A stretch of DNA of 42,506 bases from Nitrospirota bacterium. Lineage in GTDB: Bacteria > Nitrospirota > UBA9217. Numbering within the stretch: the first letter of the stretch is position 1; every line of letters starts with the position of its first letter. Shown one piece after another: positions 1 through 42,506 of the stretch. The notes below the pieces were generated by a model. It saw only the letters and a program-made list of their open reading frames with translations, did no database searches and was not told where the DNA came from. Location: assembly GCA_029858565.1 (NCBI GenBank), contig JAOUEV010000029.1:1-42506 (forward strand), given 5' to 3'. Position numbers and translations under genes: made by a program.

Positions 1-127
1 ACAGCCATCTCCTGGAAGTGTGCCGCTATGTAGTGCTGAATCCGGTGCGGGCCAGGATGGTGGAAACGCCGGACGCCTGGAAATGGTCCAGCTATCTGGC
101 AGCGGCGGGGAAGGCACAGCCTCATTC
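1..127 (+). repeat. 127-base exact direct repeat (second copy at 3087-3213)
   Basis: Bases 1-127 are identical to 3087-3213 and differ from the next base on (G at 128, C at 3214). The repeat starts exactly at the window edge. A length of 127 equals the largest k commonly used by de Bruijn assemblers, so the left edge is probably where the assembler stopped at a repeated element. The true repeat may extend further left. Confidence 0.9.
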
Positions 128-158
128 GCAAGCGATAATTCTTTCGCACAATACTTGA
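1..158 (+). pseudogene. 3'-truncated fragment of a REP-associated tyrosine transposase
   Basis: Reading from base 3, the translation matches the middle of the complete transposase at 2759-3607, including the NPVRARMVE segment. It leaves the homology after base 127, adds nine unrelated codons and stops at TGA 156-158. The rest of the gene would lie left of the window. It lacks the HUH motif within the visible part and the C-terminal HTH, so this copy is unlikely to be active as seen. Because the identity is exact, it is either a very recent second copy or a shared-k-mer contig end. Confidence 0.75.
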
Positions 159-251
159 CTAATATGGTATTATATACTTACTGAAGAGCCGGGAATGCAA
201 AACAGTTTGATTGACCGTGAGCACAATTCAAGGACGAAAAGGAGGAAACAT

Positions 252-986
252 ATGAAACGCGCAGTGCTGTTAGTCCTGGGTTTCTGGTTCTGCCTCATCC
301 CGCTTACCGTGAAAGCGCAGTCAAGCATCCCCGTCATTACCACCGATGAGCTCAAGAAGATTTACGATGCGAAAGAGGATTTCCTGCTCATCAACGCCCT
401 GAGCCACATCGAACACGCTGAAGAGAGCATCGCCGGCTCCGTCAACATCCCCTACAGCAGGCTGAAGGACGGCAAGTCAAAGCTTCCCGAGAACAAAGGC
501 AAGAAACTGGTCTTCTACTGCAAGGGGCCGAAGTGAACGAAGTCCACAAAAACGGCCGGTCTGGCCGTGAAGATGGGCTACACCAACGTGTACGTGTATA
601 ATGAAGGGCTCCCCGAATGGATCAAACGCGGCTATCCCGCGGACCTGAAGAAAGTCTACCCGCAGATCGAGGTGCCGGTGATTTCCGCAGCGGACCTCAA
701 GAGCATGATCGACAAGAAGGAGAAAATGTTCATCCTGGACATCCGGGACGAGGACGACCTCGCCGCCGGGACCATCAAAGGCGCCGTAAACATCTCCCTC
801 GAAGCGCTGGATCTCCACATCAGCGAGGTCCCCAAGGGCAGGAAGGTCGTGATCATGGACCTGCATGGAAAACAGACGAACATGGCGGGACGGTTCCTGG
901 CATCGAAGGGCTATACCGACCTGATCCGTCTGGACGGCGGGCTTGTGAGCGGCTGGATCAAGGCCGGCTACCCTGTCGAGAAGTGA
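252..986 (+). CDS. secreted tandem-rhodanese protein, predicted selenoprotein (UGA at 534-536 read as Sec)
   Basis: The start is the ATG after a strong AGGAGG site at 240-245. A signal peptide (about residues 1-22, ending VKAQ) is followed by two rhodanese-like domains, about residues 28-125 and 138-244. The first domain's active loop reads Y-C90-K-G-P-K-[UGA95]-T-K-S. In related proteins as I recall them, a Cys commonly sits where the UGA falls (C-x-G-P-x-C-x-x-S). The same frame continues across the UGA with unbroken rhodanese homology ([15 protein letters not shown]) to a TAA-free end at TGA 984-986, giving 244 residues. A SECIS-like hairpin starts four bases after the UGA. Domain two lacks an active-site Cys (DLHGKQ in the loop), so catalysis should rest on Cys90/Sec95. 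Expected role: periplasmic sulfur transfer or thiol redox. Alternative: a nonsense mutation splitting the gene, which the hairpin makes less likely. No sel genes lie in this window. Confidence 0.8.
541..579 (+). promoter_or_regulatory. predicted bacterial SECIS element
   Basis: A two-tier hairpin lies just 3' of UGA 534-536. The lower stem pairs 541-546 with 574-579 (six pairs, one G-U). A 5x5 internal loop follows, then an upper stem pairing 552-557 with 563-568 (ACGGCC with GGCCGU, all Watson-Crick). The apical loop is GGUCU (558-562), the same apical sequence as in the E. coli fdhF SECIS that SelB recognises. The spacing from UGA to the loop is 21 nt, inside the usual bacterial range. Confidence 0.8.
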
Positions 987-1001
987 TGGCTCATCGCTGC
1001 G

Positions 1002-1031
1002 GCCCGGCGCAGGCTGTTCCCTGCGCCGGGC
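1002..1031. terminator. GC-rich hairpin between the rhodanese and chemoreceptor genes
   Basis: A perfect 12-bp stem (1002-1013 with 1020-1031) closes a 6-nt loop 15 bases after the rhodanese stop codon. No T-run follows, so it is more likely an mRNA 3'-end stabiliser or weak terminator than a strong intrinsic terminator. Confidence 0.5.
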
Positions 1032-1059
1032 ACCCTGCTCCAAAGGAGTGACAGATTCC

Positions 1060-2589
1060 ATGTTCCTGCAGAATTTGACCATTCGGAAAAAACTTATCGT
1101 CGGTTTCGGCATCATCCTGACGCTGCTCGCGGTGGTGAGCGCGGCCGGCATCCTGGCGCTCCAGAAGATCAACAGGAACGCCGGCGCGGTGAAGAACGCG
1201 TCGTTTCCCCAGGCGCTCTTGCTGCTCGAGATCGAGGGCCTTACCCGGCAGATGGTCAACAGCATCACCGCGTCCGTGGACAGCGGCACCGGCCAGGGGC
1301 TCGAACAGGCCGCGCGGTTCAAGCAGGAGCTGGACGGGAAATGGGCTGAGGCGGCGACGGTCTTCAAGGGGAACGCGGCTGCGCTCGAACGGTTCGAGGG
1401 GCTCAAAGGACGGGCGGAAAAGACCTACCTGCAGGGCGGAAAGCTCGCCCGGATCGTCATGAACCAGGAGTGGACGGCGGTCGCCGACGCGACCAACCGG
1501 TTCAAGGACGAGCGGGAAGGCCTGGCGGCGCGCATCGGCGAGCTCAAGACCGCGGGAATCGGCGAACTGGACGCGTCCCTCACGGACATCGTATCGCTCA
1601 CCGTCCGGGCCCTGGCGCTCACCACCGTCGTGATGGTGCTCGGCATCCTGGCCGGCACCGGCCTGACGTTCTACATCGGCGCGCTGATCAACCGGCCGAT
1701 CCAAAAGCTGATGCGCGGCATCTCCTCCCTGGCTGCCGGCGACCTGTCGATCGAGATCGACGCGACCGGCAGGGACGAGATGGGGCAATTGCTTGCCGAC
1801 GTAAAACACATGGTGGAGAAGCTGAACAGCGTCGTGTCTGACGTCAAACACGCGTCCCAGACGCTTGCGTCCAGCAGCGCCCAGCTCGCGGCAGGGGCGA
1901 AACAGGTCTCCGAGGGATCAACGCGCCAGGCGTCGTCCAGCGAAGAGGCCTCGGCCGTGATCGAGGAAATGGCCGCCACGATCCAGCAGAACGCCGAGAA
2001 CGCCCGGGAGACCGAGAAGATCGCGACGAAGGCCGCCGCCGACGCGTCGGAAGGCCGGAAGTCGGTTTCCAACGCCGTGCAGGCCATGCGCCAGATCGCC
2101 GAGAAGATCTCGATCATCGGGGAGATCGCCCGGCAGACGAACCTGCTGGCACTGAACGCGGCCATCGAAGCTGCCCGGGCAGGCGAGAGCGGCAAGGGTT
2201 TTGCGGTGGTCGCCGCCGAGGTGCGCAAGCTCGCCGAACGCAGCGGTGCGGCTGCCGACGAGATCGGCGAGATCTCGTCCACGAGCGTGGAGGTCGCGGA
2301 GTTCGCCGGCGAGATGCTGGAGAAGCTCGTGCCGGACATCCAGCGGACCGCGGACCGGATCCAGGAGATCAGCGCCGCGAGCAAGGAGCAGGCCAGCGCC
2401 GCAGGGCAGATCAAGGCCGCAATCGAGGACCTGAACAACGTGGTGCAGCAGAACGCGGGCGCCGCGGAAGAGACCCATGCCACGGCCGAGGAACTGTCCT
2501 CGGAGGCGAGCTGGCTGCAGGAAACCGTGGCGTTCTTCAAGGTGCGGAAGGACAAATCGGCCGCGCTGCAGCGACCTCCTGCCCCGTGA
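1060..2589 (+). CDS. methyl-accepting chemotaxis protein
   Basis: Membrane chemoreceptor of 509 residues that would signal to CheA/CheW. A first membrane segment (about 12-34) is followed by a periplasmic helical sensor of about 145 residues of the four-helix-bundle type, a second membrane segment (about 179-208), a HAMP domain (about 209-262, with the DEMGQL motif) and a long coiled-coil signalling domain. The conserved hairpin tip, [20 protein letters not shown], lies near residues 355-375. No C-terminal CheR-tethering pentapeptide is visible. ATG 1060 is preferred over an in-frame GTG at 1048 because AAAGGAG (1042-1048) overlaps the GTG. No other chemotaxis gene is nearby, so it is an orphan receptor. 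It lies downstream of the rhodanese gene, but functional coupling is not shown. Confidence 0.93.
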
Positions 2590-2714
2590 ACAGATGAGCC
2601 GGGTCACTCGTGATAAGCTTTTTCTCTCTTCGGTTCTTTCGCATTTATTAATTGTCTCATAATAATATCGACAGTGGAGCCCCCGGAGGCACGGAACCTA
2701 CAGGGTTATACAGG

Positions 2715-3624
2715 TCTCTTTTGTTGCAATTCAGCCATTTCTCTGCTATCCATTCCGCATGTCCCGCCCTCTTCGCATAGAATATGCCGGTGCCGTTTAT
2801 CACGTGACATCCCCGGGTAACGAGAAGAAGCCGGTCTTTAAAGATGATCATGACCGGGAAGTATTTCTCAACACCCTCCAGCATGTAAACAAACGGTACA
2901 ACTGGATCTGCCCTGCCTACTGCCTCATGACCAACCATTACCACCTGCTTATCGAAACACCGGAAGGCAATCTGTCCCTTGGAATGCGGCAGCTCAATGG
3001 CGTTTACACGCAGCTCTTCAATAAGCATCATGGAAGGAACGGGCATCTTTATCAGGGACGCTACATGGCCATCCTGATCCAGAAGGACAGCCATCTCCTG
3101 GAAGTGTGCCGCTATGTAGTGCTGAATCCGGTGCGGGCCAGGATGGTGGAAACGCCGGACGCCTGGAAATGGTCCAGCTATCTGGCAGCGGCGGGGAAGG
3201 CACAGCCTCATTCCTGTCTTACGACGGAATGGGTACTTGGACAGTTCAGCGGCAAACGAGGAAAAGCGGAGAGCGAATATCGGCAGTTCGTCAAATGGGG
3301 GATCGGGGAGAAAACGATCCGGACCTCGGTGCGGGGGCAGGCACTCCTCGGCGAGGATGATTTTGTTGATACGCTGGCGGACCATCTCAGGAAGAAGAGG
3401 GACATCCCGGAGATTCCGCGCAGTCAGCGGTATTCAACACGGCCCGGTTTGTCAAAGCTGCTGCCCGAATCGATCAGTGCAGATCGACGAAAGTTAAAGA
3501 AGAAGTTGGTCGAAGCGGTGGAAAAAATACGGCTATCATCAAAGCCAGCTTGCGCGGCATCTTGCAGTCCACCGTTCGACGATCAGCCGTTGGCTTCAAG
3601 ATTATGAAACTGCAACAAAAGAGA
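2715..3624 (+). mobile_element. RAYT unit flanked by 14-bp inverted repeats
   Basis: TCTCTTTTGTTGCA at 2715-2728 is the exact reverse complement of 3611-3624, and the two sites bracket the transposase gene. The right-hand site overlaps the 3' end of the gene and is followed by TCTGACCC, a sequence type often seen next to such genes. The element sits between a chemoreceptor and a two-component system without breaking either. Confidence 0.65.
2759..3607 (+). CDS. REP-associated tyrosine transposase (Y1/IS200-like), C-terminus frameshifted
   Basis: Single-strand DNA endonuclease-type transposase of the TnpA-REP (RAYT) family. The catalytic HUH pair is H60-Y-H62 in MTNHYHLLIE, and the likely nucleophile is Tyr120 in CRYVVLNPVRARMV, so the catalytic domain (about 1-180) is intact. 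The start MSRPLRIEY is typical. After Val-Glu-Lys near residue 256 the reading frame leaves the family. If one A is removed from the A6 run at 3522-3527, the protein continues YGYHQSQLARHLAVHRST, the DNA-binding HTH usual for this family, and ends at TGA 3627-3629. As written, the HTH is lost and replaced by 28 unrelated residues. This may be a real mutation, slippage at A6, or an assembly error. Bases 3087-3213 are repeated at the left window edge. Confidence 0.88.
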   Translation: MSRPLRIEYAGAVYHVTSPGNEKKPVFKDDHDREVFLNTLQHVNKRYNWICPAYCLMTNHYHLLIETPEGNLSLGMRQLNGVYTQLFNKHHGRNGHLYQGRYMAILIQKDSHLLEVCRYVVLNPVRARMVETPDAWKWSSYLAAAGKAQPHSCLTTEWVLGQFSGKRGKAESEYRQFVKWGIGEKTIRTSVRGQALLGEDDFVDTLADHLRKKRDIPEIPRSQRYSTRPGLSKLLPESISADRRKLKKKLVEAVEKIRLSSKPACAASCSPPFDDQPLASRL

Positions 3625-3831
3625 TCTGACCCGTATGGCTTGCAGAAATCCTGGCGGACGCTGAGACTCTAGGGAACGTTGTTGCACGCGTTGCGTGGCG
3701 GTCCCCCCGAGATCTCAATAGCCGCTCGATCATTTGTTGAACTTAAAGGCCTTTTCCAAAGAATAGAGATTCTCCTGTGCGCGCTCTATCGTTACGAGGC
3801 GACGTTAACAACGGTTACCCCTGCCTGCCGC

Positions 3832-3860
3832 TTGCCAACGACCGCCGGACATGCTACTGT
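3832..3860 (+). promoter_or_regulatory. predicted sigma70-type promoter for the LytS-like gene
   Basis: TTGCCA (3832-3837), a 17-bp spacer and TACTGT (3855-3860), with an upstream TGC giving an extended -10 look. Only five bases separate the -10 box from the ATG at 3866. Confidence 0.5.
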
Positions 3861-3865
3861 AGTCC

Positions 3866-4927
3866 ATGGCCGAGCCTCTCTTTTCGATCTATCAGCCCTT
3901 CACTGCGCGGCGGTTGCTGCGGTCGATCGCAGCGAACCTCGTCATCAACACCGTCATCGCGCTGATCATCACCGCCATCGGCGTGGGCAAGGGGTTCACC
4001 GTCACGTTCATCTTCTCCCAGTGCATCGGCTTCTCCATCTTCGGCGCAAACCTCGCCGTGTTGCCGTTCTATCGCCGGTTGCGGCGCTCCGGGTCCCAGG
4101 CTCTGCTGATCGTGACAGCGATCATCGCCGGCGCGCTTGTCGGGACCATGCTCGGGGCGCTGGCGAACGGCATCGATCCTCTGTTGTTCTTCCGGGACCG
4201 GTCCGATTATTTCCTGCAGATCCTCATATTCGCGCTGCTCTTCGGTTTCGTGATCAGCGGCATGTCGATCGCGCTTGCCCTGCTTTCCGAGGAAAAGGTC
4301 CGGCGGCTGGAGCTGGAAAAGACCGCTGTCGAGGCTGAGCTGCGGCTGCTCCAGTCCCAGATCGAGCCGCACTTCCTGTTCAACACGCTTTCGAACGTTC
4401 TCGGTCTCATCGACACGGACAAGGACCGGGCGCGCAGCATGCTCGAGTCCTTCACCTCCTTCCTGCGGGCATCGCTCGTGGCGTCCCGGGAGAAGACCGT
4501 GCCATTGGGCCAGGAAATGGATACGATCAGAAGCTACCTGGACATCTTCACCGTGCGCATGGGAACACGGCTCCGGTATCGCATCGACATTCCCGACGAT
4601 ATCCGGCAGTGCCGCGTACCGCCGCTCCTGCTCCAGCCGCTGGTCGAGAACGCGGTCAAGCACGGCCTTGAGCCGTCGGTCGGGGGCGGCGTGATCTCGA
4701 TCATTGGCGAGCGGATCCCGGGCCGGGTCCGGATCACCGTGTCCGACACGGGCATCGGTCTCCATGAGAAGAGCGCGGGGACCGGCGTGGGGCTGGAGAA
4801 CGTACGGAAACGATTGGAGCTGCTGCACGGAAGCGCAGGAACGCTGGTGCTGGAGGAGAACGAGCCGACCGGCGTGAAAGTGAGCATCCATATTCCTTAT
4901 GAAGCCAATTCGGGCGATCATAGCTGA
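3866..4927 (+). CDS. LytS-family sensor histidine kinase
   Basis: Membrane kinase of 353 residues. Four hydrophobic segments fill about the first 140 residues, with little extracytoplasmic sequence, so the signal is probably sensed in or near the membrane. A short coiled coil follows (SEEKVRRLELEKTAVEAEL). The His_kinase domain has the phospho-accepting His169 in QIEPHFLFNTLSNV, and the ATPase domain has an N-box (VENAVKHGLE), DTGIGL and GVGLENVRKRL. It overlaps the downstream response-regulator gene by 29 bases, so the two are a translationally coupled pair. No ribosome binding site precedes the ATG and a promoter -10 box lies five bases upstream, suggesting a leaderless message. The ligand is unknown. 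Confidence 0.92.
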   Translation: MAEPLFSIYQPFTARRLLRSIAANLVINTVIALIITAIGVGKGFTVTFIFSQCIGFSIFGANLAVLPFYRRLRRSGSQALLIVTAIIAGALVGTMLGALANGIDPLLFFRDRSDYFLQILIFALLFGFVISGMSIALALLSEEKVRRLELEKTAVEAELRLLQSQIEPHFLFNTLSNVLGLIDTDKDRARSMLESFTSFLRASLVASREKTVPLGQEMDTIRSYLDIFTVRMGTRLRYRIDIPDDIRQCRVPPLLLQPLVENAVKHGLEPSVGGGVISIIGERIPGRVRITVSDTGIGLHEKSAGTGVGLENVRKRLELLHGSAGTLVLEENEPTGVKVSIHIPYEANSGDHS

Positions 4928-5654
4928 CGACGAGGAAACGCTTCGGGCGGCCCTGCGGCGGAAGCTGGAGGTCCAGTGGCCCGAGCTCGAGATCGTTGCC
5001 GAGGCCGGGGACGGGGAGCAGGCGCTCCGGCTGCTTACGGACCTGCGGCCGGAGATCGCGTTCCTGGACATCACGATGCCCGGTCTGTCGGGCATCGAGG
5101 TCGCACAGCAGACCGCGGGGACATCGCTCTTCGTGTTCGTCACGGCCCACGACGAATATGCTGTCGAAGCCTTTGAGAGCGAGGCGATCGACTATCTGCT
5201 CAAACCGGTGGCCGACGACCGGCTGCACAAGACGGTCGCGCGCCTGAAGACGCGGCTTGCGGCGAAGACCGTACCTGACCTGTCGGCCGTACTGGAGCGG
5301 TTGTCCCTGGCTGTGCCGAAAACGCCGGCCCATCTTCAGTGGATCAAGGCCCAGCAGAAGGACGGCGTGCGGCTCATCGCGGTGAAGGACGTCTATTTCT
5401 TCCGCTCCACGGACAAATACACCACTGTCAGGACCCGGGATGGCGAGTTCCTGATCCGGAAGCCCCTGAAGGACCTTGAACAAGAGCTCGATCCAGGGCA
5501 ATTCTGGCGGGTCCACCGCGCTGCCATCGTGAACGTCCGCATGATCTCGAAAGTCGACCGCACCATCGCGGGGATGCGCACCATCCGTTTTGTGAACCTG
5601 CCGGATACCCTGGCTGTCAGCAGGGCCTTTGCCCATCTTTTTAAGCAGATGTAA
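4899..5654 (+). CDS. LytTR-family response regulator
   Basis: DNA-binding regulator of 251 residues partnered with the kinase whose 3' end it overlaps. The receiver domain (about 1-120) has the acidic pocket D10/D11, phospho-acceptor Asp57 in FLDITMP, Thr82 and Lys102 (LLKPV). After a linker, the LytTR domain (about 150-245) includes the typical RSTDKYTTVRT and FWRVHRAAIVNV segments. LytTR regulators usually bind paired short sites upstream of membrane-protein genes. No obvious target repeat was found in the adjacent intergenic regions. Confidence 0.94.
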   Translation: MKPIRAIIADDEETLRAALRRKLEVQWPELEIVAEAGDGEQALRLLTDLRPEIAFLDITMPGLSGIEVAQQTAGTSLFVFVTAHDEYAVEAFESEAIDYLLKPVADDRLHKTVARLKTRLAAKTVPDLSAVLERLSLAVPKTPAHLQWIKAQQKDGVRLIAVKDVYFFRSTDKYTTVRTRDGEFLIRKPLKDLEQELDPGQFWRVHRAAIVNVRMISKVDRTIAGMRTIRFVNLPDTLAVSRAFAHLFKQM

Positions 5655-5778
5655 GGTCCACTTATCCTGTTCGCCTTCCGTTCATCCCCTGTTTTCTGCT
5701 GTTCGTCGCACATTCCTTGCGTTACTCCCTCCAGAGCGATAATGTTTGCTTAACAGGTCACTGAAAAGTCTTATGTCT

Positions 5779-5868
5779 GTCTTTGCGAGCATAGCGAAGC
5801 AAACTCGTAGCTAATGAACTCAGGGCACTACGAGGTTGCTTCGTCGCGAAATCGCTCCTCGCAATGAC
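5779..5868. repeat. REP-like imperfect palindrome
   Basis: The left arm, 5779-5809 (GTCTTTGCGAG...AAGCAAACTCGTA), and right arm, 5829-5868, are imperfect reverse complements with a 19-base loop. The right arm read backwards begins GTCATTGCGAGGAGCGA. This is a dispersed intergenic palindrome type that I recognise from several bacterial genomes. It fills most of the 295-base gap before the ABC gene. It is not an intrinsic terminator, as there is no T-run. Confidence 0.7.
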
Positions 5869-5949
5869 AATCCAGGGCTTATTTGGCAAACTGTTAGAAG
5901 ATAACCCCTCTCTCCGGAGGGGCGAGGAAAAAGCAGAAGGAGGACCGAT

Positions 5950-6621
5950 ATGAACATCCTCGAATTCCATGAGGTGACCAAGGACTACCGGCTCGGCGAG
6001 ACAACGGTCTCGGCTCTGCGGGGCGTTGACCTCGCTGTGGGCGAGGGCGAGTTCATTGCCGTGCTCGGCGCGTCGGGCAGCGGCAAGTCCACGCTCCTGA
6101 ACCTGGCAGGCGCCATCGACGATCCCACGACCGGCGAAGTGCGCATCAGGGACCGGGACGCCGCGGGGCTGACGGACAACGAAAAGGCCGAACTCCGGAG
6201 CCGGTCCATCGGGTTCATTTTCCAGAACTTCAACCTCCTGTCCGTGCTCACGGCGCTGGAGAACGTGATGCTGTCGCTCCAGATCCGCGGCAGCAGGACC
6301 GCGATCGCACGGCAGGAAGCGGCCCAGCGGCTGGACGAGGTGGGACTGGCGGACTATCTGCACCACCGGCCGGACAAGCTCTCGGGCGGCCAGCGCCAGC
6401 GGGTCGCGATCGCGCGGGCGCTCGTCACGAGGCCGTCCCTGATCCTGGCGGACGAGCCCACGGCCAACCTGGACCACGTGACCGCCCAGTCGATCATCGA
6501 CCTGATGAAGGAGCTGAACGAAAAGGAAGGGGTCACGTTCCTGTTCTCGACCCATGATCAGCGGCTGATCAGCGAGGTGAAGCGGGTGGTGCGGATCGAT
6601 GACGGACGGATAGCGCAGTAA
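5950..6621 (+). CDS. ABC transporter ATP-binding protein (LolD/MacB type)
   Basis: ATPase of 223 residues. Walker A is GASGSGKST (40-48), the signature LSGGQ (144-148), Walker B LILADEP (164-170) and the switch His202. The size, the QNFNLL Q-loop and the FtsX-like permease gene 56 bases downstream place it in the LolD/MacB/FtsE group, whose members power mechanical work on periplasmic lipoproteins or small molecules rather than classic transport. AGAAGGAGG gives a good ribosome binding site. Together with the next three genes it forms a plausible inner membrane to outer membrane trafficking set. Confidence 0.94.
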
Positions 6622-6626
6622 CAACC

Positions 6627-6676
6627 GACGCGGAGACACGGAGACGCGAGGACGCGGGGAAGAGACGGGAGGCTCA
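6627..6676. repeat. purine-rich degenerate spacer repeat
   Basis: The gap between the ABC ATPase and permease genes is filled with short GCGGAGAC / CACGGAGAC / GACGCGGGG-like units. Similar low-complexity purine-rich spacers occur at 7926-7990, 8752-8850 and 17709-17730. Confidence 0.5.
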
Positions 6677-6677
6677 A

Positions 6678-7925
6678 ATGTTCACCTGGTTCACCATATC
6701 GCTCAGGAACATCGTGAAGAACGGCAGGCGCAGCCTGGTGACCGTGCTGGCCATCGCGCTGGGCTATGCCGCGATCAACCTGTTCCAGGGCTACGTCCAC
6801 AGCACTTACGAAGGTCTCACCACCGCGGCGATCAAGGGCGAGGGGCTCGGTCATCTGACGATCTTCAAGAAGGGCTACCTGGAGCAGGGCAAGCTCCATC
6901 CGGAGAGATACCAGTTCACCCGCGACGAGGCGGAGCTCATCATACAGGTCGTGCGGAAGCAGCCGGACGTGCAGCTCGTGACCCCCCGGCTCTCGGTCTC
7001 GGGCATCATCTCGAACGGAAGGAACTCAACGATCTTCATCGCCCAGGGGCTCGTGCCCCGGGATGACAGGGAGATCCGCGGCGACATCAGGAAGATAACG
7101 ACCTTCGACGGCCGGTATCTTGCCGACAACGAGCGAAGCGGGGTGGTGATCGGGGCCGAGCTCGCCGCCATGCTGGACCTCACCGTGGGCAGCGATGCGG
7201 TGGTGCTGTCCAATACCTATACCGGCATGGCCAATGCGCTCGATGCAAAGGTCATCGGGATCTTCGACACCGGAGCGTCGGCGACCAACGACAAGATGGT
7301 GCTGATGACCTTCCGCCACGCCCAGGACCTGGTGGACTACACCGGCGCCGAGCGGCTGGTGGTGCTGCTCAGGAACGGAAAGAACGGGAACGCGTCCGCT
7401 GAGGCCGCGGCCAGGCTCGGCGCGCTGCTTGCCGCCGAGGGATTCGACGTGGAGATCAGGACCTGGAAGGACCTGTCGGTCTTCTACAGCCAGGTGAAGA
7501 ACATGTTCGACATGATCTTCCTGTTCATCTTCATCATCGTGCTCGTGATCGTGGTGATGAGCGTGGTGAACACCATGAGCATGTCGGTGATGGAGCGGAC
7601 CCGGGAGATCGGCACCCTGCGGGCGCTGGGCCTGAAACGGCGCAGCGTCAAATCCCTCTTTGCAACCGAAGGCGCGCTGCTGGGGCTCCTGGGCAGCGGC
7701 GCAGGATGTATGCTGTTCTTCGCGGTCTACGGCGCGATCGCCGCGGCCCAGCCCACCTACATTCCGCCCGGGTCGTCGAGCCCGGTGCCGCTCCGGGTGG
7801 ACCTCGTCTGGCCGGCCCTAGCCCGGAGCATTGCCTTTATGTCGCTCCTGTCGCTGCTTGCCGCCTTTGTACCTGCCCGGCGGTCAGCGCGGATGACGGT
7901 CGTGGATGCGCTGGGGCACATCTAG
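6678..7925 (+). CDS. FtsX/LolE-like ABC permease
   Basis: Inner-membrane permease of 415 residues with the FtsX-family layout: one membrane segment near residues 17-38, a large periplasmic domain (about 40-275) and three C-terminal membrane segments (about 276-305, 327-350 and 378-402). The motif VMERTREIGTLRALG just after the second segment is the conserved FtsX cytoplasmic coupling loop. There is no lipobox. It pairs with the upstream ATPase. A LolA-like gene follows within 75 bases, so extraction of a lipoprotein or lipid for onward transfer is the likeliest role. MacB-like efflux is an alternative, but no MacA-type adaptor is present. Confidence 0.9.
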   Translation: MFTWFTISLRNIVKNGRRSLVTVLAIALGYAAINLFQGYVHSTYEGLTTAAIKGEGLGHLTIFKKGYLEQGKLHPERYQFTRDEAELIIQVVRKQPDVQLVTPRLSVSGIISNGRNSTIFIAQGLVPRDDREIRGDIRKITTFDGRYLADNERSGVVIGAELAAMLDLTVGSDAVVLSNTYTGMANALDAKVIGIFDTGASATNDKMVLMTFRHAQDLVDYTGAERLVVLLRNGKNGNASAEAAARLGALLAAEGFDVEIRTWKDLSVFYSQVKNMFDMIFLFIFIIVLVIVVMSVVNTMSMSVMERTREIGTLRALGLKRRSVKSLFATEGALLGLLGSGAGCMLFFAVYGAIAAAQPTYIPPGSSSPVPLRVDLVWPALARSIAFMSLLSLLAAFVPARRSARMTVVDALGHI

Positions 7926-7990
7926 AATGCGGAATGGGGAATTCGGAATGCGGAATGGAAGGCGAGAGACCCGTGACCGGGGACAAGAGG
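7926..7990. repeat. purine-rich degenerate spacer repeat
   Basis: Three GCGGAATGG-type units followed by GAGAGACC/GTGACCGGGGAC units fill the spacer between the permease and LolA-like genes. The GCGGAATGGGG core recurs at 8775 and 17718. Confidence 0.5.
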
Positions 7991-7998
7991 GGTGCGAT

Positions 7999-8751
7999 AT
8001 GAGAAAGGTGCTGATCATGCTGAACATGGCGTTAATTCTGCTCCCGGTTCTGCCTGCGTTTGTTCTCGCCGGTGATGTTCCGGTCAAGGAGATACTCCGC
8101 CACGCCGACCGGGCAAGGGGAAACGTGGCTGGCATCATCTGGGATATCATGATCACCTCGAACGAGGAAGGGGAGCGCGAGTCACGGGGCATGACCGTGA
8201 AGGTCAAGGGCAACGATACCCTGGCGCGCTACACCAGTCCGCCGAACTACAGCGATCGCATGGTCCTGATGCGCGACCGGAACATGTGGTTCATCCGGTC
8301 AGGGCTCAAAAAGCCGGTCTCGATCTCCCCGCGCCAGAAGCTCATGGGCGACGCGGCGAACGGGGATATCGCTTCGACGAACTACGCGGAGGATTACCAC
8401 GCGGTGCTCACGGGAGAGGAGGCGGTCAGGGGCGAGGTCTGCCATGTCCTTGACCTCAAGGCAGCGAACAAGAACGTTACCTACGACCGGATCAAGTACT
8501 GGGTCTCGAAGGAGCGGCTGGTGGGCGTGAAAGCCGAGTTCTACACCCTTTCGGGCAAACTGTTCAAGACCGCGGACTTCACCTACAGCAACAGGATCTC
8601 GATCTCCACGGGAGAGGAGATCCCCTTCCTCTCCGAACTGGTCATCCATGACGCGATCCAGAAGGACAAGGTGACCACGCTGACCTATTCGAACATCAAG
8701 GTCCGGGAGCTGCCCGACTCGACGTTCAATTTGAACGTGTTGATGAAGTAA
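7999..8751 (+). CDS. LolA-like outer-membrane lipoprotein-sorting protein
   Basis: Periplasmic protein of 250 residues with a signal peptide (about 1-24, ending FVLAG). The rest fits the LolA-like/DUF4292 type of beta-rich hydrophobic-ligand carriers: motifs such as GNDTLARYTSPPNYSDRMVLMRDRNMW and IKYWVSKERLVGVKAEFYTLSGKL are typical of the 'outer membrane lipoprotein-sorting protein' family. ATG 7999 starts directly at the signal peptide. An in-frame ATG at 7906 lies inside the permease gene. Its position after an ABC ATPase and FtsX-type permease suggests that it accepts the cargo they extract. Confidence 0.85.
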   Translation: MRKVLIMLNMALILLPVLPAFVLAGDVPVKEILRHADRARGNVAGIIWDIMITSNEEGERESRGMTVKVKGNDTLARYTSPPNYSDRMVLMRDRNMWFIRSGLKKPVSISPRQKLMGDAANGDIASTNYAEDYHAVLTGEEAVRGEVCHVLDLKAANKNVTYDRIKYWVSKERLVGVKAEFYTLSGKLFKTADFTYSNRISISTGEEIPFLSELVIHDAIQKDKVTTLTYSNIKVRELPDSTFNLNVLMK

Positions 8752-8850
8752 ATTGCGGATTTCGGATTGCGGAATGGGCAAGGCAGGGACGAGAGACGAG
8801 TGACGAGAGATTAGTGACGAGCGACAAGAGATGAGTGATGAGAGGCAAAG
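8752..8850. repeat. purine-rich degenerate tandem spacer repeat
   Basis: A GCGGAT/GCGGAAT run is followed by about eight imperfect GACGAG/GTGACGAGA units up to the next gene. It is low-complexity, nearly all purine on the plus strand and non-coding as far as can be seen. Confidence 0.6.
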
Positions 8851-8851
8851 G

Positions 8852-10171
8852 ATGAGAGAACCGCTGCAAAACGCTTTTCGTAGTTTGCTCATGGTCTGCT
8901 GCCTGCTGTCGCTGTCAACAGGTCAGGTCGTGGCTGGAGATTCGCCGCCCGATAAGGCAGGCGACCGGTGGCTCACCACGAATGTCAGGGCGCTTCTGTA
9001 CGGCGGGATGCAGGATCCGGCGGATTCGTCCCAGAATCCGGATAACGCGCTTCTTCGCATACCGCGATATGATGCGACGGCCGCGTTCCGTCCGGACTTT
9101 CTTGCCGAAACATCATGGGTGAACGGGGTGTTCAAGCCGCGCGTGACCGCGACGGAAACCTGGCGGCGCGACGGCGCTCCCGCGGGGACCCGTGACCGCG
9201 AGGCGCGGCTCTTTGTGAACGAGTGGGTGGTCCAGCCGAGAGTGCATGACAAGCTGGTGCTCTCCTTTGGCAAGGAGAAGCTGCTCTGGGGCCCGTCGTT
9301 CCTGGTCAGTCCGTCGAACCTGCTGTTCCGGGACAGGGAAAAGGCGAATCCCAAGGCCGAGGTCGAGGGAAAGTATCTCGGCCGGCTGGTCTGGATGCCG
9401 AATCCGGCGGTCACGATCAGCGGAATCAGCGAGACGCAGAAACAGGAGAACCTGCTGCAGGAGCAGGAGAAACCCTTCCGGGTCCTCAAGTTTGATGTAA
9501 TGGGCGGAAATTACTCTGTCACGGCAATCGGCTATCTTCGCCAGGATGACCGGTTCCGGGTGGGAAGCTTTGGTCAGTGGACCGCGTCGGACGCACTGCT
9601 TCTTTATTACGATGGGATCGTGACCAGGGGCACGGACGCGTTCTACCCGGTGCAGGACCCGGCTCAGCCGCTGGGCGGGGATTTCCTGAAGCTGTACGAC
9701 CACTCAGCCCGGCTGTTCACCACGGTCACTGCCGGCGGGAGCTGCACTTTTCTGTCCGGCGAGACCGTCAGCATGGAGTTCCTGTATAACGGCGCGGGCT
9801 ACGGCGATGCCGATGCAGCGGCGTTCTATCAACTTCGCGGGACCGCGTCGGATCATTTCTTTGACAGCAGTGCTATCGCCGGCCTGTCCCAACGAACACT
9901 CGGCCAGGCGCTCGCCGCGGGCAGCCCCTTCCTGCGAAGGCGCTATCTCATGGCTCAGGTCAACAGCGGGGAGATTCGGAACTCGCTCACCGTGCTTCTG
10001 CGCTATGTCCGGGGCCTGGAGGAACGGAACGGACAGGCGTCGTCGATCCTCGAATGGACGCTTTCGGAGCGGCTCCAGCTGTTCAACATCACGACGGTGG
10101 CGGCGGGGCAGGGCGAGTTCCGGGCGCTCGTCGACCGGAGCTCGGTCCTCGGTCTTGAAGCGCATTGGTAG
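8852..10171 (+). CDS. probable outer-membrane beta-barrel protein
   Basis: Protein of 439 residues with a signal peptide (about 1-26, ending VVAG), then alternating hydrophobic/polar strands rich in aromatic residues. It ends in ...GLEAHW, with a terminal aromatic residue as in outer-membrane barrels. No family was recognised with certainty. It resembles uncharacterised porin-like proteins encoded beside LolCDE-like ABC systems. The start could also be ATG 8831, but 8852 places the basic and hydrophobic signal sequence at the N-terminus. As the last gene of the ABC/permease/LolA-like set, it may be the outer-membrane partner or the cargo. Confidence 0.7.
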   Translation: MREPLQNAFRSLLMVCCLLSLSTGQVVAGDSPPDKAGDRWLTTNVRALLYGGMQDPADSSQNPDNALLRIPRYDATAAFRPDFLAETSWVNGVFKPRVTATETWRRDGAPAGTRDREARLFVNEWVVQPRVHDKLVLSFGKEKLLWGPSFLVSPSNLLFRDREKANPKAEVEGKYLGRLVWMPNPAVTISGISETQKQENLLQEQEKPFRVLKFDVMGGNYSVTAIGYLRQDDRFRVGSFGQWTASDALLLYYDGIVTRGTDAFYPVQDPAQPLGGDFLKLYDHSARLFTTVTAGGSCTFLSGETVSMEFLYNGAGYGDADAAAFYQLRGTASDHFFDSSAIAGLSQRTLGQALAAGSPFLRRRYLMAQVNSGEIRNSLTVLLRYVRGLEERNGQASSILEWTLSERLQLFNITTVAAGQGEFRALVDRSSVLGLEAHW

Positions 10172-10238
10172 TCCGTCTTTCCTGCAGCAGGTTCCCGGCA
10201 GATACTGCTGCGTCCGCCAAAATGCCGCCAAAATATTC

Positions 10239-10267
10239 TTGACGCCATCCCCGGAATCTGCCATAGT
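10239..10267 (+). promoter_or_regulatory. predicted sigma70-type promoter for the orphan histidine kinase
   Basis: TTGACG (10239-10244), a 17-bp spacer and CATAGT (10262-10267). The predicted start is about 35 bases before the ATG at 10309, which has a GGGAGAAG ribosome binding site. Confidence 0.6.
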
Positions 10268-10308
10268 AGGCCACTTACCCTTTCGTCGCAGAAGGGAGAA
10301 GTCCTGCC

Positions 10309-11574
10309 ATGCTGGAAACATACACACAAAAGCTCCGTCTTCGTTTTCCCGGGGAACTGGAGGAACGGTTCCGCGAGGATTACTACGAGAAGTCGCTGAA
10401 CTCGCTCCGGGTCAGCCTGGTGCTCGGCGCGGTCATCTACGGCCTCTTTGGCGTTCTGGATACCTGGATCTTTCCGGATACGCGGGAAACGGTCTGGATC
10501 ATCCGGTACGGCGTCGCCTGCCCGGCCATTGCAGCCTGCTTCCTGTTCACCTACACCCGTGCGTTCAAGAGCCTCATGCAGCCGGTCATATTTGCGACCG
10601 TGTTGATCGGAGGCGGCTGCGTCATCGCCATGATGATCGTGGTGGGGTCGCCGATCAATTATTTCCACAACGCCGGTCTGCTGCTGGTGCTGATGTATGT
10701 TTTCACCTTCAGCAAGCTGCGCTTCCTGTACACGGCCATTGCCTCGTGGCTGATCGTGCTGCTCTACGAGGCCGCGGCGCTCCTGGTCATGCACACGCCG
10801 GCAGCGGCGCTCCTGAACGACAATTACCTGTTCATTTCCGCGAACCTCATCGGCATGTTCTCCCACTTTCACCGGGAACGGTACATGCGGCGGGATTTTC
10901 TGCATAACCGCACGATCCGGGAGATGGAGGAGAAGCGGCATATCCTGGAGCGGGAAAAGATCCTTCGGGACCTGCACGACGGCCTCGGCGGCATAACGAC
11001 CAACATCTGCCTGCTTGCCGAGATCGGGAAGAACGCGGCGCAGGAAGAGGACGTCAAAAGAATGCTCGAGACGATCTCGGATCTGTCGCGGGAAGGTCTC
11101 GCGGAGATCAAGGGCTTCATGCAGAGCCTGGACGCGCGGGAGATCACCTGGCCCGCCCTTGTGCCCGAGCTGCGGGTGAGCGGCCGGAACGTGGTGGAGT
11201 CGCACGGCATCGCGTTCACCATGAACGCGAAGATCGACGGCGCGCACGGCCAGCCTCCCAGCCTGCTCTGGCTGAACGTGCACCGGGTGTACAAGGAAGC
11301 GCTGACCAATGTGGTGAAGCATTCCCGGGGAAAGAACGTGGAGGTCGATCTGGTCGTGGACCGGCACAGGTTCCTGTTGTCGGTGCGCGACGACGGCAAC
11401 GGGGTCCCCGCGGATAGTACGGGCGGCAGGGGGCTGTCGAACATGCGGAAGCGGGCCGATGAGATCGGCGGGGCTGTGACGATCAGGTCTGATAATGGCA
11501 CGGTGGTGCGGCTGGAAGTCCCGCTGCGCGACCGCCCGGGAACGAGCGTGCCGGGGACCGCGGCAACCGCCTGA
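10309..11574 (+). CDS. orphan sensor histidine kinase, HisKA_3 (NarL/DesK-partner type)
   Basis: Membrane kinase of 421 residues. About six hydrophobic segments (residues 35-190) are followed by a coiled region and a HisKA_3 dimerisation domain with phospho-accepting His223 in LRDLHDGLGGI. The C-terminal ATPase domain has YKEALTNVVKHSRG, DDGNGV and GGRGLSNMRKRADEIGG. Partners of this kinase type are NarL/FixJ-like regulators, none of which lies within the window, so its output must be encoded elsewhere. The sensor region has almost no periplasmic loops, suggesting that it senses membrane state. It is convergent with the lipoprotein gene at 11599-12210. Confidence 0.92.
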   Translation: MLETYTQKLRLRFPGELEERFREDYYEKSLNSLRVSLVLGAVIYGLFGVLDTWIFPDTRETVWIIRYGVACPAIAACFLFTYTRAFKSLMQPVIFATVLIGGGCVIAMMIVVGSPINYFHNAGLLLVLMYVFTFSKLRFLYTAIASWLIVLLYEAAALLVMHTPAAALLNDNYLFISANLIGMFSHFHRERYMRRDFLHNRTIREMEEKRHILEREKILRDLHDGLGGITTNICLLAEIGKNAAQEEDVKRMLETISDLSREGLAEIKGFMQSLDAREITWPALVPELRVSGRNVVESHGIAFTMNAKIDGAHGQPPSLLWLNVHRVYKEALTNVVKHSRGKNVEVDLVVDRHRFLLSVRDDGNGVPADSTGGRGLSNMRKRADEIGGAVTIRSDNGTVVRLEVPLRDRPGTSVPGTAATA

Positions 11575-11598
11575 GGCCGTCCGGTCAACGCCTTGGGA

Positions 11599-12210
11599 TC
11601 ACTTGATCATCCTGTCCCCGGCAAGCTGCGAGACGATCGCGGCAGCGAACGGAGCGATCTGCTTGAAAGGGTCGTTCTGGTATTTTGTCCTGGACAGGAC
11701 CGACCATACCGGCTTGTCCGATCCCACCCGATAGAGCATCGTTCTCATGACCGCGGTCGTGAACTCGTAGGAGACCTCGGGCGTTATCGTGTCGGGCGTC
11801 GCGGCGCGGGCGTTTTCCCAGGTCTCGTCGAAATCCGGCTGAGCGCCGTACAGGCGTTCCGGCGTGTGGGTATCTCCGCTCTCCCTTCCCAGGAACCGCA
11901 GCACGAGAACGCCATCGCATCCCAGTTCCGTCACTTTGGCAGAAACTTCATCGCGCGTCGGCAGCGCTTCCCCGGGGAACACCGAAGTGCTCGCTGTTGC
12001 CCTGAGGCCGCGCGACCGCAGTTCCTTTGCAAGCGCTTCCTCCATCAGGCCCCTGGGCCCGCGGTTCTTCAGCGTCCCGATCACGAATAGGCTCGCGGCC
12101 GGGCCCTTGTCATAGCCCGCGTCCTTCCACCGGTCCATGACCTTTGTGGAAGAACAGGCTTGCAGAATGAGGATCATTGTCAGGACCGGGAACAGCTGCT
12201 TCGTTCTCAT
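11599..12210 (-). CDS. lipoprotein of unknown function
   Basis: Lipoprotein of 203 residues. The start is the ATG at 12210 after an AGGAGG site, followed by a signal peptide with lipobox LQAC (Cys18). The mature part begins SSTKVMDRWKD and has an alpha/beta pattern (LFVIGTLKNRGPRGLMEEALAKEL, then CDGVLVLRFLGRE) like DUF4136/GNA-type lipoproteins that assemble beneath the outer membrane. I did not recognise a defined family. The gene can be read upstream to 12438, but that extension has no signal sequence and would overlap the divergent promoter. It stands alone, convergent with a histidine kinase gene. Confidence 0.8.
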   Translation of the reverse strand: MRTKQLFPVLTMILILQACSSTKVMDRWKDAGYDKGPAASLFVIGTLKNRGPRGLMEEALAKELRSRGLRATASTSVFPGEALPTRDEVSAKVTELGCDGVLVLRFLGRESGDTHTPERLYGAQPDFDETWENARAATPDTITPEVSYEFTTAVMRTMLYRVGSDKPVWSVLSRTKYQNDPFKQIAPFAAAIVSQLAGDRMIK

Positions 12211-12318
12211 GGGGGGCCTCCTGGGGCGGACCGGATACCGGGAGACCGTTGTCCGCACCTGTTGAAAGTATAGCCAAGAAAGCGCCTGGCTGACGGGCGA
12301 TCTTTGGATACTTTTCGT

Positions 12319-12347
12319 TTGATTTTGGCCTACGCCGATGCTAATAT
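12319..12347 (+). promoter_or_regulatory. predicted sigma70-type promoter for the PBP1A-ileS-lspA-lgt run
   Basis: TTGATT (12319-12324), a 17-bp spacer and TAATAT (12342-12347), leaving a leader of about 93 bases before ATG 12447. The leader shows no T-box or other recognised riboregulator. Confidence 0.6.
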
Positions 12348-12446
12348 ACGTTCTGCTTTTCTGGAAAAAGCGCTTGTGAAACAAGGCACTTAGGCCCTCC
12401 TCACCAGCCCGATAAAAACACGAAAACCGAGGCATCAAAGACGTCT

Positions 12447-14918
12447 ATGAAACAGAGAATCATTGAGCTTGCCCGCATCTTTGGCACCACCATCGCCGCG
12501 TTCTGGCGCGACCGAGCGCTTCCCTGGCTCAAGTCCATGACCTTTCAGAAGGCGCTGGCCCTTGCGCTTATCGCGTTCCTGTCCGGCGTTCTGCTGGTCT
12601 CGCTGCTCTTCCTGGTGCTGTCCATCAACCTGCCGACCGTTGAGTCGCTCAAGGACTACAAGCCGTCGCCGGGCACGACGATCTATGCCGAGGACGGCCG
12701 CGTTCTGGGACAGGTACGGATCGAGAAGGGCGTTTACGTGCCGCTGGCGAAGATCCCGAAGCACATGATCAACGCGCTGCTCGCGACCGAGGACCCGCGG
12801 TTCTACCAGCATCACGGGTTGGACTACCGGGGCATCATGCGCGCGGCGCTCAAGAACATCATCCGTTTCCGCGTGAGCCAGGGCGGCAGCACGATCACCC
12901 AGCAGCTGACCAAGGTGGTGTTCCTGTCCCCGGAGCGCACATTGACGCGCAAGATCCGCGAGGTGATCCTGGCCCGGCGCCTGGAGCGGGAGATCTCCAA
13001 GGACGAGATCCTGGAGCTCTATCTCAACAAGGTCTATTTCGGTCACGGAGCCTACGGTGTGCAGATGGCCTCAAAGACCTACTTCGGCAAGAACTGCTGG
13101 GAGCTGAACCAGGCCGAGACCGCGCTCCTGGCCGGGCTGCCGCAGTCTCCCATGGGCTACTCGCCCTACGGCGATATCGACCTGACCAAGCTCCGGCAGC
13201 GGCATGTGCTCAAGCGCATGGTGGACGAGGGATTCCTGAACGAACAGCAGGCCGACCAGATCTTCAACCAGCCGCTGGCGCTCGAGAACCTGCGGACCGC
13301 CGAGGACGTGGCGCCCCACGTGGTGGACCACATCCGGAAATACATCCTCGCGAAATACGGGGAGGAGAAGCTCTTTCAGGGCGGGATGAAGGTATACACG
13401 TCCATTGATTTCGAGCTTCAGCGCGCCGCGATGAATTCCCTCAAGGACGGCCTGCGGGCGCTGGACAAACGTCAGGGATTCCGCGGCAGGATCGGGCATA
13501 AGGACGTGAAGCCCAAGGAGCTGGAGCCCGGGATGCTGCGTGTGCTGGTCAAGCCCGGCGAGGTGTTCAATGCCCATGTGCTGTCCGTGGGCGAGCACTA
13601 CCTCGCGGTCAAGGGCCGGGGCATGATGGGATATGTCATGAAGGACGACATGGCCTGGGCCCTGCTCAAGCCCAAGAAGAACAAGGACGCTCCCGACGAG
13701 TTCAAGCTCCCGTCGGAGATCGCGGAGGCCGGGGACATCATCAAGGTCCGGTTGAAGGACTTTGACAGGAAGAAGCAGATCGCATCGTTCAGCCTGGAGC
13801 AGACCCCGCTGGTCGAGGGCGCTGTGGTGACGCTCGAGCCCTATACCGGCTATGTCCGCGCCATGGTCGGCGGCTACGATTTCGTTGAGGGCGGGTTCAA
13901 CCATGCCACGGACGCCAAGCGCCAGCCCGGTTCGTCGTTCAAACCCTTCATCTACGGCGCAGCGCTGGAGATGAAGGACAAGGACCAGTACAAGTACACG
14001 CCGGCCACGATCCTTTACGACCTGCCGGTGATCCATGAGAAGACCGAACAGGACCAGAAAGGGTGGAAGCCCGAGAACTACGACGAGCGGTTCCTGGGGC
14101 CCATGCGCATGCGCACGGCGCTGGCGCTGTCCCGGAATGCCGTGACCGTGCGGCTGCTTGAGGACATCGGACTCAGCCGGGCCGTCGATTTCGCGCGCAA
14201 AGCGGGGATCACCAGCCCGATCAACGAGGACTATACCTCAGCGCTCGGGTCGTCGGCCGTGACGCCCATCGAGCTGACGTCCGCCTACGCCACCTTCGCG
14301 TCCCAGGGGATCCGCGCGGAACCGATCCTGATCAAGAGCATCGTGGACGCCAAGGGTGCTGTCCTGGAGGGGTATGATCCCAATCCCCAGCCCGCGCTGG
14401 ACCCGGTGACGGCCTACCTGGTGACAAGCCTGCTCAAGAGCGTGGTGGACGAGGGAACGGGCCGCGGGGCCAAGTGGCTGAACAAACCGCTGGCAGGCAA
14501 GACCGGCACCACGAACAATTACGTGGACGCCTGGTTCGTGGGATACAGCCCCAGCGTAGTGACCGGCGTCTGGGTGGGCTATGACAACGCTGCCGCGTCG
14601 CTCGGGGACCGGGAGACCGGCGCGCGCTCGGCGCTTCCCATATGGAACGGCGTGATGGCAAAGGCGCTGGCGGACAAGCCTGAAGAGGATTTTATCGCGC
14701 CCGACGACATGGTGTTCACGAAGATCGATCCCGAGTCCGGACTGCTTGCCCAGGAGGGCGCGGCCGATGCGGTCCAGGACGTTTTCCGCAAAGGCACGGA
14801 ACCGACCCAGGTCGCCAAGGCCAAGGGCGGCCCCAAGGCCGGCCAGTTCTACATGCTCGACCAGGGCGAAGGGGATTTTTCTCTGGTCAAGAAGAAAGCG
14901 ATGGAAGCGGAAGACTAA
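12447..14918 (+). CDS. mrcA: penicillin-binding protein 1A, bifunctional glycosyltransferase/transpeptidase
   Basis: Class A PBP of 823 residues that polymerises and cross-links peptidoglycan. A cytoplasmic N-terminus and one membrane anchor (about 32-60) precede a GT51 domain with catalytic Glu115 (EDPRFYQHHG) and GGSTITQQL (about 146-154). An OB-like insert near residues 345-450 (VKPGEVFNAHVLSV...) is as in PBP1A proteins. The transpeptidase domain has the nucleophile Ser496 in S-S-F-K, SRN (about 561) and KTGTT (about 685). All catalytic motifs are intact. It is first in a run of co-directional genes, and its stop lies one base before the ileS start, so the two are probably cotranslated. 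Confidence 0.96.
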   Translation: MKQRIIELARIFGTTIAAFWRDRALPWLKSMTFQKALALALIAFLSGVLLVSLLFLVLSINLPTVESLKDYKPSPGTTIYAEDGRVLGQVRIEKGVYVPLAKIPKHMINALLATEDPRFYQHHGLDYRGIMRAALKNIIRFRVSQGGSTITQQLTKVVFLSPERTLTRKIREVILARRLEREISKDEILELYLNKVYFGHGAYGVQMASKTYFGKNCWELNQAETALLAGLPQSPMGYSPYGDIDLTKLRQRHVLKRMVDEGFLNEQQADQIFNQPLALENLRTAEDVAPHVVDHIRKYILAKYGEEKLFQGGMKVYTSIDFELQRAAMNSLKDGLRALDKRQGFRGRIGHKDVKPKELEPGMLRVLVKPGEVFNAHVLSVGEHYLAVKGRGMMGYVMKDDMAWALLKPKKNKDAPDEFKLPSEIAEAGDIIKVRLKDFDRKKQIASFSLEQTPLVEGAVVTLEPYTGYVRAMVGGYDFVEGGFNHATDAKRQPGSSFKPFIYGAALEMKDKDQYKYTPATILYDLPVIHEKTEQDQKGWKPENYDERFLGPMRMRTALALSRNAVTVRLLEDIGLSRAVDFARKAGITSPINEDYTSALGSSAVTPIELTSAYATFASQGIRAEPILIKSIVDAKGAVLEGYDPNPQPALDPVTAYLVTSLLKSVVDEGTGRGAKWLNKPLAGKTGTTNNYVDAWFVGYSPSVVTGVWVGYDNAAASLGDRETGARSALPIWNGVMAKALADKPEEDFIAPDDMVFTKIDPESGLLAQEGAADAVQDVFRKGTEPTQVAKAKGGPKAGQFYMLDQGEGDFSLVKKKAMEAED

Positions 14919-14919
14919 A

Positions 14920-17709
14920 ATGGACTATAAAACAACGCTGAACCTGCCGAAAACAGACTTCCCCATGAAGGCGAATCTCAAGGACCTGGAGCCGAAGTCG
15001 CTCGGCCGGTGGCAGGACCAGAAGATCTACGCCAGGATCCAGGAACGGAACGCGGGCAAGAAAGCCTATATCCTGCACGACGGCCCGCCCTATGCCAACG
15101 GCCACATCCATCTGGGCCACGCGCTGAACAAGATCCTCAAGGACATCATCGTGAAGTACAAGTCCCTGCAGGGCTTCTCCGCGCCCTATGTGCCCGGCTG
15201 GGACTGCCACGGCCTTCCCATCGAACATCAGGTGCTGAAGAACCTCGGTCCCAAGAAGGACACGATGAGCAAGGCCGAGATCCGGAAGCTCTGCCGCGAG
15301 TATGCCGAGAAGTTCATCAATATCCAGCGCGACGAGTTCAAGCGGCTCGGCGTGTTCGGCGACTGGGAGAACCCCTACCTCACCATGAACTACGCCTACG
15401 AGGCGGCGATCGTTCGCGAGCTCGGCAAGTTCGTGGGCACGGGCGGCGTGTACAAGGGCAAGAAGCCGGTCTACTGGTGCGGCTCCTGCGAGACCGCCCT
15501 TGCCGAGGCCGAGGTGGAGTACGGGGACCATGAGTCGCCGTCCATCTCCGTGAAGTTCGCTCTGCCTGACGCGGCCAGGGCGCTGCCTTCTCTCGCAGGC
15601 AAGGATGTTTCGGTCGTGATCTGGACCACCACGCCCTGGACCCTGGTGTCCAACCTCGCTGTCGCGCTCCATCCGGACCTTGATTACGTTGCCATCGAGG
15701 ACAAGGCGACATCAGCGGTCCTGATCGTTGCCGAGGCGCTCCTTGCCCAGTCGCTCCAGAAGTTCGGGATCAAGGACCATAGCGTGCTCGACAAGTTCAA
15801 GGGCAGAAAGCTCGATGGACTGAAGGCGCGCCATCCCTTCATCGACCGCGAGTCCCTGGTGATCCTTGGGGAGCACGTGACGCTCGAAGCAGGCACCGGC
15901 GCGGTGCACACCGCACCGGGCCATGGCCAGGAAGACTATGAGGCCGGGCTCAAGTACGGTCTTGAAGTGTACGCGCCGGTGGACCATAAGGCGCGGTTCA
16001 CGAAAGAGGCGGGCGTGTTCGTGGGCGAGCACGTGCACAAGGCCAACAAGGGCGTGATCGCTCTTCTGAAGGACAAGAACGTCCTGCTGTCCGATGAGAA
16101 GCTGTCGCACTCCTATCCGCACTGCTGGCGGTGCAAGAACCCGGTGATCTTCCGGGCGACCGAGCAGTGGTTCATCTCCATGAAGACCAATGACCTGCTC
16201 AAGAAGGTCGTCGAGGCCGCGGACAAGGTCACCTGGGTGCCCGGCTGGGGCAAGGACCGTTTCATGTCCATGGTCCAGGACCGGCCGGACTGGTGCATCT
16301 CACGCCAGCGGGCCTGGGGCGTTTCGATCACCGCCTTCACGTGCAAGGACTGCGGCAAGCTGCTTTTGGACAAGGCGATCGTTGATCATGTGGCCGACAT
16401 CGTTGCCAAGGAAGGCGCCGATGTCTGGTTCACCAAAGAGGTTTCGGAACTGCTGCCGCAGGGCACGAAGTGTCCCAAGTGCGGCAAGAGCGATTTCGAG
16501 AAGGAAATGGACATCCTCGATGTGTGGTTCGACTCGGGAGTGAGCCAGGCCGCGGTGCTGAGGGAACGCAAGGAGCTTTCCTGGCCCGCGGACATGTATC
16601 TCGAAGGCAGCGACCAGCACCGCGGATGGTTCCAGTCGTCCCTTCTTGCTTCGGTCGGCACCACCGGCAAGGCGCCCTACGGGACCGTGCTGACCCATGG
16701 CTTTACCGTGGACGGCCAGGGAAAGAAGATGAGCAAATCCGCGGGCACCGGCGTGGCGCCCCAGGAGATCATCGACCAATACGGAGCGGAAGTGCTCCGG
16801 CTCTGGGTGTCGGCCGCGGACTATCGCGACGATATGCGCATCTCCAAGGAGATCCTGACGCAGCTGGCGGAAGCCTACCGCAGGATCAGGAACACGAACC
16901 GCTACCTGCTCGGCAACCTCTCGGATTTCGACCCGTCAAAGGATGCGGTTTCCTACGATAAGATGCTCGAGATCGACCGCTGGGCCCTGCACAAGCTCCA
17001 GAAGCTGATCCAGCGGGTGACCAAGGCCTACGACGATTTCGAGTTCCATGCGGTATTCCATTCGCTGCACAATTTCTGCGCCGTGGACCTGAGCGCCTTC
17101 TATCTCGATATCCTGAAGGACCGGCTCTACACGGCCAAGGCAACGTCGCAGGAGCGGCGGTCCGGCCAGACGGCGATGTACGAGATCCTGTCTTCCCTTG
17201 TGCGGCTCATGGCGCCGGTGCTGTCGTTCACCGCCGACGAGGTCTGGGCATACCTGCAGGCAGAGGGAAAAGCGCCCAGCGTTTTCCTGGAGGACTTCCC
17301 GAAAGCGGACCCGAAAAAGACCGACGACGGGCTCGAAAGCAGATGGGACAGGATCATGCAGGTCCGCGGCGAGGTGGCCAAGGTGCTCGAAGGCCTGCGC
17401 AAGGACAAGAAGATCGGCCACTCCCTGGACGCACAGGTCACCCTGCATTGTTCCCCGGACCTGCAGGATTTCCTGAAGCAGTACGAGAAGGACCTTGCGT
17501 TCATTTTCATCGTGTCCCAGGTTTCCGTTGCCGGCGAGCAGGGCGCCGCGGCCGACGCCTATGCCAGCGATATCGTCAAGGGCCTCAAGGTAGCGGCAGG
17601 CGCGGCAAAAGGCCAGAAATGCGGGCGCTGCTGGATGTACCAGGAAAGCGTGGGCACCGTTGCCGACCACCCGGCGATCTGCGGAAGATGCGCGGGAAAC
17701 CTGCCGTAA
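14920..17709 (+). CDS. ileS: isoleucyl-tRNA synthetase
   Basis: Charges tRNA-Ile in the cytoplasm. The protein has 929 residues, the usual bacterial length. The class I signatures are HLGH (64-67, within PPYANGHIHLGH) and KMSKS (603-607). The editing CP1 domain lies between, with GTGAVHTAPGHGQEDYEAG. The anticodon-binding domain is followed by a C-terminal zinc finger, CGRCWMYQESVG...CGRC. ATG 14920 follows the PBP1A stop by one base and uses GGAAGCGG inside the PBP1A end as its ribosome binding site. Next come lspA and lgt. The ileS-lspA order is widespread in bacteria. Confidence 0.97.
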   Translation: MDYKTTLNLPKTDFPMKANLKDLEPKSLGRWQDQKIYARIQERNAGKKAYILHDGPPYANGHIHLGHALNKILKDIIVKYKSLQGFSAPYVPGWDCHGLPIEHQVLKNLGPKKDTMSKAEIRKLCREYAEKFINIQRDEFKRLGVFGDWENPYLTMNYAYEAAIVRELGKFVGTGGVYKGKKPVYWCGSCETALAEAEVEYGDHESPSISVKFALPDAARALPSLAGKDVSVVIWTTTPWTLVSNLAVALHPDLDYVAIEDKATSAVLIVAEALLAQSLQKFGIKDHSVLDKFKGRKLDGLKARHPFIDRESLVILGEHVTLEAGTGAVHTAPGHGQEDYEAGLKYGLEVYAPVDHKARFTKEAGVFVGEHVHKANKGVIALLKDKNVLLSDEKLSHSYPHCWRCKNPVIFRATEQWFISMKTNDLLKKVVEAADKVTWVPGWGKDRFMSMVQDRPDWCISRQRAWGVSITAFTCKDCGKLLLDKAIVDHVADIVAKEGADVWFTKEVSELLPQGTKCPKCGKSDFEKEMDILDVWFDSGVSQAAVLRERKELSWPADMYLEGSDQHRGWFQSSLLASVGTTGKAPYGTVLTHGFTVDGQGKKMSKSAGTGVAPQEIIDQYGAEVLRLWVSAADYRDDMRISKEILTQLAEAYRRIRNTNRYLLGNLSDFDPSKDAVSYDKMLEIDRWALHKLQKLIQRVTKAYDDFEFHAVFHSLHNFCAVDLSAFYLDILKDRLYTAKATSQERRSGQTAMYEILSSLVRLMAPVLSFTADEVWAYLQAEGKAPSVFLEDFPKADPKKTDDGLESRWDRIMQVRGEVAKVLEGLRKDKKIGHSLDAQVTLHCSPDLQDFLKQYEKDLAFIFIVSQVSVAGEQGAAADAYASDIVKGLKVAAGAAKGQKCGRCWMYQESVGTVADHPAICGRCAGNLP

Positions 17710-17737
17710 TGCGGAGTGCGGAATGGGGAATGACCGT

Positions 17738-18226
17738 ATGAAGAACAAATACACCTGGGTCGGCGCCATAGCTGCCGTGGTCATCATCCTCGACCAATGG
17801 ACGAAATATCTCGTGGTGAAGCGGTTTGCCCTGTATGAGACCCTGGCGGTCATCCCCGGGTTCTTCAACCTGAGCTATGTGCGGAACAAGGGAGCGGCAT
17901 TCGGCATCCTCTCGGGCAGCCACGGCGCCTGGCGCAGCGTGTTCTTTGTCGCTGTGGCCGTCATCGCCCTGGCGGCGCTGGCGATGCTGGTCCGTAAATC
18001 CGAAGACCGCCTCTCGATCATCTCGTTTTCCCTGATCGGCGGCGGCGCTCTCGGGAACCTGATCGACCGCATACGCGTCGGCGAGGTAACGGATTTCATC
18101 GACTGGTACTACCGGTCCTATCACTGGCCGACCTTCAATATCGCCGATTCAGCCATCACCGTCGGCGTCGTGCTGCTTGCCGTGGAAATGCTTTTCCCGG
18201 GAAAAGAAACGGCACGTGAAACGTGA
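17738..18226 (+). CDS. lspA: lipoprotein signal peptidase (signal peptidase II)
   Basis: Inner-membrane aspartyl peptidase that removes signal peptides from diacylated prolipoproteins. It has 162 residues and four membrane helices. The catalytic Asp119 is in GEVTDFID and Asp137 in FNIADSAI, and the N-terminal DQWTK and GAAFGIL motifs are present. ATG 17738 is chosen. ATG 17723 is possible but would add five residues encoded by a low-complexity spacer (GCGGAGTGCGGAATGGGG). It lies between ileS and lgt, and this maturation pair matters for the roughly ten lipoproteins encoded in this window. Confidence 0.96.
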   Translation: MKNKYTWVGAIAAVVIILDQWTKYLVVKRFALYETLAVIPGFFNLSYVRNKGAAFGILSGSHGAWRSVFFVAVAVIALAALAMLVRKSEDRLSIISFSLIGGGALGNLIDRIRVGEVTDFIDWYYRSYHWPTFNIADSAITVGVVLLAVEMLFPGKETARET

Positions 18227-18304
18227 AAGGTGAGACGGACCTCTTGATACATCCGCCCTTTGCAGTGCTCACGTCTGACGTCTGAAGTTTTTACGGAGAA
18301 CACC

Positions 18305-19138
18305 ATGCATCCCATTCTTTTTGAAATTCCCAGGATCGAGTTCGGCGCCTGGGCGCTCGGCCCCATTCCCATCAGGATGTACGGCCTGATGATCGGCATC
18401 GGGTTCCTGGTCAGCATCTTGCTGGCGTCGCGCAAGGCGAAAAAAGAAGGCATCGATCCCGACCGCATCATGGATATGGGCGTGTACCTCCTTCTTGCCG
18501 CGATCGTGGGATCACGGCTCCTTTATGTGCTGGTGAACCTGCAGGAGTTCCGTCAGAATCCCCTGGACGCCTTTGCCATCTGGAAGGGCGGGCTCGTGTT
18601 CTACGGCGGTTTGATCGGCGCCGTGGGAACCGGGCTCTGGTACGTGCGGCATCATAATCTGCCGATGTGGAAGACCGCGGATATCGTCGCGCCCTATATC
18701 GCGCTGGGGCACATGTTCGGCCGGTTCGGCTGCTTCTTTGCCGGCTGCTGCTATGGCGCGCCCTGTGCCAGCTCGGTCTGCATCACCTTTGCCGATCCCC
18801 GGTCCCTGGCTCCGCTGGGTGTGCCCGTCTATCCCACCCAGCTCTTCGAGGCAGGCGGCGAGTTCATGAACTTCATTCTGCTCCTGATGCTCTATCGGCA
18901 CAAGAAGTTCGATGGTCAGATCTTCTGGTTCTACCCTGCCTTGTACTCCATCCTCCGGTTCATGGTGGAGTTCTTCCGGGGCGATGCCGCCCGGGGCGTC
19001 TATTTCGGCGGCTACATCTCGACCTCCCAGATCATCTCGGTGCTTTCCTTCGGCATTTCCCTGTTCATGCTCTGGTGGCTCGGGAGGAAACAGGCCGAGA
19101 TCGGGGCGGCGAAGCCTCCTGACAAAAAGCGCGCCTGA
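18305..19138 (+). CDS. lgt: prolipoprotein diacylglyceryl transferase
   Basis: Attaches diacylglycerol to the lipobox Cys, the step before LspA. The protein has 277 residues and about seven membrane helices. The Lgt signature is GHMFGRFGCFFAGCCYG, with Arg140 in the position of the essential E. coli Arg143. The YGGLIG motif has Tyr100 where E. coli has His103, a substitution also found in other Lgt groups. The start ATG 18305 is reached 78 bases after lspA. The spacer carries GTGAAACGTGAAAGGTGAGAC-like low complexity. Nothing suggests loss of function. Confidence 0.95.
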   Translation: MHPILFEIPRIEFGAWALGPIPIRMYGLMIGIGFLVSILLASRKAKKEGIDPDRIMDMGVYLLLAAIVGSRLLYVLVNLQEFRQNPLDAFAIWKGGLVFYGGLIGAVGTGLWYVRHHNLPMWKTADIVAPYIALGHMFGRFGCFFAGCCYGAPCASSVCITFADPRSLAPLGVPVYPTQLFEAGGEFMNFILLLMLYRHKKFDGQIFWFYPALYSILRFMVEFFRGDAARGVYFGGYISTSQIISVLSFGISLFMLWWLGRKQAEIGAAKPPDKKRA

Positions 19139-19144
19139 TCCCGG

Positions 19145-19176
19145 CCCGGTCCCGGGACCGGGAGCGCTGAACGCTC
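19145..19176. repeat. two adjacent hairpins between lgt and the pseudouridine synthase gene
   Basis: An 18-bp perfect palindrome at 19145-19162 is followed at once by a small hairpin (GAGCG-CTGAA-CGCTC, 19162-19176). There is no T-run. It may slow transcription or protect the 3' end of the lgt message. Confidence 0.6.
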
Positions 19177-19187
19177 TTCTCCGTGCC

Positions 19188-20183
19188 ATGCCTTATACAA
19201 CCTTCACTGTCACCGAAAGCCACCGCGGCAAGCGGCTGGACCTGTTCATCCAGCACCATGACGCGCATATATCGCGGAACCGCATCCAGGCGATGCTGGC
19301 CGATGGGCTTGCGCTGGTGAACGGGAAGCCCGAGAAGCCGGGCTACAAGGTAAAGCCCGGCGATGTGATCACCCTTGAGCTTCCCGAACGCATCATCCGC
19401 GAGGTCCTTCCCGAGAACATCCCGCTCCATGTTGTCTATGAGGACGACGCCATGGTGGTCCTGAACAAACCTGCCGGCCTGGTCGTGCATCCCGCTCCGG
19501 GGAACTACACCGGCACGCTCGTGAACGCCCTGCTGTTCCATTATGGGAGCCTTCCCGCTGCTCTGGGGTCCGGACCCGACGACGAAGAAGGGGAAGGAGG
19601 CAGGGAGCGGGCAGGGATCGTGCATCGTCTGGACAAGGATACATCGGGCATCATGGTCGTGGCGCGCACGCCGGAGGTGCTCAGGACGCTGTCGGCGCAG
19701 TTCAAGGCCCGGATCGTGCAGAAGAAATATCTTGCCCTGGTGGCGGGCGTGATCAAGAAGGGTTCCGGCACCATAGAGGCGGCCATCGGCAGGCATGTGA
19801 AGGAGCGGAAGAAGATCAGTGTGCATACCGCGTCCCCGCGCGAGGCGATCACCCTGTTCCGCGTGATGGAGAGATACCGGATAGCCACGCTGGTGGAAGT
19901 TGAGATCAAGACCGGCCGGACCCACCAGATCCGCGTGCACATGTCCCACCTGGGCCATCCGGTCCTTGGAGACCGCACCTACGGCAACGACCGGCTCTTG
20001 AAGATCGGCGATTTGATGATCGACCGGCAGATGCTCCACGCCGAATCCCTTTCCCTGCGCCACCCGATCTCCGGTCACCCCATGACCTTCAGCGCACCGC
20101 CTCCTGCTGACATGCAGGCGGTCATCAATGCGCTGCGCGTTATGTCCAGAGACCGGTCTCGATCCGGGAATGAGCAGGAATAA
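19188..20183 (+). CDS. RluD-family 23S rRNA pseudouridine synthase
   Basis: Converts uridines to pseudouridine in large-subunit rRNA. It has 331 residues. An N-terminal S4 RNA-binding domain (about 15-75) is followed by the RluA-type catalytic domain with Asp149 in HRLDKDTSG, NKPAGLVVHP, and GRTHQIRVHMSHLGHPVLGD. A slightly acidic insert (GSGPDDEEGEGGRE, about 128-140) lies just before the catalytic motif. The exact target uridines cannot be told from sequence, so no rlu letter is assigned. It is the last gene of the run that begins with PBP1A. Confidence 0.93.
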   Translation: MPYTTFTVTESHRGKRLDLFIQHHDAHISRNRIQAMLADGLALVNGKPEKPGYKVKPGDVITLELPERIIREVLPENIPLHVVYEDDAMVVLNKPAGLVVHPAPGNYTGTLVNALLFHYGSLPAALGSGPDDEEGEGGRERAGIVHRLDKDTSGIMVVARTPEVLRTLSAQFKARIVQKKYLALVAGVIKKGSGTIEAAIGRHVKERKKISVHTASPREAITLFRVMERYRIATLVEVEIKTGRTHQIRVHMSHLGHPVLGDRTYGNDRLLKIGDLMIDRQMLHAESLSLRHPISGHPMTFSAPPPADMQAVINALRVMSRDRSRSGNEQE

Positions 20184-20358
20184 GCGAATAGCTAGGTGTT
20201 CGTGGTCGGCAACGATCTGTTAAAATTCCTTCAGATCCCCGGCGATGCCGGGCGGTTCACGCATGATTGAGCACTTTGACCCCGATGGTTGCAAAAGCAC
20301 TTAACTGCATATTCCTGTCGGCCCGACACTCCTGAGTTCAAAAAAACGCGTCATTACC

Positions 20359-20386
20359 TTGATTTTTTTCAACAGCATGTTATATT
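20359..20386 (+). promoter_or_regulatory. predicted sigma70-type promoter for the PEGA-domain gene
   Basis: TTGATT (20359-20364), a 16-bp spacer and TATATT (20381-20386) in an AT-rich patch, about 45 bases before ATG 20431. GGGGG before the ATG may act as the ribosome binding site. Confidence 0.6.
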
Positions 20387-20430
20387 CTTACTGGTTAGGT
20401 GCATATGGATATTGATGAGGGGGAATTGGC

Positions 20431-21393
20431 ATGCGTACATGGGGGATGGTTCTTTTAGCGCTGGCACTGATCGCCGGTCCGGCATACGCTCAGGAGGGTG
20501 ATGAGAGCGCGAACATCGATATTCGAAGCACCCTGGTGGGGACCCGGGTCTATCTGGCAGATACTTATGTGGGTGACGCGGACCTGTTCCTGGACAACGT
20601 TCCTCCCGGAGACCACATGATCATCATGCGGCAGGGCAGCCAGCGGATCAACGGCCAGTTCAGCGTGAAGGCCGGCGAAACGCTCATGCTGGAGGGCCGG
20701 TTTGAAGAAAACCGTATCGTGGACCTCAAGAAGGTCGCGCGCGAGGACGCGATGAAGCGGGCCGAAGCAGAGCGGAAGGCAGAGGAGGAGCGGAAGGCAG
20801 AGGCGGAAAAGAAGAAGGAGCAGGCCGCTGCCGTGCCGGAAAAGAAGAAGCCTGAGCCGAAAAAGCCAACAGCAGCTGCTGTAAAACCGGCAAAGAACGC
20901 CGCTGATGAGCGCCGCGACCAGTATCTAACGCTCATTCGCGTGGATTTCAATGAAAGCGGAAGCACAGATGTGAAGATCGTGGCGAGGGCGAACGCGAAG
21001 TCAACGACGAACTTCACCGATAACCAGTCCACCTCGGGCAAACTTGTCCGTTCGAAGCAGAACTACACGCTCTGTGACGGCGCCGAATGTTTCCGCGATT
21101 GGACCGGCAGGTTCTTCTACATCGATGACACCGGAAAACGCGACGCTTTTTTGATCCGGTGGCGTGAAACGATTTTCAGCGGCATCACGCCGCAGGGGAC
21201 CAGCAAGAAGGACATGGACCTTTGCCTGAACGGAGACTGCAAGCAAATCACATACAGCCCGGAAGGCAGCGGCACAATTCAGACACCGATCGACCGCTAT
21301 GTCCTGATATGGGCCAAGGGCAATTTCACCATCCGCCGCGCAGACCTGCTGAAGGAGATAACCGATGCAGGCGGCAAAGTGCCGGAGTTCTGA
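20431..21393 (+). CDS. secreted PEGA-domain protein of unknown function
   Basis: Protein of 320 residues. A signal peptide (about 1-21, ending AYAQ) is followed by a PEGA-like beta domain (about 28-92, with GTRVYLADTYVGDADLFLDNVPPGDHMIIMRQG), a charged Lys/Glu/Ala-rich linker (about 100-165) that looks like a coiled coil or cell-wall-spanning stretch, and a C-terminal beta-rich domain (about 168-320) with two Cys pairs (LCDGAEC and LCLNGDC). The C-terminal domain is not recognised. A monocistronic unit is likely, with its own promoter and terminator. PEGA domains are usually surface- or wall-associated. Confidence 0.8.
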   Translation: MRTWGMVLLALALIAGPAYAQEGDESANIDIRSTLVGTRVYLADTYVGDADLFLDNVPPGDHMIIMRQGSQRINGQFSVKAGETLMLEGRFEENRIVDLKKVAREDAMKRAEAERKAEEERKAEAEKKKEQAAAVPEKKKPEPKKPTAAAVKPAKNAADERRDQYLTLIRVDFNESGSTDVKIVARANAKSTTNFTDNQSTSGKLVRSKQNYTLCDGAECFRDWTGRFFYIDDTGKRDAFLIRWRETIFSGITPQGTSKKDMDLCLNGDCKQITYSPEGSGTIQTPIDRYVLIWAKGNFTIRRADLLKEITDAGGKVPEF

Positions 21394-21418
21394 TCAACAA
21401 TACAAGTCATCGTCTGCA

Positions 21419-21447
21419 ACGGCCGGTACCCTGTCCCGGCCGTTTTT
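21419..21447 (+). terminator. intrinsic terminator after the PEGA gene
   Basis: An 8-bp GC-rich stem (ACGGCCGG, 21419-21426, with 21436-21443), a 9-base loop and TTTTT at 21443-21447. Confidence 0.8.
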
Positions 21448-21667
21448 CTATTTATACTGTGCAAAGAAAGGCAGGTCAACTCACCGAATATCTTCTGGAA
21501 GATGATTATGATGCAGACAGATCGTTGCACAGCGGTTGCATGCTGACATTCCAATATTTCATGCTAAGCGACTATTCCGCATTTCACCGGTTCAGGAAGA
21601 TTGACCTGCAGGACGAGCGGAGATTGCGGGGACCTGACCTTCTCGGGAACAAAACGGTAATACGATA
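21448..21667 (+). other. gene-poor gap between two terminators
   Basis: The gap from 21394 to 21746 holds no convincing gene. It contains two plus-strand terminators (21419-21447 and 21668-21715), with 220 bases between them. An open frame from about 21459 ends exactly where the second terminator begins (TAG 21666-21668). Part of it may be a small gene or a decayed gene end. Confidence 0.4.
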
Positions 21668-21668
21668 G
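21540..21668 (+). CDS. possible small ORF, 42 residues
   Basis: ATG 21540 opens a 42-residue frame (MLTFQYFMLSDYSAFHRF...) that ends at the foot of an intrinsic terminator. The frame is open upstream to about GTG 21459 (69 residues). No ribosome binding site precedes either start and no family is recognised. The only support is the terminator directly behind the stop, so this could equally be a gene remnant or chance. Confidence 0.2.
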   Translation: MLTFQYFMLSDYSAFHRFRKIDLQDERRLRGPDLLGNKTVIR

Positions 21669-21715
21669 GGCAGCGCGATCATTCAGGAGAGGCTATCGCG
21701 CCGCTCCTTTTTTTT
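21668..21715 (+). terminator. intrinsic terminator without an obvious upstream gene
   Basis: The stem 21668-21679 with 21695-21706 (core GCGCGAT/ATCGCGC, one internal mismatch) is followed by eight T residues at 21708-21715. The T-run gives it plus-strand direction, facing the 3' end of rlmN. Confidence 0.7.
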
Positions 21716-21746
21716 GTCGCCGCAAGAAAAGCCGCCCGGTGAAGCG

Positions 21747-22793
21747 CTATTTCGGGGCAGCCTGCTGCCGGGCCCTGAGCTGGCCGCAGGCCGCGCTGAT
21801 GTCCCTGCCGCGGCTCCGGCGGACGACAACGATGATCTTGTTCCGGACCAGGACGTCGCGGAAGACCGCGACGCTCTCGGCATCGGGGCGGTCAAAGGGA
21901 GCGCCGGGGAAGGGATTGAACAGCAGCAGATTGACCATGGAGGGAAGGTCCTTGAGGAGCCTGATCAGCCGGTGCGCGTCTTCAAGCGAATCGTTCACGC
22001 CTTTGAACAGGACATATTCGATGGTCACGGTCCTTCCGCTTTTGGCCGCATAGTAACGAAGGGACCCTATAAGCTGTTCGATCGGGTAGACCTTGTTCAC
22101 CGGCATGATCCTGTCCCGCACTTCATCGGTCGTGGCGTTGAGGGATACCGCGAGGCTCGCGGGGACATCATCGTCGGCCAGCCGCTCGATCATGGGCGCG
22201 AGGCCGCAGGTGGAGATGGTGACCCGTTTTGTGGAAAAGGCAAGGCCGCTATGGTCCGTCGCGGTTGTAATGAAGCGGCGGACCCTGTCGTAATTGCTCA
22301 GGGGCTCGCCGGTGCCCATCAGCACGAGATTGCTGATCCGGTCCGGCCCCGCGAGCGCGGTCGCGGCAAAGACCTGATTGACGATCTCCGCGTGAGACAG
22401 GTTGCGCACGAGACCAGCCCCGCCGGTAAGACAGAACAGGCAGCCGGAAGCGCAGCCGACCTGCGTTGATATGCAGAGGGTCAGCCGGTCCCTGCCCGGA
22501 ATGAGCACGCCTTCCACTGCGTTCCCGTCATGCAGCCGGTAGAGGAGCTTTCGTGTGCCATCGGAGGATTCTTCGATCCGCTCGACAACGATGCGGGAGA
22601 TCGTGCAACTCGGCGTCAGGACCTCCCGGATGCGGCGGGAAAGGCTGGTCATGGAGCCCAGGTCCTCGATCCTATGACGATAGAGCAGGGCAGCCGTGCG
22701 GCTGCCGGCGCCTGGGCGAAGACCGAGCGTGAGGGAACAATACTGCTCGATCTCAGCGGGGGTCAGGTCTTTGAGGTCCGCGGGAGGGGGCAA
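21747..22793 (-). CDS. rlmN: RlmN-family dual-specificity RNA methyltransferase (23S rRNA A2503/tRNA A37)
   Basis: Radical-SAM enzyme of 348 residues that methylates C2 of adenine. The 4Fe-4S ligands are Cys114, Cys118 and Cys121 in VGCASGCLFC. Other family motifs are LVLMGTGEPLSNYD, VTISTCGL, SLNATTDEVRDRIMP and the C-terminal RSRGRDISAACGQL, which holds the methyl-carrying Cys. The RlmN type is favoured over Cfr, which confers resistance, by overall motif match. The only reasonable start is TTG at 22793, with GGGAG about 12 bases upstream, just after the stop of the ferritin-like gene. The two therefore form a short operon. Confidence 0.92.
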   Translation of the reverse strand: MPPPADLKDLTPAEIEQYCSLTLGLRPGAGSRTAALLYRHRIEDLGSMTSLSRRIREVLTPSCTISRIVVERIEESSDGTRKLLYRLHDGNAVEGVLIPGRDRLTLCISTQVGCASGCLFCLTGGAGLVRNLSHAEIVNQVFAATALAGPDRISNLVLMGTGEPLSNYDRVRRFITTATDHSGLAFSTKRVTISTCGLAPMIERLADDDVPASLAVSLNATTDEVRDRIMPVNKVYPIEQLIGSLRYYAAKSGRTVTIEYVLFKGVNDSLEDAHRLIRLLKDLPSMVNLLLFNPFPGAPFDRPDAESVAVFRDVLVRNKIIVVVRRSRGRDISAACGQLRARQQAAPK

Positions 22794-22810
22794 CGAAAGG
22801 TCAGCTCCCT

Positions 22811-23296
22811 TTACGAAAGGGCTTTCTTCATCTTGTTCAGATGGTCAAGGTGCTTTGTTTCCTGGGACATCATGTCTTCGAAGATCACTTTCGCTTCACG
22901 GTCAGCAGCTCGCGCTGCCAGGCCCTTGTACAGGTTGTAGGCTTTTGCCTCTATCCCCAGGGCGATGGTCAAGGCGTCCTTTTCATCGCGAACGACATGG
23001 GTCTCGATCTTCTTCTCCAGGTCCTTCACCGGAATGCCGCTCTCGGAAACCGTCGCGGGGACGGAAGCGCTGAACGTCTCGAATTCCAGCAGTTCCCGGT
23101 CATCGAGGATGGACTGGTAAAGGGACTGGATATAGGCCATGTGTTGTGTTTCCCAGCGGGTCAATTCCTCAAAGGTCTTTTTTGCCTCGGCAGAGGTCGA
23201 TTTTGCCGCTGCCTGCGAGTAGAAATCCCGCGTGCCTTTCTCCATGATGAATGCCTCAACAAGCGCCTGCAAAAGGTCCTCTTTTCCCGTGATCAT
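22811..23296 (-). CDS. rubrerythrin-like ferritin-family protein
   Basis: Four-helix di-iron protein of 161 residues. The two half-sites appear as E-K-G-x-x-x-F-Y (helix 1), ETQH (helix 2), GIEAKAYNLYK (helix 3) and ETKHLDHL (helix 4), giving the E/ExxH pattern of rubrerythrin and Mn-catalase-like erythrins. There is no C-terminal rubredoxin domain, so any peroxidase activity would need a separate electron donor. Typical role: peroxide or iron handling in anaerobes. AAGGAG precedes ATG 23296. It is upstream of rlmN in the same operon and divergent from dtd. Confidence 0.88.
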   Translation of the reverse strand: MITGKEDLLQALVEAFIMEKGTRDFYSQAAAKSTSAEAKKTFEELTRWETQHMAYIQSLYQSILDDRELLEFETFSASVPATVSESGIPVKDLEKKIETHVVRDEKDALTIALGIEAKAYNLYKGLAARAADREAKVIFEDMMSQETKHLDHLNKMKKALS

Positions 23297-23335
23297 CGGT
23301 CCGCTCCTTTCCCGTCATCAGATGGTTCACCACAT

Positions 23336-23364
23336 ACTCTACCATAGGAACCGGTGTTTGTCAT
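23336..23364 (-). promoter_or_regulatory. possible promoter for the rubrerythrin-like/rlmN operon
   Basis: On the minus strand, ATGACA (23364-23359), a 17-bp spacer and TAGAGT (23341-23336) with an upstream TGG. The match is moderate. Confidence 0.4.
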
Positions 23365-23411
23365 TTCACTTTTCACCGTGCGCCATGCGGTGAAAAGGAG
23401 TATGATGGGCC

Positions 23412-23897
23412 ATGCTTGCAGTTGTCCAGCGGGTTTCCCGGGCCGCGGTCATTATCGACGGCAGGACCGTGGGCTCCATTGACAAGGGGCTCCTGGTCCT
23501 GGTATGCGCGGTCAAGGGCGACGGGGAAAAGGACGTGGAGTATCTTGCGAAGAAGATCTCCCAGCTGAGGATCTTCGAGGATGAGAGCGGGAAGATGAAC
23601 CGCTCGGTGTCCGAGGCAGGGGGCAAGCTCCTGGTCGTTTCCCAGTTCACCCTTGCCGCCCAGACGCGCAAGGGGAACCGGCCGTCCTTTGACAACGCCG
23701 AGGCTCCCGGCCGCGCCCAAGAGCTCTACGAGGCCTTTGTCGGACGTCTTCGGGCAACAGGGATACCCGTCGAGACCGGCATCTTCGCGGCCATGATGAG
23801 CCTGTCGCTTGTCAATGAAGGTCCGGTGACGGTGCCGGTCGATTCACGCGACGCGTCCTGTTCCGCCGGCGCTGCCTGGGGCATGCCTGGGGCATAA
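23412..23897 (+). CDS. dtd: D-aminoacyl-tRNA deacylase
   Basis: Hydrolyses D-amino acids, and glycine mischarged on tRNA-Ala, from tRNA. The protein has 161 residues with both active-site signatures: SQFTLAA (77-83) and the Gly-cisPro motif NEGPVT (135-140). The last 15-20 residues (SRDASCSAGAAWGMPGA) extend past the usual end and look like a short unstructured tail. AAGGAG at 23394-23399 decides the start at ATG 23412. Two earlier ATGs (23402 and 23405) are out of frame. It is a single-gene unit. Confidence 0.95.
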   Translation: MLAVVQRVSRAAVIIDGRTVGSIDKGLLVLVCAVKGDGEKDVEYLAKKISQLRIFEDESGKMNRSVSEAGGKLLVVSQFTLAAQTRKGNRPSFDNAEAPGRAQELYEAFVGRLRATGIPVETGIFAAMMSLSLVNEGPVTVPVDSRDASCSAGAAWGMPGA

Positions 23898-23900
23898 GGC

Positions 23901-23929
23901 TTGACAGTTCACCCACGTTTTGCTACAAA
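23901..23929 (+). promoter_or_regulatory. predicted strong promoter for the lipoprotein/CsgG genes
   Basis: TTGACA (23901-23906), an exact 17-bp spacer and TACAAA (23924-23929) preceded by TGC. The leader is about 55 bases long with a GGGGGAGG ribosome binding site before ATG 23991. Confidence 0.75.
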
Positions 23930-23990
23930 TGTAGCATTCTTTCGTTGACCGCACACTGCCAACTCTATGTTGTTCCCGGGGGAGGACTTA

Positions 23991-25364
23991 ATGCTGAAAT
24001 TTCGCTGGATAGTTCCGATTCTTGCACTCGCCGCGACCGTGGCCGGCTGCTGTACCCTTCCAACGCCTCCGCTTCCCGTGGATTATTCCAATCCGCTCAA
24101 ACGCGTCGCGATCCTCCCCATGAAGAACGATACGGATGATGTTGACGGGCCTTCGGTCCTTCGCGAAAAGATGGCCAAAGCGCTGGTCCACCGCTCCTAT
24201 GCAGTGCAGGACCTGAAGGAAACGGAACAGACGCTGCGGGACCGCATGGGGATCAATCTGGGCGGACAACTCGACATGACCACCGCGCAGAAGCTCGGCG
24301 AAACGCTGGGCGTCGAAGGTGTGCTGTACGGGACCCTCATGGACTTTGACGAGACCACGACCGGCGTGCTGAACGTGAAAAAGGTTCGCGCCAAGTTCAA
24401 GCTCGTGAACACCGGAACAGGTCAGGTTTTCTGGCAGCGCGGCCTCGGCGTGAGGAGCGAGGTCAAAATGGCCGGTCTGGGCGCTGCCCTGGCAACGGCC
24501 GCATCCCGAGCGGCCGACAAGGATAAGGAAGCGCCCTGGGTCATTCTCGATACCACGACGCAGAACCAGGATTTCAGGACCTCGCTGGCAATGGGATTGG
24601 GGACCAAACTGCTTTCCAAGGCAATGGGAAAACACCTTGACCACGAATCAGAGGAGCTTGCCCGCAGGGTGACCGGCGATCTTCCCTGGGGCCCGGGCAC
24701 CGGTCCGGCGCCCGCGCCTGCGCCGGCGATCAAGATCGCCATGCCGGAGATCAAGGCTCCGCCGTCATTCGGCTACATGGACTGGGAAGGAAAGCGGGAC
24801 CTGATGGCGAAGGTCGTCTCTACCAGCGTGGACAAGAGCCGCAACAGCACCTATGTGTTCGAATCCCAGCTCGGTCTCGCGGGAAACAAGATGCGCATGG
24901 ATATGGATATGAGCAAGATGATGAACGATGAGACCGGCCAGTCCCCCATGAGCAAAATGACCATGCTGAACCGGGGCGATAAAAAGACCGGCTACACGCT
25001 CTATCCTAATGCAAAGAAATACATCGTTCACACCGAAGCAGAGGAACAGGGCGAGAAGCCGAATGTGGAGAAGGTCAAGGTGGGGACCGAGACCGTGAAC
25101 GGCTATCTATGCGATAAATACAAGGTAAAGATCACCTACAAGGACGGTAAGTCCGAAGAGGGATTCATCTGGAATGCGTTGAAGCTTAATGGGTTGACCG
25201 TCCGGAGCGAAGTGGAGAACAAGGATTTCAAGATAACCACGGACCTCAAGAGCGTCATACTCAAGGCGCCCCCGGCTTCGGCCTTTGAGATCCCCTCTGC
25301 ATACACCGAGGCCAAGGATTTCATGGAGATCATGATGTCCGGCCAGCAGGGGCAAATGAGATAG
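23991..25364 (+). CDS. fusion lipoprotein: GNA1162/DUF799-like N-domain plus DUF4412-like C-domain
   Basis: Lipoprotein of 457 residues with lipobox VAGC (Cys20, next residue also Cys). Residues about 35-215 resemble the GNA1162 (DUF799) fold: RVAILPMKNDTDDVDGPSVLREKMAKAL, LGVEGVLYGTLMDFDE, and a FKLVNTGTGQVFWQ strand. This domain normally stands alone and occurs with CsgG/LpoB-like proteins. After a Pro/Ala-rich linker (PGTGPAPAPAPA, about 238-250), the C-terminal part (about 270-455) looks like DUF4412: a beta-rich domain rich in Met/Lys with GYLCDKYKVKITYKDGKSEEGFIWNAL. The fusion is unusual in my experience. A CsgG-family lipoprotein gene follows 59 bases later and is probably cotranscribed, suggesting a shared outer-membrane assembly. 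Confidence 0.75.
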   Translation: MLKFRWIVPILALAATVAGCCTLPTPPLPVDYSNPLKRVAILPMKNDTDDVDGPSVLREKMAKALVHRSYAVQDLKETEQTLRDRMGINLGGQLDMTTAQKLGETLGVEGVLYGTLMDFDETTTGVLNVKKVRAKFKLVNTGTGQVFWQRGLGVRSEVKMAGLGAALATAASRAADKDKEAPWVILDTTTQNQDFRTSLAMGLGTKLLSKAMGKHLDHESEELARRVTGDLPWGPGTGPAPAPAPAIKIAMPEIKAPPSFGYMDWEGKRDLMAKVVSTSVDKSRNSTYVFESQLGLAGNKMRMDMDMSKMMNDETGQSPMSKMTMLNRGDKKTGYTLYPNAKKYIVHTEAEEQGEKPNVEKVKVGTETVNGYLCDKYKVKITYKDGKSEEGFIWNALKLNGLTVRSEVENKDFKITTDLKSVILKAPPASAFEIPSAYTEAKDFMEIMMSGQQGQMR

Positions 25365-25423
25365 CCGAAAATACTTCCCTAATAGGATCAAAAAAGCTCG
25401 TATAGCGGGCAAGGAGGAATAAT

Positions 25424-26389
25424 ATGAGAGCATTGATTCGGTTGTTGCTGGTGGCGGTGATGGTTGGCGGTCTGATCTGGACAGCGGGGTGCGCTCCCAC
25501 GATCTCCGGTGCGACCAAGGATGATACCACGGTAACGGGGACGTCCAAGGAATTGGCCAAGACAACGTCTGATGTTGAGGAGTATCTGGGACCCAAGCTC
25601 CGGGTCGGGGTTGTGAACTTCCAGAACAAGACCCCTTCGAAGGTCCTTGGCATCGGCGAGGCTGCTGCAGACATCCTGGGCACGATCCTGCAGAAGTCCG
25701 GCAGGTTCATTGTGATCCCGCAGCAGGATATGGAGTCGATCGCCCACCAGCAGGCGCTGGGCGCGAGCGGCATGATCAACCCGGATACGGCGGCAAAAAT
25801 GGGCGAGGTCCTGGGCCTGAACGCAATTGTCACCGGCGCGGTGACGGCTTACTCTGAAGCGGAAGAAGGCCAGGACATGCTGGTGTACAAGTCCAAGAAG
25901 CAGATCGCCCGTGTGACCGTGGATTATCGTCTTGTGGACACCACGACGGGCGTTCAGATCATGGCTGATTCGGGCGCCGGCATCTACGAGAAGTCGGTCG
26001 GCCGCGTCCTGGGCATGGGCGGCAAGGCAAGTTATGATTCGGACCTTCGGGACGGCGCTTTGCGCGACGCGCTGACCAAGGCCATGGTGAACATGCAAAA
26101 ACAGCTTGCCAAGCGGAAGTGGCAGGGAAGGATCGCCTCAGCCAAGGGCAGCCAGGTCTATATCAACGCAGGCCAGAAGTCGGGCATCCAGGTGGGCGAC
26201 AAAATGATGGTCTATCGTCCCGGCGATCCGATCATCGATCCCGTGACGCGGGTCAAGATCGGTATGGAAGAGACCTTCATCGGCGAGGTGACGATCCTTC
26301 AGAACGATCTCGGCGACAGCGGGGACCTCTCCCTGGCGCGCGGCGGCGGTCAGTTCAAGACCGGCGATATCGTGAAGCTGGCGAAGTAA
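25424..26389 (+). CDS. CsgG-family lipoprotein
   Basis: Lipoprotein of 321 residues with lipobox TAGC (Cys23) and a CsgG-like domain (about 58-235): LRVGVVNFQNKTP, IGEAAADILGTILQKSGRFIVIPQQDMESI, LGLNAIVTGAVTAYSE, VTVDYRLVDTTTGVQIMADSG. CsgG itself forms an outer-membrane secretion pore for curli, but many relatives act as periplasmic assembly factors. No curli subunit genes are present here. The C-terminal part (about 240-321, KWQGRIASAKGSQVYINAGQKSGIQVGDKMMVYRPG) is a beta domain seen in non-curli CsgG relatives. AAGGAGG precedes the ATG. A strong terminator ends the unit. Confidence 0.88.
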   Translation: MRALIRLLLVAVMVGGLIWTAGCAPTISGATKDDTTVTGTSKELAKTTSDVEEYLGPKLRVGVVNFQNKTPSKVLGIGEAAADILGTILQKSGRFIVIPQQDMESIAHQQALGASGMINPDTAAKMGEVLGLNAIVTGAVTAYSEAEEGQDMLVYKSKKQIARVTVDYRLVDTTTGVQIMADSGAGIYEKSVGRVLGMGGKASYDSDLRDGALRDALTKAMVNMQKQLAKRKWQGRIASAKGSQVYINAGQKSGIQVGDKMMVYRPGDPIIDPVTRVKIGMEETFIGEVTILQNDLGDSGDLSLARGGGQFKTGDIVKLAK

Positions 26390-26411
26390 GCCGATCAGAT
26401 GGGATGATCCG

Positions 26412-26451
26412 CGACCCCTTCAGGTGAACGGCCTGAAGGGGTCGTTTTTTT
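26412..26451 (+). terminator. strong intrinsic terminator after the CsgG gene
   Basis: A perfect 13-bp stem (26412-26424 with 26432-26444), a 7-base loop and seven T residues at 26445-26451. Confidence 0.93.
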
Positions 26452-26476
26452 GCTGCCGACGGAAGGGGTGGATGAT

Positions 26477-27358
26477 ATGGTGACAAAAGGGGGCACATTG
26501 AAACGCGCGTTCCTGCTCCTCTTGATATCATTTGTCTTCATGATTCTCCTCCTGCTGACAGGCTGCGGTTCCGTCTTCTTTTTCCCTTCGCGGGAAATGA
26601 GCAATAATCCCTTTATTCATCAGTTCGACCACCAGGACGTCTATTTTACGACCGATGACGGATCGATCCTGCATGGCTGGTTTTTCAAGGCCAGGGAACC
26701 TGTGGGCAGCATCCTCATTCTGCACGGCAACGCCGAGAATATCAGCACTCACGTTAACGGAGTCCTCTGGTTTGTTGCGAACGGTTTCAATGTCTTTATA
26801 TTCGATTATCGCGGATATGGCCGATCCGAAGGGGTTCCGACGCTGGGTGGGATACAGCGTGACGCCGAGGCCGCGTTTCGGAGATTGCTCACGCTGCCGA
26901 CGGTCGACCCGGACCGGACCATTCTGTTCGGCCAAAGCCTCGGAGGCACTGTTGCGGTCAATCTCGTCGCCGCCACGCCGGCAAAGGAGCACATTAAAGC
27001 GCTGGTGATCGACAGCGCTTTTGCGAGCCACCGCATCATTGCACGCGAAAAGATCTCACACTTTTGCATTTGGCCTTTTCCTGATCTCCTGTCCCCGTTC
27101 TTCAGCAGTCGATTCAGTCCAATGAAAAGAATTGCCGATGTGTCGCCGGTCCCGGTCCTGATCCTGCAGGGCCTGCATGACACCATTGTCCCGCCTGACC
27201 ACAGTGAGCTGCTCTTTGCCGCAGCTCACCAGCCGAAAGAATTGTGGCTTACCACAGAGGCGGGGCATATCAGATCGACCGCTGCCCCTGCTGTTCGGGA
27301 ACGATTGAAGGTCTGGTTACTGGAACAACTTGCCGCGTCAGGAAAGAAGCTGCAATAA
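26477..27358 (+). CDS. alpha/beta hydrolase lipoprotein (BEM46/ABHD13-like)
   Basis: Serine hydrolase of 293 residues. A lipobox LTGC (Cys30) after a long hydrophobic signal suggests a membrane-tethered periplasmic enzyme. The catalytic triad is visible: Ser154 (GQSLGG), Asp235 (QGLHDTIVP) and His264 (EAGHI). The oxyanion region is LILHGNAENIS. The substrate is unknown; relatives are esterase- or acyltransferase-like. ATG 26477 is preferred to TTG 26450, which lies in the T-run of the preceding terminator. There is almost no room for a promoter between that terminator and the gene, so it is either expressed by readthrough or from a promoter inside the CsgG gene. Confidence 0.88.
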   Translation: MVTKGGTLKRAFLLLLISFVFMILLLLTGCGSVFFFPSREMSNNPFIHQFDHQDVYFTTDDGSILHGWFFKAREPVGSILILHGNAENISTHVNGVLWFVANGFNVFIFDYRGYGRSEGVPTLGGIQRDAEAAFRRLLTLPTVDPDRTILFGQSLGGTVAVNLVAATPAKEHIKALVIDSAFASHRIIAREKISHFCIWPFPDLLSPFFSSRFSPMKRIADVSPVPVLILQGLHDTIVPPDHSELLFAAAHQPKELWLTTEAGHIRSTAAPAVRERLKVWLLEQLAASGKKLQ

Positions 27359-27383
27359 AATGAGCATGTTAGTGGGCAGGTGG

Positions 27384-27412
27384 TTGACAAAGGAATGATG
27401 CCGTGATTTACT
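27384..27412 (+). promoter_or_regulatory. predicted promoter for the DUF3015/DUF4105 pair
   Basis: TTGACA (27384-27389), a 17-bp spacer and TTTACT (27407-27412) with TG at 27404-27405 giving an extended -10. The leader is about 30 bases long. Confidence 0.55.
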
Positions 27413-27449
27413 TCAACGTGTACCCAAATTCGCTCGAAGGAGGCAATCC

Positions 27450-27911
27450 ATGAGAAAGATGTTGATGCTCGTAGTAGTATTGGTCCTGTCCCTCACGTTG
27501 ACCAGCAGTGCGTTCGCTTATGGTTCGGCAGGCTGTGGACTCGGCGGTATCGTCATCGGCAACGATCCGGGTTGGAAGCAGCTTGTGGCAACCTTTCTGA
27601 ACGGTGCGATCTTTTCCAATCAGGTCTTCGGTATCACAACGGGCACGCTGGGCTGCGGCAAGCCGATCTGGGCTTCGAACAACGACCGGTTGAATCAGTT
27701 CGTGGTAGCGAACATGGACAACCTCGCCAAGGACATCGCCATGGGCAAGGGCGAGACCCTTGATGCTTTTGCCGAACTGATGGAGGTCCCGACGGCCGAA
27801 CGCGCAGCACTCTATGCAAAGTTTCAGGCGAATTTCGCAACGATATTCCCCTCCGAGAATGTTGTCCTCGCGGACGTCGTGGACAATATCGTAATTGTGG
27901 CAAATAACTAG
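27450..27911 (+). CDS. DUF3015 family secreted protein
   Basis: Protein of 153 residues. A signal peptide (about 1-23, ending AFAYG) is followed by the DUF3015 hallmark GSAGCGLGGIVIGNDPGW, and then TTGTLGCGKPI and a helical C-terminal half. Function unknown; family members are small periplasmic proteins. GGAGGCAATCC supplies the ribosome binding site. The stop is six bases before the DUF4105 gene start, so the two are cotranscribed. This pairing is one I recognise from other Gram-negative genomes. Confidence 0.88.
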   Translation: MRKMLMLVVVLVLSLTLTSSAFAYGSAGCGLGGIVIGNDPGWKQLVATFLNGAIFSNQVFGITTGTLGCGKPIWASNNDRLNQFVVANMDNLAKDIAMGKGETLDAFAELMEVPTAERAALYAKFQANFATIFPSENVVLADVVDNIVIVANN

Positions 27912-27917
27912 GAGCTT

Positions 27918-29858
27918 ATGCGAGAAGCGAATGCACGGGTATACAGGGCCCTTTGCTCTGTATACCTTTTTTTTGCTCTCTGCCTGACACTTTCCCCGGC
28001 GACCGCAGCTGCGGAGGCTGATTATCCCTCCACGCTTGTCGAAGCAGGGAGAGCTCTCCGGCTTGCTGACGAACGATACTGGAATATCCTGCTCCATTAC
28101 AAGAAAAGCGGTTCCGGAAGGGAAAGTCTGGTCGATGACCCCGTATTTTTCCTGTCGCCTGCGGGAAAGACCGATCCCGAGGCCGAACTTGAGGCGACCA
28201 TCAGCGGTCTTTTCCAGGGGCCGGAGCTTGGCGACGACCATCCCCGTTGCCGTTTTCCCGCCCGATCCGCCTGGCTCGTAGAGCAGCTGTCCATTGACGC
28301 GTCTCGCCTTACGCCGGTAGTCTGCGCGGCTTACGACGAGTCCATGCGGAACATCACGATGCGTTCAGCGGTCCTCGTGTTCCCTGCGGCCCACGGCAAT
28401 GGTCCGGCATCCATGTTCGGCCACACGCTCATCCGCATCGACAGCACTGTTCAGAGCGATCTCATGTCCTACGCGGTGAACTACGCGGCAAAGATGGAGG
28501 ATGACAGCGGGCCGGTCTATATATTCAAAGGGCTGTTTGGCTTCTACAAAGGGCACTACTCCATCCTGCCCTATTACGAGAAGGTCAAGGAGTACAGCGG
28601 TATCGAGCATCGCGACATATGGGAGTATCGTCTGAACCTGACCGAGGACGAGATACGTCGGATGGTGATGCATATCTGGGAGTTGCGGCAAACCTACTCG
28701 GATTACTATTTCTTTACGGAAAACTGTTCGTATAACCTGTTATTCCTTCTTGAGGCAGCCCGGCCCTCGCTTGATCTGACCGATCCTTATCGGAATCGTG
28801 CCCGCTTCTGGGTCATTCCCGGTGATACGATCCGGACGTTGACGGAGAACAATGCAGTGGCCAGCGTGAAGTATCGGCCATCCCTTGCGACAGGAATCGC
28901 CGTGCGGGCCCGCGCTCTGGTAGCTGACGAGCAGGTTCTGGCTGTCGCACTGGCTGAGGGAAGGATGAAGCCGGCGGAGATGGGTGGGCGGACATCCTCC
29001 CCCGAGCGGACAGCCCCGGTGCTCGATCTTGCGGCAGAGGTCCTCCAATACCGGTATTCGAAAAAAGAGCTGGACCGCGAGGTCTATCTTCAGCGATACC
29101 TCTCGGTCCTGCGTGCACGGAGCACTATTGCGGAGACAAGCAAGGACCTGTCCGCAATTGCTGAGCCGCCGACGCAGCCGGAACTGGGACACCGGGCCGC
29201 CCGGCTGGCGATGGGGGCCGGCTGGCGGTCGACGAACGAACGAAGATGGTTCGCGGATCTCTCAGTGCGTCCGGCATATCACGATCTCATGGACCCTGAT
29301 GACGGGTATGTGGAGGGCGCGCAGATCAACTTCTTTGACCTGGGAGCACGGTATGAACCGGACAAGGGCAGTCTGACGCTTCAGAAGATGCATATTGTTG
29401 ACATCCTGTCTCTAGCGCCTCGCGACCGCTTTTTTGCACCGGTCTCCTGGAAGTTTTCAACGGGACTAGATCGTGTCTTGATGAAGGACGGAAGCGAACG
29501 GCTGGTCTTTCGCGTCAATCCAGGAGGCGGCGCGGCTTATCGTTTCCCCGGCCGCGGTCTTATTTACGCTCTGTTCGAATCCGATGTCCAGTTGTCCAAC
29601 GTTTATGAGGACCGCATGTCGCTCGGGGTCGGACCTTCTGTCGGTCTGGACGTGGTTCCTTCCGGTCGATGGAAATCCAGCATCCAGGCGGCTGCTTTGG
29701 CTTATTTCCTGGGAGAGACGCACCGGATAGTGTCCGGCATATTCATGCAGAGCTGGATGATCGATGCCAACAATGTCATATCGCTGAAAGCGAAGCGGGA
29801 AAAAACGTTTCGACACTATGGGACGGAAGCCGTGTTGTCATGGAATTGGTATTTTTAG
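27918..29858 (+). CDS. DUF4105 (Lnb-like N-terminal) envelope protein
   Basis: Protein of 646 residues with a signal peptide (about 1-33). An N-terminal helical region (about 35-140) precedes a DUF4105 domain (about 150-320) containing GNGPASMFGHTLIRID, SYAVNYAAKMEDDSGPVYIFKG and YYFFTENCSYNLLFLLEAARP. Its conserved His and Cys residues suggest an NlpC/P60-like cysteine hydrolase fold, as noted for the Lnb/DUF4105 group. The C-terminal third (about 425-646) is rich in alternating strands and ends in WNWYF, compatible with an outer-membrane beta-barrel. That would make it a barrel with a periplasmic enzyme head. TAGGAG precedes the ATG. Confidence 0.82.
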   Translation: MREANARVYRALCSVYLFFALCLTLSPATAAAEADYPSTLVEAGRALRLADERYWNILLHYKKSGSGRESLVDDPVFFLSPAGKTDPEAELEATISGLFQGPELGDDHPRCRFPARSAWLVEQLSIDASRLTPVVCAAYDESMRNITMRSAVLVFPAAHGNGPASMFGHTLIRIDSTVQSDLMSYAVNYAAKMEDDSGPVYIFKGLFGFYKGHYSILPYYEKVKEYSGIEHRDIWEYRLNLTEDEIRRMVMHIWELRQTYSDYYFFTENCSYNLLFLLEAARPSLDLTDPYRNRARFWVIPGDTIRTLTENNAVASVKYRPSLATGIAVRARALVADEQVLAVALAEGRMKPAEMGGRTSSPERTAPVLDLAAEVLQYRYSKKELDREVYLQRYLSVLRARSTIAETSKDLSAIAEPPTQPELGHRAARLAMGAGWRSTNERRWFADLSVRPAYHDLMDPDDGYVEGAQINFFDLGARYEPDKGSLTLQKMHIVDILSLAPRDRFFAPVSWKFSTGLDRVLMKDGSERLVFRVNPGGGAAYRFPGRGLIYALFESDVQLSNVYEDRMSLGVGPSVGLDVVPSGRWKSSIQAAALAYFLGETHRIVSGIFMQSWMIDANNVISLKAKREKTFRHYGTEAVLSWNWYF

Positions 29859-29896
29859 GAAGGGGAACTGATGACAGGAAAATGGGAAGACCGGGG

Positions 29897-29933
29897 AAAA
29901 AACCCTTGTGACACCGTGGTCACAGGGGTTTTA
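29897..29933. terminator. bidirectional intrinsic terminator between convergent genes
   Basis: A hairpin with stem ACCCTTGTGAC pairing GTCACAGGGGT (29902-29912 with 29919-29929; one T-G pair) has AAAAAA on its left and TTTT on its right. It can therefore end both the DUF4105 transcript and the minus-strand caspase-like transcript. Confidence 0.85.
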
Positions 29934-29938
29934 GCGTT

Positions 29939-31309
29939 TTATTCGTCCGATTTCCCGTTCCCCTGATACAGCTGGGGCGTCTGCTCGTTATTGAAGATCT
30001 TGCGGGAGATGCGCGAGACCTGGGGTTTCAAATAGCTGAACAGGTCTTTCACGTTCAGACTCCCGTTCTGTCCCACCACATCCTCCTCTTTTATTCCTTT
30101 CAGGAGAAAATAGGTGAAGAGACCATGGCCCTTGTCGTCATAGCTGGAGCTTATCTGGTCGCCTGACGAGGCTGAGAGCACGACCACGCTCTTTGCCAGC
30201 GGCGCCGTGGTCTTCAGGTTCATTACCAGCGGTCGGGAACCTTTTGCCAGGACCGACCGGCCGCCTGCTCCGGAGAAGCAGGAGTCGAGCGCCACGATCG
30301 TTTCCTTGTTCTGCAGCTTATTGAGAACGTCATACATCCTTTTCAGGGAGTACCCTGTCTGTTTGATGAAGGTCGGGTCCCCGTCGTAGGGAACCAGATA
30401 CGCGCTGCCGGACTTTGGATCAGGCGCTCCGTGGCCGGAATAATAGATGAACACCGAGCTCTGGGGCTCCACGTTGTTCGTGAGCCACTGCTCGAAATAT
30501 TTTTCCATGTCGCTTTTAAGCGCCCGATCGTTGATCAGGGTGATCACGTTCTCTTCGGGATATCCCAGGACATTGATCAGGTAGCCCGCCATGGTCTGGG
30601 CGTCATTGGCCGCGAAGTCTGCGCGCGGGAGCTTCTGGCGATACTCCTCGATGCCGATCACGATGGCGTACGCGTCTTTCCTCTTCTTCACCTGGACCTG
30701 GGGGATCTGGTCGACATCCGATATCCCTCCGCGAGCAGCAGCGGGCGCATGTTCGCCGCGGTCAGCAACAGAATCGCGGGAGGACGCGGAGGCCGGGGCG
30801 TTCGCGCGTGCCATGCGGGCAATAGATGCAAAGGAGGGGTTTTCCAGCAGCTTTGATGCAAGCGCTTCTGCCGCGGTTTTCGCGTACTGCGAGCCCTCGG
30901 GCCCGTAAGTTTTGAAGTTTCCTCCGCGCCCTTGTTCTGTGTAATCAACCGTGAGTAATATCTGCTCGTTTTGCATCAACGCAAGAGACGTTTTGTTGAA
31001 AACAACCCAGGCATTTACGAAAATCGTGTGGACTTCGGTTTCCGTGCTAAAGCGGATTTCAATGTCGTACGGCACGCTAGAGGAATTGACGACCTTGAGG
31101 CCTTTTTTTAGAAGGATTTTTCGTAGCTCATAGTTGAGGTCATATCCCAACTGGCCGACAATACTTCCTCCGTCTCCCTTGATGTCGATGTGTTCGGAAA
31201 GGAAGAATGTAGTATCAGGTGATGCCGCAAAGCAGGGCGTCGCAATACAGATAAACAAGAAAACAACAGCCAAGGTTATCCGGCAGGATCTGACGAAATG
31301 GATGGTCAT
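29939..31309 (-). CDS. secreted caspase-like (peptidase C14) protein
   Basis: Protein of 456 residues with a signal peptide (about 1-29, ending CFAAS). Residues about 30-165 form an N-terminal domain of alpha/beta type (GYDLNYELRKILLKKGLKVV) like DUF4136/LpoB-type lipoproteins but without a lipobox. After a low-complexity linker, the caspase-like domain (about 210-430) carries His293 in YYSGHGAPD and Cys344 in ALDSCFSGAGG, so the catalytic dyad is intact. It is exported, unlike eukaryotic caspases. The substrate is unknown. SD-like GGGGATAAG precedes the ATG. The neighbour upstream on the same strand is an unknown lipoprotein, with a long hairpin between the two. Confidence 0.88.
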   Translation of the reverse strand: MTIHFVRSCRITLAVVFLFICIATPCFAASPDTTFFLSEHIDIKGDGGSIVGQLGYDLNYELRKILLKKGLKVVNSSSVPYDIEIRFSTETEVHTIFVNAWVVFNKTSLALMQNEQILLTVDYTEQGRGGNFKTYGPEGSQYAKTAAEALASKLLENPSFASIARMARANAPASASSRDSVADRGEHAPAAARGGISDVDQIPQVQVKKRKDAYAIVIGIEEYRQKLPRADFAANDAQTMAGYLINVLGYPEENVITLINDRALKSDMEKYFEQWLTNNVEPQSSVFIYYSGHGAPDPKSGSAYLVPYDGDPTFIKQTGYSLKRMYDVLNKLQNKETIVALDSCFSGAGGRSVLAKGSRPLVMNLKTTAPLAKSVVVLSASSGDQISSSYDDKGHGLFTYFLLKGIKEEDVVGQNGSLNVKDLFSYLKPQVSRISRKIFNNEQTPQLYQGNGKSDE

Positions 31310-31343
31310 TGTGGCTTATCCCCATGCTAAAAGTGAGGTAATA

Positions 31344-31387
31344 AACAAGGGGAAACCGTCCGTTAATCGGAGCTGTTTCCCCTTGTT
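31344..31387. terminator. long hairpin between the unknown lipoprotein and caspase-like genes
   Basis: A 13-bp perfect stem (31344-31356 with 31375-31387) contains a second small stem (TCCG/CGGA) in its 18-base loop. On the minus strand it is followed by TTATTACC rather than a clean T-run. It may be a partial terminator or attenuator upstream of the caspase-like gene. Confidence 0.5.
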
Positions 31388-31433
31388 ATTGCTACAATTC
31401 ACGGTAATGAGAATTCGGCGAGATCCAGGCTGA

Positions 31434-31961
31434 TCAATTGACCTTTACATCGATCTTTGCTTCAGCCGATTTTTCGCTCGATTGCTTCAGGGTTTTGATC
31501 GTGCCCTTATAGCCGGTGACGGTGACGTTAAGCGTTTTGAATATAATGAAATCATTCAACTCGGTAATATATCGCGGAGCAACGATGATATCTGCACGGG
31601 ACCGGCTTACAGCATCATAGGCCGCTGCATCCCTGACCGTTCCTTCATGTCCCGTCGTCGCTTCTTTTAACGCTGCAAACAAGCCGGTGTCGCTTCCCGC
31701 AGCACCGGTGGCGCCGTAACTCACACCGTCTGCGAACTTGTCGGGCATAAGCAAACCTTTAGGTGCGATACAGAAGCAGAGAACTGTACCCGAGGCTGTA
31801 CCTGATATTTTCTCGCCTACTTCAATTTCTGCCTTGATATGGACAGGATCTACACTCGTGCCACCCCACGGACCGCTGAACTGACTCTGATGGGTGCTGG
31901 TACAACCGCTTGCGATTACGAGCATAATGAACATTCCGAAGATAATAGACCGAGTCTTCAT
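31434..31961 (-). CDS. lipoprotein of unknown function
   Basis: Lipoprotein of 175 residues with lipobox ASGC (Cys20) and a GAGGGGGA ribosome binding site. The mature chain begins TSTHQSQFSG. It has a Cys pair in LCFCIAPKG, a repeated Gly/Ala region and a C-terminal beta-rich part (RADIIVAPRYITELNDFIIFKTLNVTVTGYKG). I do not recognise the family; the last part resembles small lipoproteins predicted to sit in the outer membrane. An AT-rich stretch (about 32033-32066) lies upstream. It may be cotranscribed with the caspase-like gene downstream. Confidence 0.75.
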   Translation of the reverse strand: MKTRSIIFGMFIMLVIASGCTSTHQSQFSGPWGGTSVDPVHIKAEIEVGEKISGTASGTVLCFCIAPKGLLMPDKFADGVSYGATGAAGSDTGLFAALKEATTGHEGTVRDAAAYDAVSRSRADIIVAPRYITELNDFIIFKTLNVTVTGYKGTIKTLKQSSEKSAEAKIDVKVN

Positions 31962-32145
31962 GATAATCCCCCTCTGTCAGAGAAATGTCCGAACCACTAG
32001 TTAGCGAAGAGTAATATAGAAAAGAGATTCTGTCAATAAATTAAATTTAAAACATTTAAATAATGTCGCTGGTTGCTGTTATTTGAAACAATCATGGCCG
32101 TTGCCTGGGGGAGAATCTGGGTCCGTCGTGCCGGCCTGTTCCGGG

Positions 32146-32949
32146 TCAGTTCAGTTCCTTGGCCTTAATGTTGGGGATGGTGGGAGGTAGAAACAAGCTG
32201 GCAGGCAGCTCATGGTTTGCCATGTAGTCGCTCAAATAAATCACGCTTTTCGTTGCACCGCCCTCTCGTGCGCCGTAGATGACCTGTATTTCTCTCGGTA
32301 TCCAGAATCCTGCGAAGATTTCCGTGAACTGTTTTGCCGACGTGCGCAAAATTAGATGCTCTTCCGAATCAAATATCTCAGCTCGAAGCAGGGAGGTCTG
32401 AGCGGGATCGATGTAAATAATGTGTTTTGGATCGCTGTACTCCATCCTGATGGCGTTGTGTCCATCGAACATGACCTGGCTGACCTGAACCGGATTGTTA
32501 TGCAGGTCGGCGGCATTCTCTATGGTAAGTCCAGGAACGGCAACGGGGGCCAATACCTTGTTGATCAGTTGACTCTTTTCGAAAGGCGGGAGCTTTTTGA
32601 GGTGGATCTGCGACAAGGAGCGAGTCGCGGGAATGTACTCATAAAGGGAATCGTCGTTGACGAGCACGAGTCGCTCGGAAGGAACAAAATAATCAATCCG
32701 GATGCTGTTCGGCCTTCTGTAGCGAAAACGCCATTTTTCCTCGGTCTTGTGGTTCTTGTTCGTCGTGACACGTTTGACCGTGAAGGACAGGGTCTCCAGA
32801 GAGGCGAACTTCTTCACCAACTGTCCGATGATCTGGTCAGCAACCGTTGTTGCGGAGGCAGCTGCATGACTCGAAGTTGATATCAGCAGGATGGCCAGGA
32901 CGACGAGGCCTCTGATAGCATTCATGCATCGTGAACCCGTTCTTATCAT
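32146..32949 (-). CDS. LolA-family outer-membrane lipoprotein carrier-like protein (paralogue 1)
   Basis: Periplasmic protein of 267 residues with a signal peptide (about 1-33). The LolA-like domain includes FASLETLSFTVKRV, EEKWRFRYRRPNSIRIDYFVPSERL and LVNDDSLYEY, matching the LolA beta-strand pattern that forms the lipid-binding cavity. It is a clear paralogue of the protein at 34856-35647 (shared TEE-W-FRYR-P--IRIDY-VP pattern and PREI near the end). Start 32949 follows ACAGGAG. An upstream ATG at 32997 would add 16 residues before the signal sequence. It is third in the minus-strand cassette with two TPR genes. Confidence 0.87.
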   Translation of the reverse strand: MIRTGSRCMNAIRGLVVLAILLISTSSHAAASATTVADQIIGQLVKKFASLETLSFTVKRVTTNKNHKTEEKWRFRYRRPNSIRIDYFVPSERLVLVNDDSLYEYIPATRSLSQIHLKKLPPFEKSQLINKVLAPVAVPGLTIENAADLHNNPVQVSQVMFDGHNAIRMEYSDPKHIIYIDPAQTSLLRAEIFDSEEHLILRTSAKQFTEIFAGFWIPREIQVIYGAREGGATKSVIYLSDYMANHELPASLFLPPTIPNIKAKELN

Positions 32950-33025
32950 GAAGCGCTCCTGTAAGTTGAGTAGCAGGAAGAAAGTGGCAAGGAACAACGG
33001 GGCTTCACCTTAATCCGTGGCTTTC

Positions 33026-34021
33026 CTAAAAGCTCATCTGGAATGCGGTGATGAAGCCGCCCGATGGCGCGGCGGAGATGCTGATGCGGTACTGTGAGTC
33101 GATCCGGTCAAAGTAGTGCTTGTCCGCCTGCCGGTTATAGGCGTGGGCGCCGCTTATGGCCGTAAAGATATTCCCTGAATACCAGCCAAGCTCGAAGAAC
33201 GCGAGGATGCCTGCTGCAACGTGGTTGCCATGATCGTTCGTTCTAACGGCGCCCCAGAGAAAGAGGCCGTTCAGAAGAAAAGAACCCAGCGCTTCCTTGG
33301 GACGTTCGATATACAGATGTCCCGCTCCGGGAACGATGGCCAGCGCTCCAGCCAGATAGGGCGACTTGCGCGGAATGTCGCCGGCGCGAAGTGCTTCTTC
33401 GGCGAGGCCGTTTCCCTGCTGAGCAAGCGGGGAGTCAGGCGGCAATTTCCTGAACTCTTCCGCTGCGCGGGCCGCGCTCCCCTGGCGAAGGTGGCACCAG
33501 CCAAGCCTGATATGCGCCGCGTCCACCCTGCCGCTATGCGGATAGGAGCGGAGAAAGGTCTCCCACCCGTCGATCGACGACTGGTACTCGCCTTTGCGAT
33601 AGTAGGTCTCGGCCAGCATGAACTGTGCCTGTTCTCCCAGGGGATCCGAGGGAAGGTCCATTACCAGGGTGCGGAAACGCTCGATGGCCTGCGTGTATTT
33701 CCCGCTCTGGAAGTATGAACGCGCGATCTGGAAACGGGCGGTCTTTGCCTCCGGTGTTCCCGGATGGAGGAACATGACGCGTTCGTATTCCGTGATGGCG
33801 CGATAGTAATCCCCCTGCGCGTACAGATGATCAGCAAAGGACAGCAGATCTCTGCCGGCGCTGTCCGAGCTCAGGGCCGGCATGGTTGTGGTGAGCAGCA
33901 TCAGTGCCGCGATGAGGCCGATGCGGATCCATCCTGTCGCAGGGCGACCGGATGCAGTGGGTCCCGGTTCCGGCGCGTGCGCGGAGGATGCTGAAAACTC
34001 TATCCTGGGTTGATTGTTCAT
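33026..34021 (-). CDS. TPR protein with hydrophobic PGAG-type (DUF5683-like) C-domain (paralogue 1)
   Basis: Protein of 331 residues. A 30-residue basic/polar leader precedes the hydrophobic segment (about 32-50), then four TPR-like repeats (about 60-215: FADHLYAQGDYYRAITEYERVMFLHPG and onward). The C-terminal part (about 225-331) is hydrophobic with SPYLAGALAIVPGAGHLYIERPKEALGSFLLNG, the 'PGxGxxY' signature of DUF5683/TM2-like membrane domains. It is a full-length paralogue of the protein at 36033-36944. Its ATG overlaps the stop of the upstream TPR gene by four bases (ATGA), so translation is coupled. The unusually long N-terminus may mean the true start is at the later ATG at residue 40. 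Confidence 0.82.
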   Translation of the reverse strand: MNNQPRIEFSASSAHAPEPGPTASGRPATGWIRIGLIAALMLLTTTMPALSSDSAGRDLLSFADHLYAQGDYYRAITEYERVMFLHPGTPEAKTARFQIARSYFQSGKYTQAIERFRTLVMDLPSDPLGEQAQFMLAETYYRKGEYQSSIDGWETFLRSYPHSGRVDAAHIRLGWCHLRQGSAARAAEEFRKLPPDSPLAQQGNGLAEEALRAGDIPRKSPYLAGALAIVPGAGHLYIERPKEALGSFLLNGLFLWGAVRTNDHGNHVAAGILAFFELGWYSGNIFTAISGAHAYNRQADKHYFDRIDSQYRISISAAPSGGFITAFQMSF

Positions 34022-34572
34022 CGTGGTTGCTCCTCAGACAGGCCCTTCCATGCTTCATTATCAGGGTCCTTGCGCATCTCGTCCTTGATCTGTTCACGGG
34101 CTGTTGAACCCTCGAACCGGTCATGCACATAATCCCTGTCGATCCTGCCTGCTGCTTTGTAGGCTTGATAGGCGTCCTTGTACCGTTTTTGACGGAACAG
34201 CGAAACTGCGAGATTATAAGCGGCCTTTACGTACCGCGGTTCCAGCTCGAGCGCTTTCCGGAACAATGCTTCGGCCTTCTCGTACTCCTTGAGGCGCAAA
34301 TGGGTCGCTCCCAGATTGTTATGGGCAACTGCGTGGCGCGGATCGGTCTTGATGCAGCGGTTCAGCGCATCAATGGCGGCCGGCAGACGGTCCAATTTGT
34401 AATACGCAAAACCGAGTGCGTTCAAATAGTGAGGGTTGTCCGGGTCCTTCTGCAGCAGTGCGGTATTCCGGTCCACATCCAGGGTAAGCTGTTCCGAGGA
34501 CGGTTCCTGCGCCGCATGTGCAACAGAACAGCAGCGTGTCACTATGATGATAAACAAGAGAAAAGATCTCAT
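34018..34572 (-). CDS. secreted TPR protein
   Basis: Protein of 184 residues. A signal peptide (about 1-20, ending VAHAA) is followed by three to four canonical TPRs (about 45-150: PHYLNALGFAYYKLDRLPAAIDALNRCIKTDP, HAVAHNNLGATHLRLKEYEKAEALFRKALELEP, YVKAAYNLAVSLFRQKRYKDAYQAYKAA). It is probably a periplasmic scaffold. It is first in a three-gene minus-strand operon ahead of the PGAG-type TPR protein and a LolA-like protein. ATG 34572 is the signal-peptide start; upstream extension has no supporting signal. Confidence 0.87.
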   Translation of the reverse strand: MRSFLLFIIIVTRCCSVAHAAQEPSSEQLTLDVDRNTALLQKDPDNPHYLNALGFAYYKLDRLPAAIDALNRCIKTDPRHAVAHNNLGATHLRLKEYEKAEALFRKALELEPRYVKAAYNLAVSLFRQKRYKDAYQAYKAAGRIDRDYVHDRFEGSTAREQIKDEMRKDPDNEAWKGLSEEQPR

Positions 34573-34641
34573 ACGCTGAAGGTTTTCAGGGCGCCCCGGA
34601 GCAGGGGATGCCAAACAGGGCCGAGTTCGCTGAACAGACGT

Positions 34642-34670
34642 ACAATAGAGCATGGGATTTGAATTGTCAA
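34642..34670 (-). promoter_or_regulatory. predicted promoter for the TPR/PGAG/LolA operon
   Basis: On the minus strand, TTGACA (34670-34665), a 17-bp spacer and TATTGT (34647-34642). The leader is about 63 bases before the ATG at 34572. Confidence 0.7.
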
Positions 34671-34686
34671 CCCTTGAAAACCTTGT

Positions 34687-34715
34687 TTGCCTTTCTTTCG
34701 GGAGTCTGTTATAGT
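34687..34715 (+). promoter_or_regulatory. predicted plus-strand promoter, distal, for the second LolA-like gene
   Basis: TTGCCT (34687-34692), a 17-bp spacer and TATAGT (34710-34715). It is back-to-back with the minus-strand promoter, and its 5' leader would run about 130 bases. Confidence 0.5.
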
Positions 34716-34818
34716 ATGCCGACCAGAGCGGGAACCAAGATGTTGCTTGAAGACTTTCGTGTCGTATTTCCATCGGCGCGGTCTGGGTTTTCTCAACGTT
34801 ATTACAGGGTTTTTGTAC

Positions 34819-34847
34819 TTGACAATATTCCGGGCCGATGCTACACA
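34819..34847 (+). promoter_or_regulatory. predicted plus-strand promoter, proximal, for the second LolA-like gene
   Basis: TTGACA (34819-34824), a 17-bp spacer and TACACA (34842-34847) preceded by TGC. The ATG at 34856 lies eight bases after the -10 box, so a transcript from here would have almost no leader. Confidence 0.6.
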
Positions 34848-34855
34848 TACACCAT

Positions 34856-35647
34856 ATGGGTAATAGACGTTTCGGGGCGGGATATGTCCTGCTTGCGGCG
34901 ACGGTTCTGGCTGTCGGAATGTTCACGGCGGGCATTTCCCGGGCCTCTGAACCTTCGGCAGGCGAGCTGTTCCGTGAGATCGAAGGGCGTTACGACCGAG
35001 TCTCCACCTTGTCATACAAAGTAAAACGGATTGTCGCATCAAAGACATCGAGTACCGAAGAACAGTGGAGTTTTCGCTATCGAAGCCCCGATCTGTTGCG
35101 AATCGACTATACAGTGCCTCATGACCGAGTGATAGTCGTCAACAATGAAGCTCTTTGGGAATATGTTCCCCGTGCTAAAAAAGCGGCCAAGACAGTTTTT
35201 GCCGCCATGCCAAGGGGAAAAAAAGAAAAGACCATTGCGCAGGTGATGGCGCATGTGACCGTGGACGGACTCCGGATCGGCAATTACGCCGAGATGGAGA
35301 AGAAAGCGGTCAAGGTCAAGACCGTCTCTTCGTCGGGCATATCTGCTTATCAGGTAGAGGGTGTCGATCCGCGGTATGTGATCACGATCGACCGCGAGAA
35401 AAAAGTTCTTCTGCGATCAGAGATCTATGATAAAAAGGGGGCGCTCGTGCTCAGGACCGAGGCGAGCCGTTTTGTTGAGGCAGGGCCGGGGTTCTGGATG
35501 CCTCGCGAGATCAAGGCAACCTATGCAACTGCCACAGGATTCGTCCAGAGCACGGTCCTCCTCTCCGATCAGCGTGCAGACGGTCCGGTAGAAGAAAAAG
35601 CGTTCAGCTTTGTTGTTCCACAGGGTGTGGAATTGATCAACTACTAA
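34856..35647 (+). CDS. LolA-family outer-membrane lipoprotein carrier-like protein (paralogue 2)
   Basis: Periplasmic protein of 263 residues with a signal peptide (about 1-30, ending SRASEP). The LolA-like domain has YDRVSTLSYKVKRIV, EEQWSFRYRSPDLLRIDY and IVVNNEALWEYVPRAKK, aligning through its length with the paralogue at 32146-32949. Start choice: ATG 34838 lies within the proximal promoter and neither ATG has a ribosome binding site, so 34856 is favoured as a leaderless start. A small PGAG-motif gene follows by 21 bases and is probably cotranscribed. Confidence 0.85.
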   Translation: MGNRRFGAGYVLLAATVLAVGMFTAGISRASEPSAGELFREIEGRYDRVSTLSYKVKRIVASKTSSTEEQWSFRYRSPDLLRIDYTVPHDRVIVVNNEALWEYVPRAKKAAKTVFAAMPRGKKEKTIAQVMAHVTVDGLRIGNYAEMEKKAVKVKTVSSSGISAYQVEGVDPRYVITIDREKKVLLRSEIYDKKGALVLRTEASRFVEAGPGFWMPREIKATYATATGFVQSTVLLSDQRADGPVEEKAFSFVVPQGVELINY

Positions 35648-35668
35648 AGAGAAGGAGGTGAACAGAGT

Positions 35669-35950
35669 ATGAAGAAGATCCTGGTGGTGATGGTAGCGGT
35701 GATGATGGTGATGACGTCGGTCCTGGCCGGTGCTGCGTTGGCAGCAGATGCGGGTGCTGCGGCGGTGCTTTCGTGCGCGATCCCGGGAGCGGGTGAGTGG
35801 TACAATGGGAATTTCAAGGGCAGCTTCCCGTGGCTGGAGTGTATCGCTGGCAAGATCTGCTTCTGCGTTGCGATAGCTTCGGTGTTCGACGCGGCGGCGG
35901 GCAAGTCTAGCGACTCAATGCGGATCGATTTCTGGTCAGCGCCCAAGTAA
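35669..35950 (+). CDS. small PGAG-motif membrane/secreted protein
   Basis: Protein of 93 residues. A Met/Val-rich signal sequence (about 1-25, ending ALAAD) is followed by a short hydrophobic domain with LSCAIPGAGEWYNGNFKGSF, the same PGAG-x-x-Y-x-G pattern found in the C-domains of the two TPR proteins nearby. A Cys-rich helix (LECIAGKICFCVAIASVF) comes next. It is too small for an enzyme and may be a free-standing version of that membrane domain, or a substrate. It has a near-perfect ribosome binding site (GGAGGTG) and a strong terminator, which suggests high expression. Confidence 0.72.
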   Translation: MKKILVVMVAVMMVMTSVLAGAALAADAGAAAVLSCAIPGAGEWYNGNFKGSFPWLECIAGKICFCVAIASVFDAAAGKSSDSMRIDFWSAPK

Positions 35951-35980
35951 CCGGGCAGGTTTCATCAGTTCAGCATTTAT

Positions 35981-36021
35981 CCATGAGAGGATGGCATACC
36001 CATCCTCTCATGGTTTTTTTT
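35981..36021 (+). terminator. strong intrinsic terminator after the PGAG-motif gene
   Basis: A perfect 14-bp stem (35981-35994 with 36000-36013), a 5-base loop and eight T residues. It lies between convergent genes. Confidence 0.95.
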
Positions 36022-36032
36022 GGCTGGAACGG

Positions 36033-36944
36033 CTAGAATCGCATGGTAAAAGCGAGCGCGGCTGTCCGGTCATTGTCCAGCAAGAGCGAAAAACCATACT
36101 GGTTCGACAATCTCTCAAGATACCCCTGCTGCCGGTCCCTGTTGTATTTGTGAGCACTGCTTACCGCGCTGTACACATTTCCAAAATACCAGCCTGTTTC
36201 GAAAAAGAGCAGTACCCCGGCGGTCGTGTGGCTGTGGTTGTGCAGGGCTTCCGCTGTCGCCCATATGAAAACTCCATTCATCATGAACGAAAGCAGCGCG
36301 TCATATTTTCTGCCAACATAGAGCTGGCCTGCGCCGGGAAGGACCGCGGACAGTCCGCCTGCGAGGGCTGGTGATTTGGAGGGGACGGCGGGATAGGTTT
36401 TTGCTTCGGTTGAGAGCCACAGCGCCTGCTCCCGAAGGGGAGAAGAGACGGGAATGCTGTCGTATTGCATGGCAGCCCTGCGCCAGTCGCCTTGCCGTAG
36501 ATAGGACCAGCCGATCTGGATGCGCGTTGCGTCCGCTTCCGGGGCATCGGGGTGGTTCCGTAAAAAACGTTCGTAGCAGGCGATGGCCTGCGTGTAATCC
36601 TTCTTCTGGAAGTAGGCCTCGGCGATCCTGAGCAGAGCCTGCCTTCCCTGCTCGTCAGCCGGGTGCTTGTCCGCGAATTTCTCGAACAACCGGATCGCGT
36701 CGTCCAGCCTGTCGCCCATGTAATAGGACAATGCGATCTGGTATTGCGCGTACGCTGCCTGGCCGTGGTCCGGGAAGTGGAAGATGAATCGTTCATACTC
36801 CGTGATCGCCCGGAAGTAGTCTCGTTCAGCAAAAAGCTGGTCTGCGAAAGAGAGTGTGGCCTCGGCGGACCGGATGTCCGCATATCCCTTTGCAGGCGTT
36901 CCCAAAGCAAGGACGGCAAGAGTGATGAGGAGTAGCCGTTTCAT
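36033..36944 (-). CDS. TPR protein with hydrophobic PGAG-type (DUF5683-like) C-domain (paralogue 2)
   Basis: Protein of 303 residues. A signal peptide (about 1-22, ending GYADI) precedes four TPR-like repeats (LSFADQLFAERDYFRAITEYERFIFHFP and onward, about 30-190). The C-terminal hydrophobic domain (about 200-303) carries SPALAGGLSAVLPGAGQLYVGRKYDALLSFMMNG and GWYFGNVYSAVSSAHKYNRD. It aligns end to end with the protein at 33026-34021. ATG 36944 overlaps the yidD stop by four bases (ATGA); a GTG at 36956 is possible but would deepen the overlap. Coupling to yidD suggests a membrane-protein insertion or envelope-assembly role. Confidence 0.85.
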   Translation of the reverse strand: MKRLLLITLAVLALGTPAKGYADIRSAEATLSFADQLFAERDYFRAITEYERFIFHFPDHGQAAYAQYQIALSYYMGDRLDDAIRLFEKFADKHPADEQGRQALLRIAEAYFQKKDYTQAIACYERFLRNHPDAPEADATRIQIGWSYLRQGDWRRAAMQYDSIPVSSPLREQALWLSTEAKTYPAVPSKSPALAGGLSAVLPGAGQLYVGRKYDALLSFMMNGVFIWATAEALHNHSHTTAGVLLFFETGWYFGNVYSAVSSAHKYNRDRQQGYLERLSNQYGFSLLLDNDRTAALAFTMRF

Positions 36945-37432
36945 TTGCGGGTCCACCAGAAATCGTTGTTATCCAGCGGGTCGAGGTAGCGCAGGCGGTC
37001 CCCGAAGTTCTTCTGGCGGGCAAGGCGCTGTTCGTCCGCTTCGTGCAGGAGCCGGTCTGTGGTCATGACGATGCCGATGACCGGTCCGTGCTTGCGAATG
37101 GCCTGAACGCTGTACTGGGAACAGGTGGGATGCATGGGGCAACGATCGCCATCCAGAGGTGATACGAAGTTCTGATAGATCTTGAGCATCCAGGAAAAGG
37201 GGGTCGCGGCCATTGATGTTTCGTGCTTTTCCGCGGATGGCCGTGCAGGCCGTTCACGGTCAGCTTTCGTCAGGATCACCGGTGCGTCGCTGTTCACGGA
37301 CCACGGTCCCCACGGTTCCGCGCCGATCGCCAGGTCAGGAGCAATGAGCAACAGCGCGAGCACGATGAATCCTGCCGGGTTCCCTGGGGACCGCATTGAG
37401 CATTTTTCGTTTGATGCGAGAAACACCTTCAT
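36941..37432 (-). CDS. yidD: YidD-family membrane protein insertion efficiency factor, with N-terminal extension
   Basis: Protein of 163 residues. The YidD core (about 84-140) reads MLKIYQNFVSPLDGDRCPMHPTCSQYSVQAIRKHG, with the conserved Cys and PTCSxY motif. Typical YidD proteins are about 70-85 residues and lie between rnpA and yidC. This one is twice that length, with a hydrophobic segment and AEP-start periplasmic-type leader (about 18-40) plus a linker, and it is found with a TPR/PGAG gene instead. That points to a specialised exported paralogue. The promoter's TATAAA box sits five bases from the ATG and there is no ribosome binding site, so a leaderless message is likely. Confidence 0.85.
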   Translation of the reverse strand: MKVFLASNEKCSMRSPGNPAGFIVLALLLIAPDLAIGAEPWGPWSVNSDAPVILTKADRERPARPSAEKHETSMAATPFSWMLKIYQNFVSPLDGDRCPMHPTCSQYSVQAIRKHGPVIGIVMTTDRLLHEADEQRLARQKNFGDRLRYLDPLDNNDFWWTRK

Positions 37433-37437
37433 GGCTC

Positions 37438-37467
37438 TTTATAAAGGATGTGAGCAGGACTTGTCAA
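37438..37467 (-). promoter_or_regulatory. predicted promoter for yidD and the TPR/PGAG gene
   Basis: On the minus strand, TTGACA (37467-37462), an 18-bp spacer and TATAAA (37443-37438). Five bases (GAGCC) separate the -10 box from ATG 37432. Confidence 0.7.
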
Positions 37468-37615
37468 TGAAAAGAACGAACGACCTCCTGTGAATAAGTG
37501 CTGTCTTTTCGGATCGTGCAAGTCCTTTCCAGCCTGGAGCGCGTGAATCGCTATCACCGGGCGCCGCAGATCCATCGTCGGACGGGATCGAGGTCTCCCG
37601 AATAAAAAACACTCC

Positions 37616-37644
37616 TTGACAATCTCTGATGTTCCTTATAATAT
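37616..37644 (+). promoter_or_regulatory. predicted promoter for tRNA-Leu
   Basis: TTGACA (37616-37621), then TATAAT at 37637-37642 (spacer 15) or TAATAT at 37639-37644 (spacer 17). It ends about 10 bases before the tRNA 5' end. Confidence 0.7.
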
Positions 37645-37654
37645 GTGCTCCCGT

Positions 37655-37741
37655 GCCGAAGTGGTGGAATTGGTAGACGCGCTGCGTTCAGGGCGCAGTG
37701 GGCTCACGCCCGTGGGGGTTCAAATCCCCCCTTCGGCACCA
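37655..37741 (+). tRNA. tRNA-Leu (anticodon CAG)
   Basis: An 87-nt class II tRNA. The acceptor stem GCCGAAG pairs with CTTCGGC, then discriminator A and an encoded CCA (37739-37741). The anticodon loop TTCAGGG, closed by CTGCG/CGCAG, gives anticodon CAG, reading CUG. The long variable arm GTGGGCTCACGCCC and the T-loop GTTCAAATC confirm a leucine class II fold. bamD begins 24 bases downstream. There is no sign of an integrated element at its 3' end. Confidence 0.97.
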
Positions 37742-37751
37742 TTTTCAGATC

Positions 37752-37757
37752 TATAAT
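37752..37757 (+). promoter_or_regulatory. possible -10 box for bamD
   Basis: A perfect TATAAT lies eight bases before the bamD ATG. The -35 position would fall in the tRNA 3' end and matches poorly, so activity is uncertain. Confidence 0.35.
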
Positions 37758-37765
37758 GTCCTCCC

Positions 37766-38494
37766 ATGAATAAAATCCTGCTCATAGTGCTGTTCGCCTT
37801 CCTTGCCGGTTGCGCCAAGGAGCCGCCCTTCGATCCGGTCGCCGTGTTCAAGGATGCCGAAGAGAAGATGCGCAAGGAACGGTACGAGGACGCGCGCAAG
37901 GCCTACCAGGAGATCCAGGAAAAAGCTCCTGACCGGAGCTATGACGCGGACATCATGCTGAGGATCGCCGATACCTATTTCGGCGACGAAAAGTACAGCG
38001 AAGCGCTGGTCGAATACCAGTCCTTCCTGAACTTCCATCCCGTGCATCGCGACGCGCCCTACGCGCAGTTCCAGAAGGCCATGTGCAGCTACAAAGAGCT
38101 CACGACCATTGACCGTGACCCCGGTCTCGTGCGCGCGGCGCTCAAGGAGTTCCAGACCCTGCTGGAAAAGTATCCCAACAGCACCTACGAGGCGCAGGCC
38201 AGGTCCTACGTCTCCATCTGCAGGGACCGTCTGGCCGGGTATGAGCTTTACGTGGGCCGGTTCTATCACAAAAAAGGGTCCTACCGCGCTGCGATCGGTA
38301 GGCTGGAGAAGCTCGTGGCCGACTATCCCGGATCAGGCTCAGAAAAGGACGCGCTTCTCTACGCCGGCCTTTCCCATATGGAACTGGGAGAAAAGGCCGA
38401 AGCTCGGCAGACCTTTGAAAAGCTGACATCCCGGTATCCTTCCATGGCGGATCAGGTCACCCCCCTCATCACCAAGCTCAATACGCAGCCCTGA
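37766..38494 (+). CDS. bamD: outer-membrane assembly lipoprotein BamD
   Basis: Lipoprotein of 242 residues with lipobox LAGC (Cys16). It has five TPR-like repeats of the BamD/YfiO type (about 28-225), including YEDARKAYQEIQEKAPDRSYDADIMLRIADTYF and LKEFQTLLEKYPNSTYEAQARSYVSICRDRLAGYELYVGRFYHKKG. The last of these is the most diagnostic stretch. It is an essential partner of BamA in inserting beta-barrels. There is no ribosome binding site before the ATG, and TATAAT lies eight bases upstream. Readthrough from the tRNA gene is the other possible source of the message. Confidence 0.93.
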   Translation: MNKILLIVLFAFLAGCAKEPPFDPVAVFKDAEEKMRKERYEDARKAYQEIQEKAPDRSYDADIMLRIADTYFGDEKYSEALVEYQSFLNFHPVHRDAPYAQFQKAMCSYKELTTIDRDPGLVRAALKEFQTLLEKYPNSTYEAQARSYVSICRDRLAGYELYVGRFYHKKGSYRAAIGRLEKLVADYPGSGSEKDALLYAGLSHMELGEKAEARQTFEKLTSRYPSMADQVTPLITKLNTQP

Positions 38495-38567
38495 TCATCT
38501 TCCCGCTGCGATATCCGATCCGGCGCCCGGCATGGTGCGGGCACCCTTCCGGACGAAGAGGCTTTTC

Positions 38568-39218
38568 ATGAAATACTATCCCCTGGCACTCGACATCAAG
38601 GGCCGCGCCTGTGTGGTGGCCGGCGGCGGTGCAGTGGCCGAACGTAAGGTCCTGTCGCTGATCAGCGCGGGCGCGTCCGTCACCGTGGTCAGCCCCGCGC
38701 TCACCGGAACGCTCCGGGCACTTACTGCGGAGGGGCGAATCTCCTGGCTGGAGCGCGCTGTTGCCGAAAGCGATCTGGAAAAGGCCTTTCTCGTGATAGC
38801 AGCGACCGATGACGGGGCGGTGAACGAGCGCATGGCCCAGCTGTGCCGTGACAGGGGGATCCTGGTCAATGTGGTCACGTCGCCGGCAGCGAGCTCGTTC
38901 CTGGTGCCTTCGGTTGTCGAACAGGGGGACCTCCTGATCGCCATATCCACGAGCGGGAACAGCCCCGCCCTGGCGCGAAAGGTGCGGGAGCGTCTTGAAC
39001 AGGAGTTCGGCCCTGAATACGCTGCGCTGCTCGAGGAGCTGGCGCGTCTTCGCAAAGAGCTTATGGCCGAGGTAGGGGATGAGCGGGTCAGGAGAAAGGT
39101 CCTTGAATCGGTCGTGGACTCCGATGTGCTGGCGTTGCTAAAGAAGGGCGAAGCCAAAGCAGCCGGCAAACGGATCAGAGAAATTGTGGCGCGAGAGACC
39201 GGGTACGGAGCACGCTGA
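38568..39218 (+). CDS. precorrin-2 dehydrogenase/sirohydrochlorin ferrochelatase domain protein (siroheme synthase N-domain)
   Basis: Met8/CysG-N-type enzyme of 216 residues for siroheme or heme-d1/alternative heme synthesis: NAD-dependent oxidation of precorrin-2, with or without iron insertion. The Rossmann motif is VVAGGGAVAERKV (about 15-27), with VIAATDDGAVNERM and NVVTSPAASSFLVPSVV at the active site and STSGNSPALARKVRERLE in the dimerisation region. No uroporphyrinogen methyltransferase domain is fused. The start ATG 38568 is preceded by GAAGAG. It stands between bamD and a convergent DUF4388 gene, away from other heme genes in the window. Confidence 0.92.
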   Translation: MKYYPLALDIKGRACVVAGGGAVAERKVLSLISAGASVTVVSPALTGTLRALTAEGRISWLERAVAESDLEKAFLVIAATDDGAVNERMAQLCRDRGILVNVVTSPAASSFLVPSVVEQGDLLIAISTSGNSPALARKVRERLEQEFGPEYAALLEELARLRKELMAEVGDERVRRKVLESVVDSDVLALLKKGEAKAAGKRIREIVARETGYGAR

Positions 39219-39227
39219 GCAGGGACG

Positions 39228-41270
39228 CTACTTGGCCGCGCCGACAGCGGCCTTGATGGCTTCCTGGATCCTTGGCGCGTTGGGATGGTGCAGGAGGGCG
39301 TTGTTCAGGACGCCGAGCGCCTTGGCCTTGAGGCCGCTCTTGAGGTAGAAGCTGCCCAGTTCCAGATGATGCTCGATCCTTGTCTGGTCGAGCTCAAGCG
39401 CTTTTTTGAGCGGTTCCTCCGCTTCCTCCCGTCTGCGGGCGATGCGCGAGAGGGTGACGCCGTAATAAAAATGATATTGCGCCTGCGCCGGGTCCAGCCG
39501 GACCGCGGCGGCAAAGGGATCGACCGCCAGACCGAAATTGTTCGTGCGGAAATCCTTGAGCCCCTTGTTGAACTGCTCCAGGGCCTGCGCCGCCTTTTCC
39601 TTGCTTACCGCTGGAGTTCCCTGTCGTGACGGCCCTCCCGGGCCCTTGGCCTTCGCATCCTTTGTTCCGGCGTCGTAGATCACCGGCGCGAGCTTTCCTT
39701 CCCCTGCCAGAACGATCGCTTCCTGGACCTTGTCGACCCAGGAAACCTGCTCCAGCGCGGCATTCAGCACGCTGAGCGCCCGCGTCTTGAGCCCGCTCTT
39801 CAGATACAGGTTGCTTAACTCGATATGATATTCCACCTTCGTGGCGTCGAGCTCGATCGCCTTTTGGAGGACCTCTTCGGCTTCGTGCTTGCGCCTCGGT
39901 ATGTTCGCCAGGCAGATCCCGTGGTAGAAGAAGTACGGAGCCTTGATGGGGTCCATGCGGCTGGCCCAGGCGAATTTTTCCTCGGCGCCCCAATAGTTGC
40001 CGATCTTGAATTCCTTTAATCCCTCGGAGAACTGCTCGGCCGCGCGCGCAACCTTTTCCGCGTAGTTCTCCTGGTATTCCTCGGCACGTTTCTCAACGAA
40101 ATCGCCGCCGGACGGTCTCTGTGCCGCGGCGGGCGCCGTGGACCGGGTATTGCTCCGGTCGTAGGCTTCCCGCTTCGACGGATTGCTGAGAGTGTCATAG
40201 GCTTCGTGGATGCGGGTGAAGAGCGCCTCGAGCATGCTCTTGAGGTCGGCCATGGCAGCGTCGAAATGCCTGTCCGGATGGTACGCTTTTGCCAGTCGGA
40301 AGTAGGCATGCTTGATATCCGCCGCTGTCGCGGTCACCGCTACGTTCAGGACCTCGTAGTGGTTCTGGCGGGCAAGCGCTGTGTGGGCCTCTTGGATGGA
40401 TTCCCTGGTGACGACGATCTCAGGCTCCGCCCTGGCCCGTCCCCGCTGGGCTTCCTCGGACCGGACCGCAGCCTGGACCGCGCTCCGGGCGTCCTCCATT
40501 TCCTTTTCGCTCTTGATAGCGCCGATCTCGGCCATGCGGAGCGCGAGCAGAAGGTAGACAGCCTTGAGGGCATTGAAGTCGCCCACCCCGGAAAGCGAGC
40601 AGACCTCCTCGATGCTCCGTTTGCCGTCCACGAGCCCGAAAACGGTCCGCTGGTCCCCGGTCAATTGCGCGTCCTGGAACAGGCAGGACGGATCAGTAGC
40701 GGGACGGATAACCGTGTCCGGAGAGGGAAGGGATTTTCTCACGATCTGCCAGTCAAGGGCATTGACGCCTTCGAGCGTAAGGTTGCCGGTGCTCATCTGG
40801 AGCGGAATGATCTCATCCGCCGGTAGCGGGCCCTCGTCGAAGCGGTAGGTGCCGAGGCGAAGGTCGAAGAGGCTCAGAACGATCGCCTTGACCTGGTCCT
40901 TCACGCCTGCCACGAGGTCCTGGGGCGAAAGAAATCCCATCTGCACGAGCAAGGCTCCCTGTTTCTTTCCGGTCTTCTCGATCAGTTCGGACAGGGCGTC
41001 GTACTGGGCGCGGGTCAGCTTTCCCCCGCTCAGCAGCCGGTCGCTCAGGTGATCAGCAGGCAGTGTTGAGGCCGCGAAAATGATGTCGCCGTTCTTGAAG
41101 AACACTTTTTTTACGATAGGCAGCGCGGTCTGTGTCTGTACATATTCGAACAGGGCCGTGCCGGTCTTTGACTGGATGCGGAGAGCCTGGAAGAACCAGG
41201 GAACGGTCATCTGGCGGATCTCGCCGGACAGGGGGAAGGAGTTTTGCTCCTTGCAGGAATTCTGGGCCAT
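39228..41270 (-). CDS. DUF4388 / J-domain / TPR multidomain protein
   Basis: Cytoplasmic protein of 680 residues. The N-terminal DUF4388 (PATAN-type) region (about 12-150: LSGEIRQMTVPWFFQALRIQSKTGTALFEY) is a module linked to signalling and gliding-type regulation. A middle helical region follows, then a J-domain (about 302-365) with an intact HPD motif (AYHPDRHFD, about 329-331), which should recruit DnaK. The C-terminal half has two copies of a TPR block, about 395-510 and 555-670, that align closely with each other (FYHGICLAN/FYYGVTLSR; LYLKSGLKTRALSVLN/FYLKSGLKAKALGVLN). No ribosome binding site precedes the ATG and TATAAT ends eight bases upstream. Confidence 0.9.
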   Translation of the reverse strand: MAQNSCKEQNSFPLSGEIRQMTVPWFFQALRIQSKTGTALFEYVQTQTALPIVKKVFFKNGDIIFAASTLPADHLSDRLLSGGKLTRAQYDALSELIEKTGKKQGALLVQMGFLSPQDLVAGVKDQVKAIVLSLFDLRLGTYRFDEGPLPADEIIPLQMSTGNLTLEGVNALDWQIVRKSLPSPDTVIRPATDPSCLFQDAQLTGDQRTVFGLVDGKRSIEEVCSLSGVGDFNALKAVYLLLALRMAEIGAIKSEKEMEDARSAVQAAVRSEEAQRGRARAEPEIVVTRESIQEAHTALARQNHYEVLNVAVTATAADIKHAYFRLAKAYHPDRHFDAAMADLKSMLEALFTRIHEAYDTLSNPSKREAYDRSNTRSTAPAAAQRPSGGDFVEKRAEEYQENYAEKVARAAEQFSEGLKEFKIGNYWGAEEKFAWASRMDPIKAPYFFYHGICLANIPRRKHEAEEVLQKAIELDATKVEYHIELSNLYLKSGLKTRALSVLNAALEQVSWVDKVQEAIVLAGEGKLAPVIYDAGTKDAKAKGPGGPSRQGTPAVSKEKAAQALEQFNKGLKDFRTNNFGLAVDPFAAAVRLDPAQAQYHFYYGVTLSRIARRREEAEEPLKKALELDQTRIEHHLELGSFYLKSGLKAKALGVLNNALLHHPNAPRIQEAIKAAVGAAK

Positions 41271-41277
41271 GGATGCG

Positions 41278-41283
41278 ATTATA
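41278..41283 (-). promoter_or_regulatory. -10 box for the DUF4388/J-domain gene
   Basis: TATAAT on the minus strand (41283-41278), seven bases (CGCATCC) before ATG 41270. The -35 match is weak (TTACCC at 17 bp). Confidence 0.5.
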
Positions 41284-41383
41284 GCAGTTTTTATTTGACA
41301 GGGTAAAGGGAATTCTGGGCATACCAGGCTTTGGCGAAGCAGTCCGGCACGATGAGTGTCTCACCGTCCAGCCTCATTATAGA

Positions 41384-41412
41384 TTGACGGTGACAAACTA
41401 ATTTTCTATAAT
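41384..41412 (+). promoter_or_regulatory. predicted strong promoter for the CoA-dehydratase activase gene
   Basis: TTGACG (41384-41389), an exact 17-bp spacer and consensus TATAAT (41407-41412). The leader is about 47 bases with GGGGGA before ATG 41466. Confidence 0.85.
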
Positions 41413-41465
41413 GACACGTGGTTTTCTGGACGCATCAGTCCTGCGGCGCCACCTGGGGGAAATTC

Positions 41466-42506
41466 ATGACGGACAGGGACCTCTATCTCGGCATCGACAT
41501 CGGTTCTGTCAGCGTAAAGACGGCGGTCCTCGATCCGCGGAAGACACCGGTAGCTGTATCCTATACGCGCATCAAGGGCGATCCGCGCGGCACGCTGGCC
41601 GAGGAATTGTCAGCGCTCGCGTCCCGGATGCCCCGGGACCGCATACGGGCAGCGGCCATTACCGGCAGCGGCGGCAAGAAGGTCGCCGGGGTCCTGGGCG
41701 CCTTGTTCGTGAACGAGATCCTGGCGCAGACCGCTTTTGTTTCCTGCTTCCATCCCGGTGCAAGGACGATCATCGAAATGGGCGGAGAGGACGCCAAGCT
41801 CATCATTCTGGGGCAGGGCGCCGAAGCGGGCAAGATCGAGGATTTCGCCATGAACGCCGCCTGCGCTGCAGGCACCGGCTCCTTTCTTGACCAGCAGGCG
41901 AACCGCCTGCGCCTTACCATCGAAGAGTTCAGCGCTCTCGCGCTCCGCTCCAAGGTCCCTCCCGCAATCGCCGGCAGATGCAGCGTTTTTGCCAAGAGCG
42001 ATATGATCCATCTGCAGCAGATCGCCACGCCGGATTACGACATTGTTGCCGGCCTCTGCTTTGCCATGGCGCGGAACTACAAGGCGACCGTTGGAAAAGG
42101 CAAGATGTTCACGCCGCCGGTGTTGTTCCTGGGCGGCGTCGCGGAGAACGAGGGGATGCGGCGGGCCTTCCGCGAGGTGCTGCATCTCAGCGACAGGGAC
42201 ATGATCGTTCCTGATCATTTCAACACTTCCGGCGCGATCGGCGCTGCGCTCATGGCCATTGACGGGGCTGCTGAAGCGCCTGTGTACCTTGGTCTTGCGG
42301 GACTTGCCGCGCAGCGGGATGCCGTGCAGAAGCAGGCCGGCTCGACCCTGCATCCGCTTTCAATGCCCGCCGGCATGATGGCCAATCCCGACCAGGACGC
42401 TGTCCCGGGGGCGGGGGTGACGGTCGATGCCTACCTGGGCGTGGACGTGGGGTCCGTGTCCACCAACGTGGTGGTGATCGACCGTCACCCCCGCCCCCGG
42501 GACAGC
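41466..42506 (+). CDS. 2-hydroxyacyl-CoA dehydratase/benzoyl-CoA reductase-type activase (BcrAD/BadFG family), 3' end outside window
   Basis: ATP-driven activator in the ASKHA fold, open to the window end (347 codons visible). First domain: YLGIDIGSVSVKTAVLD phosphate loop, GGEDAKLI, the 4Fe-4S Cys in AACAAGTGSFLDQQ, and GRCSVFAKSDMIHLQQ. A second copy of the domain starts near residue 318 (YLGVDVGSVSTNVVVID), the layout of the long (about 1,400-residue) DUF2229-bearing activases of anaerobes. The last nine codons (RHPRPRDS) leave the family pattern exactly where the terminal inverted repeat begins, so they are probably an assembly artefact. The long-form function is not settled; electron activation of a radical-type enzyme is the family expectation. 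Confidence 0.9.
   Translation, partial: MTDRDLYLGIDIGSVSVKTAVLDPRKTPVAVSYTRIKGDPRGTLAEELSALASRMPRDRIRAAAITGSGGKKVAGVLGALFVNEILAQTAFVSCFHPGARTIIEMGGEDAKLIILGQGAEAGKIEDFAMNAACAAGTGSFLDQQANRLRLTIEEFSALALRSKVPPAIAGRCSVFAKSDMIHLQQIATPDYDIVAGLCFAMARNYKATVGKGKMFTPPVLFLGGVAENEGMRRAFREVLHLSDRDMIVPDHFNTSGAIGAALMAIDGAAEAPVYLGLAGLAAQRDAVQKQAGSTLHPLSMPAGMMANPDQDAVPGAGVTVDAYLGVDVGSVSTNVVVIDRHPRPRDS
42399..42506. repeat. 30-bp perfect inverted repeat closing the window
   Basis: Bases 42477-42506 are the exact reverse complement of 42399-42428 and end precisely at the last base. A 48-base spacer separates the arms. The repeat disrupts the conserved protein reading at its right arm, as expected for a fold-back artefact at a contig end. 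Confidence 0.85.

Follow-up and report, generated by a model that had tools for sequence, protein, structure and literature searches.

Rhodaneses carry a persulfide on the cysteine that ends the central strand of the fold, and in Escherichia coli fdhF the selenocysteine insertion element (SECIS) is a hairpin just 3′ of the UGA codon with the loop sequence GGUCU. The two themes meet in the selenocysteine (Sec) rhodaneses, of which reviews list five forms, including a PF00581 form with a UxxS motif ("form 1", WP_010941598.1) and a form with a UxxxxU motif (PMC13188914). Sec rhodaneses also appear in a published inventory (PMC9312934) and in earlier Sargasso and GOS entries (PMC1088965, PMC2398784). 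Among the NCBIfam families, TsoB (NF045694) is a rhodanese/DsbD-fusion-like protein with a UxxxxU motif and rhodanese_LYCAU (NF041203) is a family with a CxU motif that can carry Sec.

The window analyzed here, the whole 42,506-nucleotide stretch of DNA, is an entire contig of a 3.92-Mb Nitrospirota draft genome (144 contigs, 100% complete). Near its start, on the forward strand, a gene at 252–986 is predicted to encode an exported tandem-rhodanese selenoprotein of 244 residues, with Sec as residue 95 and a TGA stop codon at 984–986. The sequence reads as a Shine-Dalgarno motif, AGGAGG, at 240–245 ahead of the ATG at 252, followed by a Sec-type (secretory) signal peptide (252–317) that is likely cut before QSS; the low confidence of the structure model over the first 20 residues (pLDDT 55–60) fits a signal peptide, and it is from this peptide that the export proposed in the first-pass annotation draws its support. 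As that annotation also had it, an in-frame UGA (534–536) lies in the active-site loop of rhodanese domain 1, which reads FYC90-KGPK-U95-TKS, so that Cys90 (519–521), at the catalytic position, has its putative Sec partner at +5. The frame stays open for 149 codons beyond the internal TGA and its period-3 pattern continues, with GC fractions at codon positions 1/2/3 of 0.50/0.33/0.79 before the TGA and 0.57/0.36/0.83 after it. The read-through protein contains two Pfam Rhodanese stretches (4.5e-29), and its PF00581 score of 101.3 bits compares with a gathering score of 22.2.

The structure model contains two rhodanese domains (pLDDT 91.8) and, among solved structures, agrees best with tandem rhodaneses, 6MXV being one; on this modeling evidence the rhodanese fold is confirmed. 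The active-site loop of the model runs between strand 85–89 and helix 97–107, with Sec95 at the sixth loop position, immediately ahead of the helix. In domain 1 the strand that leads into the loop ends at a catalytic Cys (Cys90); domain 2 (669–983 by alignment) lacks one, with Asp203 (codon 858–860) at the place where Cys orthologs read VVYCN or IVYCN. No second copy of exactly this gene, wanted for a test of purifying selection, was found.

The column occupied by the internal UGA was followed through 60 relatives, 396 genomes of the phylum and a set of named genomes, with a triple-rhodanese alignment serving for the family search, and this collection yielded 109 domains with the loop. The loop search pattern admitted only Cys, Sec or Ser at the second position, so that other residues there would have been missed, and within that scope 81 domains are Cys-x4-Cys, 27 are Cys-x4-Sec and one is Gly-x4-Ser. 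Cys is thus found at the Cys90 position in 108 of the 109 aligned domains, and Cys or UGA at the codon-95 column likewise in 108, bearing out both the homologous column and the Cys-x4-Sec pair that had been proposed from the window by itself. Two of the Sec genes are paralogs in the same genome, a triple rhodanese with an N-terminal CxxCH (L002, loop YFCQGVTUAMS) and a single-domain rhodanese (L003, loop FYCRGVGUTLS); both have export-type N termini and the TGA at the same column, and their surroundings (SRP54, IclR, purine synthesis) show no functional link. The full-length two-domain relatives (L018, L019, L048–L054) have Cys. The statement that Cys is common in relatives therefore stands for the family, but not for the nearest relative, L047 (G163 contig 94; about 42–45% identity), whose two loop positions hold Gly and Ser and both of whose domains lack Cys as well as Sec. 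The tree joins L047 and the window protein on two long branches and we accordingly do not take their sisterhood as proven.

Well-supported branches of a quick tree force at least five changes between Cys and Sec. Among closely related triple rhodaneses (L060/L061/L117 and L118/L122/L123) some have TGA at the column and others Cys, suggesting that exchange within these groups may have been recent. About 40 of the 396 sampled genomes of the phylum contain a TGA-containing rhodanese among the matches listed, a figure that counts such genes and not TGAs confirmed at this column in each. Given these genomes and the published inventories, the earlier description of such an enzyme as unusual was overstated.

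The hairpin that the first-pass annotation placed at 541–579 folds as claimed, into a lower stem (541–546/574–579) and an apical stem (552–557/563–568) closed by the loop GGUCU (558–562), and is a candidate bacterial SECIS. Its folding energy is −18.5 to −19.5 kcal/mol, with z about −3.5 to −3.8, and under synonymous resampling a 6-bp stem arises at the exact place in 18% of sequences and an equally stable 43-nt fold in 0.95%. By itself, then, the hairpin is moderately improbable given the encoded amino acids, which is suggestive and not conclusive; it is therefore not our main argument, and the weight rests on comparative evidence.

That evidence comes from the register of the stem-loop. When the loop was required to lie 22–26 nt after codon 95 and the stem to have 5 bp or more, such a structure was found in 25 of 27 TGA genes and in 5 of 81 Cys genes (Fisher p = 2e-17, a value that is only indicative because related sequences are not independent). 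The two TGA genes that depart from this, L062 and L003, encode a single domain and have a loop of four bases, GGTC, that lies one base closer to the UGA, on a stem of 7 bp in L062 and an imperfect stem in L003. In the alignment of these 25 genes, pairing is kept in 94.3% of stem cells and four of the seven pairs have changed on both sides, giving a covariation score that no shuffle reached and that was lower in slid controls. The window itself contributes to this pattern, having A-U at pair 16/32 where all others have U-A, and G-C at pair 18/30 where the others have U-G, U-A or C-G. With the window left out of its construction, a covariance model gives the window 20.4 bits, the best in its 42.5 kb yet no higher than several Cys homologues, and the model is not discriminating because rhodanese coding similarity dominates it. 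Two of the five Cys genes with the stem (L114:3217 and L116:3217) lie inside the Sec clade and have a SECIS-like stem-loop of 7 bp in exactly this register, and they look like recent Sec-to-Cys changes that retain a fossil SECIS. Cys-x4-Sec rhodaneses, with repeated Cys/Sec exchange and these two apparent fossils, are widespread in Nitrospirota.

The hairpin had been called an fdhF-like SECIS, a description of which the noun is better supported than the adjective. Register, a 6–7-bp stem with compensatory changes and a near-invariant G at loop position 2 are conserved among the relatives, and a hairpin just 3′ of the UGA with a G in its apical loop is what structure and register reveal in the window. 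The likeness to the fdhF element lies in that position and in the GGUCU loop; it is unspecific, because the loop letters vary in the family (AGUAA, GGUAA, GGUCG and others). The window's apical stem also lacks the bulged U, and an Rfam scan of the hairpin matched no family.

The genome that contains the window encodes the machinery that a bacterial selenoprotein requires, and the earlier expectation that it would is borne out: a tRNA-Sec with anticodon UCA (64 bits), selB (389 bits), an adjoining selA (604 bits) and two copies of selD (L015 and L016; G000:C3 and C14), both of the Sec type, each having an in-frame TGA within its active-site motif and, after that, a hairpin. We therefore assign a probability of roughly 0.85, from sequence comparison, to the reading that UGA 534–536 encodes selenocysteine and that the gene belongs to the known Sec-rhodanese group of the UxxS type. 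The absence of Cys and Sec from both domains of L047 counts against it. In this way a gene that would be broken in two by ordinary gene callers, as had been anticipated, becomes a credible selenoprotein.

On that reading SelB, directed by the hairpin at 541–579, would insert selenocysteine at UGA 534–536 of a periplasmic two-domain rhodanese. A redox mechanism for domain 1 can also be outlined, and to this we give about an even chance. Cys90, the normal rhodanese nucleophile, would accept sulfane sulfur or a disulfide. Sec95 stands five residues further along, where the next helix begins, and would resolve the Cys90 adduct as a selenylsulfide, freeing sulfide or thiol. The Cys90/Sec95 pair would then be re-reduced by a periplasmic thiol system, for which DsbD-type proteins could be the electron source; three DsbD_TM genes are found in the genome. 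Domain 2, without its Cys, may be structural or ligand-binding. By analogy, TsoB, in which a rhodanese with the UxxxxU motif is fused to a DsbD-like part, would support a redox reading.

A different role for the same selenoprotein is suggested by the gene that follows. A methyl-accepting chemotaxis protein (MCP) with 4HB_MCP_1, HAMP and MCPsignal domains is encoded on the same strand at 1060–2589, starting 73 bp downstream of the rhodanese gene, and the two genes are possibly on one transcript. Sec would in this case be inserted, but the protein would act mainly as a periplasmic sensor or binding partner of the chemoreceptor and not as an enzyme. The L047 rhodanese is also directly followed by a 4HB-type chemoreceptor, 22% identical in its sensor domain, a pair that has been kept although the rhodanese has no Cys, and the loss of Cys from domain 2 of the window protein points the same way. 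Against this, the pair occurs in only two genomes, the MCP sensor domain is found elsewhere with no rhodanese neighbor detected, and the retention of Cys90 and Sec95 argues for chemistry; we consider a mainly sensory role unlikely, while allowing it an appreciable chance. Two cases are too few for us to claim a functional unit of rhodanese and MCP. More doubtful still is a relay in which a sulfur or redox compound would be sensed or processed by the exported Sec-rhodanese and the state handed on to the MCP; this would amount to selenium-dependent chemotaxis. The pairing in two distant genomes is nonetheless the most interesting lead from the locus. At the other side of the rhodanese gene, the contig starts (window 1 to about 155) with what by eye is a C-terminal remnant like a REP-associated IS200-type transposase (HLLEVCRYVVLNPVRARMVETPDAWKWSSYLAAAG).

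The other alternatives dispense with selenocysteine. A single step from TGC or TGT to TGA could have placed a nonsense mutation at a Cys codon of a decaying gene, leaving the hairpin incidental. The frequency with which synonymous resampling yields the apical hairpin allows for such an accident, and the loss of both active-site Cys residues from the closest relative indicates a branch that tolerates inactivity. Decay would nevertheless have had to strike the very column at which 26 other genes, including the two paralogs of this genome, use Sec, at the hairpin distance that those genes share and with compensated stem pairs, and it would have left frame and codon periodicity intact across 149 codons; we regard it as improbable. 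Less probable again is that the UGA is a true stop, giving a truncated domain 1 (252–536) and a separate domain 2 protein started internally, for example at GTG 567. The two fragments are what standard gene callers would be expected to report, but in the model topology the first product would end within the active-site loop, without the helices and strand that follow, the second would start within the hairpin and have no signal peptide, and in the Cys relatives the protein is a single continuous chain. Least probable is a sequencing or assembly error at 534–536. Such an error is conceivable in one contig of a 144-contig draft, but in view of the hairpin and the paralogs it is unlikely to have fallen by chance on just this codon.

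Two further kinds of Sec rhodanese were seen in the course of these searches. Four single-domain rhodaneses, predicted to be exported (L156–L159; G003:C45, G208:C92, G345:C140 and G185:C47), have the TGA at the catalytic Cys position itself, as in the loop VVVYUMFDKRSPLA, and in all four a closely similar hairpin follows (GGTCGCCGTTGGCGACC); L038 (VYCGLDLRGP) is a Cys version of this type. The UxxD motif of the four lies outside the five forms quoted from PMC13188914. True C-x-U rhodaneses of the LYCAU type are present in the phylum as separate genes (L160, L161 and L162), with tandem pairs in G009 and G006, so that within the phylum Sec occupies three different places in the one rhodanese loop. 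The set of Cys and Sec rhodaneses is natural material for learning what a rhodanese gains from selenium, on which the literature searched gave no biochemical answer.

Among the described systems, form 1 (WP_010941598.1) shares with the window protein the Pfam domain and the U-x-x-S motif (U-T-K-S in the window, U-A-M-S and U-T-L-S in the paralogs), a comparison made by the listed motif and domain. TsoB has the same spacing, its two Sec residues corresponding by motif to C90 and U95; the window protein differs in having no DsbD part and Cys in place of Sec at the first position, and its 87-bit match, confined to the rhodanese part, is below the 805-bit cut-off. The best NCBIfam match is to rhodanese_LYCAU, at 91.5 bits against a cut-off of 115, with Sec two residues past the Cys in that family and five in the C-x4-U loop of the window. 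Since it falls below both cut-offs, the gene would go unnamed by these two Sec-rhodanese models. The Francisella rhodanese-like family protein (PDB ID: 6MXV), with two tandem rhodanese domains, is the best match by fold and one of the best by sequence, yet is only 23% identical, and its pairwise alignment with the window protein leaves a gap at the Sec column. Sec rhodaneses themselves are not new, and the window gene is very probably a well-supported new example of a selenoprotein kind already on record.
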